From NCBI GenBank assembly GCA_035640355.1, contig DASQWI010000006.1:124001-188000 (forward strand): a DNA stretch of 64,000 bases. Reading direction: 5' to 3'. The notes beneath the pieces were generated by a model. It searched no databases. It worked only from the letters and a program-made list of their open reading frames with translations, and was not told where the DNA came from. The position numbers were made by a program, and so were the translations under genes. This DNA comes from Actinomycetota bacterium (lineage in GTDB: Bacteria; Actinomycetota; UBA4738; HRBIN12). Positions 1-64,000 of the stretch are shown in pieces; within the stretch, counting starts at the first letter, position 1; the number at the start of each line of letters is the position of its first letter.

Positions 1-2
1 AC

Positions 3-1022
3 GAGGAGGCGCGGGTCAAGCTCGCGTCGTTCATCGGCGCGACAGACCCCGCGACGGTGATCTTCAACCGCGGCACGACGGAGTCGATCAACGCGATCGC
101 GCACGGGTGGGGCAGGAAGTGCCTCAAGGAGGGCGACGAGATCCTGCTCACGGACATGGAGCACCACTCCAACATCGTGCCGTGGCAGCTCGCCGCCAGG
201 GCGACCGGCGCGACGCTCCGATACCTGCCGATCACCGACGACGGGCTGATCGATCTGTCGACGCTCGAGTCGTCGCTGACCGATCGAACCAAGGTGTTCG
301 CGGTCACCGGCATGTCCAACTCGCTCGGGACGCTCACGCCGGTGCCTCTCCTCGCCGACGCGGCGCACGCGGTCGGTGCAGTGCTCGTCGTGGACGGCGC
401 ACAGCTCGTGCCACATGTGCCGGTGGACGTTCGCGTGCTCGACTGCGACTTCCTGACAATCTCGGGACACAAGATGCTCGGGCCGACCGCGTCGGGCGGG
501 TTCTACGCCAAGCGCGAGCTGCTCGAGGAGATGGACCCCTTCATCGGCGGCGGGCACATGATCCACGAGGTCTACCGCGAGTACTCGACGTGGAACGACG
601 TGCCGGGCAAGTTCGAGGGTGGAACGATGAACATCGCGCAGGAGGTCGGACTCGCCGCCGCGGTGGACTACCTGCAGGCGCTGGGCATGGAGAACGTCCG
701 CGCGCACGAGGAGGAGATCGCCGGGTACGCGATCGCGCGACTTCAAGACGCGGGCGCGCGGATCCTCGGCCCCGTCGATGTCTCCAAGCGCGGCGGCGCG
801 GTGAGCTTCGTCTATCGAGACGTCCACCCACACGACGTGGCGACGGTACTGAACGAAGAGGGGATCGCGGTTCGCGCGGGACATCACTGCAACCAGCTGG
901 TCATGCGGCGATTCAACGTGGCGGCGACGACGCGCGCGAGCTTCTACGTCTACAACACCCGCCGTGAGGTCGACGCGCTCGTGAACGCGCTCGGCAAGGC
1001 CGACGACGTCTTTGGAGCCTAG
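3..1022 (+). CDS. sufS: Cysteine desulfurase SufS (5' end outside window)
   Basis: PLP-dependent enzyme that releases sulfur from L-cysteine for Fe-S cluster assembly. The frame is open from base 3 (EEARVKLASFIGATDP...) with no start in view, so the N-terminus lies upstream. The PLP lysine sits in SGHKMLGPT, the cofactor-contacting aspartate in VVDGAQLVPH, and the catalytic cysteine in RAGHHCNQL, the SufS-type (group II) active-site loop. The gene ends 11 bases before a sufU scaffold gene, the usual actinobacterial sufS-sufU pairing, so the upstream neighbours are probably sufBDC (inference). Identification as SufS rather than the cysteine-less relative encoded at 59069 is secure. Confidence 0.95.
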   Translation, partial: EEARVKLASFIGATDPATVIFNRGTTESINAIAHGWGRKCLKEGDEILLTDMEHHSNIVPWQLAARATGATLRYLPITDDGLIDLSTLESSLTDRTKVFAVTGMSNSLGTLTPVPLLADAAHAVGAVLVVDGAQLVPHVPVDVRVLDCDFLTISGHKMLGPTASGGFYAKRELLEEMDPFIGGGHMIHEVYREYSTWNDVPGKFEGGTMNIAQEVGLAAAVDYLQALGMENVRAHEEEIAGYAIARLQDAGARILGPVDVSKRGGAVSFVYRDVHPHDVATVLNEEGIAVRAGHHCNQLVMRRFNVAATTRASFYVYNTRREVDALVNALGKADDVFGA

Positions 1023-1033
1023 GAAGGACACCG

Positions 1034-1480
1034 GTGGCGCTCGACGACATCTACAAGGAAGTCATCCTCGATCACTACAAGAACCCCCGGAACAAGCACG
1101 AGCTGCCGGGCGCCGCGCTCACCCACTCGAAGAACAACCCGCTGTGCGGCGACGAGATCACCGTGTTCGCGGACGCCGAGGACGGCAAGCTCCGGGAGGT
1201 GTCGTTCGTCGGCCAGGGCTGCTCGATCAGTCAGAGCTCCGCGTCGATGATGACGGAGACCGTCGCGGGCAAGACGATCGGCGAGGTCGAGGAGCTCACG
1301 GCGAACGTTCGGGGGATGCTTTCCGGCGACGTCGAACCCGACGAGGATGCGTTCGGCGAGCTGGTGGCGCTGAAGGGCGTCGTGAAGTACCCGATCAGGG
1401 TGAAGTGCGCCGTCCTCGCTTGGGACGTCCTGCAGGAGGCACTCTCCCAGGGGTCAAGTAGCCCAGCGGCAGCCCGCTAG
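1034..1480 (+). CDS. sufU: SufU Fe-S assembly scaffold / sulfur-transfer protein
   Basis: 148-residue SufU protein that accepts sulfur from SufS and supports cluster assembly. The zinc/cluster ligand cysteines of the family are visible in NPLCGDE (about residue 40), GQGCSIS (about 66) and VKCAVLAW near the C-terminus. It starts with GTG, preceded by AGGAAGG at 1021-1027, which overlaps the sufS stop; translation is probably coupled. The C-terminal SSSPAAAR tail is low-complexity. The stop overlaps by four bases the stop of the convergent methyltransferase gene. Confidence 0.93.
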   Translation: MALDDIYKEVILDHYKNPRNKHELPGAALTHSKNNPLCGDEITVFADAEDGKLREVSFVGQGCSISQSSASMMTETVAGKTIGEVEELTANVRGMLSGDVEPDEDAFGELVALKGVVKYPIRVKCAVLAWDVLQEALSQGSSSPAAAR

Positions 1481-2247
1481 GACCGTCGGCGTGACCTCGG
1501 CACGGCAGGAGTCCGAACCCCCACGAACCCGGTCTGCCCGACGCGGCTCTCGTCCGCCGTGAGGTGAACCTTCCGGACGTCGCCGAACCCGGCGTCGCGC
1601 ATGCCGGCGATCCACGTCCGGGTGGGAAACAGGCCGCACAGGTGGCTGTCGAGCTCCGAGTGCACCGAGCCGTCGGGTTCGTGGAAGACGTACGTGAGGT
1701 CCATCTGAACAGTGGTGTCGTCGGGATCGGGGTCGTAGGTCCACTCCAGGTAACGGAGCGCGCGATCGGGACCGTCGTGGCCGCCGTGGTCGGTGGTCTC
1801 GTAGAACGTCTCGGTCACCGAGTCGGGGACGAACAGCGCCGCTCCGCCCGGGGTGCAGTGCGCGAACGCCGTACGGAACACTGCGAACAGGTCGTCAACG
1901 GTCGTCATGTACGCGATCGCGTCGTGCACGAACACGCTGTCGAACGTTCGTCCCAACCGTACCGTCCGCATGTCGCCCTCGACGTGCTCGCACTCGGGGT
2001 TCAGCCGGCGACTGACCTCGAGCATGCCGGGGGAGCGATCGACGAGCGTGAGCGAGAACGCCTTCTTCATGTGCGACGCGTTGTTCCCGCCGCCCGACCC
2101 CAGCTCGAGCACTTCGCGAACCGGGATCGTCGATCTCTCGGTGATGATCTCGCGGTATTCGTTCGCCTCAGCGGCGTACTCCTCGGGCGCCGACAGCAAC
2201 GGCCACCACTCCGCGAGATCGCGGTACAGACGCGGCTGCTCCTCCAC
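1477..2247 (-). CDS. Class I SAM-dependent methyltransferase
   Basis: 256-residue Rossmann-fold methyltransferase. Motif I is VLELGSGGGNNASH (about residues 47-60), followed by an acidic strand end (LTLVDRSPGML) and a motif-II-like region, EGDMRTVRLGRTFDSVF. The substrate is unknown. I chose the GTG at 2247 (MEEQPRLYRDLAEWW) because the frame further upstream is arginine-rich shadow of the divergent gene. No Shine-Dalgarno is obvious. It is convergent with sufU and divergent from the DUF2207 gene. Confidence 0.8.
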   Translation of the reverse strand: MEEQPRLYRDLAEWWPLLSAPEEYAAEANEYREIITERSTIPVREVLELGSGGGNNASHMKKAFSLTLVDRSPGMLEVSRRLNPECEHVEGDMRTVRLGRTFDSVFVHDAIAYMTTVDDLFAVFRTAFAHCTPGGAALFVPDSVTETFYETTDHGGHDGPDRALRYLEWTYDPDPDDTTVQMDLTYVFHEPDGSVHSELDSHLCGLFPTRTWIAGMRDAGFGDVRKVHLTADESRVGQTGFVGVRTPAVPRSRRRS

Positions 2248-2301
2248 GAACGCGCAGGGTATCCGTGGAGCCGCTTCCGCGCCATCGGCGCTGGACCGCT
2301 T

Positions 2302-2307
2302 TAGGCT
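2302..2307 (+). promoter_or_regulatory. -10 hexamer of leaderless promoter (DUF2207 gene)
   Basis: TAGGCT lies 8 nt before the GTG at 2316. That spacing puts the transcription start at or next to the start codon, so the message is predicted to be leaderless. No Shine-Dalgarno is present. Confidence 0.55.
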
Positions 2308-2315
2308 TCGCACTC

Positions 2316-4133
2316 GTGAAGCGCGTTCGGTTGCTCCTCGCGGCGACGCTTCCTTTCGCGGCGATCGCGCTCGGGACTCCAGCGAGCGCGGGCGCGCAAG
2401 GCTTCGCGACGGAGTCGACGCCGCGATTCGACGTCCGCATCGACATCGAGTCGGACGGCTCGATCGCCGTCGCCGAGACGATCGTGCAGGGCTTCGGCGA
2501 CGTCCCGCGTCACGGCATCTTCCGAACCATCCCCAACCGCGTTCCGTACGACGACGAGTTCGACCGCGTGTACCCCATCGACCTCGTCTCGGTCCGAACA
2601 TCGCAGGGGACGCCGAGCGACGTCGAGACCAGCGAGGAAGCCGGCCACCTCGTCATCCGGATCGGCGATCCCGACCTCACGATCACCGGACGCCACACGT
2701 ACTCGATCTCGTACGTCGTGAACGGAGCGCTCAACGACTTCCCCACGCATCAGGAGCTGTACTGGAACGCGATCGGCGACGATTGGGAGCAACCGATCGG
2801 CGAGATGCGCGTCCGCGTCGCGGGTCCTGGTCCGATCGAGCGCGTGGCGTGCTTCCAGGGACCGTTCGGCTCGACGCTCCAGTGCGACCGCGCGCGGATC
2901 AAGGACGGCGTCGCGACGTTCGTCCAGGAGGGACTCAACGCTTTCACCGGGATGTCCATCGTCGCCGCCCTTCCGCCGGGCACCGTGACGAACGCCCTCC
3001 CCATCCTCAAGGAGCGGTGGAGCTTGCAGCGCGCGTTCTCCGTGACGCCGCTGACGCTGATCGCCTCGCTTGCGCTCCTCGTCGCCGTTGTGGCCGGGTT
3101 CTCGCGGTTCGGGTGGCGGCGCGGACGCGACGTGCGGTTCTCGGGATCCCAAGTCGATCAGGTCATGGGTGGCCCGCCGGGGGGACCGACCCAAGCGGTT
3201 CCCCTGTTCGAGGACGGGAACGCACCCGTTGAGTTCGCCCCGCCCGACGGCCTTCGACCCGGTCAGGTCGGCACGCTGATCGACGAGGAGGCGAACACGC
3301 TCGACGTTTCGGCCACCATCGTCGACCTCGCGGTCCGAACGTTCCTCGTGATCGAGGAGCTCGAGAAGAAGTGGTTCCTGGGCAAGCCCGACTGGCGGCT
3401 CACGCGACTGCCCGCCGAGACCGATGGGCTGTTGCCCTACGAACGTTCGTTGCTCGACGGGCTGTTCGAAGACGGCGACGAGGTCGAGCTGTCGGATCTG
3501 CGCAAGAAGTTCGCCGCGCGATTGCGTCGCGTCAAGGACGCGCTCTACGACGAGGTCGTCCGGCGCAAGTGGTTCCTCCGCCGTCCCGACAAGGTGCGGC
3601 AGACTTGGGTCGGCATCGGCATCGTCGCGCTCCTCGCCGGGATCGGCATCACGGTGCTGCTCGCGTGGAAGACGAAGCTCGCGCTCCTGGGGATCCCGAT
3701 CGTCATCGGAGGACTGCTCCTTCTGGTCGGTGCGAAGCGCATGCCTGCGCGGACCGCGACGGGCACGGCGCTCACGCGGAGGATCACCGGGTTCCGCCGC
3801 GTCGTGGAAACGGCGGACGAACACCTGGCCAAGTGGGCCGAACAGGAGAACGTGTTCACGAAGTACCTGCCATACGCGGTCGTCTTCGGCGTCACCGACA
3901 AGTGGGCGAAGACGTTCGAGTCGCTCGGCGCCGAGCAAGCCGGCGATATGAGCTGGTACGTCAGCTCGCGACCGTTCGCGTACGTTGCGTTCGCCGACAG
4001 CATCGACTCGTTCACCGTGTCGACGAGTGGGGTGATCAGCGCGACGCCGTCCGGCTCCGGCGGAAGCGGTTTCTCCGGCGGCGGGGGGTTCTCGGGTGGC
4101 GGTGGAGGCGGTGGCGGAGGAGGGTCCTGGTAG
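2316..4133 (+). CDS. DUF2207 family membrane protein with glycine-rich C-terminus
   Basis: 605-residue exported membrane protein. A signal peptide (MKRVRLLLAATLPFAAIALG, cleavage near ASAGA) is followed by the extracellular DUF2207 beta domain (about residues 35-235, containing GIFRTIPNRVPYD), one membrane span near 247-265, a cytoplasmic segment, and a hairpin of two spans near 430-475. It ends in a glycine/serine tail closing in GGGSW, as is common in this family. The molecular function is unknown. The GTG start at 2316 sits just after a -10 hexamer and begins the signal peptide directly. Confidence 0.85.
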   Translation: MKRVRLLLAATLPFAAIALGTPASAGAQGFATESTPRFDVRIDIESDGSIAVAETIVQGFGDVPRHGIFRTIPNRVPYDDEFDRVYPIDLVSVRTSQGTPSDVETSEEAGHLVIRIGDPDLTITGRHTYSISYVVNGALNDFPTHQELYWNAIGDDWEQPIGEMRVRVAGPGPIERVACFQGPFGSTLQCDRARIKDGVATFVQEGLNAFTGMSIVAALPPGTVTNALPILKERWSLQRAFSVTPLTLIASLALLVAVVAGFSRFGWRRGRDVRFSGSQVDQVMGGPPGGPTQAVPLFEDGNAPVEFAPPDGLRPGQVGTLIDEEANTLDVSATIVDLAVRTFLVIEELEKKWFLGKPDWRLTRLPAETDGLLPYERSLLDGLFEDGDEVELSDLRKKFAARLRRVKDALYDEVVRRKWFLRRPDKVRQTWVGIGIVALLAGIGITVLLAWKTKLALLGIPIVIGGLLLLVGAKRMPARTATGTALTRRITGFRRVVETADEHLAKWAEQENVFTKYLPYAVVFGVTDKWAKTFESLGAEQAGDMSWYVSSRPFAYVAFADSIDSFTVSTSGVISATPSGSGGSGFSGGGGFSGGGGGGGGGGSW

Positions 4134-4169
4134 GGTCGCGCCGAGCCCGGGCGTCGAAGGCCGTACATC

Positions 4170-5162
4170 GTGGACATCGTCTTCTCCGAAGATCCTCGTG
4201 ACTTCGTTCGTCGCGACTGGTCGGGCATCGCTACCGTCGATCCGGCAGGAACCTTCTTCCACACCCCGCAGTACCTGAAGCTGTACTGGGAAGAGTTCGG
4301 CCGGGACACCGACGCGCTGCTGTTGGCGTTCGCCGAGGACGACGGGGCGCCGGTCGGGGCGGTTGCGTTCGAGCGGATCGGTACGACGCTGAGGTTCCTC
4401 GGAGGCACCGAGGTGACCGACTACTTGGGTCCCGTCGCACTGCCCGAGGCGCAGACGACAGTGGCCAAGGAGCTGTTCGCCGCGCTCGATCGGCTCGACG
4501 GATGGACCGATGCCGACCTACGCGGGCTGCCCGAGGATCGCGCTTGGCTCGAGCTGCTGCACGAATCGGCGGCGGCGCAAGGGTTCTCGACGGAGGTGAC
4601 CGACGACAACAACGGCGTGGCGCCATTCCTCACGCTTCCCGGCTCGTTCGACGAGTACCTCGCGCAGCTGCCGTCGAAGCTCCGCCACGAGATCAAGCGA
4701 AAGGCGCGTCGGCTTGAATCCGCGATCGGCCCTTGGCACATCTGTCTCGCGACGGCTGAGACGCTCGACGGCGACCTCGATACGTTCGTGGAACTGCACC
4801 GAACGAGCGAGGGCCCCAAGGGCGTGTTCATGCAGCCGGGGATGGAGATCTTCTTCCGCCGGCTGGGCGAGGCGTTCGTTCGCCGCGGGATCTACAACCT
4901 GACCTTCATCGAGGCGGAGGGCCATCGCAAGCTCGCCGGAACGATCAGCTTCCGTTACGAAGGCACGTACTACCTCTACAACTCGGCGTTCGATCGCGCG
5001 TACGAGTCCGCCGCCCCCGGCATGGTGCTCGTGGCGGAGGACGTCCGCATCGCCATCGAAGGTGGCTGCTCGGTGTTCGACCTGCTGAAGGGGGACTACT
5101 CGTACAAGTACCGATTCGGAGCCGTTCCGCGCGCCATCAAGCGCCTCGTCGTCGCCAGGTAG
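4170..5162 (+). CDS. CelD/BcsL-like GNAT-fold acyltransferase
   Basis: 330-residue protein resembling the BcsL/CelD acetyltransferase-like family, related to FemAB. The N-terminal part (FFHTPQYLKLYWEEFG) and the central SKLRHEIKRKARRLE helix are characteristic. The C-terminal GNAT half contains LAGTISFRYEGTYYLYNSAFD and ends in VFDLLKGDYSYKYRFGA, the LKG(D/E)..YK.(R/K)(F/W)G signature. Members are thought to modify polysaccharides or lipids of the envelope; the substrate is unknown here. It starts with GTG 36 bases after the DUF2207 stop, with no clear ribosome site. Confidence 0.75.
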   Translation: MDIVFSEDPRDFVRRDWSGIATVDPAGTFFHTPQYLKLYWEEFGRDTDALLLAFAEDDGAPVGAVAFERIGTTLRFLGGTEVTDYLGPVALPEAQTTVAKELFAALDRLDGWTDADLRGLPEDRAWLELLHESAAAQGFSTEVTDDNNGVAPFLTLPGSFDEYLAQLPSKLRHEIKRKARRLESAIGPWHICLATAETLDGDLDTFVELHRTSEGPKGVFMQPGMEIFFRRLGEAFVRRGIYNLTFIEAEGHRKLAGTISFRYEGTYYLYNSAFDRAYESAAPGMVLVAEDVRIAIEGGCSVFDLLKGDYSYKYRFGAVPRAIKRLVVAR

Positions 5163-5167
5163 TCCCG

Positions 5168-5875
5168 TCAGCTTCGATCGATCTCGGCCGACGCCATCAG
5201 ACCGCCGTCATCCCACACGTTGACGGTGTCGAACGCGCTCAGGTCGCTCGATGTAACCAACCACGTGGAGCCGTCGCCGCTGGGCCCGAACTCCATCGGA
5301 CGGAGATCGATGCGCCGCTCGCCCGCGGTCATGGTGACGAACGCGTCCTTCTGGCGACCGGGCGCGCGCACGAGAACGAGGACCCACGACATCCCATGTT
5401 CTGACTCGTACACGACCACGTCGCCGTCGAGCTCGTTCGGACCAACCGCTCGGAACTCCGCAGCTCGGACGTCCTCTCCACCGAGCGCATCGAGGAACGC
5501 CCGGTAGCGACCGGCTTCCTCTCTGAGACCGAAGGCCGTGATCGTTGCGATTGCCCCCCACGCCAGCACGAGACCGAGTGCGAGGGCCGCTACGACACGC
5601 CACGCGCGTGGGGCCACGCGCTTGCGCGGCGACACCCGCTCCGGCTCGGACCACTCTTCGTCCAGAACCGCGAGGACGCGCGTTCGTAGCTCGGGGGGTG
5701 GCCTCACGTCGTGGGCGGCCGCGGCGAGCGTGCTGACGCCGTCCGCGAGGGTGGCCATGTCGGCTCGGCAGGCGGCGCAGCCCCGGACGTGGCGGCGCAC
5801 GGACGCGTCCACGTCGGGCTGGAGCGTTCCCAGGAGGTGGTCTGCCAGCTGCTCGCGTACCTGGTCGCACCTCAT
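5168..5875 (-). CDS. Anti-sigma factor with zinc-finger domain (RskA-like)
   Basis: 235-residue regulator that should sequester the ECF sigma factor encoded just upstream. The N-terminal anti-sigma zinc motif H-x3-C-x2-C is seen as HVRGCAAC (H29, C33, C36). One transmembrane helix (VVAALALGLVLAWGAIATI, about residues 93-111) is followed by an extracytoplasmic domain of about 120 residues (VVVYESEHGMSWVLVLV...) similar to the C-terminal domain of RskA. The start ATG overlaps the sigma stop (5872-5875), which implies translational coupling. Confidence 0.88.
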   Translation of the reverse strand: MRCDQVREQLADHLLGTLQPDVDASVRRHVRGCAACRADMATLADGVSTLAAAAHDVRPPPELRTRVLAVLDEEWSEPERVSPRKRVAPRAWRVVAALALGLVLAWGAIATITAFGLREEAGRYRAFLDALGGEDVRAAEFRAVGPNELDGDVVVYESEHGMSWVLVLVRAPGRQKDAFVTMTAGERRIDLRPMEFGPSGDGSTWLVTSSDLSAFDTVNVWDDGGLMASAEIDRS

Positions 5876-6432
5876 GGGTGCTCCTGGAGCGCGTCGCGGA
5901 GCTTCAACAGAGCCGTGCGGATGCGCGTCTTGGCGGTACCGAGCGGGATGCCCTCGAGCTCGGCGACCTCGGCGCTGGTCTTCCCGCCGAAGTACGCAAG
6001 CTCGAGCGCCGCGCGCTGTCCGTCTGTGAGCGCCGCCATCGCACGCCGGGCGCGCTCGGACATGTCGAGTGTCTCAGCGCGCTGATCCGGCCCGGGCTCG
6101 TCCGACGCCTCACGCGGCGGCGCCGTCCGCTGCGCCACGCGCACCTCGAGGACGCGGCGACGAAGTGCGTCGATGGCGAGACTTCGAGCGACGAGCAGCA
6201 CCCACGTCTCGAGCCTGCCGCGGGCCGGGTCGTAGCGCGCTGCGCCGCGCCACAGCTTGACGAATGTGTCCTGGACCAGATCCTGTGCGGCGGCGTCGCT
6301 CCCGAGCATCACGATTCCCAGCCCATACACCCGCGAGGCGAACCGGTCGAACACCTCCTCCGCGGCCGCGGGATCACGCGCGGCGAACGCGCGCATCAGC
6401 GCGGCGTCCGACCCCGTTCCGCGTGTTCGCAC
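5872..6432 (-). CDS. ECF RNA polymerase sigma factor
   Basis: 186-residue extracytoplasmic-function sigma factor. Region 2 includes AAQDLVQDTFVKLWRGAARYD (core and -10 binding) and region 4 includes LTDGQRAALELAYFGGKTSAEVAELEGIPLGTAKTRIRTAL (helix-turn-helix). It pairs with the overlapping anti-sigma gene. Two GTG starts are possible. I prefer 6432 because TAGCGT (6445-6440 on this strand) is 7 nt upstream of it and would overlap the alternative GTG at 6441. Confidence 0.9.
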   Translation of the reverse strand: MRTRGTGSDAALMRAFAARDPAAAEEVFDRFASRVYGLGIVMLGSDAAAQDLVQDTFVKLWRGAARYDPARGRLETWVLLVARSLAIDALRRRVLEVRVAQRTAPPREASDEPGPDQRAETLDMSERARRAMAALTDGQRAALELAYFGGKTSAEVAELEGIPLGTAKTRIRTALLKLRDALQEHP

Positions 6433-6439
6433 GTTCAGC

Positions 6440-6445
6440 ACGCTA
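6440..6445 (-). promoter_or_regulatory. -10 hexamer of leaderless promoter (ECF sigma gene)
   Basis: TAGCGT on the minus strand lies 7 nt before GTG 6432. It overlaps the alternative GTG 6441, which argues for the shorter protein. Confidence 0.45.
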
Positions 6446-6527
6446 ACCCACCCAGTCCGATCCGATATCTCGAGGCGGCCTCGGAGGGGTGTACGGGTGA
6501 GACGGATCGGTGGCCTCAGGCGGCGGG

Positions 6528-7361
6528 CTACTCGACGAAGGCCCGAAGATGCTGCAGCAGCGTCAGCGCGAGCTCTTCGTCGCCCCCGACGACGAGTTCG
6601 CCTTCGTCAAGGAACGTCTCAGCGGCATGACGGCATGCCGCGACGAGCGCGAACGCAATAGCGCGCCCGGCGATGTACGCATCTGCTTTCTTGTCCGCGG
6701 CCGGCGTCTCGCGCGGAGCGAGACCCCAGTGCCACGTGCCCCCGCCGACGCCTTCGAGCTCCACCTGCACGCTCCGTCCGGGGAACGACAGCCCGGCCTG
6801 TCCGAGTGAGAACGGCAGCATCCGGATGGCCAGATCGTTCGTGAGGTACACCGGCCAGTGCTGGTAGTTGGTTTCGAGCCCCGCGCCCTCGCGGAGGTCC
6901 TCGCCGTGGATCCACCACTCGATCGTCCGCGACTGCACGAGGTAGCGGACGCCGATCGAGCCTGCGACCCAGTCGACACGTTTGGTTCGCCACTCGTCGT
7001 CGCTCAGACGCGTGCAGAGCTCGAGGAACGTCTCTGCCGCTCGCCCCCAGTCGGCGATCAGCTGACGCGTCGGTCGCTCGTCTCGCACCTTGATCGCCCA
7101 CTCGTTGAAACCGTTCACCCACAGCTCGCCGCCGTTCGCCTCCCGGAACATGTCGAACTCCTCGGCGGGATCGCCGCCGACGAGTTGCGCGGCAGCGGTG
7201 TCCTGCGCCGCGAGATGCGCGACGATGTCGCGGTTCCGCCACCCCGCGCTGACGCTGTCGGCGTCCCACGCGGCCGCCGGCGTGTACTGGATCGTGCGGC
7301 CGAGGCGTTCGCGCTCGGCGTGGGCGATGCCGATCAACGTCGTGCGGTCGAGCGTCGACAT
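6528..7361 (-). CDS. TIGR03083 / maleylpyruvate isomerase-like (DinB-fold) protein
   Basis: 277-residue member of the DinB-like, mycothiol-associated metalloenzyme superfamily found mainly in actinobacteria. Metal-ligand candidates are the histidine in RDIVAHLAAQD (about residue 51) and the later EWWIHGEDLREG segment (about 160). An SCP2-like C-terminal region (SVQVELEGVGGGTWHWGL) is present, as in the family. The substrate is unknown. The ATG at 7361 has AGAGG a few bases upstream; the frame extends further 5' but overlaps the divergent YbaK promoter. Confidence 0.78.
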   Translation of the reverse strand: MSTLDRTTLIGIAHAERERLGRTIQYTPAAAWDADSVSAGWRNRDIVAHLAAQDTAAAQLVGGDPAEEFDMFREANGGELWVNGFNEWAIKVRDERPTRQLIADWGRAAETFLELCTRLSDDEWRTKRVDWVAGSIGVRYLVQSRTIEWWIHGEDLREGAGLETNYQHWPVYLTNDLAIRMLPFSLGQAGLSFPGRSVQVELEGVGGGTWHWGLAPRETPAADKKADAYIAGRAIAFALVAACRHAAETFLDEGELVVGGDEELALTLLQHLRAFVE

Positions 7362-7396
7362 ACGTCCTCTTAGAGAGGGGTCCTGGATCGGCGCGG

Positions 7397-7419
7397 ATTG
7401 TACCCGCGGCCCGTATCGT
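7397..7419. promoter_or_regulatory. Divergent promoter pair between DinB-like gene and ybaK-like gene
   Basis: The minus strand carries TACAAT (7402-7397), giving a short leader before ATG 7361. The plus strand carries TATCGT (7414-7419) 8 nt before ATG 7428, a leaderless arrangement. The two -10 elements are only 11 bases apart. Confidence 0.5.
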
Positions 7420-7427
7420 GACCATTC

Positions 7428-7907
7428 ATGAGCAAGGCGATCGACCGGTTCCTGGACGCCGCGGCCGTGTTGAACCACGACGTCGAGGTGCGGCGCTTCC
7501 CAGAGGGAACCAAGACGGCCGAAGACGCGGCCACGGCCATCGGCTGCGATGTCGCGCAGATCGTGAAGTCACTGGTATTCATGGCAGCCGACGGAACCCC
7601 AGTGTTGGCGCTGACGAGCGGGGCGAACCGCGTGGATACCGAACGGCTGGCTTCGATCGCCGGCTCACGATCGGTGCGCCGCGCGAACCCCGAGGAGGCT
7701 CGCGCGGCGACCGGGTTCGCCGTCGGAGGCACGCCGCCGTTCGGGCACCCGGACCCGGTCCGAACGTTCCTCGACCGAGACCTGCTCGCTCACGACGAGG
7801 TGTGGGCGGCCGCGGGAACGCCCGACGCCGTCTTCCGGACCGATCCCGGCGAGCTCGAGCGGGTAACCGGCGCCGAGATCGCCGACTTCAAGGAAGGCGG
7901 AGGATGA
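7428..7907 (+). CDS. YbaK/EbsC-type aminoacyl-tRNA editing protein
   Basis: 159-residue trans-editing domain related to bacterial YbaK and ProX, which hydrolyse mischarged tRNA (for example Cys-tRNA-Pro). Family blocks visible are CDVAQIVKSLVF (residues 40-51, with the conserved lysine), ALTSGANRVD and GFAVGGTPPFGH. Which tRNA it edits cannot be told from sequence. It is a single gene, transcribed divergently from the DinB-like gene, apparently leaderless. Confidence 0.85.
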   Translation: MSKAIDRFLDAAAVLNHDVEVRRFPEGTKTAEDAATAIGCDVAQIVKSLVFMAADGTPVLALTSGANRVDTERLASIAGSRSVRRANPEEARAATGFAVGGTPPFGHPDPVRTFLDRDLLAHDEVWAAAGTPDAVFRTDPGELERVTGAEIADFKEGGG

Positions 7908-7933
7908 ACCGATCTGCAGAGCGTTGCAGCAGG

Positions 7934-7964
7934 TAAAATGAACGGAACGACACGCCTACGGAGG
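7934..7964 (+). promoter_or_regulatory. Promoter -10 and ribosome site of the A-type carrier gene
   Basis: TAAAAT at 7934-7939 is a near-consensus -10 in this GC-rich DNA. GGAGG at 7960-7964 lies 11 nt before ATG 7976. Unlike many neighbours this gene therefore has a leader with a classical Shine-Dalgarno. Confidence 0.6.
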
Positions 7965-7975
7965 CTCGCCCGACG

Positions 7976-8296
7976 ATGATCCAGCTGACCGAGAACGCTG
8001 CCGGCAAGGTGAAAGACCTCCTCGTGGAGGAGGGGCGGAACGACATCGCGCTGCGCGTGGCAGTTCAGCCGGGCGGGTGCTCCGGGCTTCGCTACGCGAT
8101 GTACCTGGACGACCAGCTCACCGAGAAGGACGTCAGCGAGGAGCAGTTCGGCGTTCGAGTGGTGATCGACCGGATGAGCGTCCCGTACCTCTCGGAGGCC
8201 AAGATCGACTTCGTCGACACGCTCGAGGCGTCCGGCTTCACGATCGACAACCCGATGGCGCAGGGCTCCTGCGCGTGCGGGCATTCGTTCCACTAA
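7976..8296 (+). CDS. erpA: A-type iron-sulfur carrier / insertion protein (ErpA/IscA family)
   Basis: 106-residue HesB/IscA-family protein that delivers Fe-S clusters to apo-enzymes. The three ligand cysteines are present: one in GGCSGLRYAM (about residue 37) and two in the C-terminal GSCACGHSF. MIQLTENAAGKVKDLL is the typical N-terminus. It may serve the many Fe-S enzymes in this window (KorAB, formate dehydrogenase, Rieske fusion); that is inference. The gene is convergent with metH. Confidence 0.92.
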   Translation: MIQLTENAAGKVKDLLVEEGRNDIALRVAVQPGGCSGLRYAMYLDDQLTEKDVSEEQFGVRVVIDRMSVPYLSEAKIDFVDTLEASGFTIDNPMAQGSCACGHSFH

Positions 8297-8320
8297 CCGC
8301 GACCGTTCGGCCGCGGCGGT

Positions 8321-11953
<3,633 letters not shown>

Positions 11954-11959
11954 GTGGAA

Positions 11960-11965
11960 ACGCTA
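11960..11965 (-). promoter_or_regulatory. -10 hexamer of leaderless metH promoter
   Basis: TAGCGT on the minus strand with a 6-nt spacer to the metH ATG at 11953. There is no Shine-Dalgarno between them. Confidence 0.55.
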
Positions 11966-12045
11966 CCGGCCGTCGACCTACGTGACCAGCGTCGTCGCTC
12001 CACGCGGTACGCTGCGGCGTTCCCGGCCGAGACGGAGACCGTGCG

Positions 12046-12570
12046 ATGCCCAAGGCGCCGTTCGACGATTTCTCCGAGGTCGTCCCTCGCGCCGTCGCCA
12101 CCGCCGGCATCGCCCAGCGCCGCGAGCGACCGCCGCGCGCCGATCGGCCGCTCGGTCGCCACGACGTCGACATGTTGATGCGCGTCCCACTGTTCGCCGG
12201 CCTCTCGCGCCGCGACCTCCGCCGCCTCGCCGAGCACGCCGACGTCGTCTCGTTCCGGCCTCGCGAGGCGATCGTGCAGGCCGGCCGGCCCGGAGGAACG
12301 TTCTACGTGGTGCTCCAGGGCGAGGCAGACGTCGTCCTCAACGACCGGACGATTGGCAACCTGAGGCCGGGGGAATTCTTCGGCGAGATCTCACTGCTCG
12401 ACGGTGGCCCGAGGACCGCCTCGGTCGTCGCGGACACCCCCGTCACGGCGATCCGGATCTTCAAGCGCTCGTTCGACCGCGTCATCAGCGAGGAGCCGAC
12501 CGTCGCCGCGAAGATCTTGGCCGTCGTGGCGAAGCGCCTTCGCCAGGCGGAGCGCTCGATCACCGGCTGA
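12046..12570 (+). CDS. Cyclic nucleotide-binding (Crp-like) domain protein without HTH
   Basis: 174-residue protein with one cNMP-binding beta-roll (about residues 45-165). The phosphate-binding cassette reads GEFFGEISLLDGGPRTASV (about 109-127), with the Glu and Arg that contact the ligand in cAMP-binding family members. No DNA-binding domain follows, so it is probably a sensory partner rather than a transcription factor. The next gene overlaps its stop (TGATG), which suggests it acts with that membrane protein. TACGCT at 12008-12013 and GGAG at 12034 are plausible promoter and ribosome signals. Confidence 0.82.
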   Translation: MPKAPFDDFSEVVPRAVATAGIAQRRERPPRADRPLGRHDVDMLMRVPLFAGLSRRDLRRLAEHADVVSFRPREAIVQAGRPGGTFYVVLQGEADVVLNDRTIGNLRPGEFFGEISLLDGGPRTASVVADTPVTAIRIFKRSFDRVISEEPTVAAKILAVVAKRLRQAERSITG

Positions 12571-13061
12571 TGAACATCTTCGATGCGTATAGCTGGTGGA
12601 AGTTCCTCCACGTCCTGGGCGTCTTGGCGTTCGTCATGTTCCACGGCGTGTCGGCGGTGGTGGCGTTCCGCCTCCGCAAGGAGCGGGACCGTGTCCGGAT
12701 CGCCGAGCTCCTGCAGTTCTCGGGCACGTCGATCCAGGGGATGTACGTCTCGCTCGGCGTGCTGATCCTGTTCGGCGTGATCGCCGGCTTCGACGGGGAC
12801 TGGTGGCGGTTCTGGTGGATCTGGATCTCGCTCGGGCTGCTCGTGGCCACGCTGGCCGTGATGTACGTCGTGGCGCGCCCGTACTACCAGCAGCTGAAGG
12901 ACGCTATCCAGCTGCGACCGTCCGGCGTGCCGCGGCGAAGCGACGAGGAGCTCGATCAGATCATGCGGTCGAGCGCGTCGACGCTGACGATCGCGTGGGG
13001 GACGGCCGCGCTCGTCATCATCGCGTGGCTGATGATCTGGAAACCGACCTGGCAGGTGTGA
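12570..13061 (+). CDS. Four-helix integral membrane protein (DUF2269-like)
   Basis: 163-residue protein with four predicted membrane helices: FLHVLGVLAFVMFHGVSAVV, SLGVLILFGVIAGF, WWIWISLGLLVATLAVMYVV and TIAWGTAALVIIAWLMIW. The N-terminal WKFLHVLGVLAFVMFHG, with two histidines in a helix, resembles DUF2269 proteins; the assignment is tentative. The ATG overlaps the stop of the cNMP-binding gene, so the two form a translationally coupled pair. The function is unknown. Confidence 0.72.
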   Translation: MNIFDAYSWWKFLHVLGVLAFVMFHGVSAVVAFRLRKERDRVRIAELLQFSGTSIQGMYVSLGVLILFGVIAGFDGDWWRFWWIWISLGLLVATLAVMYVVARPYYQQLKDAIQLRPSGVPRRSDEELDQIMRSSASTLTIAWGTAALVIIAWLMIWKPTWQV

Positions 13062-13083
13062 CCCCGTAAGCCCGGCGGCCGGA

Positions 13084-14109
13084 TCAGAAGTCGGACGGCG
13101 GCAGCGGGCGTTCGGCCGGGCCGTTCACGACCGCCCCGGTGGGCGCGTATCGAGAGCCGTGGCAGGGGCAGTCCCACGTCCGTCCGGCCGCGTTCCACCT
13201 CACGATGCACCCCATGTGCGTGCACGTTGCCGATAGTGCCGTGACCGTTCCGTCCGGATGGCGGAAGACGGCGACCTTGTGGTCTCCGGTCTCGACGATC
13301 CCGCCCTCGCCGGCCCTGATCTCCGAGAGGTTCTGCGCGATCGTCCGGGCGACAAGCACGTCCGACGTCGCGTTCTCGGCGACGTCGCGCGGAACCGACC
13401 CGAGGAGCGCCGCCCGCGCCCCTGTGAGTCCCTTGTTCCCCACGATGACGAGGTCGAAGCCCTCCTTGTCGGCCGTGCCAACGATCTGCTCGGCGGGATC
13501 GCCCTCGAGGATGATCATGCCGACCTGTGCGCCCTCGCCGATGGACTTCGCGGTGTCGCCGAGGACGAGCTCACCGGTCTTTGGATGACCGACAAACAGG
13601 AGCGTCATGGACGCGTCGATGCGATTGGCGAGCGCGTAGGCCTTCCGAGCGGCGCGATCGGCGGTCGCCGAGCCGTCGGTGGCGAGGAGGATGCGCCGGT
13701 ACGGGGGTGAGCCGTGCTGGCGATCGGCTTCGTCGCGGGCGCGTGTCAGCAGCACATCGCACGGCGCGTTCACGACGATCTTTCGTACCACGCTCCCGAT
13801 CAGCTGCTCGCCATGGAACAGGCCACGGCTTCCGGTGACGATGAGGTCGGCGTCCTGCTCCTCCGCGACGCGCACCACGGCGTCGGCGGGGTCATCCGGT
13901 GACAGCGCCGTCTGGGTTTTCTTGAGTCCGGTCTGTTCGGCGATGCGGACCGCGCGCGCCACCGCCGCCTCGGCTCTCGATGGATCGACGAACGCGTGCG
14001 CGATCGTCACCTTCGCCTTCGTCGCCGCCGCCAGCGAGCACGCGACGATCTCCGCCGTCTGCGCCGTCGCCGAGCCGTCCGTGGCCAGGACGATCCGCTT
14101 GTAGGCCAT
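13084..14109 (-). CDS. Tandem universal stress protein fused to a Rieske [2Fe-2S] domain
   Basis: 341 residues. UspA domain 1 spans about 1-123 (LATDGSA start; ATP-binding loop VTGSRGLFHGEQLIGSV). UspA domain 2 spans about 137-256 (LLATDGSATADRA; VGNKGLTGARAALLGSVP). A Rieske domain follows (about 262-341): box 1 CTHMGC (ligands C296 and H298, disulfide C301) and box 2 CPCHGS (ligands C314 and H317, disulfide C316), then the usual GPAERPLP. Both Rieske boxes are intact, so a cluster should bind. There is no signal peptide or membrane anchor. A role as a soluble nucleotide-gated redox or sensor protein is inference. Confidence 0.92.
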   Translation of the reverse strand: MAYKRIVLATDGSATAQTAEIVACSLAAATKAKVTIAHAFVDPSRAEAAVARAVRIAEQTGLKKTQTALSPDDPADAVVRVAEEQDADLIVTGSRGLFHGEQLIGSVVRKIVVNAPCDVLLTRARDEADRQHGSPPYRRILLATDGSATADRAARKAYALANRIDASMTLLFVGHPKTGELVLGDTAKSIGEGAQVGMIILEGDPAEQIVGTADKEGFDLVIVGNKGLTGARAALLGSVPRDVAENATSDVLVARTIAQNLSEIRAGEGGIVETGDHKVAVFRHPDGTVTALSATCTHMGCIVRWNAAGRTWDCPCHGSRYAPTGAVVNGPAERPLPPSDF

Positions 14110-14115
14110 GCCGCG

Positions 14116-14121
14116 AGCCTA
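14116..14121 (-). promoter_or_regulatory. -10 hexamer of leaderless promoter (UspA-Rieske gene)
   Basis: TAGGCT on the minus strand, 6 nt before the ATG at 14109; no Shine-Dalgarno. Confidence 0.55.
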
Positions 14122-14129
14122 CACAGCGA

Positions 14130-15071
14130 TCAGGCGAACGCCGGTCCGAGCTCCAGGATCCGATCGAGCTCGTCGAGCGTCGCCCGGTCGAGCACGATGT
14201 CGCCGGCCTCGGCGTTCGAGCGCACGTGGTCGGCGTTCCGGCTTCCGGCGATGGCGGATGTGACGCCCGGCTGGCGGGTCGTCCACGCCAGCGCGAGCTG
14301 CGAGACCGAGATCCCCATCCGCTCGGCGATCGGCCGCATGGCGTCGACGACGGCAAGGCTTCGGTCTCGCCCGCCCTCGCCGAACAGCGACGTCTCGCCG
14401 CGCCGGAAGTCGCCCTTGTCGAACGCCGTGTCGGCGGTGATGGCGCCGGTCAGCAGGCCGTAGGCGAGCGGTCCGTACGCGAGAACGCCGATGCCCTGAT
14501 CGCCGCACCACCGGATCAGCTCGCGGTCCTGGGGCGCGAGCATCGAGAACTCCTGCTGCAACGAGTCCACGTGTCGAACGGTGTGGCACCGCTCGATCAA
14601 GGCCTTGTCGAAGTTCGACACGCCGATCGCTCCGACGAGGCCTTCCTCGACGAGCGACGCCATCGCGGCCCACGTCTCTTCGATCGGCACGCCCGTCGAG
14701 TCCGGCCAGTGCAGCTGATACAGGTCGATCCGATCGGTCGACAGTCGCTTCAGGCTCTTCTGGCAGGCTCGGCGGACCTGTTCGGCTCGAAAGCCCGTCC
14801 CCTCCTGGCGAGGCGCGACCTTCGTCGCGATGAGCACCTCTTCGCGCCGTCCACGAAGCGCGCGCGCGACGAGCGTCTCCGACGTGCCATCGCCGTACAC
14901 CTCGGCCGTGTCGATCCAGTTGATGCCGGTCTCCAGGACCGTGGCGATCGCCCGGACGACCTGATCTTCGGGCGGCGGCGTGCCCCAGTCGGCGGCCATG
15001 CCGGCCTCCCACGAGCCGAACCCCACGACGGAGAGCTCCGGGCCGTTCGATCCGAGCTTCGCCGTCCTCAA
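14130..15071 (-). CDS. Aldo/keto reductase
   Basis: 313-residue NAD(P)H-dependent TIM-barrel oxidoreductase. The catalytic tetrad is visible: Asp and Tyr in NWIDTAEVYGDG, Lys in LIATKVAP and His in LYQLHWPD. The C-terminal AIAGSRNADHVRSN segment binds the cofactor phosphate. The substrate is unknown. The start is TTG at 15071, supported by GGGAGGAG 8 nt upstream and a minus-strand TACACT at 15106-15101. This gene has a conventional leader, unlike its neighbour. Confidence 0.88.
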   Translation of the reverse strand: MRTAKLGSNGPELSVVGFGSWEAGMAADWGTPPPEDQVVRAIATVLETGINWIDTAEVYGDGTSETLVARALRGRREEVLIATKVAPRQEGTGFRAEQVRRACQKSLKRLSTDRIDLYQLHWPDSTGVPIEETWAAMASLVEEGLVGAIGVSNFDKALIERCHTVRHVDSLQQEFSMLAPQDRELIRWCGDQGIGVLAYGPLAYGLLTGAITADTAFDKGDFRRGETSLFGEGGRDRSLAVVDAMRPIAERMGISVSQLALAWTTRQPGVTSAIAGSRNADHVRSNAEAGDIVLDRATLDELDRILELGPAFA

Positions 15072-15265
15072 GCCAATCGCTCCTCCCGCCGAATCGAGTC
15101 AGTGTAGGAGGGGACGGGCCGACGGTCCGCACCACGGGTCGCTTCCCGGTACCTGTGGCGCGACATGTGCAGGTCGCATGCGCGCGGTACGCTGATGTGC
15201 AGGGGTTACCGACCCGCGTGGCCTCGAATTCGACGCAAGGAGCGAAGGCGCCCCGCGCCCGCGTG

Positions 15266-17110
15266 ATGACGAAGCAGGTCGAAGAGAAGAAGCGCGTCAT
15301 CGTTCGATTCGCCGGCGACTCCGGCGACGGCATGCAGTTGACCGGAGACCGCTTCACCAATGCGACGGCCGTCCTCGGCAACGACCTCGCAACGCTCCCG
15401 GACTTCCCCGCGGAGATCCGCGCTCCGGCCGGAACCGTTCACGGCGTGTCCGCGTTCCAGATCCAGTTCGCCTCGACGGACATCCTGACGCCGGGCGATC
15501 ACCCGAACGTGCTCGTCGCGATGAACCCGGCCGCCCTGAAGGCGGAGCTCGGAACGGTCGAGCGCGGGGGAACGATCATCGTGAACGAGGACGCGTTCAA
15601 CGCCCGGAACCTGGAGAAGGCAGGGTTCGCCGCCGACCCGCTCGGGGACGGGACGCTCGAGGGGTATCAGGTCTACCGGGTGCCGATGACCTCCATCACG
15701 GTTCGCGCCGTGGAGGAGCTCGGACTCACTCGCAAAGAGGCAGAGCGATCGAAGAACATGTTCGCTCTCGGCTTGCTCTCGTGGATGTACGGCCGGCCGG
15801 TCGACGTGACGCTCAACTGGCTGCACAAGAAGTTCGGCGACCAGCAGCAGCTGTACGACGCCAACGTGGCAGCGTTCAAGGCCGGGTACAACTTCGGCGA
15901 AACGACCGAGCTGTTCGCGACGTCGTACGTCGTCAAGCCCGCGCCTGCCGCCCCGGGGACGTACCGGAACATCTCCGGCGCGACGGCGCTCGCGTGGGGT
16001 CTCGTCGCCGCGTCGCAGCGGAGCGGTCTGCGCCTGTTCTACGCGAGCTACCCGATCACGCCCGCCTCCGAGCTTCTCCACGAGCTCTCGCGGCTGAAGA
16101 ACTTCGGCGTGATCACCTTGCAAGCGGAGGACGAGATCGCCGCGGCGAACGTCGCGCTGGGCGCCGCGTTCGCGGGGGACCTCGGCGTCACCGGCACCAG
16201 TGGACCGGGGATGGACTTGAAGGCCGAGACGCTCGGTCTCGCAGTCACGCTCGAGCTGCCCATGGTTGTCGTCGACGTCCAGCGCGCCGGCCCGTCGACG
16301 GGCATGCCGACCAAGACCGAGCAGGCCGACCTGCTCCTGGCGATGTTCGGACGCCACGGCGAGTCACCGTTGCCGATCGTCGCCGCCAAATCCCCCTCAC
16401 ACTGTTTCGAGGCCGCGATGGAGGCCGCCAGGATCGCCGTCAAGTACCGCACGCCGGTGATCCTGCTCTCCGATACGTTCATCGCGAACTCGTCCGAGCC
16501 GTGGTTGATCCCGGACGCGGACGAACTGCCGACGATCGACCCGAACTTCGCCACAGGTCCGAACGCCGGACAGGAGTTTCTCCCGTACCTGCGCGACGAG
16601 AACCTGGCGAGGCCATGGGCGATCCCCGGGACGAAGGGTCTCCGCCATCGGATCGGCGGCCTGGAGAAAGAGGACGGCACCGGCGACATCAGCTACGACC
16701 CGCAGAACCACGAGCGAATGACGCACGTTCGCGCCGACAAGGTGGCGAAGATCGCTGACGAGGTTCCGCCGGTCGAGGTGGACGATCCCGACGGCGACGC
16801 CGAGCTGCTCGTGGTCGGATGGGGGTCGACGTTCGGCACGATCCGGGCCGCGGCTCGGCGCGTACGCGACCAGGGACGCGAGGTGGCGACGGCGCACGTC
16901 GTGCACCTGAGCCCGTTCCCCTCGAACCTCGGTGACGTGCTCCCGCGGTACGGGAAGGTGTTGATCCCGGAGCAGAACCTCGGACAGCTCGCGCTGCTCG
17001 TTCGGGGACGGTTCTTGGTCGACGCGACGTCCTACACGAAGGTGCAGGGACAGCCGATCTTCGCGGAGGAGTTGGAGACGGAGATCTTGAGGATGATGGA
17101 AGAGCGATGA
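15266..17110 (+). CDS. korA: 2-oxoglutarate:ferredoxin oxidoreductase, alpha (gamma/alpha fused) subunit
   Basis: 614-residue subunit of a CoA-dependent 2-oxoacid:ferredoxin oxidoreductase, a ferredoxin-reducing alternative to 2-oxoglutarate dehydrogenase. The gamma domain (about 1-200) starts RVIVRFAGDSGDGMQLTGDRFT. The pyrimidine-binding alpha domain (about 230-480) contains ASYPITPASELLHELS and GTSGPGMDLKAETLGLA, and a C-terminal domain II follows (LLVVGWGSTFGTIR). I chose ATG 15266 from the family N-terminus. GTG 15218, behind TACGCT (15188-15193), is an alternative that would add 16 residues. It overlaps korB by four bases. Confidence 0.92.
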   Translation: MTKQVEEKKRVIVRFAGDSGDGMQLTGDRFTNATAVLGNDLATLPDFPAEIRAPAGTVHGVSAFQIQFASTDILTPGDHPNVLVAMNPAALKAELGTVERGGTIIVNEDAFNARNLEKAGFAADPLGDGTLEGYQVYRVPMTSITVRAVEELGLTRKEAERSKNMFALGLLSWMYGRPVDVTLNWLHKKFGDQQQLYDANVAAFKAGYNFGETTELFATSYVVKPAPAAPGTYRNISGATALAWGLVAASQRSGLRLFYASYPITPASELLHELSRLKNFGVITLQAEDEIAAANVALGAAFAGDLGVTGTSGPGMDLKAETLGLAVTLELPMVVVDVQRAGPSTGMPTKTEQADLLLAMFGRHGESPLPIVAAKSPSHCFEAAMEAARIAVKYRTPVILLSDTFIANSSEPWLIPDADELPTIDPNFATGPNAGQEFLPYLRDENLARPWAIPGTKGLRHRIGGLEKEDGTGDISYDPQNHERMTHVRADKVAKIADEVPPVEVDDPDGDAELLVVGWGSTFGTIRAAARRVRDQGREVATAHVVHLSPFPSNLGDVLPRYGKVLIPEQNLGQLALLVRGRFLVDATSYTKVQGQPIFAEELETEILRMMEER

Positions 17111-18171
17111 CCGACCCAGAGATCCACCGCAACGGCGCCGGGGGCAACGGAGAGGGTGCCATGGCAGCCCTGACCAAGAAGGACTTCACCTCCGACCAGG
17201 AGGTGCGCTGGTGCCCCGGTTGCGGCGATTACGCGATCCTGGCGATCGTGCAGTCGTTCATGCCGGAGCTCGGCATCGAGCCCGACGACACCGTGTTCGT
17301 GTCGGGGATCGGGTGCTCCGGACGGTTCACGTACTACATGGACACGTACGGCGTGCACGGGATCCACGGGCGGGCTCCTGCGCTCGCGACGGGGATCGCG
17401 ACCGCGCGGCCGGAGCTGTCGGTGTGGGTGGTCACCGGTGACGGCGACGGCTTGTCGATCGGCGGCAACCACCTGATCCACGCGCTCCGACGCAACGTGA
17501 ACATGAAGATCCTCCTGTTCAACAACCAGATCTACGGGCTGACGAAAGGTCAGTACTCGCCGACGTCGGAGGAGGGCAAGGTCACCAAGTCGACGCCGTT
17601 CGGCTCGGTCGACCACCCGTTCAACCCGATCGCCCTCGCGCTCGGCGCGGAGGCAAGCTTCGTCGCCCGAACGGTCGACAACGACAGGCAGCACATGACG
17701 CAGATCCTTCGGCAGGCGGCGGCGCACCGTGGAACCGCGTTCATCGAGATCTATCAGAACTGCAACGTCTTCAACGACGGTGCTTTCGACGCGGTGCGCG
17801 AAAAGCCGCAGGGAGTCCACAACCAGATCCGGCTCGAGCATGGGCAGCCGATCGTGTTCGACGAGGGGGCGCGGTGCGTCCGTGTGGGCGACAACGGACG
17901 GCTCGAGATCGCCAACGTACCGGAGACCGATCCCCAACGGATCGTTGTCCACGACGTTCACGGACGCCCCTCGCTGGCGTTCGCGCTAGCGCACCTGTCG
18001 CACCGGCCGATCGAACCGACGTGCATCGGCGTCTTCCGCGAGGTCGAGCGGCCGGTGTTCGGCGAGGCGACCATCGCGCAGGTCGCGTCGGCCACCGAAC
18101 GCCTGGGCAAGGGAAGCGTCGAGAAGCTCCTGCACTCCGGCGACACCTGGACCGTGGGCGCACCGGCGTAA
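17107..18171 (+). CDS. korB: 2-oxoglutarate:ferredoxin oxidoreductase, beta subunit
   Basis: 354-residue thiamine-diphosphate subunit partnering KorA. It shows WCPGCGDYAIL (cysteines of the [4Fe-4S] cluster, about residues 35-45), SGIGCSGRF, the TPP/Mg motif GDGDGLSIGGNHLIHALRRN and the Mg-binding NNQIYGLTKGQYSPTS loop. The first 20 residues (HRNGAGGNGEGA) are an unusual glycine-rich extension; the internal ATG at codon 19 (MAALTKKDF) is an alternative start. ATGA overlap with korA couples the subunits. Confidence 0.93.
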   Translation: MTDPEIHRNGAGGNGEGAMAALTKKDFTSDQEVRWCPGCGDYAILAIVQSFMPELGIEPDDTVFVSGIGCSGRFTYYMDTYGVHGIHGRAPALATGIATARPELSVWVVTGDGDGLSIGGNHLIHALRRNVNMKILLFNNQIYGLTKGQYSPTSEEGKVTKSTPFGSVDHPFNPIALALGAEASFVARTVDNDRQHMTQILRQAAAHRGTAFIEIYQNCNVFNDGAFDAVREKPQGVHNQIRLEHGQPIVFDEGARCVRVGDNGRLEIANVPETDPQRIVVHDVHGRPSLAFALAHLSHRPIEPTCIGVFREVERPVFGEATIAQVASATERLGKGSVEKLLHSGDTWTVGAPA

Positions 18172-18226
18172 CGACAACGTCGCCTGCGACCGCGCCGAAG
18201 CGCTCTGGGCGCCGAACGACCGTTGG

Positions 18227-18232
18227 TACTAT
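18227..18232 (+). promoter_or_regulatory. -10 hexamer of leaderless promoter (receiver-like gene)
   Basis: TACTAT lies 6 nt before GTG 18239; no Shine-Dalgarno between. Confidence 0.5.
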
Positions 18233-18238
18233 CCGCGC

Positions 18239-18634
18239 GTGAAGGTCCTGCTCGTCTCGCCCGACCCCAGGTCGCGCGAGCTGATGCGATTGGTCGTGCG
18301 CGGGATCGAGCGTCGAATCGCCGAGCCGATCCGATTCCTCGAGGCGACGAACGGGGACGAGGGGGTGCGAATCGCGCTTCGTGAGCGCCCCGACGCGATC
18401 GTCGCCGATGAGCTGGCCTCGCGCGCGGGCGCGTTCTCGCTGGCGCGGACGGTGCGCGATCGCCCCGATCCGTACGACGGCGTGATCGTCGTCCTGCTCG
18501 CACGGCCACAGGACGCGTGGCTCGCGCGGTGGTCGGGCGCCGACGCATGGCTCGCCCCACCGGTCGACCCGTTTCAGCTCACGGATCGCCTCATGGAGCT
18601 CGTCGACCGGCGGGCAGCGAAGGAGACAGCGTGA
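18239..18634 (+). CDS. Degenerate response-regulator receiver domain protein
   Basis: 131-residue stand-alone CheY-like fold. The beta-1 acidic site is reduced (KVLLVSPDPRSREL in place of a DD pair). An aspartate remains at the phospho-acceptor position in PDAIVADELASRAG, but the conserved lysine of beta-5 is replaced (DAWLAPPVDPFQLTDRL instead of LxKP). It may therefore act without phosphorylation (inference). No histidine kinase is nearby. The next gene starts in a GTGA overlap with its stop, so the two are co-translated. Confidence 0.65.
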   Translation: MKVLLVSPDPRSRELMRLVVRGIERRIAEPIRFLEATNGDEGVRIALRERPDAIVADELASRAGAFSLARTVRDRPDPYDGVIVVLLARPQDAWLARWSGADAWLAPPVDPFQLTDRLMELVDRRAAKETA

Positions 18635-18924
18635 AGATCAAGGGCACGTGCCGTCGCTGCGGCCGCGAGTTCTTCGTCGAGCAGGTCCTCGAGAACGGCG
18701 GCCTGTGTCCGTGGGACGGCAAGCCGTTCCAGGTCGACTACGCCGCCGTCCTCGTCGATGCGCTGCGCGAAGCGGAGGCCGCCGGCAACACCCTGGAGAA
18801 CGCGCTGGAGACTGTGGCGGACGTGGAGCCGGAGTTCGTACTGGACGAGCATTCGGTGTTGGACGAGATCCGAGGTCATCTGGAGAGGCTGGAGCGCAGC
18901 CACGGTCGCCGCGAGCGGGTCTGA
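18631..18924 (+). CDS. Small zinc-ribbon-like protein, unknown function
   Basis: 97 residues starting MKIKGTCRRCGREFFVEQV. CRRC (residues 7-10) and a later single CPWDG (about 24) suggest an incomplete N-terminal zinc ribbon. The rest is acidic and helical (LREAEAAGNTLENALETVADVEPEFVLDEHSVLDEI). I do not recognise a named family. The GTG start overlaps the preceding stop as GTGA, and it probably partners the receiver-like protein. Confidence 0.6.
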   Translation: MKIKGTCRRCGREFFVEQVLENGGLCPWDGKPFQVDYAAVLVDALREAEAAGNTLENALETVADVEPEFVLDEHSVLDEIRGHLERLERSHGRRERV

Positions 18925-18964
18925 GTCGAACACGAATCGCTACGGCGTCGTGAGCCGTCGCGAC

Positions 18965-19141
18965 ATGAGTGGTTGGGTGGTCGCGATCGTCGATCCTTCG
19001 GGACGCGAGGTGGCCACCCGGGCGTGTCGTGACGACGTGGAAGCGCGAACGTACGCCTCGACCGTTCGACAGCACATCGAGTGGCTCTCCGAGGCTCGGT
19101 TCCGCGACTATTACGGACTGTCGCCCGAACTCGGGGGTTAG
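18965..19141 (+). CDS. Short hypothetical protein
   Basis: 58 residues beginning MSGWVVAIVDPSGREVATRAC and ending RFRDYYGLSPELGG. An in-frame GTG at 18950 would add five residues. The codon third positions are GC-rich as in its neighbours, and it sits in a tight run of small co-directional genes, which supports translation. The N-terminal half looks like a beta-hairpin; nothing indicates function. Confidence 0.5.
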   Translation: MSGWVVAIVDPSGREVATRACRDDVEARTYASTVRQHIEWLSEARFRDYYGLSPELGG

Positions 19142-19143
19142 AC

Positions 19144-19251
19144 GTGGGCTTTAACGCGATGCAGCCGGGGAAGGTGAAACGCGCTGACCTGCTGTACCTG
19201 GTCGCCGCGATCGTCGTCATCGTCGCCCTGATCGTTTGGGCGACGCGATAG
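19144..19251 (+). CDS. 35-residue single-pass membrane microprotein
   Basis: GTG 19144 to TAG 19251 encodes MGFNAMQPGKVKRADLL followed by one hydrophobic helix (VAAIVVIVALIVWA) and ATR. It begins two bases after the previous stop and ends directly against the GTG of the next gene (TAGGTG), so it lies in a continuous operon. A basic-then-hydrophobic layout suggests N-in membrane insertion. The function is unknown. Confidence 0.55.
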   Translation: MGFNAMQPGKVKRADLLYLVAAIVVIVALIVWATR

Positions 19252-19620
19252 GTGGGAGGCGTCGAACCTTCCGATCTCGATTACTGCTACGTCACGACGA
19301 CCGGACGACGTACCGGGTCACCGCATACCATCGAGATCTGGTTCGCGCTCCACGCCGACACCGTCTACCTGCTCTCGGGCGGGGGCGAGGCGAGTGACTG
19401 GGTGAAGAACGTCCGCGTCGACCGGACTGTCGGTCTCCGTCTCGGCGACCGCGACATGATCTGTCGCGCCCGCATCGTCGAAGACGAGAAGGAGGACTCG
19501 CTGGCGCGGCGACTCCTCGTGGAGAAGTATGCCCCTCGGTACGCGGACGATCTGGAGGAATGGGGTCGGACGGCGCTGCCCGTGGCGATCGAGCTGCCGA
19601 GCGCCCGAGAGGGTGACTAG
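19252..19620 (+). CDS. F420-type (DDN-like) nitroreductase-family protein
   Basis: 122-residue split-barrel protein of the deazaflavin-dependent nitroreductase family found in F420-using actinobacteria. Family blocks are TTTGRRTGSPHTIEIWF (residues 15-31), VYLLSGGGEASDWVKNVR and ARRLLVEKYAPRY. The substrate is unknown; some relatives bind other flavins or heme, so F420 use is inferred. Start GTG 19252 abuts the preceding stop. Its stop overlaps by four bases that of the convergent RAM-domain gene. Confidence 0.82.
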   Translation: MGGVEPSDLDYCYVTTTGRRTGSPHTIEIWFALHADTVYLLSGGGEASDWVKNVRVDRTVGLRLGDRDMICRARIVEDEKEDSLARRLLVEKYAPRYADDLEEWGRTALPVAIELPSAREGD

Positions 19621-19910
19621 CCACCGGCCTCGTCGAACCCGAGCGAGAACAGCCGCTCCAGATCGTGCGTCGAGAACACCTGGAAGGCGATGAGCGTCTC
19701 CGTCCGCGCGACGCCTTCCACCTTGGCGATGCCGCCGGGGATCACCTTGGCCAGGTCGTCGTGGTTCGCCACGCGGACGATGGCCACCAGGTCGAACTCG
19801 CCGGCGACCGAATAGACCTCGCTGACGCCGTCGAGGTCGGCGATGGCCTGAGCCGCCTCGGGGATCTCGTCGATCTCGCACTGGATCAACACGACTGCGT
19901 GAACGGCCAT
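19617..19910 (-). CDS. Stand-alone Lrp/AsnC ligand-binding (RAM) domain protein
   Basis: 97 residues consisting only of the AsnC-type effector domain (MAVHAVVLIQCEIDE, then YSVAGEFDLVAIVRVANHDDL and TETLIAFQVF). There is no helix-turn-helix. Such SraA-like proteins form amino-acid-responsive oligomers. It starts 20 bases after the thiolase stop and probably shares its transcript. Confidence 0.82.
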   Translation of the reverse strand: MAVHAVVLIQCEIDEIPEAAQAIADLDGVSEVYSVAGEFDLVAIVRVANHDDLAKVIPGGIAKVEGVARTETLIAFQVFSTHDLERLFSLGFDEAGG

Positions 19911-19930
19911 CGTTCAGGCACCCAGCTCGG

Positions 19931-21106
19931 TCACGAGCGCTCCAGGATGACGGCGAGCCCCTGCCCGCCCGAGATGCACAGTGTCGCCAGGCCGAGCGCA
20001 GCACCGCGCGCTCGCATCTGATACGCGAGCGTGAGGACGATCCTCGCGCCGCTCATCCCGATCGGATGCCCCAGCGAGATCCCGCCGCCGAGGAGGTTCA
20101 GTCGGTCGCGGTCGAACTTGAGCTCTCGCTCGCACGCGATGATCTGCGCGGCGAACGCCTCGTTGATCTCGATCAGATCGATGTCGGCGAGCGAAAGTCC
20201 CGCCTTGTCCAGCACCTTCTTCGTCGCCGGGACCGGTCCGACCCCCATGATCTCCGGAGGTACGCCGGCCCACGACGAGGCCACGATCCTCGCGAGCGGT
20301 TCACGCCCCTCTCCGAGCGCCCTCGATTCGCTCATCACGACGGTCGCCGCCGCGCCGTCGGTGATGCCCGCTGAGTTGCCCGCCGTGACGGTGCCCGGAT
20401 CGCGGAACACCGGGGGCAACTTGGCCAGCGTGTCGAGCGTGGTGTCGGGACGCGGGTGTTCGTCCGCGCTCCCGACGAGCGTCCCGCCCTTCGGGTCGGC
20501 GATCTCGACGTCGAACATCTCCTCGGCCCGGGAGCCGCGTCCGGCTTCGGCCTTCTGCTGCGACTCGAGCGCGAACTCGTCCTGCTCTTCGCGGGAGATG
20601 CCGTACATGTCCACGAGGTTCTCGGCCGTCTCGCCCATGACCAGTCCGGAGAGCGGGTCGACCAAGCCATCGCGGTACATCGCGTCGTAGACCTTCGCGT
20701 CGCCGAGGCGATACCCGGTACGCATCCGATCCAAGAGGAACGGCACGCGCGACATGTTCTCCATTCCGCCCGCCAACACGACCTCCGATTCGCCCAGCGC
20801 GATCTGCTGCGCGGCGAGCTGGATCGCCTTCATGCCCGAGCCACAAGCCATGTTGACGTTGTAGGCCGACACGTCGGTGGGGACGCCCGCGCGAACGCTC
20901 ACTTGCCGCCCGGTGTTGGGACCGTTCCCCGCCTGTCGCGCGTGGCCGAAGATCGTCTGGTCGACGTCGTCGGGCTCCACCGACGACCGGCGCATCGCCT
21001 CGCGCGCCGCGAGGGCGCCGAGCTCGACCACCGAGACGTCGCCGTACGCGCCGAGGAACCGGCCGATCGGCGTCCTGGCGCCCTCGACGATGACGGCCGT
21101 CTCCAC
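19931..21106 (-). CDS. Acetyl-CoA C-acyltransferase (thiolase)
   Basis: 391-residue thiolase that condenses or cleaves acyl-CoA thioesters. The nucleophilic cysteine is C88 in NMACGSGMKAIQLA. The oxyanion/His motifs are NEAFAAQ and GGGISLGHPIGMSGAR, and the second cysteine is in LCISGGQGLA. Length and motifs fit the biosynthetic/degradative type II group; the direction cannot be told. It starts with GTG behind a leaderless-type -10. Confidence 0.93.
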   Translation of the reverse strand: METAVIVEGARTPIGRFLGAYGDVSVVELGALAAREAMRRSSVEPDDVDQTIFGHARQAGNGPNTGRQVSVRAGVPTDVSAYNVNMACGSGMKAIQLAAQQIALGESEVVLAGGMENMSRVPFLLDRMRTGYRLGDAKVYDAMYRDGLVDPLSGLVMGETAENLVDMYGISREEQDEFALESQQKAEAGRGSRAEEMFDVEIADPKGGTLVGSADEHPRPDTTLDTLAKLPPVFRDPGTVTAGNSAGITDGAAATVVMSESRALGEGREPLARIVASSWAGVPPEIMGVGPVPATKKVLDKAGLSLADIDLIEINEAFAAQIIACERELKFDRDRLNLLGGGISLGHPIGMSGARIVLTLAYQMRARGAALGLATLCISGGQGLAVILERS

Positions 21107-21112
21107 GCGCCA

Positions 21113-21118
21113 AGTGTA
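21113..21118 (-). promoter_or_regulatory. -10 hexamer of leaderless promoter (thiolase)
   Basis: TACACT on the minus strand, 6 nt before GTG 21106. Confidence 0.5.
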
Positions 21119-21169
21119 TCGACGGCCCTACTTGGATCAGGCATGCACGTGATCATTACCGCGCGTGCG

Positions 21170-22792
21170 TCACGCCGAGCGCGTGGAGGCCCGCAGCCTC
21201 GCCAGCAGGTGGTTCAGGCGCGACCCCCCCTCGACGGGCTCGGCGAGCGGGACGTCGGTCGACTCGATCGTGGGGCCGTTCCGCGCGATCCACGCCCTGA
21301 GAGCTCCGAGCTCGTCCGCGCGATCACGCGGGCAGGGCGACCCGAGCGGCGCCTCGACGGGGTCCGATCGGACCAGTGCGCCGTGCCGGAGTCGAAGCGC
21401 CACCCCATCGGGCTCGCGAAGGATGAGATCGGACGGCGCCACGAGCCAGCCGTCGATCCGTGAACGCGCGAGCGCCTCGGCAAGTGCGCGAAGTCGATCG
21501 CGCGCCAGCGCGGCCTCCTCGAACCGTTCGGCGTCCGCCAGCGTGTGCATCCGCGCCTCGAGCGCCGCGAGGAGCCCGCCCGGAGTGGAGAGGGAGGAGA
21601 CGAGCGACCGGACGAGCTCCCCGTAACGCTCGGGGGTGATGCGGCCGTCGCACGGCGCGGTGCACCGACCGATATCGGCGAGGGCGCACGGCGCGAATCG
21701 CGTCGACGCGCGCATCGCCTTGGTGCAGCGGCGGATGGGGACGAACTCCTCGAGCGCCTCCTTCGCCAAGCGCGCGCTCTGCGAGGAGGGGAACGGACCG
21801 AGGTAGACGCCGGGCCGCTTGGCCTCGCGGACCACCCTGATGCGGGGGTACGCCTCACGCGTGTCGAGGGCGAGGTAGGCGTAGCGCCGCCACGTCTTAC
21901 CCCTGCGGTTGTACTTCGGCTCGTGTTCTCGGATCAGCCGCGCCTCGACGACGAGCGACTCCAGCTCCGAGGCGCACTCCACGCCGTCGACCGAACGTGT
22001 TTCTGCCAGGAGGTTCTCGACCTTCTTGCGTGGATCGCCGTAGAAGTAGCTCTTGACGCGCGCGCGGAGGTCGTTCGACTTGCCGACGTAGAGGACGCGC
22101 CCGTCGCGTCCGCGGAACAGATACACCCCCGTCGAGTGCGGCAACGAGTCGGCGAGGCGGATCTTCCCGTAGTTCGGCCGGCCTCGTGCCCGGACGGCCG
22201 CGTGCAGGTCGCCGAGCGTGAGGATCCCCAGGCGCCCGCCCAGCTCGAGCAAGCCGTGCAGGACCTGGGCGCAGGCCTCGGCGTCCGGAAGCGCTCGGTG
22301 GCTTGGCCGGACGGTCGTTCGAAAGTACTGGGCGAGCGTCTGCAGCCTGACGTTCGGCACATCGGGCCACACCACGCGGCGCGCGAGTCGTGCTGTGCAA
22401 ACGGGCGGCGGCTCCAGCGGCTCGTACGCGAGCCGCTGCAGCGCGACGTTCAGGAACGTGAAGTCGAAGCGAGCATTGTGCGCGACGAACACGCCGCCGT
22501 GCGCGAATTCGGCGAACGAGGGAATGACCGCTTCGATCGCGGGTGCGCCTGTAACGGTGGCGTCGTCGATACCGGTGAGGTGCGTGATCTGGCGAGGGAT
22601 CGGTACGCCGGGGTTCACCAGCGTCTCGAACGTGCCGACGCGCTCGCCCCCGCGGAACTTGATCGCGCCGATCTCGGTGATGCCGCACTCGACCGGCGAT
22701 CCGCCGGTCGTCTCGAGATCCACGACGACGAAGGTGACGTCGGCGAGAGGAACGGCATCGTCGAGAACACCCTGGACGGCCTCGAGCGCCAC
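21170..22792 (-). CDS. DEDDh exonuclease fused to UvrC-like GIY-YIG nuclease
   Basis: 540-residue two-nuclease protein. The N-terminal DnaQ-type 3'-5' exonuclease shows motif I VVDLETTG (D25, E27), motif II HNARFDFTFL and motif III HRALPDAEA. The central GIY-YIG domain (about 228-310) contains GVYLFRGRDGRVLYVGKSNDLRARV, followed by a UvrC-like cysteine region (CTKAMRAS...CTAPCDGRITPERYGELV). Homologues occur in actinobacteria (the Rv2191 type). GTG 22792 has GGGAGGG 5 nt upstream. A LexA-type operator 44 bases upstream predicts SOS control. Confidence 0.93.
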   Translation of the reverse strand: MALEAVQGVLDDAVPLADVTFVVVDLETTGGSPVECGITEIGAIKFRGGERVGTFETLVNPGVPIPRQITHLTGIDDATVTGAPAIEAVIPSFAEFAHGGVFVAHNARFDFTFLNVALQRLAYEPLEPPPVCTARLARRVVWPDVPNVRLQTLAQYFRTTVRPSHRALPDAEACAQVLHGLLELGGRLGILTLGDLHAAVRARGRPNYGKIRLADSLPHSTGVYLFRGRDGRVLYVGKSNDLRARVKSYFYGDPRKKVENLLAETRSVDGVECASELESLVVEARLIREHEPKYNRRGKTWRRYAYLALDTREAYPRIRVVREAKRPGVYLGPFPSSQSARLAKEALEEFVPIRRCTKAMRASTRFAPCALADIGRCTAPCDGRITPERYGELVRSLVSSLSTPGGLLAALEARMHTLADAERFEEAALARDRLRALAEALARSRIDGWLVAPSDLILREPDGVALRLRHGALVRSDPVEAPLGSPCPRDRADELGALRAWIARNGPTIESTDVPLAEPVEGGSRLNHLLARLRASTRSA

Positions 22793-22828
22793 CGCGTCCC
22801 TCCCGGCGGGCCGCGCGAGGGGGCGTTC

Positions 22829-22834
22829 AGGCTA
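22829..22834 (-). promoter_or_regulatory. -10 hexamer of the exonuclease/GIY-YIG promoter
   Basis: TAGCCT on the minus strand, adjacent to the LexA-like box. It predicts a transcript start near 22822 and a leader of about 30 nt. Confidence 0.45.
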
Positions 22835-22835
22835 T

Positions 22836-22851
22836 CCGAACACGTGTTCGA
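22836..22851 (-). promoter_or_regulatory. LexA (SOS) box upstream of the exonuclease/GIY-YIG gene
   Basis: CCGAACACGTGTTCGA is the actinobacterial/Bacillus SOS box TCGAAC-N4-GTTCGA with a single mismatch at the first base. It lies next to the -10 element of the minus-strand promoter, a position where LexA would block RNA polymerase. Confidence 0.75.
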
Positions 22852-22893
22852 GCGTCAAGACCCGAGCAGAAGCGTCTTGAGTCGACGCGAGCT

Positions 22894-23172
22894 TCAGGCC
22901 ACGAAGCGGACGAGGCGGCGGCGCTGTTGCTCGGTCAGCCCGCCCCATACGCCGTAACGCTCCCCGTTCTTCAGCGCCCACGCGAGACAGAGCTCGCGGA
23001 TGCCGCAAGCAGCGCAGTAGGCGAGCGCCGGACCCGCCTCCTCTTCCGAGGTGGGGAAGAACACGTCCGGATCGATGCCGTGACAGGCGGCGCTCTCCTG
23101 CCACATGTCTGGGGGAGAGGGGTTCGGTGGGAGTGACGTCAGGTCGATGCCCGCGATGCGCTCCTTGGTCAC
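22894..23172 (-). CDS. WhiB-family transcriptional regulator
   Basis: 92-residue [4Fe-4S] WhiB-like protein, a family restricted to actinobacteria and their phages. The four ligand cysteines are C30, C53, C56 and C62 (spacing C-x22-C-x2-C-x5-C). The sigma-contacting turn GVWGGLT follows at 74-80, then a basic tail EQQRRRLVRFVA. GTG 23172 is preceded by AGGAG at 5 nt; an upstream in-frame ATG at 23208 lacks such a site. The subclass cannot be fixed from this sequence alone. Confidence 0.92.
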   Translation of the reverse strand: MTKERIAGIDLTSLPPNPSPPDMWQESAACHGIDPDVFFPTSEEEAGPALAYCAACGIRELCLAWALKNGERYGVWGGLTEQQRRRLVRFVA

Positions 23173-23308
23173 CTTCGCTCCTGCGTGCCGCGTTTCCACG
23201 TCGTCCACCTCGGTCCACCGGGGGGCGACGGCCGCTTTGTATCAGTGGAAGGACCGTGGAAAACAGTCTTGAAAACTCGAAGGGGGAGGAGTAGGTGGCT
23301 CGATCGGA

Positions 23309-24184
23309 CTAGCCTGAGCGCCGCCGGATCGGCGTTCCGGAAGCTGTGGAAAATTCCAGTTCCCGCGCCTCCCAGCGGAGGCGGACCAGACCTCTGTCCC
23401 CCCACGCGCTCGTGACCACGCCGGCGCTTTGCCCGTCGGCGAGCACCTCCTCGCCGGTGGCGACCGGCCCGCCGACGTCGACGGGGAGGACCACTCGGGT
23501 GGGATGCCCTCGGTTCGCCACCTTCGCCACCGCCTCCTGTCCCAGGAAGCATCCCTTCGAGCGATCGGTCACCGGCGGGCCGTCGAGACCGGCCTCGGCC
23601 GGCAGGGATTCCTCATCGAGATCCGCGGGGAACGCGGGGTCACCTCGGAGGATCCGCCGCGCGTCGACGGCCTCGGGTCCCACAGCCTCGAGCCCGTCGC
23701 CGCGGAGCCGTTCGCGAACGTCGTTCAGGGCGTCCTCGTCGCTCGCGCCGACCAGGATGTCGAACCCGCCCGCAAGTACCGAGGGACGCCACACCTCGTT
23801 GAGCCACGTGGGTGGCGCCTCGCCCCCCGGGACCCCGAACAATCGAAAGCGCGAGGGGTAAGTCGTGACGTCCGAAGAAAGGACGTACGGCAGGAGCAGG
23901 TCGGCGATCCCCGCGGGCTGATCTGCCGGCTGCGCGAGCGCGAACCCGGTGTCGCCGAGACCCAGCACGTGAAAGCTCGCGCGGATCCGGCCCGTCGGCG
24001 AGAGCAGGAGCGACGGCCGCGAGTCGAAGCGTTCGAGCGTCATGACGTCGGTCGTGACGAGGTCGTTCAGCCAGTCGCGTGCGTCGCCCCCCGACACGAT
24101 GGTGACGGCGACGTCCTCGAGCTCGGCGAACGCGCGACCGGAGTCCAGCGCGTCGACCGCTCCTTCCAGAGCCTGGGTGACCAC
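23309..24184 (-). CDS. ygfZ: YgfZ/CAF17-type folate-binding Fe-S maintenance protein
   Basis: 291-residue GcvT-fold protein that uses folate to support Fe-S enzymes. The family signature is present as KGCFLGQEAVAKV (K-G-C-x-x-G-Q-E), near residue 215. The aminomethyltransferase-like N-terminal half contains GDARDWLNDLVTTD. I chose the GTG at 24184 rather than an upstream ATG because TATCCT lies 6 nt before it. It is transcribed divergently from pimB, with only 19 bases between start codons. Confidence 0.87.
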   Translation of the reverse strand: MVTQALEGAVDALDSGRAFAELEDVAVTIVSGGDARDWLNDLVTTDVMTLERFDSRPSLLLSPTGRIRASFHVLGLGDTGFALAQPADQPAGIADLLLPYVLSSDVTTYPSRFRLFGVPGGEAPPTWLNEVWRPSVLAGGFDILVGASDEDALNDVRERLRGDGLEAVGPEAVDARRILRGDPAFPADLDEESLPAEAGLDGPPVTDRSKGCFLGQEAVAKVANRGHPTRVVLPVDVGGPVATGEEVLADGQSAGVVTSAWGDRGLVRLRWEARELEFSTASGTPIRRRSG

Positions 24185-24190
24185 TCTGAG

Positions 24191-24196
24191 AGGATA
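24191..24196 (-). promoter_or_regulatory. -10 hexamer of leaderless promoter (ygfZ)
   Basis: TATCCT on the minus strand with a 6-nt spacer to GTG 24184. Confidence 0.5.
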
Positions 24197-24203
24197 GGCG
24201 GCC

Positions 24204-25361
24204 GTGCAGATCCCGCGGACGCTCGTCGTGACCAACGACTATCCGCCGCGGATCGGCGGCATCCAGCGGTCGCTCGAGGCGCTCGTGGGACGGCTCCCCG
24301 CGGACCGCGTCGCGGTGCTGTGCCCCGCCTGGGACGGCGCGGACGCCTTCGACGCCACCGCGCCGTATCGCGTGTTCCGACAGCCCGATCGCTTCTTGTG
24401 GCCAACGCCCGGCGTCGCACGCCAGGTCCGAGCGGCGATCGAACAGTTCGGTGCGGAGGTCGTGTTGTTCGGATCGACGTACCCGCTCGCGTTGCTCGGA
24501 CCGGGGCTGGCAAAGCGCGGAACTCCGTACGTCACCGGAGCCCACGGGTTCGAGTACTGGCTGTCGATCGCGCCCGGGGCACACGGCCTCATGCGTCGCG
24601 CGACCTCGCGTGCCGCGCGCATGGTCGTGATGTCGAGTGCGTTCATCGCGCGGGTCGTCCGCACGGCCGTCCCCGAGCGCGTCCCGGTGTCGGTGATGTA
24701 CCCGGGCGCCGACATCGAGACGTTCCATCCCGACGTGGCGTTCGAGGGGATCCGCGACGCTCACGCTCTGGGGGACCGGAGACTCGTCGTCTCCGTGAGC
24801 CGTCTCGTTCGTCGTAAGGGTCAGGACGTGCTCATCCGGGCGATGCCGGCGATCCGCGAGCGCGTTCCGGACGCGGCGCTCCTGATCGTCGGCGGCGGGC
24901 CGTACCGAGAGCGGCTCGAGGAGCTGGCGATGCAGGCGCCCGCCGGCTCGGTCGTCTTCGCCGGTGAGGTCTCCGAGGCAGATCTGCCCCGCTACTACCG
25001 GGTAGGTCACGTCTTCGCCATGCCGTGCCGGAACCGAGCCGGAGGCCTGGAGGTCGAGGGTCTCGGTCTCGTCTTCTTGGAGGCTGCCGCGTGCGCTCGA
25101 CCTGTTGTGGTGGGCGATTCGGGCGGCGCGCGGGAGACGCTGATCGACGGGGTCACCGGAGTGCTCGTCGAGGGAAGCGATGTGTCCGCGGTCGCGGACG
25201 CGATCGCCGGTCTGCTCGAGGAACCGTCGCGCGCCGATGCGATGGGGGCGGCCGGCAGGACCCTCGTCGAGCGCCGCTTCACGTGGGAGCGCGCTGCCGA
25301 GCAGCTCGCCGGGTGGCTCCGCGAGGCCGCAGATTCCAGGCCTCAAGCTTCGCCTCGGTAG
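24204..25361 (+). CDS. pimB: GT4 mannosyltransferase, PimB' type (phosphatidylinositol mannoside synthesis)
   Basis: 385-residue GT-B glycosyltransferase. VTNDYPPRIGGIQRSLE at the N-terminus matches the PimB' hallmark. The C-terminal nucleotide-sugar domain has VSRLVRRKGQDVLIRAMP and the family EX7E motif near EVEGLGLVFLEAAA. PimB' adds the second mannose to phosphatidylinositol monomannoside at the cytoplasmic membrane. Its neighbours (SRPBCC, ArsA, CPIC protein, DEDD exonuclease) recall mycobacterial synteny, which supports the name. A strong hairpin follows its stop. Confidence 0.85.
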   Translation: MQIPRTLVVTNDYPPRIGGIQRSLEALVGRLPADRVAVLCPAWDGADAFDATAPYRVFRQPDRFLWPTPGVARQVRAAIEQFGAEVVLFGSTYPLALLGPGLAKRGTPYVTGAHGFEYWLSIAPGAHGLMRRATSRAARMVVMSSAFIARVVRTAVPERVPVSVMYPGADIETFHPDVAFEGIRDAHALGDRRLVVSVSRLVRRKGQDVLIRAMPAIRERVPDAALLIVGGGPYRERLEELAMQAPAGSVVFAGEVSEADLPRYYRVGHVFAMPCRNRAGGLEVEGLGLVFLEAAACARPVVVGDSGGARETLIDGVTGVLVEGSDVSAVADAIAGLLEEPSRADAMGAAGRTLVERRFTWERAAEQLAGWLREAADSRPQASPR

Positions 25362-25362
25362 G

Positions 25363-25394
25363 CCCGAACGAGAACACGTGGGATCTCGTTCGGG
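25363..25394 (+). terminator. Perfect 11-bp hairpin, probable terminator after pimB
   Basis: CCCGAACGAGA (25363-25373) and TCTCGTTCGGG (25384-25394) form a perfect stem around a 10-nt loop, starting two bases after the pimB stop. There is no U-tract, as is common for actinobacterial terminators. It could instead be an operator for the SRPBCC gene. Confidence 0.6.
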
Positions 25395-25466
25395 AAGTGC
25401 CAACTCCGGTCGGTCTCGGCCGCATCGGGAGAACGGCGTGGTCGCGTTAGTAGCATCGGTCTCCGC

Positions 25467-25910
25467 ATGAGCGAGCAGACCGAGGGCCAGACCGTCATCA
25501 ACGCATCGGCCGAGGAGATCATGGACGTGCTGACGGACTTCGAGGCGTATCCGGAGTGGGCCGAGGTGAAGTCCGTTCGCGTCCTCGAGCGGGGCGAAGG
25601 AGGACTCGGCACGAAGGTGCACTTCGAGGTCGACGTACCGGTCCTCGGCGCCGCGAGCTACACGCTCGCGTACCGCTACGCACCCGCCGACGGCGGCATG
25701 TCGTGGCTCTCGACGCAAGCGCAGGGCGCCGTCTCACAGATCTCCGGTGAGTACCTGTTGTCCCAGGTCGACGACCGCGAGACCAAGGTGATCTACCGCT
25801 TGTCGGTCGATCTGGGCGTGCTGCTGCCCGGGTTCGTCAGGACCCAAGGCGAGCGCCGCGTCATCGAGAACGCGCTCGACGGACTGAAGGGCCGCGTCGA
25901 GGGCGTCTGA
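25467..25910 (+). CDS. SRPBCC (START-like) family protein
   Basis: 147-residue helix-grip protein with a hydrophobic ligand cavity: QTVINASAEEIMDVLTDFEAYPEWAEVKSVRVLER at the N-terminus and a long C-terminal helix (GERRVIENALDGLKGRVEGV). The ligand is unknown. It lies between pimB and an ArsA-type ATPase, as its relatives do in mycobacteria. TAGCAT at 25451-25456 is 10 nt before the ATG, a possible leaderless promoter. Confidence 0.82.
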   Translation: MSEQTEGQTVINASAEEIMDVLTDFEAYPEWAEVKSVRVLERGEGGLGTKVHFEVDVPVLGAASYTLAYRYAPADGGMSWLSTQAQGAVSQISGEYLLSQVDDRETKVIYRLSVDLGVLLPGFVRTQGERRVIENALDGLKGRVEGV

Positions 25911-25996
25911 ACCGCTCCTCCACACGGGCCGCAGCCGACGTCGTTCCCTCAGCGGCCCTCCACGCGAGTCGTGGCCGCGGAGAAGGCCCCGGCGGG

Positions 25997-26002
25997 TAGG
26001 CT
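25997..26002 (+). promoter_or_regulatory. -10 hexamer of leaderless promoter (ArsA-type gene)
   Basis: TAGGCT, 8 nt before ATG 26011, with no Shine-Dalgarno. Confidence 0.55.
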
Positions 26003-26010
26003 ACCCACGG

Positions 26011-27228
26011 ATGCGCGTACTGCTCTTCACCGGCAAGGGCGGTGTGGGAAAGACGACCGTCGCCGCCGCAACCGCCGTTCGGGCCGCGGCGTCCGGTAAC
26101 AGAACGCTGGTGATGAGCACCGACCCCGCGCACTCACTCGCGGACTCGTTCGACACCCAGATCGGCGAGCACGCGACCCCGGTCACGGACAACCTGTGGG
26201 CCGAGCAGATCGACGCGCAAGGCCGGCTCGAGACCAACTGGCGCGAGATCCAGGACTACTTCGTACAGCTCATGAACTGGGCCGGCGTCGACACGATCCA
26301 GGCAGAGGAGCTCTCGGTGATCCCGGGCCTCGACGAGATCTTCAGCCTGATCGACGTGAAGACGCACGTCGAGGAGGGCAAGTACGACCTACTCGTGGTG
26401 GATTGCGCACCGACCGCTGAGACGCTGCGACTCCTGTCGCTGCCGGAGATCATGAACTGGTACATCGAGCGCATCTTCCCCGTGCAGCGCCGGCTCGTCC
26501 GCGGGGTCCGGCCGATCGTGACGAGGATGACGTCGCTGCCGATCGCCGGCGATCGGTTCTTCGCCGCGGTCGAGCGATTGCACCACAACCTCGACGCGGT
26601 GCACCGGATCCTGACGGACGAGAAGTCTTCGACCGTTCGGCTCGTCGTCAACCCGGAGAAGATGGTCATCGCGGAGGCGCGCCGCACGTACACGTACCTC
26701 GGGTTGTTCGGGTACCGCGTGGACGCCGTGGTCGTGAATCGGATCATCCCCGAGGGCGTCACCGACCCCTACTTCGGCAAGTGGAAGGACATTCAGGCCG
26801 AGCACCTGGAGACGGTGAAGGAGTCGTTCGAGCCGGTTCCGATCCTCACCGCCAAGCTGTTCGACCGCGAGATGGTTGGCGTCCCTCTGCTCGAGGACAT
26901 GGGGCACGAGGTGTACGGGGCCCGCCGAGTCGTTGACGTGCTGTTCCAGGACCACCCGATCCGCGTGCGGCGGCGCGGACGAGGGTACGTCCTGGTGATG
27001 CGCCTGCCGTTCGTCTCGCGTGAGGACATGGACATCCATCGACGAGGCGATGAGCTCTACGTTCGCGTCGGCACGTACAAGCGGAACCTCGCGCTCCCCC
27101 AGACGCTGCAGCGGCTCGAGGTGCGCGGCGCGAACTTCGTCGGCGACCAACTCGAGATCGCCTTCGCTCCGACGGACACCGCCACGCATTCGGCGGGCGG
27201 GGAGGCATCAGGAACGCAGAGGACATGA
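26011..27228 (+). CDS. ArsA/GET3-type ATPase with C-terminal alpha-crystallin-like domain
   Basis: 405 residues. A deviant Walker A (GKGGVGKTT, residues 8-16), STDPAHSLADSF switch I, VVDCAPTAETLRLL switch II and VVNPEKMVIAEARRTYTYL identify a GET3/ArsA ATPase. The last 80 residues (LPFVSREDMDIHRRGDELYVRVGTYKRNLALP) form an HSP20-like fold seen in bacterial members. Arsenite-binding cysteines are not apparent, so a client-targeting or assembly role is more likely than arsenic export (inference). It heads an operon running to about 31.1 kb. Confidence 0.88.
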   Translation: MRVLLFTGKGGVGKTTVAAATAVRAAASGNRTLVMSTDPAHSLADSFDTQIGEHATPVTDNLWAEQIDAQGRLETNWREIQDYFVQLMNWAGVDTIQAEELSVIPGLDEIFSLIDVKTHVEEGKYDLLVVDCAPTAETLRLLSLPEIMNWYIERIFPVQRRLVRGVRPIVTRMTSLPIAGDRFFAAVERLHHNLDAVHRILTDEKSSTVRLVVNPEKMVIAEARRTYTYLGLFGYRVDAVVVNRIIPEGVTDPYFGKWKDIQAEHLETVKESFEPVPILTAKLFDREMVGVPLLEDMGHEVYGARRVVDVLFQDHPIRVRRRGRGYVLVMRLPFVSREDMDIHRRGDELYVRVGTYKRNLALPQTLQRLEVRGANFVGDQLEIAFAPTDTATHSAGGEASGTQRT

Positions 27229-27234
27229 GCGAGC

Positions 27235-27516
27235 GTGGCTGAGGCCAGGGCGAAGTCGGGCCCTCAACGGACGGGACGGGCGACCGCCGACACGAGCGGG
27301 GACGCCTCGACGAGACCGGTGTGCACGGTGGCGTTCTGTCCGATCTGCATGGCGGTCACGGCGACACAGGGGTCGTCGCCCGACGCGGTTGAACACCTGC
27401 TGAACGCGGCGCGTGAGTTCTTCCTCGCGGCGCGCGCGGTCATCGCCGCGCGCGCGGATGATCTCGAACGGAAGGACGAGACATCGCGCCGGCTCGAGAG
27501 GATCGACATCGAATGA
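27235..27516 (+). CDS. Small CPIC-motif protein
   Basis: 93 residues, starting with GTG six bases after the ArsA-type gene. After a disordered N-terminus comes VCTVAFCPICMAVTATQG (cysteine pair CPIC plus an upstream Cys), then PDAVEHLLNAAREFFLAARAVI and a helical tail. Small proteins with a CPIC motif sit beside ArsA in other actinobacteria as far as I recall; the function is unknown. Its stop overlaps the next start as ATGA. Confidence 0.65.
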   Translation: MAEARAKSGPQRTGRATADTSGDASTRPVCTVAFCPICMAVTATQGSSPDAVEHLLNAAREFFLAARAVIAARADDLERKDETSRRLERIDIE

Positions 27517-28631
27517 CCGCGCTCGACCGCGGACTTCTCCGGAAGCTCGCGGAGTGGGACGCCTCCCTCCCCGTCACGACGGTGTACGTCACGGTCGACG
27601 GGCGCAGGTACCCCCGAAAGGCCGACTACGAGCTGCGGCTCGACGACCTTCTCCGCAACGCCCGTGGCCAGGCGAGGGCTCTCGACCGCGACGCGATCCG
27701 CTCGGTCGATCGCGACGTCGCAGCGATGTCGGAGTTCGTGCGAGACGAGTTCGATCGCGGCGACACGAAGGGGCTGGCCATGTTCTCGTCGAACGGCGCG
27801 GGGCTGTGGGAGGTGGTGCGTGTCTCGAGGCCCGTCCGCGATCGCGCAATCGTCGCGCCGGAGGCCGATCTCGTGCCGCTCGAGTCGCTCGTCGAGACGT
27901 ACAGGCCGACGGGTGTGGCGCTCGTCGACTTCGAGAAGGCACGGCTGTTCCTGGTCGATATGGGGCGGATCGATGAGGTCAGCGACCTGTGGGACGACGT
28001 GCCCGGCCGCCACGACCAGGGCGGATGGGCGCAGATGCGGATGCAGCGACACGTGGACGACCACCGGACTCGGCACATCAAGCACGTCGCCGACGCGCTG
28101 TTCAAGCTGTGGCGACGAACCAGGTTCGAACAGCTTGCGCTGGCCGGTCCGCCCGAGCCGCAGCACGAGCTCGAGACGTCCTTGCACGATTACCTGCGAC
28201 GGAGGGTCCGAGCGACATTCACGTTGGCGATGACCGCCTCGCGCGGCGATGTTCTCGACCGGATCCTCCAGCTCGAGGAGGACGTGGAGCGCGAGCGCGA
28301 ACGGAACGCGGTCGAGCGCCTCTCGCGAGCCGCCGCGACCGACCGAGGTGTGATCGGCCTGGAGGACACGCTTCGAGCGGTCTCGGAAGCGCGGGTCGAC
28401 GAGCTCGTCGTGCCGTTCGATCTGTCGACGCCGGGAGCTGCGTGCGGTGCGTGCGGGCGACTCACGACGCGTGTGGGCCGGTGCCCGACCTGCGGCGGGA
28501 CCATGCAGCGCGTGCCCGACGTCGTGGAATCGGCCGTGGCGGCCGCGTTCCGCACGGGGGCGAGGGTCGAGGTTGTGCTCGACCAGGGCCTGCATGAGCT
28601 CGAGGGGATCGGCGCCCTGTTGCGTTTCTAA
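27513..28631 (+). CDS. Vms1/eRF1-like (baeRF) family protein, candidate peptidyl-tRNA hydrolase
   Basis: 372-residue protein of the bacterial eRF1-related group. The catalytic-loop motif GGWAQMRMQRHVDDH (residues 170-184) has the glutamine equivalent to that of Vms1/ANKZF1, which cleaves nascent chains from stalled-ribosome tRNA. A second Rossmann-like domain (DVLDRILQLEEDVERERERNAV) is followed by a zinc ribbon, CGACGRL...CPTCGG (about 310-330). Activity in rescue of stalled ribosomes is inference from family. It is embedded in the ArsA operon by a 4-base overlap. Confidence 0.78.
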   Translation: MTALDRGLLRKLAEWDASLPVTTVYVTVDGRRYPRKADYELRLDDLLRNARGQARALDRDAIRSVDRDVAAMSEFVRDEFDRGDTKGLAMFSSNGAGLWEVVRVSRPVRDRAIVAPEADLVPLESLVETYRPTGVALVDFEKARLFLVDMGRIDEVSDLWDDVPGRHDQGGWAQMRMQRHVDDHRTRHIKHVADALFKLWRRTRFEQLALAGPPEPQHELETSLHDYLRRRVRATFTLAMTASRGDVLDRILQLEEDVERERERNAVERLSRAAATDRGVIGLEDTLRAVSEARVDELVVPFDLSTPGAACGACGRLTTRVGRCPTCGGTMQRVPDVVESAVAAAFRTGARVEVVLDQGLHELEGIGALLRF

Positions 28632-28655
28632 CCGAACGCCTGTAAGCAACACCGC

Positions 28656-29615
28656 GTGGGCGAGGGCGAAGCGATCGGCCTCGACGTCGGGGGAACCAAA
28701 ATCAACGCGTTCAGAGTTGCGCGCGACGGCGAGATCCTCGATCGGAGGAAGGCCGCGACTCGCGCCGACGACGAAGAAGCGACGATGGCGCAGATGATCG
28801 AGCTCGCCCGCCACATGCTCACCGACGACGTGCTCGCGATCGGGATCGGGGCGGCCGGGATGGTCGACGCCGCAGACGGCAGCTTGCGATTCGCGCCCAA
28901 CCTCGCGTGGCGGGAACTGCCGATCGCGTCACGCATGCGCGACGCGATCGGCCTCCCGTGTCAGGTCGACAACGACGCAAGCATGGCCGCCTACGGCGAG
29001 TACCGCTTCGGAGCCGGTCGCGGCTATCGCCACATGCTTCTCGTCGCCGTCGGAACGGGGATCGGGGGTGGCATCGTCTCGGACGGACGGCTGTTCCGGG
29101 GCGCGTACGGCTTCGCCGCCGAGATCGGTCACATCATCGTCGAGCCGGGCGGACCGAAGTGCGGTTGCGGCAACCTCGGCTGCTGGGAGCAGGTCGCCGG
29201 CGGCAGAGCGATCGGGCGCCTCGGTCGTGAACGGGCGCGCGCGCACCCCGACTCCCTACTCGCCCGGCTGGCAAGCGGCGATCCGGAGAGCGTGACGGGT
29301 CACCTGGTGACCGAGGCGGCGAAGCAAGGTGACGACGTCGCGATCGGCGTCCTGGCGGAGGCGGGGCGGCGACTGGGCGAGGGGATCGCGGGGCTCGTGA
29401 ACATCATCGACCCGCAGATCGTCGTCGTGGGGGGCGGGGCCGTGGTCGCCGGTGATCTGCTGCTCGAGCCCGCGAGGGCGGCGTTCGTCGACGCGGTGGA
29501 GGGCGAGGAGCATCGTCCCCGCGTCCCGATCGTCGCCGCCCGGCTCGGCAACGACGCCGGAGCGGTCGGCGCGGCGACCCTCGCGCTGGAAGAGCTCGGG
29601 CGCATGCGGGCGTGA
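28656..29615 (+). CDS. glk: ROK-family glucokinase
   Basis: 319-residue sugar kinase. The phosphate-binding loop is LDVGGTKINAF and the second loop is VAVGTGIGGGIVSDG. The ROK zinc signature is EIGHIIVEPGGPKCGCGNLGCWE, and the glucose-binding acids lie in VDNDASMAAYGEY. ATP versus polyphosphate use is not decided here. GTG start; an upstream TAAGCA (28643) is a weak promoter candidate, but it probably belongs to the preceding operon. It overlaps the next gene by four bases. Confidence 0.9.
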   Translation: MGEGEAIGLDVGGTKINAFRVARDGEILDRRKAATRADDEEATMAQMIELARHMLTDDVLAIGIGAAGMVDAADGSLRFAPNLAWRELPIASRMRDAIGLPCQVDNDASMAAYGEYRFGAGRGYRHMLLVAVGTGIGGGIVSDGRLFRGAYGFAAEIGHIIVEPGGPKCGCGNLGCWEQVAGGRAIGRLGRERARAHPDSLLARLASGDPESVTGHLVTEAAKQGDDVAIGVLAEAGRRLGEGIAGLVNIIDPQIVVVGGGAVVAGDLLLEPARAAFVDAVEGEEHRPRVPIVAARLGNDAGAVGAATLALEELGRMRA

Positions 29616-30520
29616 GCCGGCTGCGGATCGGGCTCGTCCTCCCACTGACGTCGTCGGACCCGGAACGGGTGCCCACGTTCGCCCGACGCGCCGAGGACCT
29701 CGGGTTCGACGGGCTGTTCGCCTTCGACCACCTGTTTCCACCCGGCGCGCCGTCCGACCGGCCATCCGCTGAGGCATACGCGTCGCTCGCCGCGGTCGCG
29801 TCTATCACTCGGGTCGTCTCGATCGGCACGCTCGTCACGCGAGCGTCGCTCCGTCCGGCTGGTCTCCTCGCGAAGCAGGCCGTCACGCTCGACGACGTCG
29901 CGGACGGACGGTTCGTTCTGGGGATCGGGACGGGCGACTCGCTCAGCAAGGCGGAGCACGACGCGTTCGGTCTGCCGTACCTCGAGCCGAACGTGCGACG
30001 CCGGCACTTGGTGGAAACGGTGCGCGCGATCCGTGCGCTGTTCCGCGGCGAGGCGTGGGAAGGCGGTGAGCTCGTCCCGGCGATTCGCGGCCCGCTGCTG
30101 CCGGGACCGCGCCGAGGCGGCGGGCCGCCGATGTGGATCGGTGGAAGGTCACCGTCGGCCGTGCGGCTCGCGGCGGCCGAGGCCGACGGCTGGAACGGAT
30201 GGAACCTGGACGTCGAGACGTTCGCCGACCGCGCTTCGCTGTTACGGAACGAACCGCACGACCAAGGCGTCGAGGCGACGTGGGCCGGCGCCGTCGTCGT
30301 GGGACGAAGCAGGGAGGAGGCGGATGACCTCGAAGCAAAGCGCCGCGCGAGGGGGATCATGGACGACGCGTTTGTCGGCAACGACCTCGCCGCGACGGAA
30401 TGGCTCGAACGGCTCGCGAGCTCCGGGGCGACGTGGGCGATCCTGCTCGTCGCCGGCGGACGCGAGCGCGTCGAGCTCGTTGCCGAACGAGTGCTCCCGA
30501 GGGTCGCGACGCTCGGGTGA
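29612..30520 (+). CDS. LLM-class (probably F420-dependent) oxidoreductase
   Basis: 302-residue luciferase-like TIM barrel. LRIGLVLPLTSSDPERVPTFARRAEDLGFDGLFAFDHL is the characteristic start and GRFVLGIGTGDSLSKAEHDAFGLPY forms the flavin/F420 site. The family uses FMN or F420; F420 is favoured by the actinobacterial context. The substrate is unknown. It overlaps glk at the 5' end and the cyclo-ligase at the 3' end. Confidence 0.82.
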   Translation: MSRLRIGLVLPLTSSDPERVPTFARRAEDLGFDGLFAFDHLFPPGAPSDRPSAEAYASLAAVASITRVVSIGTLVTRASLRPAGLLAKQAVTLDDVADGRFVLGIGTGDSLSKAEHDAFGLPYLEPNVRRRHLVETVRAIRALFRGEAWEGGELVPAIRGPLLPGPRRGGGPPMWIGGRSPSAVRLAAAEADGWNGWNLDVETFADRASLLRNEPHDQGVEATWAGAVVVGRSREEADDLEAKRRARGIMDDAFVGNDLAATEWLERLASSGATWAILLVAGGRERVELVAERVLPRVATLG

Positions 30521-31107
30521 GCGAACGCCTTCCGGACGCCCTTGCCGAGCGCAAACGCGACATCCGTCGATCAGTACTGCACGAACGAGACGCGCTCCTC
30601 GAGGAAGATCGTCGCGCGAGGAGCGTGGCGATCACCGAGCGCCTGATGGCCCTTCCCGAGCTCCGATACACAAGAACGGTAATGGCGTTCTGGTCGTTCG
30701 GCTCAGAGGTCGATACCTCCGGGCTGATCGAGGCGCTGCACGCTGCGGGAAAACGCGTCGTGCTTCCGCGCGTCGATGGCCGAGAGGTCGCGGCGGTCGT
30801 CTACGTGCCGGGTGATCCCACGGCCGCAGCGTCGTTCGGCGCCATGGAACCGACCAGCGCGGAGATCGTCCGATCAACCGAGATCGACGTCGTCATCGCG
30901 CCGGGCGTCGCGTTCGACCGAAACGGCGGGCGCGTCGGCTACGGGGGAGGTTTCTACGACCGGTTCCTGCGAACCGTCCGCGCCGATACCCCCGTGATCG
31001 GGCTGGCCTTCGCGGTGCAGCTGGTCGACGAGGTTCCCAGGGGCGAGCACGACCGACCGGTGGATGTGGTGGTCACCGAGATGGGGCTGATCCGCCGCGG
31101 CGCGTGA
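30517..31107 (+). CDS. 5-formyltetrahydrofolate cyclo-ligase
   Basis: 196-residue MTHFS enzyme converting 5-formyl-THF to 5,10-methenyl-THF with ATP. The N-terminal ERKRDIRRSVLHERDALLEEDR and the nucleotide-binding FDRNGGRVGYGGGFYDRFL are diagnostic. The start is GTG 30517, overlapping the LLM stop as GTGA. It is the last gene of the operon and the first of several one-carbon genes in this part of the window. Confidence 0.92.
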   Translation: MSERLPDALAERKRDIRRSVLHERDALLEEDRRARSVAITERLMALPELRYTRTVMAFWSFGSEVDTSGLIEALHAAGKRVVLPRVDGREVAAVVYVPGDPTAAASFGAMEPTSAEIVRSTEIDVVIAPGVAFDRNGGRVGYGGGFYDRFLRTVRADTPVIGLAFAVQLVDEVPRGEHDRPVDVVVTEMGLIRRGA

Positions 31108-31229
31108 CCCGGCCGAGGTTGAACGGCCGCTCAATACCGTGCGAGGATGCGCCCGGCAGGGGCCCACAGCGGGAAGCGAGGCGTTGCGCCGACCCGGAGC
31201 GAAGGTCCCCCAACTCCCCGGAGGGTTCG
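31108..31229 (+). promoter_or_regulatory. Leader region of the GcvT-like gene, unassigned
   Basis: 122 bases. CGGCCG arms at 31110-31115 and 31124-31129 form a small hairpin after the cyclo-ligase stop. TACCGT (31135-31140) could be a -10, giving an untranslated leader of about 80 nt rich in G/C with short self-complementary runs (GGCG-TTG-CGCC). GGAGGG at 31220-31225 is the ribosome site. I do not see the glycine-riboswitch core or another known aptamer. Confidence 0.35.
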
Positions 31230-32339
31230 ATGAGCGAACAGGAGCCGATCAAGAGCGCGTTCCACGACGTCATCGCTTCGCAGGGCGGAAGCCACGTGGA
31301 GGACGGCGGATGGTTGTGGGCGGAGGGGTTCGGCGACGTCCAGAAGGAGTACGCGGCCGTTCGTGACGACGTCGCCGTCTGGGACGTTTCGCCCCTGAAC
31401 AAATGGGACTTCCGGGGACCCGACGCGCTGCGAGCGGCGCAGTACGTGTTCAGCAACGACGCCGTCGGCCTGGCCTCCGGGCAGGCGCGCTACGGGGCGT
31501 TCCTCGACGACGAAGGGCTGATGGTCGACGACGGGACGGTGTTCAACACGGGCCGCGACGGTCACTGCTGGGTCATGACGAACGGCAAGGACCACGACGA
31601 GTACTTCGGCGCGATGCTCGGCCGGTTCGACGTGGAGACCGAGTGGATCGCGCCGAAGATGCCGCATCTCGGCGTGATCGGGCCCCGTTCGCGCGAGCTC
31701 GTTCAGAAGCTCTCCGATGCCGACGTGTCGCAACTGCGCTACTTCCGGTTCATCACCGACCCGGTCGAGGTGGCCGGCGTGCCGGTGTACCTGTCCCGGA
31801 CCGGATACGGGGGCGAGCTTGGCTACGAGCTGTTCCTCACCGATCCGGCCGACGCGACGGAGCTGTGGAACGCGGTGGTTGGGGCGGGCGCGACGCCGTT
31901 CGGAGCCGAGGCGATCGAGATCCTGCGTATCGAGGCCGGCTTGATCGTCACGGACTACGACTACGAAGCCCACCAGCGCACGCCGTTCGACTTCAACCTG
32001 GACCGGTTCGTCGCGCTCGACAAGGACGTCGAGTTCGCCGGCAAAGAGCGTCTGCGCGAGATCGCGGCGAACCCGCCGAACCGCTTGGTGACGCTGAAGG
32101 TCGAAGGGGAGACGTTGCCGGAATACGGAGCGACCGTTACCAAGGACGGCGACGAGGTCGGCGTCTTGACGAGTCCCACCGACAGCCCCCGCTACGGCAA
32201 GATCGGCATCGCCATCGTGCGGAGCGGTCACGCGGCGCCCGACGTGCAGCTGGAGGTGGCGGCGGGCGAGGGAACGGCCCCGGCGACCGTCGACGTCCTG
32301 CCGATCTACGACACGAACAAGCAGCGCCCGCGGGCGTAG
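31230..32339 (+). CDS. GcvT-family aminomethyltransferase-like protein
   Basis: 369-residue folate-binding GcvT-fold protein. The folate signature is SRTGYGGELGYELFL and the N-terminal conserved block is YAAVRDDVAVWDVSPLNKWDFRGPDA, with a GcvT C-terminal barrel (VTLKVEGETLPEYGATV). It is related to the glycine-cleavage T protein, but gcvH and gcvP are not adjacent, so it may demethylate another methylamine-type substrate. ATG 31230 follows GGAGGG by four bases. Confidence 0.8.
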   Translation: MSEQEPIKSAFHDVIASQGGSHVEDGGWLWAEGFGDVQKEYAAVRDDVAVWDVSPLNKWDFRGPDALRAAQYVFSNDAVGLASGQARYGAFLDDEGLMVDDGTVFNTGRDGHCWVMTNGKDHDEYFGAMLGRFDVETEWIAPKMPHLGVIGPRSRELVQKLSDADVSQLRYFRFITDPVEVAGVPVYLSRTGYGGELGYELFLTDPADATELWNAVVGAGATPFGAEAIEILRIEAGLIVTDYDYEAHQRTPFDFNLDRFVALDKDVEFAGKERLREIAANPPNRLVTLKVEGETLPEYGATVTKDGDEVGVLTSPTDSPRYGKIGIAIVRSGHAAPDVQLEVAAGEGTAPATVDVLPIYDTNKQRPRA

Positions 32340-32351
32340 CCCCGGGAGTCG

Positions 32352-32379
32352 TTGACTCGCGGGTCTCGGCGTCTACACT
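32352..32379 (+). promoter_or_regulatory. Sigma-70-type promoter before the zinc-ribbon gene
   Basis: TTGACT (32352-32357), a 16-nt spacer and TACACT (32374-32379): one of few promoters in the window with a recognisable -35. The predicted transcription start is near 32386, inside a 26-nt palindrome. Confidence 0.6.
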
Positions 32380-32380
32380 G

Positions 32381-32406
32381 CTCGAATCACACGTCTGTGA
32401 TTCGAG
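32381..32406. repeat. Perfect 11-bp inverted repeat (operator or RNA hairpin)
   Basis: CTCGAATCACA (32381-32391), centre CGTC, TGTGATTCGAG (32396-32406). It lies immediately downstream of the -10, and its 3' arm touches the ribosome site GAGGAGG (32404-32410). It could be a repressor-binding operator at the transcription start or a hairpin that occludes the ribosome site. Confidence 0.75.
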
Positions 32407-32417
32407 GAGGCGCGACC

Positions 32418-32621
32418 ATGCCGCTCCACACCTGCGCGCCACCGCGCGGCGAGGAACCGAAGACGATGTCGCTGTGGGTCTGCCCCGACTGCGGTTCGAC
32501 GTGGGAAGCCGTGCCGTGGGCGGGGATCTTCGACTTCGACCGGAACGAGGCCGTCACGCGGGCCGAATGGATCCAGGTCGAGGGTCCTGCCCAGGTCGCG
32601 TCGATCCAGGTCGCGGGGTGA
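32418..32621 (+). CDS. Small zinc-ribbon protein
   Basis: 67 residues: MPLHTCAPPRGEEPKTMSL, then VCPDCGSTWEA and an acidic beta-rich C-terminus. One CPDC knuckle plus the N-terminal cysteine could bind a metal. No named family is recognised. ATG 32418 has GAGGAGG upstream. The dedicated promoter and palindrome indicate that it is individually regulated. It converges on fhs. Confidence 0.62.
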   Translation: MPLHTCAPPRGEEPKTMSLWVCPDCGSTWEAVPWAGIFDFDRNEAVTRAEWIQVEGPAQVASIQVAG

Positions 32622-32640
32622 CCCAGATCAGCACGGGGCC

Positions 32641-34311
32641 CTAGAAAAGCCCCACCGTCCGGCCGTTCTCGTCGAGGTCGATGCCCATGAACGCCGGCGT
32701 TCTGCCCAGCCCGGGCATCCGCTGCATGTCCCCGCACAAGACCACCACGAACCCGGCGCCGGCGCTCGGGACGACACCGCGGATCGGCAACCGGTACCCC
32801 GTCGGCCGGTTGAGCAGAGTCGGGTCGTGGGAGAGGGACAGGTGGGTCTTGGCCATGCAGACGGGCGCATCGCCCATGCCCATCGACGTGATGCGGGCGA
32901 TGTCGCGTTCAGCCTGCGGCAGGTAATCGACGCCGTCCGCGCCGTACAGACGCAACGCGATCGCCTCGATCTGCTCGCGGATCGGCGTCGCTGCCGGCGT
33001 GAGCTGAGAGAAGCGATTGGACCGTTCGCACGCGTCGACGACGGCGTCCGCGAGCTCCACCGCGCCCTCACCGCCGCGCGAGAAGCCCTCGTTGACTACG
33101 ACGCTCTCGGCACCCGAGTCCCGCGCGAGCTTCTCGAGCAGCTGGAGCTCCGACTCGTCGTCGGTCGGGAACCGGTTGATCGAGACGACGCACGGGAGCC
33201 CGTACTCGCCGACGATCGCGATGTGGGCAGCCGTGTTGGCGATCCCGCGTTCGACCGCGGGGAGGTCGGGTTTCGCCAGCTCGTCGAACGCGACGCCGCC
33301 GTGTGACTTGGTCGCTCGAACCGTCGTGACGAGCACCCCGGCGCTCGGCGTGAACCCACCGAGGCGGCACACGATGTCGCAGAACTTCTGGAACCCCAGG
33401 TCCGACGCGAAGCCCGCCTCGGTGACCACGTAGTCCGCGAGCTTCAGCGCGATGCGATCCTCGATGATCGAGTTGTTGGCGTGCGCGACATTGCCGAACG
33501 GACCCGCGTGGACGAGTGTCGGTTGTCCCTCGAGGGTCTGCACCAGGTTCGGCTTGACCGCATCCTTCATGATCACGGCCATCGCGCCGGCGACACGAAG
33601 GTCTTCCGCCGTCACTGGTTGGCCCTCACCCGTCTCGGCCACGGCGATGCGTCCGAGTCGCTCGCGGAGGTCCGTCAACCCATCTGCGAGCGCGAGCACG
33701 GCCATGACCTCCGACGCGGCGGTGATGACGAACTGGCTCTCGCGTGGGACGCCATGTGCCTTGCCGCCGAGTCCGATCACCGAGTAACGGAGCTCGCGGT
33801 CGTTCACGTCGAGCGTGCGGGGCCACGTGATCGTCGCCGGATCGATACCGAGCGGGTTGCCGTGGTAGATCGACGCGTCGAGCGCTGCGGCGAGCAGGTT
33901 GTGAGCTGCCGTCACTGCGTGGAAGTCGCCGTTGAAGTGGAGGTTCACGTCCTCCATGGGGACGATCAGCGCGTAGCCGCCGCCTGTCCCGCCGCCCTTG
34001 ATCCCGAACACGGGGCCCATCGACGGCTCTCGCAGGCACAACATGACGTTGTGCCCTCGCCGACCGAGTCCTTGCGTCAGCGAGATCGACGTCGTGGTCT
34101 TGCCCTCGCCGGCCTTCGTCGGCGTGATCGCTGTGGTGATGATCAGCTTGCCGTCGGGACGGTCGGCCAATCGCTCGAGGATGTCGAGTGAGAGCTTCGC
34201 GCGGTACCGGCCGAACGGTTCGACCTCGTCCTGCATGATGCCGGCGTCCGCCGCGACGTCGGCGATCGGGCGAAGCGTCGCTTCCTGGGCGATCTGCAGG
34301 GCGCTCTTCAT
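32641..34311 (-). CDS. fhs: Formate-tetrahydrofolate ligase
   Basis: 556-residue FTHFS, which makes 10-formyl-THF from formate, THF and ATP, the entry step for formate into C1 metabolism. The N-terminus reads ATLRPIADVAADAGI, the P-loop is TPTKAGEGKTTTSISL, and LREPSMGPVFGIKGGGTGGGYALIVPMED-type and GPFGNVAHANNSI blocks follow. ATG 34311 has GAGGAGG 9 nt upstream. It lies back to back with the formate dehydrogenase operon, so formate can be either oxidised or assimilated. Confidence 0.96.
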   Translation of the reverse strand: MKSALQIAQEATLRPIADVAADAGIMQDEVEPFGRYRAKLSLDILERLADRPDGKLIITTAITPTKAGEGKTTTSISLTQGLGRRGHNVMLCLREPSMGPVFGIKGGGTGGGYALIVPMEDVNLHFNGDFHAVTAAHNLLAAALDASIYHGNPLGIDPATITWPRTLDVNDRELRYSVIGLGGKAHGVPRESQFVITAASEVMAVLALADGLTDLRERLGRIAVAETGEGQPVTAEDLRVAGAMAVIMKDAVKPNLVQTLEGQPTLVHAGPFGNVAHANNSIIEDRIALKLADYVVTEAGFASDLGFQKFCDIVCRLGGFTPSAGVLVTTVRATKSHGGVAFDELAKPDLPAVERGIANTAAHIAIVGEYGLPCVVSINRFPTDDESELQLLEKLARDSGAESVVVNEGFSRGGEGAVELADAVVDACERSNRFSQLTPAATPIREQIEAIALRLYGADGVDYLPQAERDIARITSMGMGDAPVCMAKTHLSLSHDPTLLNRPTGYRLPIRGVVPSAGAGFVVVLCGDMQRMPGLGRTPAFMGIDLDENGRTVGLF

Positions 34312-34491
34312 GTGCGCGCGCCTCCTCACCTTCGGGGGGGTACGTTCGCTCGCTCGGCGCTCGCTCACTTCTTGAGCCCCCCGCACCCCTGACCCGCGGT
34401 TCAAAAAGCGGGCAGGAGCTTACTCCGCCGCGGGAGTTGCGGGGGTCACCACGTGGGGGTGGCTCCGCGGGTGGGCGCCATAATGGCCGAG

Positions 34492-35334
34492 ATGGCCGAG
34501 GCCGTACCCCTTCGCAGGAACGTCACACGCGTCCGCGCAACCGCGGTGAACGCCGGTGTCGCCGCCGAACGCCCGGACGTCCTCGCGGCCGAAGAGCCGA
34601 TGGAGATCCGCGTCGAAGGCGCGGGCCAGCCCGCCGTGTCCGTCGCCGTGACGATGCGGACGCCGGGGGGCGATTTCGAGCTGGCCGCTGGGTTCCTCTT
34701 CACTGAAGGACTGATTGATCGAGCGGACGACGTTCGGCGCGTTTCGTACTGCGAAGACCTCGAGCCGGACGAACAGCACTACAACGTGGTCACCGTCGAG
34801 CTGGCACGGCCGTTCGACGCGGACCTGCTTCGTCGCAACTTCTACGCCAGCTCGTCGTGCGGCATCTGTGGGAAGGCGACGCTCGACGACGTCGAGGTGC
34901 ACTGCGCGCCGATCGCCCCGGGTCCGGAGGTCGCCGGCGCCGTCATCTCGGGATTGCCCGGTGCGCTTCGACGCGCGCAACGCGTGTTCGAACAGACCGG
35001 GGGCCTCCACGCGGCCGGCCTGTTCACCGCGGACGGCGAGCCGCGCTCCCTCCGCGAGGACGTCGGCCGACACAACGCGGTGGACAAGATCATCGGCGAG
35101 CGGCTGCTCGCTGGTGCCCTGCCGCTCTCCGATTGCGTGCTTCAGGTGTCGGGTCGCATCGGGTTCGAGATCGTCCAAAAGGCGGGTCGCGCCGGCATCC
35201 CGGTGATCAGCGCTGTCGGAGCGCCCTCGTCGCTCGCCGTCGATGCGGGCGAACGGCTCGGCATGACGCTCGTTGGGTTCGTGCGCGACGACCGGTTCAA
35301 CGTGTACACGCATCCCGAGCGGATCCGCGTCTGA
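34492..35334 (+). CDS. fdhD: Formate dehydrogenase accessory sulfurtransferase FdhD
   Basis: 280-residue FdhD, which sulfurates the molybdenum cofactor of formate dehydrogenases. The sulfur-relay cysteines are in SSSCGICGKA, and the Mo-cofactor loop reads REDVGRHNAVDKIIGE, followed by VSGRIGFEIVQKA and GAPSSLAVD. CATAAT (34479-34484) is 7 nt before ATG 34492, a leaderless arrangement; ATG 34483 would add three residues. It heads the fdh region. Confidence 0.92.
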   Translation: MAEAVPLRRNVTRVRATAVNAGVAAERPDVLAAEEPMEIRVEGAGQPAVSVAVTMRTPGGDFELAAGFLFTEGLIDRADDVRRVSYCEDLEPDEQHYNVVTVELARPFDADLLRRNFYASSSCGICGKATLDDVEVHCAPIAPGPEVAGAVISGLPGALRRAQRVFEQTGGLHAAGLFTADGEPRSLREDVGRHNAVDKIIGERLLAGALPLSDCVLQVSGRIGFEIVQKAGRAGIPVISAVGAPSSLAVDAGERLGMTLVGFVRDDRFNVYTHPERIRV

Positions 35335-35385
35335 AGCGCGCTCGGCGACGCCATCCCGCCACGCCACCTGTCGGGATGAGCGGCC

Positions 35386-35391
35386 TACAAT
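35386..35391 (+). promoter_or_regulatory. -10 hexamer before fdhF
   Basis: TACAAT between fdhD and fdhF. It gives a leader of about 28 nt containing GGAAGGAG (35410-35417) ahead of ATG 35426. Confidence 0.5.
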
Positions 35392-35425
35392 CGGGTTGAA
35401 CGGACGGCCGGAAGGAGCGCGCTCG

Positions 35426-37360
35426 ATGAGGAACGGGCTCGTTCGGCTCACCGAGCCGATGGTCCGCTCGAACGGCGGCCTGCGAACGGCAACGTGGGAC
35501 GAGGCCCTGGACAGGGCCGCGTCCGGTCTGCAGGCGGCGATCGATCGGAACCCCGGTTGGGGGGTCGGCGTGTTCAGCTGCTCGAAGGCCACAAACGAGA
35601 TGAACTTCGTCGCGCAGAAGTTCATCCGTCAGGTCCTCGGCAGCAACAACATCGATAGCTGCAACCGCACCTGACACGCTCCCAGCGTCGTCGGTCTGGC
35701 GACGGTGTTCGGAGCAGGTGGCGGGACCAGTTCGTACGAGGAGGTCGCGAATTCCGACCTCATCGTGCTGTGGGGGTCGAATGCGCGCGAGACGCATCCG
35801 ATCTTCTTCCATCACGTCCTGAAGGGCGTGCACAACGGCGCGCGCCTGATCGTCGTCGACCCGCGCCGCACGTCCTCTGCAGAGTGGGCCGACCTGTGGC
35901 TGGGCATCGACGTGGGTTCGGACATCGCGCTCTCGAACACGATCGCGCGCGAGATCATCGTGAACGAGCTCCACCACACCTCGTTCATCGAGCGAGGCAC
36001 GGAGGGCTTCGACGCGTACCGCGACTCGGTGATGGAGTGGACGCTCGAGCGCGGGGAGGAGGTGACCGGCGTCCCGGCGGACGCGATCCGCGAGCTGGCC
36101 CACGCCTACGCGAAGGCCGATCGCGCGGTGATCTGCTGGACGCTCGGCATCACCGAGCACCACAACGCGGTCGACAACGTCCTCGCGCTGATCAATCTGG
36201 GGTTGCTGACGGGCCACGTGGGACGGTACGGCAGCGGCCTCAACCCGCTTCGGGGCCAGAACAACGTGCAGGGCGGCGGCGACATGGGCGCGATCCCGAA
36301 CAAGCTGCCCGGGTTCCAGGACATCGAGACGGACGCGGCCGCCCGGGAGAAGTTCGAGAAGGCGTGGGGCCGGCCGATCGTGCCGAAGCGCGGATGGCAC
36401 CTCACCGGCATGTTCGAGGCGATGGAGCGAGGTGACCTCACGTCGGTCTACTGCATCGGGGAGAACCCCGCGAGCTCGGAGGCCGACACCCAGCGCGCGC
36501 GAAAGCTCCTGGACAACCTGGACACCCTGATAGTTCAGGACATCTTCATGACGCGGACGGCCGAGATGGCGGACGTCGTGCTTCCCGCGGCGAACTCGGC
36601 GTTCGAGTCGGACGGCACCGTCACGAACAGCGAGCGGCGCGTGCAGCGCGTTCGCAAGGCGCTCGATCCGCCGGGCGAAGCGAAGGACGATGTGTGGATC
36701 ATCGCCCAGCTCGCGAAGCGTCTCGGTTACGGCTGGGGGGACCTCACGCCGTTCGAGGCGTGGGAGGAGCTCCGAACGCTCTCGCCGATGCACGCCGGCA
36801 TGTCGTGGAAGCGCCTCGAGGAGCTGAGCGGGATCCAGTGGCCCTGCCCATCGGACGACCATCCGGGTACGAAGTTCCTCCACGCGAGGCTGTGGGAGGA
36901 GGATCCCGACGAGCGGGGGCCGGCCGCGCCGTTCAGCGTCACGCCATTCGAGCCACCCGTCGACGAGCTCACCGACGAGTTCCCGCTCCGATTGACGACC
37001 GGCAGGAGGCTGGACTCGTACAACACGGGTGTGCAGACGAGCGGGTACACCTCGCCGCTCCGGCGCGGCGAGTCGATCGACGTGTCGCCGTCGGATGCGG
37101 AACGTCTCGCCCTCGAAGAAGGCGAGATCGTCCGAGTGACGTCGCGCCGTGGATCGTTGGACGTGCCCGTCAGGCTCGATCGCGGCCTTCGCGCGGGGCT
37201 CGTGTTCATGACACTGCACTTCCCCGATCAGGTGGAGACGAACGTGTTGACGATCGACGCCACCGATCCCAAGTCGGGGACAGCGGAGTTCAAGGCGACG
37301 GCGGTTCGCATCGACAAGCTCGACGCGCCGGCGATCGTTTCCGGCGGCGGGGGCGAGTGA
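35426..37360 (+). CDS. fdhF: Selenocysteine formate dehydrogenase, catalytic (Mo-bis-PGD) subunit
   Basis: One frame from ATG 35426 to TGA 37360 interrupted only by UGA at 35672-35674. The product is 644 residues with Sec83: NNIDSCNRT-U-HAPSVVGLAT matches the E. coli FdhF active site (CARV-U-HGPSVAGL). A SECIS-like hairpin follows the UGA. Further family blocks are GSNARETHPIFFHH, VDPRRTSSAEWADLW, LRGQNNVQGGGDMGA, VQDIFMTRTAEMADVVLPA and the C-terminal dinucleotide-binding domain. The usual N-terminal [4Fe-4S] molybdopterin domain is absent; it is at the end of the protein encoded at 39191. GGAAGGAG precedes the ATG. It oxidises formate to CO2 with a Mo or W bis-pterin cofactor. Confidence 0.93.
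35686..35704 (+). promoter_or_regulatory. Bacterial SECIS hairpin
   Basis: Within the coding sequence, CGTCGTC (35686-35692) pairs with GGCGACG (35698-35704) in a 7-bp stem with one G-U pair, around the loop GGTCT. The loop begins 18 nt after the UGA, the same loop sequence and distance as I recall for E. coli fdhF. It would recruit SelB with Sec-tRNA. Confidence 0.8.
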
Positions 37361-37370
37361 CGGAGGTGCC

Positions 37371-39194
37371 GTGGACCTCCGCCTGATGGCGGCCGAACCG
37401 ACCGCCGAGGAACGAGCCGCCGTCGATCTCGTGCTGGGCCCGCCGGCAGCAGCCGACCCGCACGACGGGCACATCGCGCGCGGTGGACACGCGCTCCGCG
37501 AGCAACGGCACCTGTTGCTTCCGGCACTGCACGCACTGCAGCGTTCGGCAGGCTGGATCAGCGAGGGAGGGCTAAGCTACTTGTGTGAGCGCCTCGACGT
37601 TCCGCCGGCCGAGGCGTACGGCGTAGCCAGCTTCTACGCGCTGTTCTCGACCGAGCCGCAACCGCCGACGGTGCTCCACGTGTGCGACGACATCGCGTGC
37701 AGGGTCGCCGGTGCCGAGGCGCTGATCGGCGATCTCGAGGGAGAGCTCGGGCAATCGAGAGTGGACAGCGTTCGGCGGAGTCCCTGCCTCGGCCTGTGCG
37801 ACGTCGCGCCGGCGGCGTTCCTCCAAACAACCGGCGGGGGCTCACAACCGCAGATCCCGCGCGCGTCGATGGAAACCCTCCGACCGTTCGTCGAGGGAGG
37901 AGGGTGGAGTATCGGGCGACATGACGAACACCCGGTTCCGCAGAACGTGAGCGAACGGCGTTTGCTTCGTCGTATCGCTGTCGTCGATCCCGGATCGGTC
38001 GGCGACTATCGCGCACTGGGTGGCTACGAGGCGCTCCGCCGGGCTGTCGAGCTCGGTCCCCAGGGCGTTGTCCAGGAATTGAAGGACTCGAACCTCGTCG
38101 GACGCGGCGGCGCGGCCTTCCCGGCCGGCGTGAAGTGGGATGCCGTCGCGAAGCAGCCCGTTCGGCCGCACTACTTCGTATGCAACGCGGACGAGTCCGA
38201 ACCGGGCACCTTCAAGGACCGTGTGCTGATGGAGGGCGATCCGTTCGCGGTGCTCGAGTCGCTCACCATCGCGGGATACGCGACCGCTTCGGAGAAGGGC
38301 TTCATCTATGTGCGGGGGGAGTACTGGCTCGCGACTCACCGCCTCGAGCGGGCGATCGAGCAGGCGTACGCGCGCGGATTCCTCGGCGAGGACGTCATGG
38401 GCGAGGGGTTCCGTTTCGACGTGGAGCTGCGCAGCGGCGCCGGCGCCTACATCTGCGGCGAGGAGACGGCGCTGTTCAACTCGATCGAGGGGAAGCGCGG
38501 GGAGCCGCGGAACAAGCCGCCGTTCCCCGTGGAGATGGGCCTGTTCGGCAAGCCGACCGGGATCAACAACGTCGAGACGCTCGTCAACGTCCTCGAGGTC
38601 CTGTCCATGGGAGGGCTCGAGTACGCCAAGCTCGGCACGCCCGACTCGACGGGAACGCGCCTGTTCTGCCTGTCGGGTTGTGTCGAGACGCCGGGTCTGT
38701 ACGAGGTCGAGCACGGCACCACTCTCGGCGACCTCATCGACCTCGCGGGCGGCGTTCGCGGCGGCCGGGAGCTGAAGGCCGTGCTCCTCGGCGGCGCGGC
38801 GGGGACGTTCGTCGGTCCCGGAGACCTCGGGCTGCGGCTCACCTTCGAGGACGCGAAGGCCGCCGGCGCGACGCTCGGTTCCGGCGTCGTCATGCTGTTC
38901 GACGACACCGTGAACCTCGCGGACATCGTGCTTCGGATCGCCGCGTTCTTCCGAGACGAGTCGTGCGGACAGTGCGTGCCGTGCCGGGTGGGAACGGTCC
39001 GTCAGGAGGAGGCACTGCATCGGTTGGTGCGTGACCGGCCGATCGGGTCACGGCAGGACGAGCTCGCGCTGATCGGTGAGATCGGTCAGGTCATGCGTGA
39101 TGCGTCGATCTGTGGTCTCGGCCAGTTGGCGGCGAACGCGGTCGAGTCGGCGATCACCCGGCTGAGGGTGTTCGAAGGGAACGGAGCGCGATGA
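37371..39194 (+). CDS. NuoE-NuoF fusion, NADH-binding electron-transfer subunit of formate dehydrogenase
   Basis: 607 residues. The N-terminal NuoE-like thioredoxin-fold [2Fe-2S] domain has C105, C110, C139 and C143 (VCDDIAC and PCLGLC). The NuoF-like part from about 200 has GRGGAAFPAGVKW (NADH/FMN), ICGEETALFNSIEG, a GEPRNKPPFPV loop and the [4Fe-4S] CGQCVPCRVGT (about 533) with a distal Cys in ICGLGQL. It should pass formate electrons to NAD+. GTG 37371 is behind GGAGG; ATG 37386 is an alternative. The stop overlaps the next ATG by four bases. Confidence 0.9.
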   Translation: MDLRLMAAEPTAEERAAVDLVLGPPAAADPHDGHIARGGHALREQRHLLLPALHALQRSAGWISEGGLSYLCERLDVPPAEAYGVASFYALFSTEPQPPTVLHVCDDIACRVAGAEALIGDLEGELGQSRVDSVRRSPCLGLCDVAPAAFLQTTGGGSQPQIPRASMETLRPFVEGGGWSIGRHDEHPVPQNVSERRLLRRIAVVDPGSVGDYRALGGYEALRRAVELGPQGVVQELKDSNLVGRGGAAFPAGVKWDAVAKQPVRPHYFVCNADESEPGTFKDRVLMEGDPFAVLESLTIAGYATASEKGFIYVRGEYWLATHRLERAIEQAYARGFLGEDVMGEGFRFDVELRSGAGAYICGEETALFNSIEGKRGEPRNKPPFPVEMGLFGKPTGINNVETLVNVLEVLSMGGLEYAKLGTPDSTGTRLFCLSGCVETPGLYEVEHGTTLGDLIDLAGGVRGGRELKAVLLGGAAGTFVGPGDLGLRLTFEDAKAAGATLGSGVVMLFDDTVNLADIVLRIAAFFRDESCGQCVPCRVGTVRQEEALHRLVRDRPIGSRQDELALIGEIGQVMRDASICGLGQLAANAVESAITRLRVFEGNGAR

Positions 39195-40201
39195 CCGTCA
39201 CCCCGATCGCGCCACCGAAACGGCTGCTCGACATCGAGGTGGACGGCCAACCCGTTCGCGCCGCCGAGGGCTCCACGATCCTCGACGCGCTCCGCGCGAA
39301 GAGCGTCGACACGCCGACGCTGTGCTTCGCCGACAATCTCACGCCGGTCAACGCCTGCCGCGTATGCGTGGTCGAGCTCGAGGGCTCGCGCGTGCTGGTG
39401 CCCTCCTGCGCTCGCAAGGTCGAGGGCGGCATGAAGGTTCGGACGGATACCGAACGCGTCCGCCACTCGCGGCGGATGGTGCTCGAGTTCCTCGGATCAT
39501 CCGTGGATCTCTCCCTCACCGGAGGCGACGTCGCGCGGTGGCTCTCGGACTACGACGCGGACCCATCGCGGTACGGCCCCCCGAAGGAGCCCGCGGCGGC
39601 CGGCGAACGCGACGCTCGCCACGCCGGTCATCATCACGACCCCGATCCGGCGCTGGCCGACACCGTCCACCAGCCGGTGAAGGTCGACAACGAGCTGTAC
39701 GTGCGCGACTACTCGCGATGCATCCTTTGCTACAAGTGCGTCGAGGCGTGCGGCGTGGACGCGCAGAACACGTTCGCCATCGCCATCGCCGGCCGCGGGT
39801 TCGACGCTCGCGTCTCGACCGAGTTCGATGTCGGCCTGCCGGAGTCGGCCTGCGTGTACTGCGGGAACTGCATCGGTGTGTGCCCCACGGGCGCGCTGAT
39901 GTTCAACAGCGAGCATGAGATGCGCCAGGCCGGAACGTGGGACGAGTCGCAGCAAACCGTGACCGACACGATCTGCCCGTACTGCGGCGTCGGGTGCGAG
40001 CTCGAGGTCCACGTCCAGGACAACTCGATCGTCAAGGTGACGTCACCGGGGGACCACGAGGTCACGAGCGGGCACCTCTGCATCAAGGGACGATTCGGGT
40101 TCCAGTACGTGCAGAATCGAGCGCCGGTTCCGGAGACGCAGACGGCGGAGACCGTCGCGGATCGAGCGGTGCCGCCTCCGCCGGGGGAACAGCCTGCCTG
40201 A
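39191..40201 (+). CDS. NuoG-like ferredoxin subunit carrying the detached molybdopterin [4Fe-4S] domain
   Basis: 336 residues that equal the N-terminal part of a large FdhA. A [2Fe-2S] ferredoxin domain uses C45, C56, C59 and C73 (ACRVC). A two-cluster ferredoxin uses CILCYKCVEAC (177-187) and CVYCGNCIGVCP (221-231). The Mo-oxidoreductase [4Fe-4S] domain uses CPYCGVGC (262-269) and C297 in GHLCIKGRFGF. The protein stops soon after FGFQYVQNRAP, where the catalytic subunit at 35426 takes up the alignment. A His-rich stretch (HAGHHHD) lies at 144-150. Confidence 0.88.
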   Translation: MTVTPIAPPKRLLDIEVDGQPVRAAEGSTILDALRAKSVDTPTLCFADNLTPVNACRVCVVELEGSRVLVPSCARKVEGGMKVRTDTERVRHSRRMVLEFLGSSVDLSLTGGDVARWLSDYDADPSRYGPPKEPAAAGERDARHAGHHHDPDPALADTVHQPVKVDNELYVRDYSRCILCYKCVEACGVDAQNTFAIAIAGRGFDARVSTEFDVGLPESACVYCGNCIGVCPTGALMFNSEHEMRQAGTWDESQQTVTDTICPYCGVGCELEVHVQDNSIVKVTSPGDHEVTSGHLCIKGRFGFQYVQNRAPVPETQTAETVADRAVPPPPGEQPA

Positions 40202-40775
40202 CGCGACGGGCGTCGTCCTGGCCGGCGGACGCTCGACGCGGTTCGGACGAGACAAGCTCGCGGAGCCGTACCTAGGTGAGCCGCTGTTGCATCACGCCGT
40301 TGCGCGTCTGGCCGAGGTGTGCGACGAGATCGTCGTGGTGATCGCCCCCGACGCGCCGGCGCCATCGCTGCCCGGCGGCCCGAGGATCCGCGTCGCGCGC
40401 GACGAGAGCGAAGGTCAGGGTCCGCTCGCCGGGATCGTCGCGGCCCTGCGCAGCGTCACCACGACGTTCGCGATCGTCGCCGCCGGCGACATGCCCGAGC
40501 TCCAGCGTTCGGTTCTCGTGATGATGCTCGGCAGCGTGGCCGATGGCGACGCCGTCGCGCTTGTTGACGGCTCGGACGTCCGTCCGTTGCCGTGCGTCGT
40601 GCGCGTGGAGCGCGCGGTGGAGATCGCTCCCGCGTTGTTGGCTTCGGGCCGAGCGAGCGTTCGCGCGCTGCTCGACCAGCTGCATGTGACCGCCGTCGAC
40701 GAGCCAACGTGGACCGCGCTCGACGCGCGGCGACGAACGCTCTTCGACGTCGACGTGCCGGGCGATCTCGCGTGA
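40194..40775 (+). CDS. mobA: Molybdenum cofactor guanylyltransferase MobA, non-canonical start
   Basis: About 193 residues of MobA, which attaches GMP to molybdopterin. The nucleotide-binding motif GVVLAGGRSTRFGRDKLAE is intact and AAGDMPEL is the metal-binding motif. There is no in-frame ATG, GTG or TTG upstream of that motif. The nearest candidate is CTG 40194, behind GGGGGA and overlapping the preceding stop. A TTG at 40287 would delete the active-site loop, so I reject it. It supplies the bis-guanine cofactor for the adjacent formate dehydrogenase. Confidence 0.82.
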   Translation: MPDATGVVLAGGRSTRFGRDKLAEPYLGEPLLHHAVARLAEVCDEIVVVIAPDAPAPSLPGGPRIRVARDESEGQGPLAGIVAALRSVTTTFAIVAAGDMPELQRSVLVMMLGSVADGDAVALVDGSDVRPLPCVVRVERAVEIAPALLASGRASVRALLDQLHVTAVDEPTWTALDARRRTLFDVDVPGDLA

Positions 40776-40800
40776 GCCAAGCCCGCACCGAGACCGGGCA

Positions 40801-40825
40801 CGTTCGGCCCGCGAACGGGTAGATT
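40801..40825 (+). promoter_or_regulatory. Promoter with overlapping inverted repeat before the COG2403 gene
   Basis: CGTTCG (40801-40806) and CGAACG (40812-40817) form a 6-bp inverted repeat just upstream of TAGATT (40820-40825), a -10 candidate. The leader to ATG 40889 is about 55 nt. The repeat could be an operator. Confidence 0.4.
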
Positions 40826-40888
40826 CCAGGGCGAAGAGCGGGCCTTCTTCACTCCGCCCGCGCATCAAACCTTCCTGAAGGGACGGAC

Positions 40889-42202
40889 ATGCCGCGTCGT
40901 GTTCTGATCATGGGCGCCGCTGGGCGCGACTTCCACAATTTCAATGTCGTCTACCGCGACGATGCCGACCACGTCGTCGTGGCGTTCACCGCAACCCAGA
41001 TCCCGTATATCGACGACCGCACCTATCCCGCGTCGCTCGCGGGGGAGCGGTATCCGAAGGGGATTCCCATCCACGACGAGACGGAGCTCACCCGGCTGAT
41101 CCGTGAGCTCGAGGTCGACGACGTGGTCTTCAGCTACTCGGACGTGAGCCACGAGTACGTGATGCACAAGGGCAGCGAAGCCATGGCCGCCGGGGCGAAC
41201 TTCCTGCTTCTCGGCCCCCGCGACACGATGCTCGAGGCCACCGTTCCGGTCGTCGCCGTGTGCGCCGTTCGAACCGGTTCCGGCAAGAGCCAGACCACGC
41301 GCGCGATCGCCGCAACGTTGAAGGAAGAGGGAAAGCGTGTCGTGGCCGTTCGACACCCCATGCCGTACGGGAACCTCGAGGCCCAGCGGGTGCAGCGCTA
41401 CGCCGCGATCGAGGACCTCGATCGGTACGACACGACGATCGAGGAACGCGAGGAGTTCGAGCCGCACATCGCCAGCGGAACGATCATCTACGCGGGCGTC
41501 GATTACGGAGAGATCCTCCGGCAGGCGCAGGCTGAGTGCGATGTCCTGCTGTGGGACGGCGGGAACAACGACCTTCCGTTCTACGAGCCGACCGTTCACG
41601 TCGTGGTGGCGGATCCGCTCCGCGCCGGCCACGAGACGAGATACCACCCCGGAGAGACGAACCTTCGAATGGCCGACGTCGTCGTCATCAACAAGGTCGA
41701 CTCGGCCACGTCCGACCAGATGGAGTCGCTCGTTCGAACGATCGACGCGGTGAACCCTGGCGCCACGATCGTGAAGGCGAACAGCCGCGTGACCGTTGAC
41801 GAGCCCGACGCGATCGAGGGCAAGCGGGTGATCGTCGTCGAAGACGGCCCCACGCTCACGCACGGCGACATGAAGTTCGGCGCGGGCGTCGTCGCCGCAC
41901 GGTCGCACGGCGCCGCCGAGGTGGTCGATCCGCGACCGTGGGCGGTGGGGACGATCGACGAGACGTTCCGCAAGTACGACGTCGGGCCCGTCCTCCCGGC
42001 GATGGGGTACTCGGACGAGCAGCTCGAGGAGATGGCGAAGACGATCGACGCAGCCGACGCAGACCTGGTCGTCATCGGGACCCCGATCGACCTCCGGAGT
42101 GTGATCGATTTCCGTAAGCCCGCTGTTCGCGTCCGCTACGAGCTCGAGGTGCTTCCCGACTCGCCCTCGCTTGCCGACGTCCTCAAGCCCGTCATCGCCT
42201 GA
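40889..42202 (+). CDS. COG2403 P-loop protein (cyclic 2,3-diphosphoglycerate synthetase-like)
   Basis: 437 residues. A Rossmann-like N-domain (RVLIMGAAGRDFHNFNVVYRDD) is followed by SYSDVSHEYVMHKGSEAMAAGA and a P-loop, VRTGSGKSQTTRAI (GSGKS at 130-134), with a nucleotide-specificity-like VVINKVDSA near 270. The family is annotated as predicted GTPase or cyclic 2,3-diphosphoglycerate synthetase, but no activity is established for most members. It lies 3 bases from a carbamate kinase and behind formate dehydrogenase, so it may act in carbamoyl-phosphate or C1 energy metabolism (inference). Confidence 0.82.
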   Translation: MPRRVLIMGAAGRDFHNFNVVYRDDADHVVVAFTATQIPYIDDRTYPASLAGERYPKGIPIHDETELTRLIRELEVDDVVFSYSDVSHEYVMHKGSEAMAAGANFLLLGPRDTMLEATVPVVAVCAVRTGSGKSQTTRAIAATLKEEGKRVVAVRHPMPYGNLEAQRVQRYAAIEDLDRYDTTIEEREEFEPHIASGTIIYAGVDYGEILRQAQAECDVLLWDGGNNDLPFYEPTVHVVVADPLRAGHETRYHPGETNLRMADVVVINKVDSATSDQMESLVRTIDAVNPGATIVKANSRVTVDEPDAIEGKRVIVVEDGPTLTHGDMKFGAGVVAARSHGAAEVVDPRPWAVGTIDETFRKYDVGPVLPAMGYSDEQLEEMAKTIDAADADLVVIGTPIDLRSVIDFRKPAVRVRYELEVLPDSPSLADVLKPVIA

Positions 42203-42205
42203 CGC

Positions 42206-43144
42206 ATGGACCGCGTCGTGGTTGCGCTCGGCGGCAACGCGTTGCTTCGGCGGGGCGAGGAGGACACGTTCGAGAACATGTACCGCTCGGCGCGACTCGC
42301 GGCCGAGCGGGTGGCAGACATCGCCGCCGCCGGCTGGGAGGTCGTCGTCACACACGGCAACGGGCCGCAGGTCGGCCGCATCCTGCTTCAACAGGAGGCG
42401 GCGCGCCGGTGGATCCATCCGATGCCGCTCGACGTCTGTGGGGCGCAGAGCCAGGGACAGATCGGCTACCTGCTCCAGGTCACCATCGGCGACGTGTTCT
42501 ACGAGCGGGGCCAGGAGCGCCCGGTCACGACGATGCTCACGCTGACTCGCGTCCCCGTCGACGATCCCGCGTTCGAGGAGCCGACAAAGCCGATCGGCCC
42601 CTTCTACGAGAAGGCGGAGGCGGACGAGCTCGTCTCCGAGCGGGGCTGGGTGGTCAAACCGGACGCGCACGGCGGTTACCGGCGGGTAGTGCCGTCGCCG
42701 ACGCCCTACTCGATCGTCGAGGCGCCGGTGATTCGCTCGCTCGTCGCCGACGGAGTCATCGTCATCGCCGCCGGCGGCGGAGGTGTTCCCGTGACCGAGC
42801 AGGGACCGAGACTGATCGGCGTGGAGGGCGTCGTGGACAAGGACCTCGCGGCGGCGATCCTGGCGCGGGATGTACAGGCATCGACGCTGCTGATTCTCAC
42901 CGACGTCCGTCGCGTACAGCGTGGCTTCGGGACGGAGAACGCCACCGACATCGATCGGCTCACCGTCGCGGAAGCTCGCGAGCTGCTGGCGGCCCGGGAG
43001 TTCGGCGCCGGCTCGATGGGGCCCAAGATCACCGCGGGGATCGAGTTCGTCGAGGGCGGCGGCATCCGCGCCGCGATCGGCGACCTCGACGACTCAGTTG
43101 CCGTGCTCGACGGATCCGCTGGAACGACGATCGTCGCGTCCTGA
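42206..43144 (+). CDS. arcC: Carbamate kinase
   Basis: 312-residue amino-acid-kinase-fold enzyme interconverting carbamoyl phosphate + ADP and carbamate + ATP. Diagnostic blocks are RVVVALGGNALLRRG, VVTHGNGPQVGRILLQ, MPLDVCGAQSQGQIGYLLQ, IAAGGGGVPV and FGAGSMGPKITAGIEF. No arginine deiminase or ornithine carbamoyltransferase is nearby, so the carbamoyl-phosphate source is open. The ATG is three bases after the COG2403 stop, so the two are one transcription unit. Confidence 0.93.
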   Translation: MDRVVVALGGNALLRRGEEDTFENMYRSARLAAERVADIAAAGWEVVVTHGNGPQVGRILLQQEAARRWIHPMPLDVCGAQSQGQIGYLLQVTIGDVFYERGQERPVTTMLTLTRVPVDDPAFEEPTKPIGPFYEKAEADELVSERGWVVKPDAHGGYRRVVPSPTPYSIVEAPVIRSLVADGVIVIAAGGGGVPVTEQGPRLIGVEGVVDKDLAAAILARDVQASTLLILTDVRRVQRGFGTENATDIDRLTVAEARELLAAREFGAGSMGPKITAGIEFVEGGGIRAAIGDLDDSVAVLDGSAGTTIVAS

Positions 43145-43160
43145 CGCTCGATAGAGCGGG

Positions 43161-43166
43161 TAGGTT
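43161..43166 (+). promoter_or_regulatory. -10 hexamer of leaderless promoter (EEP-family gene)
   Basis: TAGGTT, 6 nt before GTG 43173. Confidence 0.5.
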
Positions 43167-43172
43167 CGACGC

Positions 43173-43874
43173 GTGCAGCTGCGCGTCCTCGTCTACAACG
43201 TCCGCCAGTTCCGCGACGACGCCGACCTCGTCGCGCGCGTCGTCGACCGCTTCTCTCCGGACGTCTTGCTGATGAACGAGTCCGGTGGACGGCTCAAGTT
43301 ACGCAGGTTCGCCAAGGCCGTCGGTATGGAAAAGGCGCGGGACCCATGGTCTCCGTTCCGACGACGGGTGAAGAACGCGGTTCTGGTCCGACGGCCGTGG
43401 CGCATCCTCGACCGCCGCCTCCACCGGTTCGCTGGGTCGGCCCGCTTCTACCCCCGCGGTGCGCTGGTCGCGCAACTCGACCGATCCGGATTTCGGATCT
43501 CGGCCGCCTCGGTGCATCTCGGACTGCGGCCCGCGGAGCGCCGCTATCACGCCGAGCAGCTCATCCCGATCCTTCGCAAGCTGAACGGTCCTCTCGTCGT
43601 CGGCGGCGACCTGAACGAGCTGCCCGGGGGGCGCGCGGTGACTCACCTGACCGAACGCCTCCTGTGGGACGTATGGCTCCTCGGGGGCGACGTGGTCGGC
43701 GAGACGTATCCGGCTGACAGGCCGGCCGCTCGGATCGACTTCCTGTTCGTCTCAAAGGGGATCCGCGTCGAGCGGGCCATCGTTCCGGCTGTCCCGGACG
43801 TGCATGGGGCGTCGGACCACCGTCCGGTCGTGGCGGAGCTCGTTCTTCCGGAGGTCGAGGGCAGTCCGGAGTGA
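43173..43874 (+). CDS. Endonuclease/exonuclease/phosphatase family protein
   Basis: 233-residue EEP-fold metal-dependent hydrolase. Conserved residues appear in RVLVYNVRQFRDD (Asn), PDVLLMNESGGR (metal-binding Glu), VVGGDLNELPGG (Asp/Asn) and the terminal GASDHRPVVAEL (Asp-His). RIDFLFVSKGIRV fits the family. The substrate may be nucleic acid or a phosphoester. No signal peptide is visible. Confidence 0.85.
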   Translation: MQLRVLVYNVRQFRDDADLVARVVDRFSPDVLLMNESGGRLKLRRFAKAVGMEKARDPWSPFRRRVKNAVLVRRPWRILDRRLHRFAGSARFYPRGALVAQLDRSGFRISAASVHLGLRPAERRYHAEQLIPILRKLNGPLVVGGDLNELPGGRAVTHLTERLLWDVWLLGGDVVGETYPADRPAARIDFLFVSKGIRVERAIVPAVPDVHGASDHRPVVAELVLPEVEGSPE

Positions 43875-43878
43875 GTCG

Positions 43879-44643
43879 TTACGGGGCCGCGAGCTTCGCG
43901 CGGTCGACCTCGTGCGCGAACGCCAGCACGTGCTCCCGCACCAGTTCGGCGTCGTGATCGAGCGTCACGACGTGGAACGACCTGGGACACGGGACGAGCT
44001 CGGTTCGTTCCGATCCGACCCTCGCCAGGATCTTCCGAGGGTTCGACGTCGAGATCACGTGGTCGACCGATGACGCGAACACGACGACTGGTTGCCTGAT
44101 CGACGGGAGTGCGGCTCGAACCCGCTTCATCATCACCGCCATCGAGACGATCGCCGGAACCGGCATCCGGTCGTAGGCCATCTCGTCCATGCCGGGCTTC
44201 GCGATGTCATTTGGTGTTCCGGGAACGTCCCTGAGGAACCGCTTCCCGATTGGGATGAGCAGGTGGCGGCAGTCGAACACGTACGGGTTCGCCAGCGCGA
44301 TTCCGTGGACATCCGAAGATCGCGATGCCGCGAGCGCCAGAACGATCGACCCGCCCATCGACAGGCCGAACGCCACGACGGTTCGGCATCTCGAGGAGAT
44401 GGCGTCGAGGCCGCGCGCCGCCTCGCCGACCCACTCGGCGGCTCGCCGGTGTCGGAGGTCCTGGACATCCGTTCCATGTCCGGGGAGCCGAACCCCCTCG
44501 ACGGCGAGGCCCTGTCCGGCGAGCCATTCGCCGAGCGGCCGAATGGATGCGGGCGAGCCGGTGAACCCGTGGACGAGCAACACGCCGATCGGTCCGTCGC
44601 CGAACGAGAACGCCTCTGCGCCCGGTCGAACGTCGGGGCTCAC
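43879..44643 (-). CDS. Alpha/beta hydrolase (carboxylesterase / monoacylglycerol lipase type)
   Basis: 254-residue serine hydrolase. The oxyanion motif is LLVHGFTGSPASIR, the nucleophile elbow is GLSMGGS, the acid is in SSVDHVIS and the histidine in PRSFHVVTLDHD. The cap region resembles Est30-type carboxylesterases. GTG 44643 (SPDVRPGAEAFSFGDG) overlaps the stop of the microprotein gene as GTGA, so the two are translationally coupled. Confidence 0.86.
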   Translation of the reverse strand: MSPDVRPGAEAFSFGDGPIGVLLVHGFTGSPASIRPLGEWLAGQGLAVEGVRLPGHGTDVQDLRHRRAAEWVGEAARGLDAISSRCRTVVAFGLSMGGSIVLALAASRSSDVHGIALANPYVFDCRHLLIPIGKRFLRDVPGTPNDIAKPGMDEMAYDRMPVPAIVSMAVMMKRVRAALPSIRQPVVVFASSVDHVISTSNPRKILARVGSERTELVPCPRSFHVVTLDHDAELVREHVLAFAHEVDRAKLAAP

Positions 44644-44777
44644 GTCGAGCGCTTGCGCCGCCCCGGGTTGACGAAGAGCGTCCCGACGAGAAAGAGGAAC
44701 GCGGCGCCGACCGCCCCGGCCAGGCCGAGCAGGATGATCACGAAGATCCACTCGAGCAGGCCCCACGCGCCGACCAC
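44640..44777 (-). CDS. 45-residue membrane microprotein coupled to the esterase
   Basis: GTG 44777 to TGA 44640 encodes MVGAWGLLEW, then a long hydrophobic stretch (IFVIILLGLAGAVGAAFLFL) and a basic end (VNPGRRKRST). TAGCAT lies 6 nt before the GTG and the stop overlaps the esterase start, which together support real expression. It may anchor or assist the hydrolase (inference). Confidence 0.6.
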   Translation of the reverse strand: MVGAWGLLEWIFVIILLGLAGAVGAAFLFLVGTLFVNPGRRKRST

Positions 44778-44783
44778 GAGTGG

Positions 44784-44789
44784 ATGCTA
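44784..44789 (-). promoter_or_regulatory. -10 hexamer of leaderless promoter (microprotein-esterase unit)
   Basis: TAGCAT on the minus strand, 6 nt before GTG 44777. Confidence 0.5.
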
Positions 44790-44843
44790 CCTGTGCGATG
44801 AGGGCAGGGACGAGGATCTCCCGGGACGAACAGATCTCGGCCG

Positions 44844-44900
44844 TACAATCGCCCCGACCCGCGAGCGCCCTTCCGTCGGGACGCTCACGCGCCACGGAGG
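44844..44900 (+). promoter_or_regulatory. Promoter -10 and ribosome site of the phosphofructokinase gene
   Basis: TACAAT (44844-44849) predicts a leader of about 55 nt. GGAGG at 44896-44900 precedes GTG 44910 by 9 nt. Confidence 0.55.
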
Positions 44901-44909
44901 TCCGCACAG

Positions 44910-46058
44910 GTGAAGGTCGGCATCCTCACCGGCGGGGGAGACGTCCCCGGCCTGAACCCCTGCATCAAGGCGGCGACGCTTCGCGCGCTGGAGGAGGGGC
45001 ACGAGGTCGTCGGCATCCGCCGGGGATGGGCGGGACTGCTCGAAACGGACCTCGACGACCCCGAATCGATCACCCGGAACGTCACGCCGCTCGACGCCGG
45101 CGCCGTGCGGACGATCGACCGAAGCGGCGGGACGGTGCTGCACACCTCACGGACGAACCCGGCGAAGGTCCGCGCCACGGACGAGCCGGCGTTCCTGAAG
45201 CTCGGTCGCGAGAGCGACGATCCACGCGATCACACGCCGCACGTGCTCGACGTGATCGGCAAGCTGGGCATCAACGCCCTCATCCCGATCGGCGGCGACG
45301 ACACGCTGTCGTTCGCCCTTCGGTTGCACGCCGAGGGCGTACCGGTGGTGGCGATCCCGAAGACGATGGACAACGACGTCCACGGGACCGACTACTGCAT
45401 CGGGTTCTCGACGGCGGTCACCCGCACGGTGAACTTCGTTCATCAGCTCCGCACGAGTGCCGGATCGCACGAGCGTCTCGCCGTCGTCGAGGTGTTCGGT
45501 CGGTATAGCGGGGAAACCTCGCTCGTCTCGGCCTACCTTGCGGGCGTCGATCGGGCGGTGATCTCCGAGGTTCCCTTCGACATCGAGCGGCTGGCGGCCC
45601 TGCTGCTGGAGGACAAGGGAAAGAACCCCAGCAACTACGCGATGATGACGATCTCCGAGGGCGCCACGCTGGTCGGCGGCGAGATGGTCATGGGCGACAA
45701 GGAGGACGCTTACGGCCATCGCAAGCTCGGGGGGATCGGCCAGGTGACGGGCGAGATGCTCCACTCGATCACCGGGGACGGGATCATCAACCAGCACCTC
45801 GGCTACCTGATGCGCTCGGGCTCGCCCGACTCGCTCGATCTCATGGTGGCGATCAACTACGCGGTGATGGCGGCCGATCTCGTCGCGGAGGGTGAGTACG
45901 GACGCTTGGTGGCGCTGCGGAACGGCAACTACGTGAACCTGCCGATCGACGTGGTGCGCGAAGGCGTCAAGCGCGTCGACGTCCCCGCGCTGTACGACTC
46001 GGAGGCCTACCGGCCGAAGATCCGTCACGTCGACGGCAAACCGATGTTCCTGTACTGA
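44910..46058 (+). CDS. Phosphofructokinase with PPi-type active-site signature
   Basis: 382-residue PFK phosphorylating fructose 6-phosphate at C1. The phosphoryl-donor determinants are GGDDT (128-132), where ATP-PFKs have GGDGS, and PKTMDND (150-156), where ATP-PFKs have PGTIDND. Asp plus Lys at these positions is the established mark of PPi-dependent enzymes. [20 protein letters not shown] and [13 protein letters not shown] complete the family blocks. A PPi-PFK would make this glycolytic step reversible and ATP-sparing. It starts with GTG behind GGAGG. Confidence 0.88.
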
Positions 46059-46071
46059 GCTCGGAGCGTCG

Positions 46072-46599
46072 ATGGCGATCCAGCGCTCGACGCGCCCCGT
46101 GAACTCCGAGCGGATCGCTCGCGCGGCCCGGCGACTCCTCGACGCCTCGACGCTGTGTGCGATCGCGACGACGTCGCCGCGGGGGCGACCGCACATCAAC
46201 ACCGCCTATTTCGCGTTGACGAACCAATTCGACATCGTGTGGCTCTCCGAACCGAGCGCGCGTCACTCCATCAACCTTCGAGCGAACGCGGCGACCTCGG
46301 TCGCCGTCTACGACTCGTCGCAGCGATGGGGAGGAACCGATCGCGGGATCCAGCTGTTCGGGTCGGCACGTGAGGCCTCGAAGCGATCGATCGCCGACGC
46401 GGAGGCGGCGTACGCGCGACGGTTCACTGCGTACGAGCCGGGCCAGCTCGTGGCGTATCGCTTCTACGTATTCCATCCGAGGAGCGTGAAGCTCTTCGAC
46501 GAGCGTTGGTTCGGCGCGGGTGTGTTCGTCACGGCTCGCGTCGATCGCACCGGAGGGGTTACGTGGGAGCGGACGGACGTCTACAGCTCGAACCGCTGA
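46072..46599 (+). CDS. Pyridoxamine 5'-phosphate oxidase-family (split-barrel) protein
   Basis: 175-residue flavin/F420/heme-binding split-barrel protein. Typical blocks are STLCAIATTSPRGRPHINTAYFALT and FDIVWLSEPSARHSINLRANAATSVAVYD. The cofactor and substrate cannot be assigned. It starts 13 bases after the phosphofructokinase stop and probably belongs to the same transcript. Confidence 0.78.
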   Translation: MAIQRSTRPVNSERIARAARRLLDASTLCAIATTSPRGRPHINTAYFALTNQFDIVWLSEPSARHSINLRANAATSVAVYDSSQRWGGTDRGIQLFGSAREASKRSIADAEAAYARRFTAYEPGQLVAYRFYVFHPRSVKLFDERWFGAGVFVTARVDRTGGVTWERTDVYSSNR

Positions 46600-46614
46600 T
46601 CCCAACGCTCTCCT

Positions 46615-46620
46615 TATACT
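46615..46620 (+). promoter_or_regulatory. -10 hexamer of near-leaderless promoter (threonine aldolase)
   Basis: TATACT, 9 nt before GTG 46630; no Shine-Dalgarno. Confidence 0.5.
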
Positions 46621-46629
46621 GGTCCGACC

Positions 46630-47676
46630 GTGAGTGAGTTTCGGGTCGACCTGCGTTCGGACACCGTCACCAAGCCATCTGAGGCGATGCGTCGCGCCAT
46701 GGCCGACGCCGAGGTCGGGGACGACTGGTACGGCGGCGATCCAACGGTCAATCGCCTGCAGGAGCGGGCAGCGGAGATCACCGGGATGGAGGGCGCGATC
46801 TTCGTCCCGACCGGGACGATGGCCAACCAGATCGGCATCCGGCTCCACGTGACAGGAAACGGTCACCTGGTCGCGGCAGAGCCGCGTGCCCACGTCGCGT
46901 CGACCGAGATGACAACCTCGGCAGTCCTGTCGGGCATCGCCTTTCGCACGGAGAGCGCGCCGCGAGGATGGATGACCGCAGAGATCGCCGAGCGGCTGCT
47001 CGAGCCCGACACGTACTACGACGTCGAGGTCGTCGACCTGCTGGCGGTGGAGAACACCGCCGGCCACGCGGGCGGAACGGTCATGCCGCCGGACGAGATG
47101 CGCCGGATCCGCAAGGTCGCCCAGGTGGCGGCCGTTCCGGTGCACCTCGACGGGGCGCGCATCTTCAACGCCGCGGCCGCGGCCGATGTCGACGTGACCG
47201 AATGGACGCGCGAGGTCGACACGGTGATGTTCTGCGTGTCGAAGGGCCTCGGCGCGCCGATCGGATCGTTGCTGTGCGGCCCCGCGGACCTCATGCGTGA
47301 AGCCCGCCGGCTGAAGATCCTGTACGGCGGCGCCTGGCGGCAAGCGGGCATCGTCGCGGCCGCCGGGCTCGTCGCGCTCGAGGAGGGTCCCAAACGTCTC
47401 CACGACGATCACGCGCGGGCGCGGCGGCTCGCCGAAGGGCTCGCCGAGATGTTCCCCGGGTCCGTCGATCTCGATCAGGTCGAGACGAACATGGTTCTCG
47501 TTGCCACCGCGCCGATGGGCCTCGAGCCCCTCGAGGCGATCCGTAGGCTGGGAGATGAGGGGGTCGGAGCAACGATCGTCCCGCCGAGAGTCCGTCTGGT
47601 GACACATCTCGGCATCTCGGACGACGACGTCGGGGCGGCGCTCTCAGCCTGGCGGCAGATCGCCGTGGGCTCGTGA
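46630..47676 (+). CDS. Low-specificity threonine aldolase (beta-eliminating lyase family)
   Basis: 348-residue PLP enzyme cleaving L-threonine or L-allo-threonine to glycine and acetaldehyde. Blocks: [55 protein letters not shown] (PLP-contacting Asp) and the Schiff-base lysine in [14 protein letters not shown] (about residue 206). It may feed glycine to the C1 pool. Its stop overlaps the next start (GTGA). Confidence 0.92.
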
Positions 47677-48296
47677 AGTTGTTCGGCCAGAAGCTCCCCG
47701 ACGAGGTCGCCAAGCGGGTGCCGCCCGGTCAGCGTCTCGTCAAGACGTGGCCGGTCCTTCAGTACGGCCCCGTCCCCGCGGCTCAGGGATCGGAGTGGAC
47801 GCTCGAGGTGTCGGGGCTCGTTGAGGAGCCGTTCACGCTGACCTATGACGAGCTGAAAGCGCTCGGTCCGCAGGACGTCACCGCGGACATGCACTGCGTG
47901 ACGGGGTGGTCCACGCTCGACAACACGTGGACGGGGATCCCGTTCCGCGTCATCGCCGAGCGCGCGAAGCCGACCCCCGACGTGAAGTGGGTGATCGCCC
48001 ACTGCGAGCACGGCTACACGTCGGACCTGTCCATGGAGGCGATGCTCGACGACGACGTGGTGGTGGCGTGGGCCCACGGTGGGCAGGACCTGACGCCCGA
48101 GCACGGGTACCCGCTTCGGCTGGTCGTTCCGAAACGCTACGCGTGGAAGAGCGCCAAATGGCTGCGAGGCCTCGAGTTCTCCAAGCACAGCAAGAGGGGC
48201 TTCTGGGAAGTTCGCGGGTATCACATCCACGCAGACCCGTGGCGCGAGGAGCGGTACAGCTACCAAGAGGGACCACGCGCCGAGCTCGAGCCCTGA
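47673..48296 (+). CDS. Sulfite-oxidase-fold molybdopterin oxidoreductase
   Basis: 207-residue Mo-pterin enzyme of the sulfite oxidase/MsrP-like family. The Mo-ligating cysteine is in [19 protein letters not shown] (about residue 72), with substrate/cofactor histidines in [10 protein letters not shown] and [20 protein letters not shown]. It has no Tat signal or heme domain, so it is predicted to be cytoplasmic with an unknown substrate. It overlaps the threonine aldolase gene by four bases. Confidence 0.87.
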
Positions 48297-48346
48297 GCCC
48301 CTAGCGCGTCAACCATCTGCGTCCTTCTCGACTGCTTCGGCTCGCG

Positions 48347-48376
48347 TTGACCGGTCGATGCGGTTCGGTATGCAAT
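48347..48376 (+). promoter_or_regulatory. Sigma-70-type promoter of the lipoprotein phosphoesterase gene
   Basis: TTGACC (48347-48352), then TATGCA at 48369-48374 after a 16-nt spacer (or TGCAAT at 18 nt). A strong GAGGGGGGAA ribosome site precedes ATG 48404. Confidence 0.5.
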
Positions 48377-48403
48377 CCCCCGACCGACCCGAGGGGGGAA
48401 CCA

Positions 48404-49384
48404 ATGCGTCGAGTGGTGACGGGCGCGTTCGCGCTCGGACTCCTGGTGATCGCCTGCGCCGATCCATCTGCGGTCGAACCGCGACAAGCCACGGGTCCTG
48501 TGATTGCCGCAGTCGGCGACGTCGCGTGCAAGTCCTTGCCCCACGACCACGAGCGCCGATGTCGCTACAACCGCGTCGCGGAGGCGATCCGCGAGATGGC
48601 GCCCGACGCGTTCCTCGCACTGGGCGATCTGCAGTACCTGCACAGTGCGTACGAGGACTTCATTGCGTACTACGACCGGTTCTTCGCCGACCTGAAGGAC
48701 ATCACGCATCCCGTCCCGGGAAACCACGAAACGTACACGCTCTACGCCGAGGGTTACTACCGGTACTTCGGCAACCGGGCGCATCCGCCGGGCGGTTGGT
48801 ACTCGTTCGATCTCGGCTCGTGGCACCTCGTCGCGTTGAACTCGCAGCTGTGCAAGGGCTCGACGTGGACACCGGAGCTCGGCCAGCGCGTCCCGATCAC
48901 GACGAGCTCGGCGATCGACAAGGGTTGCGGTCCCGGGACGCCGGAGTACGAATGGCTGAAGAAGGACCTCGTCACGCACCCCGTCGGGTGCACGCTCGCG
49001 TTCATGCATCATCCGCTGTTCGGCTCCGAGCCGTATCCGGAAGGCGTGTTCCTGTACCAGCTGCAGCCGCTGTACGAGCTGCTCGACGAACACGGCGTCG
49101 ACGTGGTCCTTGCCGGTCACGAGCACAACTACCAGCGGTTCGCGCCGATGGACGCGTTCGGTCGCGCCGACTCCGAAGGTCTTCGGCTGTTCATCGTCGG
49201 AACGGGCGGCGACACGTATGGCGACCTGCGCGAGGGGGATGTCGCGACGAACCGCGAGGCCGCTCAGGACCACTCGTTCGGCGTCCTCCGGATGGTGCTC
49301 GGTGACGGCGAGTACCGCTTCGAGTTCGTCACCGCGCCGGGAGAGCGGGAGTTCACCGACGCGGGGGACGGCGAGTGCGTTTGA
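48404..49384 (+). CDS. Secreted lipoprotein metallophosphoesterase
   Basis: 326-residue calcineurin-like phosphoesterase. The lipoprotein signal is MRRVVTGAFALGLLVIAC with lipobox LVIAC (Cys18), then the metal-site motifs AAVGDVAC (in place of GDxH), ALGDLQY, PGNHET, MHHPLF and LAGHEHNYQRFAP. The overall layout resembles purple-acid-phosphatase-like enzymes. It should act on the outer face of the membrane on phosphate esters. It is a single gene, convergent with nfo. Confidence 0.88.
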   Translation: MRRVVTGAFALGLLVIACADPSAVEPRQATGPVIAAVGDVACKSLPHDHERRCRYNRVAEAIREMAPDAFLALGDLQYLHSAYEDFIAYYDRFFADLKDITHPVPGNHETYTLYAEGYYRYFGNRAHPPGGWYSFDLGSWHLVALNSQLCKGSTWTPELGQRVPITTSSAIDKGCGPGTPEYEWLKKDLVTHPVGCTLAFMHHPLFGSEPYPEGVFLYQLQPLYELLDEHGVDVVLAGHEHNYQRFAPMDAFGRADSEGLRLFIVGTGGDTYGDLREGDVATNREAAQDHSFGVLRMVLGDGEYRFEFVTAPGEREFTDAGDGECV

Positions 49385-49388
49385 CGCG

Positions 49389-50216
49389 CTACTGAACGAG
49401 CGAGCGGATGCGCTCGAGCTCCGCTTTCCGCGCCTCGCCCGACGCCGGCGTCTCGACGACCGCCGAGATCTCGCGCACCTCGGGTCGGTTGACGATCGCG
49501 GCGAAGCCGTCGAGCCCGATCGAACCCTCGCCGACGACCTCGTGCCGGTCGCGGCGGGAACCGCGCTCGTTCTTCGCGTCGTTCAGGTGCATCAGGCGAA
49601 GTCGTCCCGTCAGCCCCATCGTGTGCAGCTCGCTGAAGAGCGTCTCGACGCCGGCCGGCTCGTCGAGCGCGTAGCCCGTCACGAACAGGTGACACGTGTC
49701 GAGGACCAGCCCCAGCCGCTCGTCGTCGACCGCTTGGAAGAGCTCGGCCGCCTCGGGGATCGTGGACGCGACCGCGCCGGCCGTTCCGGGCATCAGCTCG
49801 ACGAGCAACCGAGTCGAGTCGGGCGTCGCCGAGAGGATCGCCTGGAGGACCGCCGTCGCGCGCTGGAGCGGCTGCGCGCGTTCGCCCGGCCCTCCGGCGC
49901 CTGCATGGACGACGAAGCCGGCCGCCTGGATCACACCGCACGCGTGCACCGACTTCTGGCAGAGCTCGAGCGACTTGCCGATGAACTCGGGGTTCGGCGA
50001 CGCGATATTGACGAGGTACGGCGCATGGACGAAGAGCGGTCCGATTCCACCCTCGCGCCATTCGGCGCCGAACTTCTCTGCCGTGTCGAGCCGAGGCCCG
50101 GACCAGGCACGCGGGTTGGAGATGAACAGCTGAACTGCGTCGGCTCCGACGTTCCGAGCGCTCTCGACCGCGGTTCGCAGACCCCCCGGCGTTCGGAGGT
50201 GCGCGCCGACCCTCAC
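49389..50216 (-). CDS. nfo: Endonuclease IV (AP endonuclease)
   Basis: 275-residue Xylose-isomerase-like TIM barrel that nicks DNA at abasic sites. Zinc-site blocks are VGAHLRTPGG, VQLFISNPRAW, LFVHAPYLVNIASP, LLVELMPGTA, LVLDTCHLFVTG, MHLNDAKNERGSRRDRHEVVGEG and VVETPA. The start overlaps the pknB stop by four bases, an unusual pairing of DNA repair with a membrane kinase. Confidence 0.93.
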   Translation of the reverse strand: MRVGAHLRTPGGLRTAVESARNVGADAVQLFISNPRAWSGPRLDTAEKFGAEWREGGIGPLFVHAPYLVNIASPNPEFIGKSLELCQKSVHACGVIQAAGFVVHAGAGGPGERAQPLQRATAVLQAILSATPDSTRLLVELMPGTAGAVASTIPEAAELFQAVDDERLGLVLDTCHLFVTGYALDEPAGVETLFSELHTMGLTGRLRLMHLNDAKNERGSRRDRHEVVGEGSIGLDGFAAIVNRPEVREISAVVETPASGEARKAELERIRSLVQ

Positions 50217-52087
50217 GCCACGTAGATCGCGATGGTGTCGCCGACGCGGACGGTCTCGCCGACCGGGGGAAGCTGACTGACGACCGTGCTGCCGTTTCCG
50301 CCGGGCACCGGTACGACCTGCGCTTCGAGACTGAGTGCGTGGATGCGCGCGATCGCTTCATCCCGCCCCAACCCGAGGAAGCTCGGTAGATCGAATTCCT
50401 CGGGCCCGAGAGAGACAACGATCGAAACGGTCTCGCCGGGCTGGAGGTCCTTTCCTCGTGCGGGGTCCTGCGAGATGACTCGGCCGCGCGCGATGTCGTC
50501 GGAGAACGCGTCGCTTCGCGCGACCACGAAGCCGGCGTCTTCGAGGAGTGCTGTCGCGTCCTCCACGATCCGTCCGGCGACACGCGGTACAGGAAGGGGC
50601 TTCGGACCCCTGCTCACAACCACGTCGATCGCGCTTCCGAGCGGTGCGTCGTCGCGACCGTCGACGCTCTGTCGGATCACGTGACCCTCCGCGAGATCGG
50701 CGTGGTACTCCCGCGTGACATCGCCCACCCGAAGATCGGCGCCGCGGAGCAGCTCGCGGGCTCGCTCAAGTGTCTTCCCGACGATGTTCGGAACGCGGAC
50801 CGGCGGCGGGCCGGCCGAGGGGACGAGTACCACGCGCGTCCCGTCCTCGACGACCGTGCCTTCGTCCGGCCTGACGTCGAGCACGGCGCCTTCGTCCACC
50901 CGAAGCGAGTGCCGTCCCTGCGCGATGCGAGCGACGAGGCCGACGTTCTCGAGCTTCCGCTGGGCGTCGCGAACGTCCAGCCCGACTACGCTCGGCACGT
51001 CGACGCGGTGCGGGATCACGTACGTCCACGCTCCCCACGCCGCGGTCGCCAGGATGACCAACCCGAGGACGATGACGAGGAGCTTGCGCCAACCCCGGCG
51101 GCGCGTCCGGAACTGTGCGCGGGCGATCGTCACGGTGGTCGCGGCTGTATTGGGGGATCGGCGACTCGGCAACACGGTCACGTCCGGTACGAGGGTCCCC
51201 ACGTTCGGGGCCGGCGGAAGCGATGTAGCCTCGTCGAGAAGGTCGCGTCGGGCCTCCGCCGCCGACTCCGGTCGGAGCTCGCGCTGCTTCTCCGTCATCG
51301 ATGCCACCCACCCGTCGAGGACCTTCGGGACCGCGGCGTTCCGCGAGGAAGGCGTGGGAATTCGCTCGTTCACGTGCTTGTACGCGATCGCCATCGGCGT
51401 CTCACCGGTGAACGGCAGTCGTCCGGTGAGGAGCTCGAACGCCACGATGCCCAGCGCGTACAGGTCGGTCCTGGGATCCGCCGGCTCGCCCTGCAGCTGC
51501 TCGGGCGCGAGGTACTGCACGGTGCCCGTAACGGTTCCCGCCTCGGTGATCTGTGCATCGGCGTACGCGCGAGCCAGGCCGAAGTCCGCGACCTTCACGA
51601 CGCCCTCGCGCGTGATCATGATGTTCTCGGGCTTGACGTCACGGTGGACGATCCCCCGACGGTGGGCGTGATCGAGCGCGAGGAGCGTCTGCAGCAAGAC
51701 GTCGACCGTCTGCGCCGGCGCCAGAACGCCCTCCGCGTTCAGCACGTCCCGCGCGCTGAGCCCGCGCACGTACTCCATGACCATGTAGTAGATGCCGTCG
51801 ACGGCACCCCAGTCGTGGACGCCGACGATGTTCGGGTACGACAGGCTCGCCGCGGCGCGGGCCTCGCGCCGGAACCGCTCGACGAACCCGCGGTCGCCAG
51901 CGAGCTGTCGATGCAACACCTTGATCGCCACGTCGCGTTCGAGCACGGCGTCGTGGGCCCGGAAGACCTCGCCCATACCACCCGCGGCGATACGATCGAC
52001 CACGTGGTACCGGCCATCGAGCGTGATGAGCGCATGGTCGAGGCCGGCGCGCCCAATGGGCCGCTCGGGGATCGTGCTCCTCGAGAT
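50213..52087 (-). CDS. pknB: PknB-type Ser/Thr protein kinase with four PASTA domains, probable AUC start
   Basis: About 624 residues. The kinase domain has the glycine loop IAAGGMGEVF, catalytic GIVHRDVKPENIM and VADFGLARA. One membrane helix (LLVIVLGLVILATAAWGAW) is followed by four extracellular PASTA repeats (DVPSVVGLD, RVPNIVGKT, PVPRVAGRI, DLPSFLGLG) that sense peptidoglycan. The first in-frame GTG (52003) would start inside the first kinase strand (YHVVDRIAAGG). The reading frame is clean for at least 28 codons further upstream but lacks ATG, GTG and TTG. ATC 52087 has GGGAGG 5 nt upstream, so I place the start there. Confidence 0.85.
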   Translation of the reverse strand: MSRSTIPERPIGRAGLDHALITLDGRYHVVDRIAAGGMGEVFRAHDAVLERDVAIKVLHRQLAGDRGFVERFRREARAAASLSYPNIVGVHDWGAVDGIYYMVMEYVRGLSARDVLNAEGVLAPAQTVDVLLQTLLALDHAHRRGIVHRDVKPENIMITREGVVKVADFGLARAYADAQITEAGTVTGTVQYLAPEQLQGEPADPRTDLYALGIVAFELLTGRLPFTGETPMAIAYKHVNERIPTPSSRNAAVPKVLDGWVASMTEKQRELRPESAAEARRDLLDEATSLPPAPNVGTLVPDVTVLPSRRSPNTAATTVTIARAQFRTRRRGWRKLLVIVLGLVILATAAWGAWTYVIPHRVDVPSVVGLDVRDAQRKLENVGLVARIAQGRHSLRVDEGAVLDVRPDEGTVVEDGTRVVLVPSAGPPPVRVPNIVGKTLERARELLRGADLRVGDVTREYHADLAEGHVIRQSVDGRDDAPLGSAIDVVVSRGPKPLPVPRVAGRIVEDATALLEDAGFVVARSDAFSDDIARGRVISQDPARGKDLQPGETVSIVVSLGPEEFDLPSFLGLGRDEAIARIHALSLEAQVVPVPGGNGSTVVSQLPPVGETVRVGDTIAIYVA

Positions 52088-52206
52088 CTTCGCCTCCCGA
52101 TCGTTCGTGCGTTGCGATTGGACCGTTGCGGGCTGACGGACACGAGCCGGAGGCGCGTCCGGGCGCTCATCCTAGGCCATGCACGGCCGGGAACCCGGGA
52201 ACGCGG

Positions 52207-52917
52207 GTGAACGTTCCGACGCCGGTCGAGGACTATCAGGAGGCGTTCGCCCGGATCGAGGCCGCCGTGGCGGAGGGCGAGACAGACCTGGCGGCGCTCG
52301 GTTTCTGGAGGCTCCTGTCACGGGTGAAGCGGGATCCCGTGCTGTCGTCGCACTGGGCGGACGCGGCGGGACGGATCGATCGCGTGGCGTTCGAATCGCG
52401 GGTCCGGCTGCGGTTCCCGATCTGGTTCGGGAACGCCGTGCTCGTCGGGGCCACGGCCGCCGGAGTTGCCGCCGTGATCATCGCGGTCCAGACGACGTCG
52501 CCCATGGTTGCCGGGCTCGCGTTGGTCTTCGCCGCCGCGGACTGGTCGGCTTCGCTCCACGGGCTCGCGCACTGGCTCGCTGGGCGCGCCGCCCGGATCC
52601 GGTTCACGTCGTACTTCTTCGACCGGCCGTTTCCTCCGACGCCCGGCCTGAAAACGAACTACGCCACATACCTCCGGGCGAGTCCCGAAGCGAGGGCGTG
52701 GATGCACGCGTCTGGCGCGATCGCATCGAAGATCGCGCCGCTCGTGGCGCTCGCGTTCTGGCCGGCCACGGTCGCTCCCGTGTGGGCCGCCCTGGTCATC
52801 GCCGCGTATACGGTCGTGCTGATCGTGATCGACGTCATCTATTCCGTTCGGTACAGCGATTGGAAGAAGGTGCGGCGCGAGTTGCGTGTGGCTCGGGGGC
52901 GGGCCGTCTCGCGGTGA
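52207..52917 (+). CDS. Multi-pass membrane protein with HGxxH motif, unknown function
   Basis: 236 residues. A soluble helical N-terminus (VEDYQEAFARIEAAVAEGETD) is followed by about four membrane helices (VLVGATAAGVAAVIIAV; MVAGLALVFAAADW; IAPLVALAFWPATVAPVWAAL; VVLIVIDVIYSV). A motif SLHGLAHWLAGRAARIRFTSY lies between helices 2 and 3 and loosely recalls membrane metalloproteases, but the HExxH motif is absent. GTG 52207 is chosen; the frame opens earlier at 52126. No clear promoter. Confidence 0.62.
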   Translation: MNVPTPVEDYQEAFARIEAAVAEGETDLAALGFWRLLSRVKRDPVLSSHWADAAGRIDRVAFESRVRLRFPIWFGNAVLVGATAAGVAAVIIAVQTTSPMVAGLALVFAAADWSASLHGLAHWLAGRAARIRFTSYFFDRPFPPTPGLKTNYATYLRASPEARAWMHASGAIASKIAPLVALAFWPATVAPVWAALVIAAYTVVLIVIDVIYSVRYSDWKKVRRELRVARGRAVSR

Positions 52918-52946
52918 GGCGCAGGCCAGTCGTGCGCTCCGGCGTC

Positions 52947-52952
52947 TATCCT
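52947..52952 (+). promoter_or_regulatory. -10 hexamer of the thiamine operon
   Basis: TATCCT just upstream of the TPP aptamer, placing the RNA start near 52959. Confidence 0.5.
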
Positions 52953-52961
52953 GGGAGCGAT

Positions 52962-53070
52962 CCACCGGGGAGCTCGACCGACCGGGCTGAGAGGCCGTCA
53001 GCGCGTTCTTGGGGAGCGCGGGCGACGGCGACCCGACGAACCTGCACCGGGTAATTCCGGCGGAGGGAGG
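52962..53070 (+). ncRNA. TPP riboswitch (THI element)
   Basis: Core consensus segments are present in order: GGGGAGC at 52967-52973, CTGAGAGG at 52987-52994, a variable P3 arm (GCCGTC pairing with GACGGC), then ACCC-GACGAACCTG-CACCGGGTAATTCCGGCG at 53031-53062. The 3' end merges with GGAGGGAGG (53062-53070), the ribosome site of thiE, which points to translational control by thiamine pyrophosphate. Confidence 0.92.
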
Positions 53071-53072
53071 AC

Positions 53073-53708
53073 ATGAGACTCGATCCGCGCTCGCTCTCGG
53101 TCTACGTCGTCACGTCGAGCCGCGGCGCGAGCGGGAATGGTCATCTGGAGATCGCCGCCGCGGCGGTCGCCGGCCGAGCCACAGCGGTTCAGCTCCGGGC
53201 GCCGGAGCTGACGGACGAATCGTTGCTGCCGCTCGCGCGCGAGATCGCCGAAGCATGCCGCGCGGCCGGCGTGCTCTTCGTCGTGAACGACCGCGTCGAG
53301 GTCGCTGCCGCGGTCGGCGCGGGAGCGCACGTCGGCCAGGATGACGATCCAGAAAGAGCGCGGGGTCTTCTCGGGCCCGACGCGGTCCTCGGAGTCAGCG
53401 TCGGCACCGTCGACGACGTCGCGGTCGCCGAACGTGCCGGCGCCGACTACCTAGGGGTGACGGTGTTCTCGACCTCGACCAAGCCGGATGCTCGCCCCAT
53501 CGGGCTCGACGGGCTGAGCCGGATCGTCGCCGCGACGTCCATCCCGGTGGTCGGTATCGGAGGCATCGACGCCGCGAACGCGCGAGACGTCCTCGCCGCT
53601 GGCGCCGCCGGTGTCGCGGTGATCTCCGCCGTCGCCGACGCGGACGACTCCGTCGCCGCAGTAGGCAGCCTGGTCGACGCGGTGAAGCGAGCCGGCGCGA
53701 CGCGATGA
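53073..53708 (+). CDS. thiE: Thiamine-phosphate synthase
   Basis: 211-residue TIM barrel joining the pyrimidine and thiazole phosphates of thiamine. Diagnostic blocks: TAVQLRAPELTDESLL, FVVNDRVEVAAAVGAGAHVGQDD, ADYLGVTVFSTSTKPDA (pyrophosphate loop) and VVGIGGIDAANARDVLAAGA. Under the TPP riboswitch immediately upstream. The stop overlaps the following AIR-synthase gene by four bases. Confidence 0.93.
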   Translation: MRLDPRSLSVYVVTSSRGASGNGHLEIAAAAVAGRATAVQLRAPELTDESLLPLAREIAEACRAAGVLFVVNDRVEVAAAVGAGAHVGQDDDPERARGLLGPDAVLGVSVGTVDDVAVAERAGADYLGVTVFSTSTKPDARPIGLDGLSRIVAATSIPVVGIGGIDAANARDVLAAGAAGVAVISAVADADDSVAAVGSLVDAVKRAGATR

Positions 53709-54778
53709 GCGACCAACGAACGGGCAAGGCGACCGCGGAGCTGTTCGAGCGCGTAATCCTGTCTCGCCTCGGGGCGCGAGATCCGGACGTCTTGGTCGGT
53801 CCCCGCCACGGCGTCGACGTAGGCGTCGTTCGTGTCGCGAACGGTGTCGCCGTGGCGCTCACGGCAGACCCGGTGTTCATCGTGCCCGCGTACGGATGGG
53901 AGCGTGCCGCGTGGTTCGCCGTTCACATCCTCGCTTCCGACGCATCGACGAGTGGTCTCCCGCTCCGGTGGATGGCCGTCGACCTGAACCTGCCCCCCGA
54001 GATCACCGACGACGAGCTCACATCGCTGTGGGATGCGTTCCACCGCGCGTGCGAGGGCATCGGCGTCGCCGTCGTGACGGGCCACACGGCGAGGTACGAC
54101 GGCTGCAACTGGCCGATGGTGGGAGGCGCGGTCTGCATGGCGTCAGGATCGGAAGATCGGTACGTCACGCCGGCGATGGCGCGCGTCGGCGACCGGATCG
54201 TCGTCACCAAGGGCGCCGCGATCGAGGCCACGGCGCTGTTCGCGGCGACGTTCCCGGATCGCCTCGCGGACGGCGTGGGACGCGACATCGTCGAAGCCGG
54301 CGACCGGCTGTTCGAACAGATGACCGTGGTGCCGGAAGCCACGGTCGCGCGCGAGTTCGGCGTTCGCCAGGCGGGCGTCACGTCGATGCACGACGCGACC
54401 GAAGGTGGAGTGGTCGGCGGACTCAGCGAGGTCGCGGCCGCGTCGAACGTCGGGATGCGGGTCGACCTCGCCGCAATTCCCGTCCGGCCTGAGGTGCGTG
54501 CGATCTGCGAGCACACGGGTATGGATCCCTACACCTCGATCTCCGAGGGGACGTTGATCGCGACCGTCGTTCCCCACAAGACGGAGGCGTTCGTGGGCGC
54601 GCTCATCGAATCGGGAGTGGACGCCGCCGACGTCGGTGAGATCCGCCCGCCGTCCGACGGGCGCGTCCTCGTCACGCCCGACGGGGACTCACCGCTGGAG
54701 CACCCGGGCCTCGATCCGTTCTGGGGCGCGTTCGGCAGATGGGCGCGGGAAGCGGCCGGGATCGCCGAATCCGGATAG
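53705..54778 (+). CDS. AIR-synthase-family protein in the thiamine operon
   Basis: 357-residue PurM/HypE/ThiL/SelD-superfamily ATP-binding protein. The N-terminal nucleotide segment LVGPRHGVDVGVVRV is degenerate relative to the GDDAAV of ThiL, HypE and SelD. VALTADPVFIVP, HILASDASTSGLPLRWMAVDL, VVTGHTARYDGC and HDATEGGVVGGLSEVA fit the superfamily. It has no SelD Cys/Sec loop and no HypE C-terminal cysteine. Translational overlap with thiE under a TPP riboswitch makes a thiamine-phosphate kinase role plausible; that is inference. Confidence 0.72.
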   Translation: MSDQRTGKATAELFERVILSRLGARDPDVLVGPRHGVDVGVVRVANGVAVALTADPVFIVPAYGWERAAWFAVHILASDASTSGLPLRWMAVDLNLPPEITDDELTSLWDAFHRACEGIGVAVVTGHTARYDGCNWPMVGGAVCMASGSEDRYVTPAMARVGDRIVVTKGAAIEATALFAATFPDRLADGVGRDIVEAGDRLFEQMTVVPEATVAREFGVRQAGVTSMHDATEGGVVGGLSEVAAASNVGMRVDLAAIPVRPEVRAICEHTGMDPYTSISEGTLIATVVPHKTEAFVGALIESGVDAADVGEIRPPSDGRVLVTPDGDSPLEHPGLDPFWGAFGRWAREAAGIAESG

Positions 54779-54877
54779 GAGCAGCATGTCGCCGCGCGTG
54801 AACGGGATCGTTTTCGACTGCGCCTATCAGTCTCCGTCCAGATGAAATCGACGAAATGGACGCGTTGGCTCGCCGGT

Positions 54878-54883
54878 TAGGGT
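54878..54883 (+). promoter_or_regulatory. -10 hexamer of leaderless promoter (psuKG)
   Basis: TAGGGT, 7 nt before GTG 54891. The 54779-54890 interval holds nothing else I can name. Confidence 0.5.
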
Positions 54884-54890
54884 TGCCGAC

Positions 54891-55802
54891 GTGGACGTGA
54901 TCGCGGTCGGAGACGTGATGCTCGACGTCCGAGTCGAGGCCGGGGCACTGGAGGAGGGCGGCGACGTCCACGGGAAAGTGCTCGTCCGTCCCGGCGGAAG
55001 CGCGTCGAACGTCGCCGTCTGGGCGGCCCACGCCGGCTCGCGAACGCGGATCCACGGCCGGGTGGGAACGGACACCGCGGGTGCGTTGATCCGCGACGAA
55101 CTCATCCGTCACGGCGTCGAGCCGGCGCTCACGGTGGATCCTGAAGCCGACACGGGCACGATGCTCGTCGTGCACGAGCCCGGTGTGCGCTCGATGGTCG
55201 CCGACCGCGGGGCGAACGGCGGACTGTCGCCGCAGGACCTCCCGGACCGGATCCAAGCGACGGCCGTCCTCGTCTCGGGATACACGTTGCTACATGAGCC
55301 GACGTACGAGGCCGCCGCTGCCGCTCTGCACCGTGCCCGGGCGCGCTTCCTAGCGGTCGACGGCGCCTCGTGGCCCATGCTGCGAGACTTCGGCGCCGAC
55401 CGCTTCTTCGAGGCGACCGCGGCCGCCAACGTCCTGTTCGTCAACGAGCGCGAGGCGGAGATCTTGACCGGCCGACGACGGGAATCCGCTGCGGATGCGC
55501 TCTCCGCGAGGTATCCGGTGGTGTGCGTGAAGCTCGCGGAGGCCGGCGCTGTCATGTCGTGGGAGGGTCTGTCGATCCGGCTCGAGGGAATTCCCGCCGA
55601 GGAGCTCGATCCGACGGGCGCAGGCGACGCGTTCGACGGGGTGCTCCTCGCGCAGCTTGCCGCGGGCCGTTCGCCGGGCGATGCGCTGCAGGCCGCGTGC
55701 CGCGCCGGCGCGCAGGTCGCAGAGAGCTATGAGACGTGGCCAACATCCAAGCGTGCCACCGAACGCGAACCCGCACGCGACGCGCCGGCCGACACTCGGT
55801 GA
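54891..55802 (+). CDS. psuK: PfkB-family kinase, probable pseudouridine kinase
   Basis: 303-residue ribokinase-fold kinase. N-terminal VIAVGDVMLDVRVE, the substrate motif RPGGSASNVAVWAAHAG and the catalytic DPTGAGDAFDGVLLAQ anion hole are intact. Coupling by GTGA overlap to a PsuG-type glycosidase suggests pseudouridine as substrate. Other nucleoside or sugar substrates remain possible. The C-terminal 25 residues are charged and disordered. Confidence 0.8.
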   Translation: MDVIAVGDVMLDVRVEAGALEEGGDVHGKVLVRPGGSASNVAVWAAHAGSRTRIHGRVGTDTAGALIRDELIRHGVEPALTVDPEADTGTMLVVHEPGVRSMVADRGANGGLSPQDLPDRIQATAVLVSGYTLLHEPTYEAAAAALHRARARFLAVDGASWPMLRDFGADRFFEATAAANVLFVNEREAEILTGRRRESAADALSARYPVVCVKLAEAGAVMSWEGLSIRLEGIPAEELDPTGAGDAFDGVLLAQLAAGRSPGDALQAACRAGAQVAESYETWPTSKRATEREPARDAPADTR

Positions 55803-56701
55803 GCGAGCTCGTCCTCCCCGCCGAGGAGGTGGAGGATGCGCTGGCGTCAGGACGAGCCGTCGTGGCGCTGGAGACGAGCGTCATCGGGCAGGGGCTACCG
55901 CCGCCGAGGAACATCGAATGCGCCCAACGCATGACCGCCGCGATCCGCGCATCGGGGGCAACTCCGGCGTGGACCGCCGTCGTGGAGAGCGCGGTTCGTG
56001 TCGGACTCACCGATCCGCAGCTCGAGGCGTTCGCCGATCCGGGACGATCGTCGAAGGTCGCTCGGCGCGACATCGCGTTCGCCGTCGCGAACGGGGTCCT
56101 CGGCGCTACGACGGTATCGGCGACGATCTGGGCAGCATCCGAAGTGGGCGTTCGCATCTGTGTCACCGGCGGCATCGGCGGCGTGCACACGCGACGCGGC
56201 GACGTTTCCGCCGATCTCCTCGAGTTGTCTCGAACGAGCGTGCTGCTCGTCTGTTCGGGCCCCAAGTCGATCGTCGACCCGATCGCGACCGCGGAACGGC
56301 TCGATGAGCTCGGCATCGCAACGGTGGGGTATCGAACGGACCTCCTGCCGTTCTTCGTGGTCGCGGCGGCTGATGTCGAGCTAGATCAGCGCGTGGACGA
56401 TGCCGCGGCCGCGTCGCGGCTCGTTCGCGCACAGGAGTCACTCCGCTCGACGGCGGCGATCCTGCTTTGCAACCCCGTCCCCGCCGCTTTCGCACTCGAC
56501 GCGGCGGAGGTCGCGAACGCCGTCCGCGCGTGCGAGGACGACGCCGAACGCGACGGGGTCCGGGGCAAGGCGGTCACGCCGTTCCTGCTGTCGTGCGTGG
56601 CGGACCGAACCGACGGCTCGAGCCTCGAGGCCAACATCGCGCTGCTCGAGTCGAACGCCCGGCTCGCGGGTGAGGTCGCGGTCGCCGCCGCTACGGCCTG
56701 A
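55799..56701 (+). CDS. psuG: Pseudouridine-5'-phosphate glycosidase
   Basis: 300-residue PsuG, splitting pseudouridine 5'-phosphate into uracil and ribose 5-phosphate. Family motifs: VALETSVIGQGLPPPRN, SSKVARRDIAFAVANG (catalytic lysine), TVSATIWAASEVGV, ICVTGGIGGVH and LCNPVPAAFAL. GTG 55799 overlaps the psuK stop; an upstream ATG at 55736 lies inside psuK. It is convergent with the glycosyltransferase gene, their stops nearly touching. Confidence 0.93.
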   Translation: MSELVLPAEEVEDALASGRAVVALETSVIGQGLPPPRNIECAQRMTAAIRASGATPAWTAVVESAVRVGLTDPQLEAFADPGRSSKVARRDIAFAVANGVLGATTVSATIWAASEVGVRICVTGGIGGVHTRRGDVSADLLELSRTSVLLVCSGPKSIVDPIATAERLDELGIATVGYRTDLLPFFVVAAADVELDQRVDDAAAASRLVRAQESLRSTAAILLCNPVPAAFALDAAEVANAVRACEDDAERDGVRGKAVTPFLLSCVADRTDGSSLEANIALLESNARLAGEVAVAAATA

Positions 56702-57748
56702 CTACCGGAGCCAGGTCTTGGCGATCGCCTTCGAGAAGTTCCACGCGTAGCGAAGTGACTTCGGCTTCTTCGACTCGCCACCCCGCCGCGTGAGGAACGT
56801 GACGGGAACCTCGACGATCCTCGCGCGCTGTCGGAGCGCCTCGATCGTCACCTCCGACGTCCAGAACTGGTCCTGTTCGAGGATCAGCGTCCGCAGCGTG
56901 TCGGCGCGCGTCGCCCGGTACCCGCTCGAGATGTCGGTGACGCGCTGCCCGGTCAGGATCGTCACCAACCACGAGAAGAAATGGACACCCGCGTTGCGGA
57001 TCCACGGGCCGCGCTCGTAGTCGCCGAGCACCCGCGAGCCGTTCACGTGATCGGCCTGTCCCTCCAGGATCGGCTTGACGAGCACGGGGAGCTCCTCGGG
57101 CTGGTGCTGTCCGTCGGCGTCGATCGTCACGACGATGTCGGCGCCGAGCTCGAGGGCGATCTCATAGCCGACGCGGAGCGCGAGGCCGCCGCCGCGGCGG
57201 ATCGGGAGGCTGGTCACGAGCGCGCCGGCCCTCCTCGCGACGTCGGGGGTTCCATCGTCCGAATGGTCGTCGACGACGATGGTGACCACGTGGTGCTCCT
57301 CGACCTCGGCAGGCAGCGCGTGGATCACGGCGGCGATGTTCTCGGCCTCGTTGAACGCGGGTGAGACGACCACGATGCGCTTGCCGGCGGGCAGCTCGGC
57401 GGCGCGGTCCCGATCGAACGACGCCTTGCCGATCGACTCGACGAGCAGGCGGATGCTCCGCTCGTTCGTATCGACGTAGGTCTGCAGCCGCAGAAGCAGA
57501 AGGAACAGGATCGCCACGGCGATCAGCAGGACCGCCGTGAGACGCCGACCCGAACCCGGCGCGAAGTTCAACGTCTCGAAGATCGGGTTGAACACGCCGG
57601 GCGCCGCCGCCAGTGCGATGACGCCCAGCGCGATGACGCTGGAGATGATCAGGCTCAGGCGGCTGATGCGTTGCCGGCCGTAGCGAACGATCGAGACGGC
57701 GACGAACGCCGCGGCGAGCGCGGCGCCCACGATCCGAAGGGCGAGCAT
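56702..57748 (-). CDS. DUF2304 membrane domain fused to GT2 glycosyltransferase
   Basis: 348 residues. The first 115 form a DUF2304-like membrane module with three helices (IVGAALAAAFVAVSIV; LIISSVIALGVIALAA; LTAVLLIAVAILFLLLLRLQTY). The rest is a dolichol-phosphate-mannose-synthase-like GT2: VVVSPAFNEAENIAAVI, VDDHSDDGT, IDADGQHQP (DxD) and GSRVLGDYERG. It probably transfers a sugar to a lipid carrier. It lies 20 bases downstream of the SQD1-like gene and is likely co-transcribed with it. Confidence 0.85.
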   Translation of the reverse strand: MLALRIVGAALAAAFVAVSIVRYGRQRISRLSLIISSVIALGVIALAAAPGVFNPIFETLNFAPGSGRRLTAVLLIAVAILFLLLLRLQTYVDTNERSIRLLVESIGKASFDRDRAAELPAGKRIVVVSPAFNEAENIAAVIHALPAEVEEHHVVTIVVDDHSDDGTPDVARRAGALVTSLPIRRGGGLALRVGYEIALELGADIVVTIDADGQHQPEELPVLVKPILEGQADHVNGSRVLGDYERGPWIRNAGVHFFSWLVTILTGQRVTDISSGYRATRADTLRTLILEQDQFWTSEVTIEALRQRARIVEVPVTFLTRRGGESKKPKSLRYAWNFSKAIAKTWLR

Positions 57749-57768
57749 CGATTACGTCGCGCGGACCC

Positions 57769-58944
57769 TCAGCGCGCCGAGCCCTCGCGGATGCCTCGCC
57801 ACCTGGTCACCGGCAAGATGTGGTCGAAGACAACGCGGGCCTTGTATCGCTCGATGGTCGCGAACATCGACTCGATGAGCGTCCCGGACAGCAGGTGCGG
57901 CTCGAGCCCCAGGTCGAGCAGCTTGGTGTGCGTCGCCTTGTAGTAGTGCTCCTCCTTCTCGACGCGAGGGTTGTCGAGATGGTCGACGCGCACGTCGATC
58001 CCGACTTGCTTCCCGGCGCTCTGTACCAGCCTGGCCAGGTCGAGCACGGAGAACTGCTCCGTGAACTGGTTGAACACCCGGTACTCGCCGGCCTCGGGTG
58101 GATTGAGGATCGCAAGCTCGACGCAGCGGATGGTGTCGACGATGTTCAAGTACCCCCGTGTCTGTCCGCCCGCGCCGTACACCGTAAGCGGGTGGCCGAT
58201 CACCGCCTGCAGGCAGAATCGGTTGAGTGCCGTACCGAACACCTCGTCGTAGTCGAAACGGGTGTTCAGACGCTCGTCGAGCGTGGTGTCCTCGGTCTCG
58301 ATCCCGTACACGACGCCCTGGTTCAGATCGGTCGAGCGAAGGCCCCAGATGCGGCATGCGAAATGGATGTTGTGGGAGTCGTGGACCTTCGTCAGGTGGT
58401 ACATCGAGCCGGGCAGCTTGGGGAACGGAAGGATGTCGCTCCGTCCCTGGTGATGGATCTCGATGAAGCCCTCTTCGATGTCGATGTCGGGCGTTCCGTA
58501 CTCGCCCATCGTGCCGAGCTTCACCAGGTGCGCGTCCGGCGCGAACTCCGCCATGGCGTACAGGACGTTCAGCGTGTTGATGACGTTGTTCGTCTGCGTG
58601 AACACGGCATGCTCGCGGTCGATCATCGAGTACGGCGCGCTCGGTATCTCGCCGTAGTGAACGATGGCTTCGGGCGGGAAGTCGCGGAAGACGCGCTCGA
58701 CGACGTCCCAGTCGAGCAGGTCGCCCTCGCTCACGCCGATCTCGAGCCCCGTAACCTCGCGGAACGCACTCGCGCGCTCGGGGAGCGAGGCCGCGATCGG
58801 GGTGAGCGAGTCCGTTCCGGCCTCGGCGTGCGCGTGTCGGCGGAGATAGTTGTCGACGGCGTGCACCTCGTGGCCGAGGCGCGCGAACCGCATCGACGTC
58901 GGCCACCCCAGGTAACCGTCGCCGCCGAGGATCAGGATGCGCAC
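57769..58944 (-). CDS. UDP-sulfoquinovose synthase-like (SQD1/Agl3) NAD-dependent enzyme
   Basis: 391-residue extended short-chain dehydrogenase. NAD motif RILILGGDGYLGWPTSMRF, then HYGEIPSAPYSMID (typical of SQD1), catalytic Thr in KLGTMGEYG and the YHLTK Tyr-Lys pair (about residue 187). STDLNQGVVYGIETEDT and GYLNIVDTIRC also fit the SQD1/Agl3 branch. The enzyme makes UDP-sulfoquinovose from UDP-glucose and sulfite. GTG start with AGAGGA upstream; minus-strand TAGGAT at 58983-58978 is a possible -10. Confidence 0.85.
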   Translation of the reverse strand: MRILILGGDGYLGWPTSMRFARLGHEVHAVDNYLRRHAHAEAGTDSLTPIAASLPERASAFREVTGLEIGVSEGDLLDWDVVERVFRDFPPEAIVHYGEIPSAPYSMIDREHAVFTQTNNVINTLNVLYAMAEFAPDAHLVKLGTMGEYGTPDIDIEEGFIEIHHQGRSDILPFPKLPGSMYHLTKVHDSHNIHFACRIWGLRSTDLNQGVVYGIETEDTTLDERLNTRFDYDEVFGTALNRFCLQAVIGHPLTVYGAGGQTRGYLNIVDTIRCVELAILNPPEAGEYRVFNQFTEQFSVLDLARLVQSAGKQVGIDVRVDHLDNPRVEKEEHYYKATHTKLLDLGLEPHLLSGTLIESMFATIERYKARVVFDHILPVTRWRGIREGSAR

Positions 58945-59068
58945 GGGATGTCCTCTCTCGGGGAGGGAACGGCGGTCATCCTAGCAACGCACCGCGCTGA
59001 CCTGCGGTAACGCGGGAGATTCGGAGCGGGCACGAGCATCAACGCGTGCGCATCGGTACGACGGAGTT

Positions 59069-60304
59069 TCAACTGAGCCCGGCGAGCTCCTCGAGCGTCC
59101 GGTCGACCTCGTCGGGGGTGTTGTAGTGGCAGAACCCGATCCGGACCGCTCCGCCCGTGTCCTGCAGCTCAAGCCGCTCCATCAGCTCGAGCGCGTAGTA
59201 GTGCCCATCCCACACGAAGATTCCCCGGTCGGCCAGGAGCTTGGCCGTCTCGAACGGATGGCGGTCGCCCACGCGGACGGCGAACGTCGGCGTGCGCTCG
59301 TGCAGGCGACCGAGATCGGCGATCCCGTACAGGCGAACGTGCTGCATCGAGGTAATGCCCTTCAAAAACCTCGCCGCGAGCTCACGCTCCCAGGGCTCGA
59401 TGACATCGGTGAACGAAGCCGCGAGCGCCTCGCGACGATTCGGCCTCGGGCCTCCGAGCCGGGCGAGGTAGTCGACCGCGGCGACCCACCCGGCGAACGC
59501 CTCGTGGTTCTGCGTGCCGGTCTCGAATGCGTGGGGGAGCGCGTCGCTCGCCGGCCTGACCTTGTACGGGTCGAGCTTCTCGAGGAGCTCGCGTCGCCCG
59601 TAGAGGATCCCGAGATGCGGTCCGAAGATCTTGTACGGCGAACACACGATGATGTCGGCACCGATGCCGCGTGCGTCGATCCGGCGATGCTGCGCGAGGT
59701 GGACGCCGTCGCACGCGATGATCGCGTCGGTCCGTTCGCGGACGATCCGAACGAGCTCCGTGGCCGGCGGGATCGTTCCGACCGCGTTCGATGCGAGGGT
59801 GAACGCGACGACCTTCGTCCGCTCGTTGAGAGAGGCCTCGAACGACGACCCGTCAAGTGTCACGTCATCACCGCGGATATCCACCCATCGAACGGAAGCG
59901 GCGGCGTCCCGCGCGGCAAGCAGCCACGGCCGGACATTCGCGTCGTGATCGAGCCGCGTGACGACGACCTCGTCGCCGGGCCCGAGCGTTCGGGCGATCG
60001 ATCGCGAGATCGAAAGCAGGAGCGTCGTCGCGTTCGGGCCGAAGACCACCTCGTCGGGATCGGCGTTCAACAGGTCGGCCGCGGCTCGGTGCGTCTTGTC
60101 GATCAGCGCATCGGTCTCGCGGCTGGTCTCGAACGCGCCGTGGACGTTCGCGTTGCTTCGGCGAAGGTAGCCGGCCATCGCCTCGATGACGACGTCGGGC
60201 ACCTGAGACCCGCCGGGAGCGTCGAGGAACGCGACGGGCCGGCCGTCGACTTCGCGCGCTAGGGATGGAAACCGCGCGCGGATGCCGACGACGTCGAGCG
60301 TCAT
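59069..60304 (-). CDS. Cysteine desulfurase-like aminotransferase class V (no catalytic Cys)
   Basis: 411-residue PLP enzyme of the TIGR01976-type family. RPVAFLDAPGGSQVPDVV at the N-terminus; PLP aspartate in IACDGVHLAQH and lysine in CSPYKIFGPHLG. The loop that holds the active-site cysteine in SufS reads WDGHYYALEL here, so desulfurase activity is doubtful; lyase or transaminase chemistry is possible. ATG 60304 has GGAGG upstream and overlaps the DUF402 stop. Confidence 0.83.
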   Translation of the reverse strand: MTLDVVGIRARFPSLAREVDGRPVAFLDAPGGSQVPDVVIEAMAGYLRRSNANVHGAFETSRETDALIDKTHRAAADLLNADPDEVVFGPNATTLLLSISRSIARTLGPGDEVVVTRLDHDANVRPWLLAARDAAASVRWVDIRGDDVTLDGSSFEASLNERTKVVAFTLASNAVGTIPPATELVRIVRERTDAIIACDGVHLAQHRRIDARGIGADIIVCSPYKIFGPHLGILYGRRELLEKLDPYKVRPASDALPHAFETGTQNHEAFAGWVAAVDYLARLGGPRPNRREALAASFTDVIEPWERELAARFLKGITSMQHVRLYGIADLGRLHERTPTFAVRVGDRHPFETAKLLADRGIFVWDGHYYALELMERLELQDTGGAVRIGFCHYNTPDEVDRTLEELAGLS

Positions 60305-60966
60305 CGGGCCTCCGCCCCGCGGTTGGCCGACTCGTGGGCAAGGCGAGCGTCGCCGAGCCGGTCCCACCCGGAGGGGAGTGCGGGCGCCGACCAGCTCGGG
60401 TCAGGGCGCCATGACCACCAGCCCCGATCGAACGGCGGTTCGCGCTCCAGGATCCTGCGAAGGCCGCGTTCGGCTTCACGTCGGAAGGCCGCGGCGTCAT
60501 CCTCGCTGTAGGCGCCGAGCTCCACGCCGGTCGCAACGTCGTCCTCGTCCTTCCAACGCCACGACGACCGGTCGGGCTCAACCACGACATCCAGGTCGTG
60601 ATCGAAGGTCTCGAACCCGAGCGCGAACCGACGCAGCGGAGCTTCCGCGTTGACGTACCAGTACATCGGATTCCAGCCCGTGTCCCAGAACTGCAGTACC
60701 GCGGCCCCTGCGCCCGGCCAGGCGAACGAGAGGACGTGCGCGCTCCTCCACACGTGCTCCGCGAGCGTCCATGTAGCGCCGGGCGCCTTCAGGCCGACTA
60801 ACGGCCGCTCGTGCTTGGATGCGGGTCCGACCCACTGCGTGCCGGGCGGGATGTAGAACATCCAGTAGTCGGCATCGCGCACAACCCTCACAGCTCGCGC
60901 CACCCAGATCCTGTTTCGAAGGACCTCGCGCAGGACGACGGCCTCGCCCGGCTGAAATCGGCGCAC
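60301..60966 (-). CDS. DUF402 family protein
   Basis: 221-residue protein with the DUF402 beta-barrel: REVLRNRIWVARAVRVVRD, WYVNAEAPLRRFALGFETFDHDLDVVVEPD and WRWKDEDD. Relatives include FomD-like and Ntdp nucleoside-diphosphate hydrolases, with acidic metal ligands matching DHDLDVVV. The N-terminal half is shortened relative to those enzymes. The function is uncertain. It is second-last in the ftcD operon. Confidence 0.78.
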   Translation of the reverse strand: MRRFQPGEAVVLREVLRNRIWVARAVRVVRDADYWMFYIPPGTQWVGPASKHERPLVGLKAPGATWTLAEHVWRSAHVLSFAWPGAGAAVLQFWDTGWNPMYWYVNAEAPLRRFALGFETFDHDLDVVVEPDRSSWRWKDEDDVATGVELGAYSEDDAAAFRREAERGLRRILEREPPFDRGWWSWRPDPSWSAPALPSGWDRLGDARLAHESANRGAEAR

Positions 60967-60971
60967 GTCGC

Positions 60972-61610
60972 TCAGGACATCCGTTCGGCGAACTCGGCCT
61001 GCGCCCCGCGGAGCAGCTCGTCGGCCTGGGTTTTGAGCGACGCCGTCTCCGAGCGCAGCTCGCCGGCCACCGTTTCATCCTTCAGCTCGCCGGCGTTGAT
61101 GTCGACGTTCGCGAGGGCGCCGTGCGTCGCGGCGAACAGCGCGAGTGCGGCGACGAGCCCGTCCGACGCAGCGTTGACGTTCCCACGCGCCGTGCACCCG
61201 GTCGCCGCGGGCATCAGGCCGACGGCCCTGCGCGCGACCTCGATCGGCACGCGCGCCGCGCCCTCGTACGCGCGCTGGATCGCGGCGCTCCGTTCGGCCT
61301 TCTCCCGGTCGTCGCCCTTAGGCATCTTGAACGCGGTCATCACCGCCTGGAACGCGCGCTCGTCCTGCTCGGCGAGGTCCAGGAACGTTCCGCGCACAGC
61401 TTCAGCCTCGTCGAGGTAGCCGCGCATCTCGTCCTCGACGTCCTCGTACTTCTCGCGACCGATCGTCAGGTTGCACACCATCGAGATCAGCGCGGCGCCG
61501 GCGGCGGCGGTGATTCCGGCGACGGCTCCACCGCCCGGCGTCGCCGCGTCCGAGGCGAGCTCGTCGAGGAACGCGCCGATCGTCTGCGGACCGAGTTCAC
61601 GTTGGCTCAT
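60972..61610 (-). CDS. fchA: Formiminotetrahydrofolate cyclodeaminase-like protein
   Basis: 212-residue all-helical FTCD C-terminal-type domain: GAFLDELASDAATPGGGAVAG (the glycine-rich family signature), ALISMVCNLTIGREKY and CTARGNVNAASDGLVAALALF. It converts 5-formimino-THF to 5,10-methenyl-THF plus ammonia. The start overlaps the ftcD stop by four bases, so the two activities that are fused in animals are coupled here. Confidence 0.9.
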   Translation of the reverse strand: MSQRELGPQTIGAFLDELASDAATPGGGAVAGITAAAGAALISMVCNLTIGREKYEDVEDEMRGYLDEAEAVRGTFLDLAEQDERAFQAVMTAFKMPKGDDREKAERSAAIQRAYEGAARVPIEVARRAVGLMPAATGCTARGNVNAASDGLVAALALFAATHGALANVDINAGELKDETVAGELRSETASLKTQADELLRGAQAEFAERMS

Positions 61611-62530
61611 CGGACTCGTTCTTCCATGGCGTCGTCGCTCACGAGCCGCTCCAGGATCTGTGTTTCCTCATCGAAGCCCTGCAGCCGCACATGGTCGGCG
61701 TCGTCGTTCGCGAGCGCCGCCTCCGGCACAAGGCCGACGATCTCAGACGAAAGCACCCGCATGACGCGTTCGGCCGCCAGGCGGGCGACCGCGTCGAACG
61801 CCGTACGGATGCCCGTCACCTCGAAGTCGACGAGGTTCATGGAGACGGTGACCCCGCCGCGGTCCGGCGTCTCGAACCCGATCGCGCGCACGGCAGGAAG
61901 GCCACCGCTCGACTCGCGAACCGCGCGAGCGATCGCCTTCGCGTCGTCGACCGGTCCGGACAGGTAGACGTTGAACGCGATCAGCGGCTTCCTCGCTCCG
62001 ACGGCCGTGGCGCCGGCCTTGCCGAGGCGGTGCGGTCCGAAGTCGGGGAGGCGTTCGCCGCGCGCGACGGCCTCGCGCAACCCCTCGTACTCCCCGCGGC
62101 GAACGTCGGCGAGACTCGCTCGCTCGGGCGAGATCGCGGCTCGGTCGTACAGGTACACGGGGAGGTCCAATTCGTGTGCGAGCTCCTTCGCGAACGCCCG
62201 TGCCAGCTCGACGACCTCGTCCATCGAGATCCCTCGGAGCGGCACGAACGGAATGACGTCGACCGCGCCCATTCTCGGGTGTCCGCCGGTGTGCCCGTCC
62301 ATGTCGATGAGCTCGACGGCGTTCGCCGCGCCGGCGAGCGCCGCGCGCCGCACCGGGTCCGGGGCGCCGACGATCGTCGTGTCCAGACGATTGTGCTCGG
62401 CGTCCGCCTGCCGGTAGACGAGACGCGCGCCGGGAACGCTCGAGAGGGCATCGCAGATCGCGTCGATCACGCCGACGCGACGGCCCTCGCTGAAGTTCGG
62501 AACGCACACGACGAGCGCATTCGGATCCAT
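61607..62530 (-). CDS. ftcD: Glutamate formimidoyltransferase
   Basis: 307-residue FTCD N-terminal-type enzyme moving the formimino group from formiminoglutamate (histidine breakdown) to THF. Blocks: LVVCVPNFSEGRRVGVID, EHNRLDTTIVGAP, DMDGHTGGHPRMGAVDVIPFVPL and MNLVDFEVT. It heads the minus-strand operon to 59069. TAGGCT is 9 nt upstream of the ATG. No other histidine-utilisation gene is in the window. Confidence 0.94.
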   Translation of the reverse strand: MDPNALVVCVPNFSEGRRVGVIDAICDALSSVPGARLVYRQADAEHNRLDTTIVGAPDPVRRAALAGAANAVELIDMDGHTGGHPRMGAVDVIPFVPLRGISMDEVVELARAFAKELAHELDLPVYLYDRAAISPERASLADVRRGEYEGLREAVARGERLPDFGPHRLGKAGATAVGARKPLIAFNVYLSGPVDDAKAIARAVRESSGGLPAVRAIGFETPDRGGVTVSMNLVDFEVTGIRTAFDAVARLAAERVMRVLSSEIVGLVPEAALANDDADHVRLQGFDEETQILERLVSDDAMEERVR

Positions 62531-62539
62531 CGCGTCGAA

Positions 62540-62545
62540 AGCCTA
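62540..62545 (-). promoter_or_regulatory. -10 hexamer of near-leaderless promoter (ftcD operon)
   Basis: TAGGCT on the minus strand, 9 nt before ATG 62530; no Shine-Dalgarno. Confidence 0.5.
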
Positions 62546-62564
62546 CTCACCGCGGATATCCGAG

Positions 62565-62594
62565 TTGACCGCTGTCGGAGCACCGGTGTACGGT
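62565..62594 (+). promoter_or_regulatory. Sigma-70-type promoter of the DUF6504-dnaE2 unit
   Basis: TTGACC (62565-62570), 18-nt spacer, TACGGT (62589-62594). The transcription start would be near 62601, directly before the LexA box. Confidence 0.55.
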
Positions 62595-62605
62595 CTCTCC
62601 TGGAC

Positions 62606-62621
62606 TCGAACACACGTTCGA
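62606..62621 (+). promoter_or_regulatory. Consensus LexA (SOS) box
   Basis: TCGAACACACGTTCGA is a perfect TCGAAC-N4-GTTCGA operator immediately after the predicted transcription start of the DUF6504 and polymerase genes. Confidence 0.9.
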
Positions 62622-62661
62622 TTCGTCCGAGACCACCGCTGGTCACGGGCGTGGGGGCAGC

Positions 62662-62913
62662 ATGTCCAAGCGCTACGACGAGGAGGTCGATGTCCGGGTC
62701 GAGCGCGATGCCGGCATGCCCTCGGCGTTCATCTGGCGGGGGCGCCGGTACGAGGTCGCCGACGTGATCGGGCGATGGCGGATCGAAGGGCGCTGGTGGG
62801 CTGACGGACGCGACCGCGAGTACTGGCGCGTCGAGGCACGTGGCGGCGCGGTGTGGGACCTGTATCACGACCATCTCCGCGACCGGTGGCACGTCGAGCG
62901 GCTGTGGGACTGA
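62662..62913 (+). CDS. DUF6504-type small protein of the SOS mutagenesis unit
   Basis: 83-residue protein: DEEVDVRVERDAGMPSAFIWRGRRYEVADVIGRW, then REYWRVEARGGAVWDLYHD and WHVERLWD. Similar small proteins accompany error-prone polymerase genes in actinobacteria (DUF6504), as I recall; the function is unknown. The ATG at 62662 has only a weak G-rich site upstream. It lies 40 bases after the LexA box and 31 bases before the polymerase gene. Confidence 0.78.
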   Translation: MSKRYDEEVDVRVERDAGMPSAFIWRGRRYEVADVIGRWRIEGRWWADGRDREYWRVEARGGAVWDLYHDHLRDRWHVERLWD

Positions 62914-62944
62914 GATGCACCTCGTGGTCGTGTCCGTCTGAGCC

Positions 62945-64000
62945 GTGGATACGTTCGTCCATCTCGACGTGCGTTCGTACTTCTCCATCAAAGAGGGCGC
63001 GTTCTCGCCGGAGGCGCTGGCGCGGCGCGCGGGCGAGCTCGGCATGCCGGCAGTCGCGCTCACGGATCGGGACGGCCTGTACGGCGTGGCGAGGTTCGTC
63101 GAAGCGTGCGAGCACGAGGGAGTCCGCCCGATCCTCGGCGCTTCGCTCACGATCCGCGGTTCCGGAACGCTGCCGCTCGGTCCGTTGCGCGATGGACGCA
63201 TCGTTTTCCTCGCGCGCGACGCGGCGGGCTACGCGAACCTGTGCAGGCTGATCACCGACGCGCACATGTCGGGCGATCGCGGCGATCCGTCGCTGACGCC
63301 CGAGCAGGTGTGCGCGCATGCTGCCGGCCTCGTCGCGCTGGCCGGTTCGTGGTCGCCGCCCGGCGCGCTCGCGGTCGCCGGTCGCGTCGACGCGGGTTGC
63401 GCGTCGCTCGATCCGTACCGCGAGGCGTTCGGCGACCGCCTGTTCGTCGCCGTGGAGAACCGGCTCGAGAAGGACTCGCGTAAGGAGATCCGCGCGCTCC
63501 TGCGTCTGGCCGAACGCGCGGACGTTCGCGCGGTCGCGACCAATCCCGTCCGGTACCTCGTCGCCGATGACGCTTTCTTGGCCGACGCGCTCGAGTGCAT
63601 GCGCGAGCTCGTGCCGATCAGCCGGACGAACGTCACGCGCTGCAACGCCGAGGGGTGGCTGAAGCCGGCCGCCGAGATGCGCGCTCTGTTCGCCGAGCGC
63701 CCCGACCTGATCACGGCGGCGGTCGGGATCGCCGAGTCGTGTGAGTTCGACATCGGACTCCGTCGAGTGAACTTCCCGGAGTTCCCGACGCCGCGGGGAC
63801 GGAGCGCGTCGAGCGTCCTCGCCGAGCGGTGCTGGCGCGGCTTGGAACGGCGCGAGCTGAAAGCGACGGCCAAGATCGAGGACCGGCTGAACCACGAGCT
63901 CGCGATGATCCACCGGCTCGGCTACTCGGCGTACTTCCTGACCGTTGCCGACATCGTGGCCGACGTTCGCGCGATGGGCATCCGCTGCGCGTGCCGGGGA
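62945..64000 (+). CDS. dnaE2: DnaE2-type error-prone DNA polymerase III alpha subunit (3' end outside window)
   Basis: First 352 residues of a C-family polymerase. The start is forced: an in-frame TGA (62939) precedes GTG 62945. The PHP domain is MDTFVHLDVRSYFSIKEGAF and PAVALTDRDGLYGVARFVEA; metal-ligand histidines of the usual HxHS and TDHD motifs are lost (HLDVRS, TDRD). The visible end is GYSAYFLTVADIVADVRAMGIRCACRG, the start of the polymerase palm as in DnaE2. LexA control and DUF6504 linkage support translesion DnaE2 over the replicative DnaE1. Confidence 0.88.
   Translation, partial: MDTFVHLDVRSYFSIKEGAFSPEALARRAGELGMPAVALTDRDGLYGVARFVEACEHEGVRPILGASLTIRGSGTLPLGPLRDGRIVFLARDAAGYANLCRLITDAHMSGDRGDPSLTPEQVCAHAAGLVALAGSWSPPGALAVAGRVDAGCASLDPYREAFGDRLFVAVENRLEKDSRKEIRALLRLAERADVRAVATNPVRYLVADDAFLADALECMRELVPISRTNVTRCNAEGWLKPAAEMRALFAERPDLITAAVGIAESCEFDIGLRRVNFPEFPTPRGRSASSVLAERCWRGLERRELKATAKIEDRLNHELAMIHRLGYSAYFLTVADIVADVRAMGIRCACRG

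Follow-up and report, generated by a model that had tools for sequence, protein, structure and literature searches.

The window analysed here, a stretch of 64,000 nt, carries on its plus strand a compact run made up of a TPP aptamer, the thiamine phosphate synthase gene thiE, and a gene for an AIRS-superfamily protein (hereafter AIR), as follows.

52956-53085, + strand: TPP riboswitch aptamer (THI element); RF00059 48.5 bits, own model R1 71.9 bits
53060-53071, + strand: purine-rich putative ribosome-binding site of thiE within the aptamer 3' end, from the sequence and the cmscan alignment
53073-53708, + strand: thiE, thiamine phosphate synthase; TIGR00693 166.4 bits (cut-off 145.1), PF02581 176 bits
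53705-54778, + strand: AIR, AIRS-superfamily protein of 357 aa, candidate hydroxyethylthiazole (HET) kinase of thiazole salvage; PF02769 and PF00586

The stop codon of thiE and the start codon of AIR overlap by 4 nt (ATGA). On the 3' side of AIR lie a PfkB-family kinase gene and then a PsuG-like glycosidase gene (window 54891-56701), a pair that, in the loci seen, recurs behind thiE-AIR in close actinobacterial relatives only. The PfkB-family protein passed no NCBIfam cut-off; being a ribokinase-type kinase, it could itself be a thiazole kinase. By analogy, the pair may belong to pseudouridine catabolism.

The aptamer matches the full RF00059 model (1-105), with a long P3 insert and an E-value of 1.2e-8 in a 401-nt search, although it scores under the gathering threshold (54.3), and an Rfam scan of the whole window at that threshold accordingly listed nothing. 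Model R1, with 11 base pairs, was built from nine aptamers, that of the window among them, and was used solely for detection, Rfam serving as the check. The minimum-free-energy fold of the window aptamer was no better than those of shuffled sequences (z -0.94). The original prediction of a TPP riboswitch over thiE is nevertheless borne out by the full-length match, the score of thiE against TIGR00693, and the presence of the same element at orthologous loci. It had also placed the thiE ribosome site in the aptamer 3' end and read this as translational control; the placement agrees with the alignment, and the control is plausible, since the site lies within the aptamer and no terminator-like site was found at the locus.

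AIR exceeds the Pfam cut-offs for both superfamily domains, PF02769 (AIRS_C, 82 bits vs. 23.1) and PF00586 (AIRS, 39.4 vs. 24), in agreement with its earlier assignment to the superfamily of ThiL. No NCBIfam model was matched over its cut-off, the scores being 75.2 bits for ThiL (TIGR01379, cut-off 184.15), 69.1 for HypE (TIGR02124, cut-off 251.6), and 55 for SelD (TIGR00476, cut-off 125); down to E 0.001, PurM was absent from the NCBIfam matches and PF02110 (ThiM) from the Pfam matches. An AF2 model of AIR was obtained with a pLDDT of 93.5 and a pTM of 0.91, and its closest solved structure is HypE (3vys_C; Z 35.3, rmsd 2.8, 322 aligned, 23% identity). The same model gave Z 29.3 with ThiL (3c9t_A; rmsd 2.6, 289 aligned), Z 28.9 with SelD (3u0o_A; rmsd 2.5, 292 aligned), and Z 24.5 with PurM (9k05_A; rmsd 3.5, 306 aligned), and Foldseek agrees on HypE and ThiL as fold relatives. 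AIR is closer to HypE than to ThiL in both fold and profile, and the earlier statement that it lacks HypE features therefore holds only in part, HypE being its closest structural relative.

ThiL shares the AIRS fold and the thiamine pathway with AIR, but its GDDAAV and GGEDYEL motifs, conserved in six ThiL rows, are absent from AIR, which has GPRHGVDVGVV and ISEGTLIAT at those places (matched by motif order, the two sets not being co-aligned). HypE shares the MxDxTxGG motif and carries a C-terminal acceptor cysteine; AIR lacks such a residue, because no Cys follows residue 268. SelD shares the fold and the GHT motif, but its catalytic residue is an N-terminal Cys or Sec, whereas the first Cys of AIR is residue 116. 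PurM (AIR synthetase) has the superfamily fold but is only 13% identical to AIR. ThiM resembles AIR in the proposed reaction and in belonging to TPP-controlled operons alongside thiE, thiD, and tenA, but its fold is of the ribokinase type rather than the AIRS type; as AIR has no PF02110 homology, the comparison with ThiM is one of function only. Overall, AIR is an AIRS-superfamily (PurM/ThiL/HypE/SelD) protein outside every named family.

The AIR family is compact (at least 48% identity in alignment A3, from which L009, with a stop near its 3' end, was omitted), with members from many phyla: Actinobacteria, Chloroflexota including Dehalococcoidia, Sulfobacillus, and several uncultured phyla. 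Its conserved N-terminal motif is GPxHGVDVGIV. The replacement of GDDAAV by GPRHGVDVGVV, as originally described, is therefore real, but it is a family-wide feature and not a local oddity. Eleven residues do not vary across the 100 strict rows (D38, D55, D79, H127, T128, Y131, K169, D230, E233, E281, and D337), including the superfamily acids D38, D55, D79, D230, and E281. Aromatic residues beside these acids are invariant or near-invariant in the strict rows and would suit a ring substrate. Three cysteines, C116, C134, and C268, are near-invariant, with all three present in 92 of the 100 strict rows. The parts of the open-access literature consulted, including sections of PMC12345177, PMC12236431, and PMC2766623, contain no report of the AIR gene or of a HET kinase other than ThiM.

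One scan yielded 180 stretches, 160 of which are relatives, and the best 80 were retained; neighboring genes were called with a home-made codon-scored caller and have approximate starts. In the best 80 of the 160 relatives plus the window, R1 detected 29 TPP elements, one of which (L032) is far from AIR and was left out of the counts; L078, which is partial, was left out of the tree and tallies. Among 20 further loci from 301 Chloroflexota genomes, 14 have a TPP element directly ahead of AIR. Altogether, a TPP riboswitch is linked to AIR in 44 of the 92 rows with a judgeable upstream side, a count that includes the window and more distant relatives, relies for some rows on R1 only, and excludes 12 rows with short upstream DNA. 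Two pairs joined by zero-length branches (L072/L137, from the same genome, and L023/L155) are apparent duplicates, for which neither this tally nor the 100-locus tally used below was corrected.

The Rfam gathering score was passed in 5/19, 16/16, and 8/12 loci of three scans, and the four misses in the last of these (L022, L080, L064, and L016) have their aptamers truncated by contig ends. Outside the window, 28 distinct loci have a TPP riboswitch above the gathering score ahead of AIR or its operon; duplicates (L137, which repeats L072, and G062, whose coordinates are those of G017) were removed from this count and from that of 64 distinct genomes below. The 28 include L033, with its element about 420 nt ahead of AIR, L068, with a methyltransferase gene between the element and AIR, and two more distant AIR relatives (L129 and L131). 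When the presence of the riboswitch is mapped on a 104-row tree, a minimum of 17 changes is required, at least six of them forced by well-supported branches, and the TPP-AIR link therefore recurs in many lineages.

In many loci AIR directly follows the aptamer as the first gene, even where no ThiE is adjacent (L025, L029, L069, L072, L075, and L083). In predicted operons, its partners include ThiE at 31 of 100 loci, ThiD at 7, and TenA at 4. Two operons, AIR-thiD-thiE-tenA (L042) and AIR-tenA-thiE-thiD (L068), have a gene set like that of the S. aureus operon, whose order is given as tenA-thiM-thiD-thiE in the part of PMC2766623 consulted, with AIR in the place of thiM. The flanks of ThiC, Thi4, and ThiL showed no ThiE or ThiD alongside, except for the ThiD gene directly after ThiL in the window genome. 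The recurrent linkage to TPP riboswitches and ThiE makes a stronger case for the originally suggested thiamine role than the window did, and AIR very probably acts in the thiamine pathway under TPP control. We conclude that the TPP regulon has in AIR a new and widespread member built on the AIRS fold.

The window genome (97% complete) encodes ThiE, ThiD, and ThiL, while ThiM, ThiG, Thi4, and ThiC were not found (best matches 20.7, 30.2, and 34.4 bits, and none, respectively). ThiC is absent from all 28 actinobacterial genomes. Among the 21 of these that bear ThiE, AIR occurs in 12/12 without ThiG and in 2/9 with ThiG (Fisher p 0.0003, ignoring kinship), and both ThiG-bearing exceptions (G026 and G056) have a second ThiE beside AIR. 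Of the seven ThiE-less actinobacterial genomes, only G020 has AIR, and its short fetched stretch holds no ThiE either. Across 64 distinct AIR-bearing genomes, a real ThiG is present in 12, Thi4 in 20, and ThiM in 2 (G071 and G083; a partial match of 28.9 bits in a 527-residue frame of G084 was not counted), and 25 have ThiE without ThiG, Thi4, or ThiM. However, ThiG or Thi4 is present in 32 of the 64, and AIR is therefore not tied to absent thiazole synthesis.

In the 301 Chloroflexota genomes, AIR (>440 bits, 27 genomes) and ThiM (E <= 1e-15, 47 genomes) never overlap, compared with an expected overlap of 4.2 (P 0.008, ignoring kinship). This exclusion is weak evidence, because ThiM is likewise absent from all 53 genomes whose sole AIR relatives are distant paralogues (100-291 bits). 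The fetched loci of such paralogues mostly lack a thi link. We also observed, in many Chloroflexota, a remoter class of AIRS paralogues sharing about 28-40% identity with the AIR rows (most of L117-L128 and L133-L136); it is mostly without thi genes or a TPP element, an exception being L129 (TPP-AIR-ThiE, 42%).

It was originally proposed that AIR may perform or replace the last thiamine step, and a canonical thiL elsewhere in the genome was named beforehand as one part of the refutation. Such a gene is present (G000:C17:85357-86340, 308.4 bits vs. a cut-off of 184). Together with the absence of GDDAAV and GGEDYEL from AIR, it led us to reject AIR as the ThiL of this genome. Of 15 AIR-bearing relatives, 13 likewise have a ThiL scoring over the cut-off, and the genomes of the other two are 84% and 74% complete. 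The same holds for 44 of a further 50 genomes that bear AIR; as one genome belongs to both sets, this amounts to 56 of 64 distinct genomes.

The chance is slightly better than even that the AIR family, to which no pathway had been assigned, provides thiazole phosphate under the control of a TPP riboswitch, either as a HET kinase unrelated to ThiM or, in bacteria that have neither ThiG nor Thi4, as a new enzyme forming thiazole with the use of ATP and sulfur. The reading that we prefer, at a probability of roughly 45%, is that AIR is a HET kinase, a ThiM analogue on the AIRS fold, because the operon make-up, the complementarity with ThiG, and the thiazole gap in the window genome fit this role. 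The locus would then be an operon for thiamine salvage that TPP represses. At low TPP, the aptamer would free the ribosome site in its 3' end for translation of thiE, and translation of AIR would follow through the start-stop overlap. AIR would be an ATP-dependent enzyme that phosphorylates HET, and the resulting HET-P would serve as the thiazole substrate for the ThiE encoded in the same operon; AIR would thereby take the place held by ThiM in classical salvage operons. In the window genome, HMP would be converted to HMP-PP by ThiD and HET to HET-P by AIR; ThiE would join the two products to TMP, which the canonical ThiL would convert to TPP.

If this is correct, a conserved family that is unnamed in the libraries searched (the window member exceeds no NCBIfam cut-off) would gain a pathway, and the thiazole gap would be filled in genomes that encode ThiE and ThiL yet otherwise seem incapable of thiamine synthesis. 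This would also alter predictions as to which bacteria of soils and sediments, and which dechlorinating bacteria, depend on others for B1 or its precursors.

Some observations do not sit well with a HET kinase. A ThiE match is absent in 7 of 67 AIR-bearing genomes, including G066 and the clade G102/G104/G109, where such a kinase would be idle unless another TMP synthase exists. These four genomes have ThiL, and their AIR is the sole gene under its TPP riboswitch, a situation better suited to a thiamine kinase that forms TMP from imported thiamine and feeds the canonical ThiL. In addition, in four loci (L151-L154) a TPP riboswitch and AIR are followed by genes for an ABC ATPase, a permease, and a binding protein of the NMT1 type (Pfam run on L152), possibly an importer of a thiamine precursor; this pairing counts against HET phosphorylation and would agree with thiamine uptake. 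The thiamine kinase reading, however, leaves the association of AIR with ThiE-bearing, ThiG-less relatives unexplained, and no AIR ortholog was found in the ThiE-less, ThiL-bearing G008, G015, and G018 (G015 and G018 being incomplete). We therefore consider it rather unlikely.

The substrate generally ascribed to NMT1-type ABC importers is HMP rather than HET, and TPP-AIR-NMT1 transporter operons occur in four ThiD-less genomes (G126, G136, G154, and G172). These operons, the TenA neighbors of AIR, and the presence of ThiD (TIGR00097, E <= 1e-15) in only 36 of 80 AIR-bearing genomes would be in keeping with AIR as an HMP or HMP-P kinase, a ThiD analogue whose chemistry would resemble the monophosphate-to-diphosphate step of ThiL. 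However, most of the ThiD-less AIR genomes have a long ThiE frame, and five of six scanned ThiE proteins, all six from ThiD-less genomes, proved to be ThiD2-ThiE fusions (L202, L203, L218, L220, and L223) that fill the ThiD hole, ThiD2 being described as an HMP-P kinase in the portion of PMC12345177 consulted. In view of these fusions, an HMP-P kinase for ThiD-less Dehalococcoidia was set aside as the leading idea. ThiD is moreover encoded in the AIR operon at seven loci, and a ThiD is present in the window genome, so that a ThiD-like role for AIR appears improbable. One genome (L227/G108) has ThiE without ThiD or a fusion.

The preferred HET kinase also gives no role to C116, C134, and C268, and does not explain why AIR shares an operon with IscS, IscU, or NIL genes at 22 of 100 loci, just one of which (L075) has a TPP riboswitch or thi gene as well in the tally, with L059 and L082 close to joining both. 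The cysteines and these operons, along with MnmA, ThiI-like, and CysE/CysK genes in AIR operons of Dehalococcoidia and others, and HypE and SelD being among the closest folds, would suit a sulfur-activating or new thiazole-forming enzyme, SelD-like and using ATP with sulfide or IscS persulfide, that supplies rather than salvages thiazole. The co-occurrence of AIR with ThiG absence among ThiE-bearing actinobacterial relatives and the presence of IscS near TPP-AIR in L082 and L059 point the same way. By contrast, half of the 64 AIR-bearing genomes already possess ThiG or Thi4. In L195, L197, and L200, Thi4 itself is surrounded by genes of sulfur and cofactor metabolism, and such a neighborhood therefore need not mean sulfur chemistry; the IscS/IscU/NIL neighborhoods of AIR may be cofactor-and-sulfur clusters. 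Sulfur activation or thiazole formation by AIR appears improbable. The neighbor of Thi4 in those three loci is a DUF39 gene of the homocysteine synthesis type, or Thi4 follows MOSC-FdhD-NadA-CutA genes. Finally, a second, divergent ThiL is very improbable, as the shared superfamily, the thiamine operon, and ThiL as the best NCBIfam match (75 bits) are outweighed by a canonical ThiL encoded in this genome and in most other AIR-bearing genomes, the missing ThiL motifs, and the greater nearness to HypE.

Two further gene associations were noted at AIR loci. A SelD-like gene lies directly behind AIR in L030 (9363-10316); its called start leaves out the N-terminal catalytic region, and the gene may be read through an in-frame UGA. 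In addition, a small protein of about 190-197 aa is encoded beside AIR relatives in L131 (5010-5600), L132 (3411-3980), and L070 (3548-4138), forming one cluster in L070/L077, with the L131/L132 proteins similar by eye.
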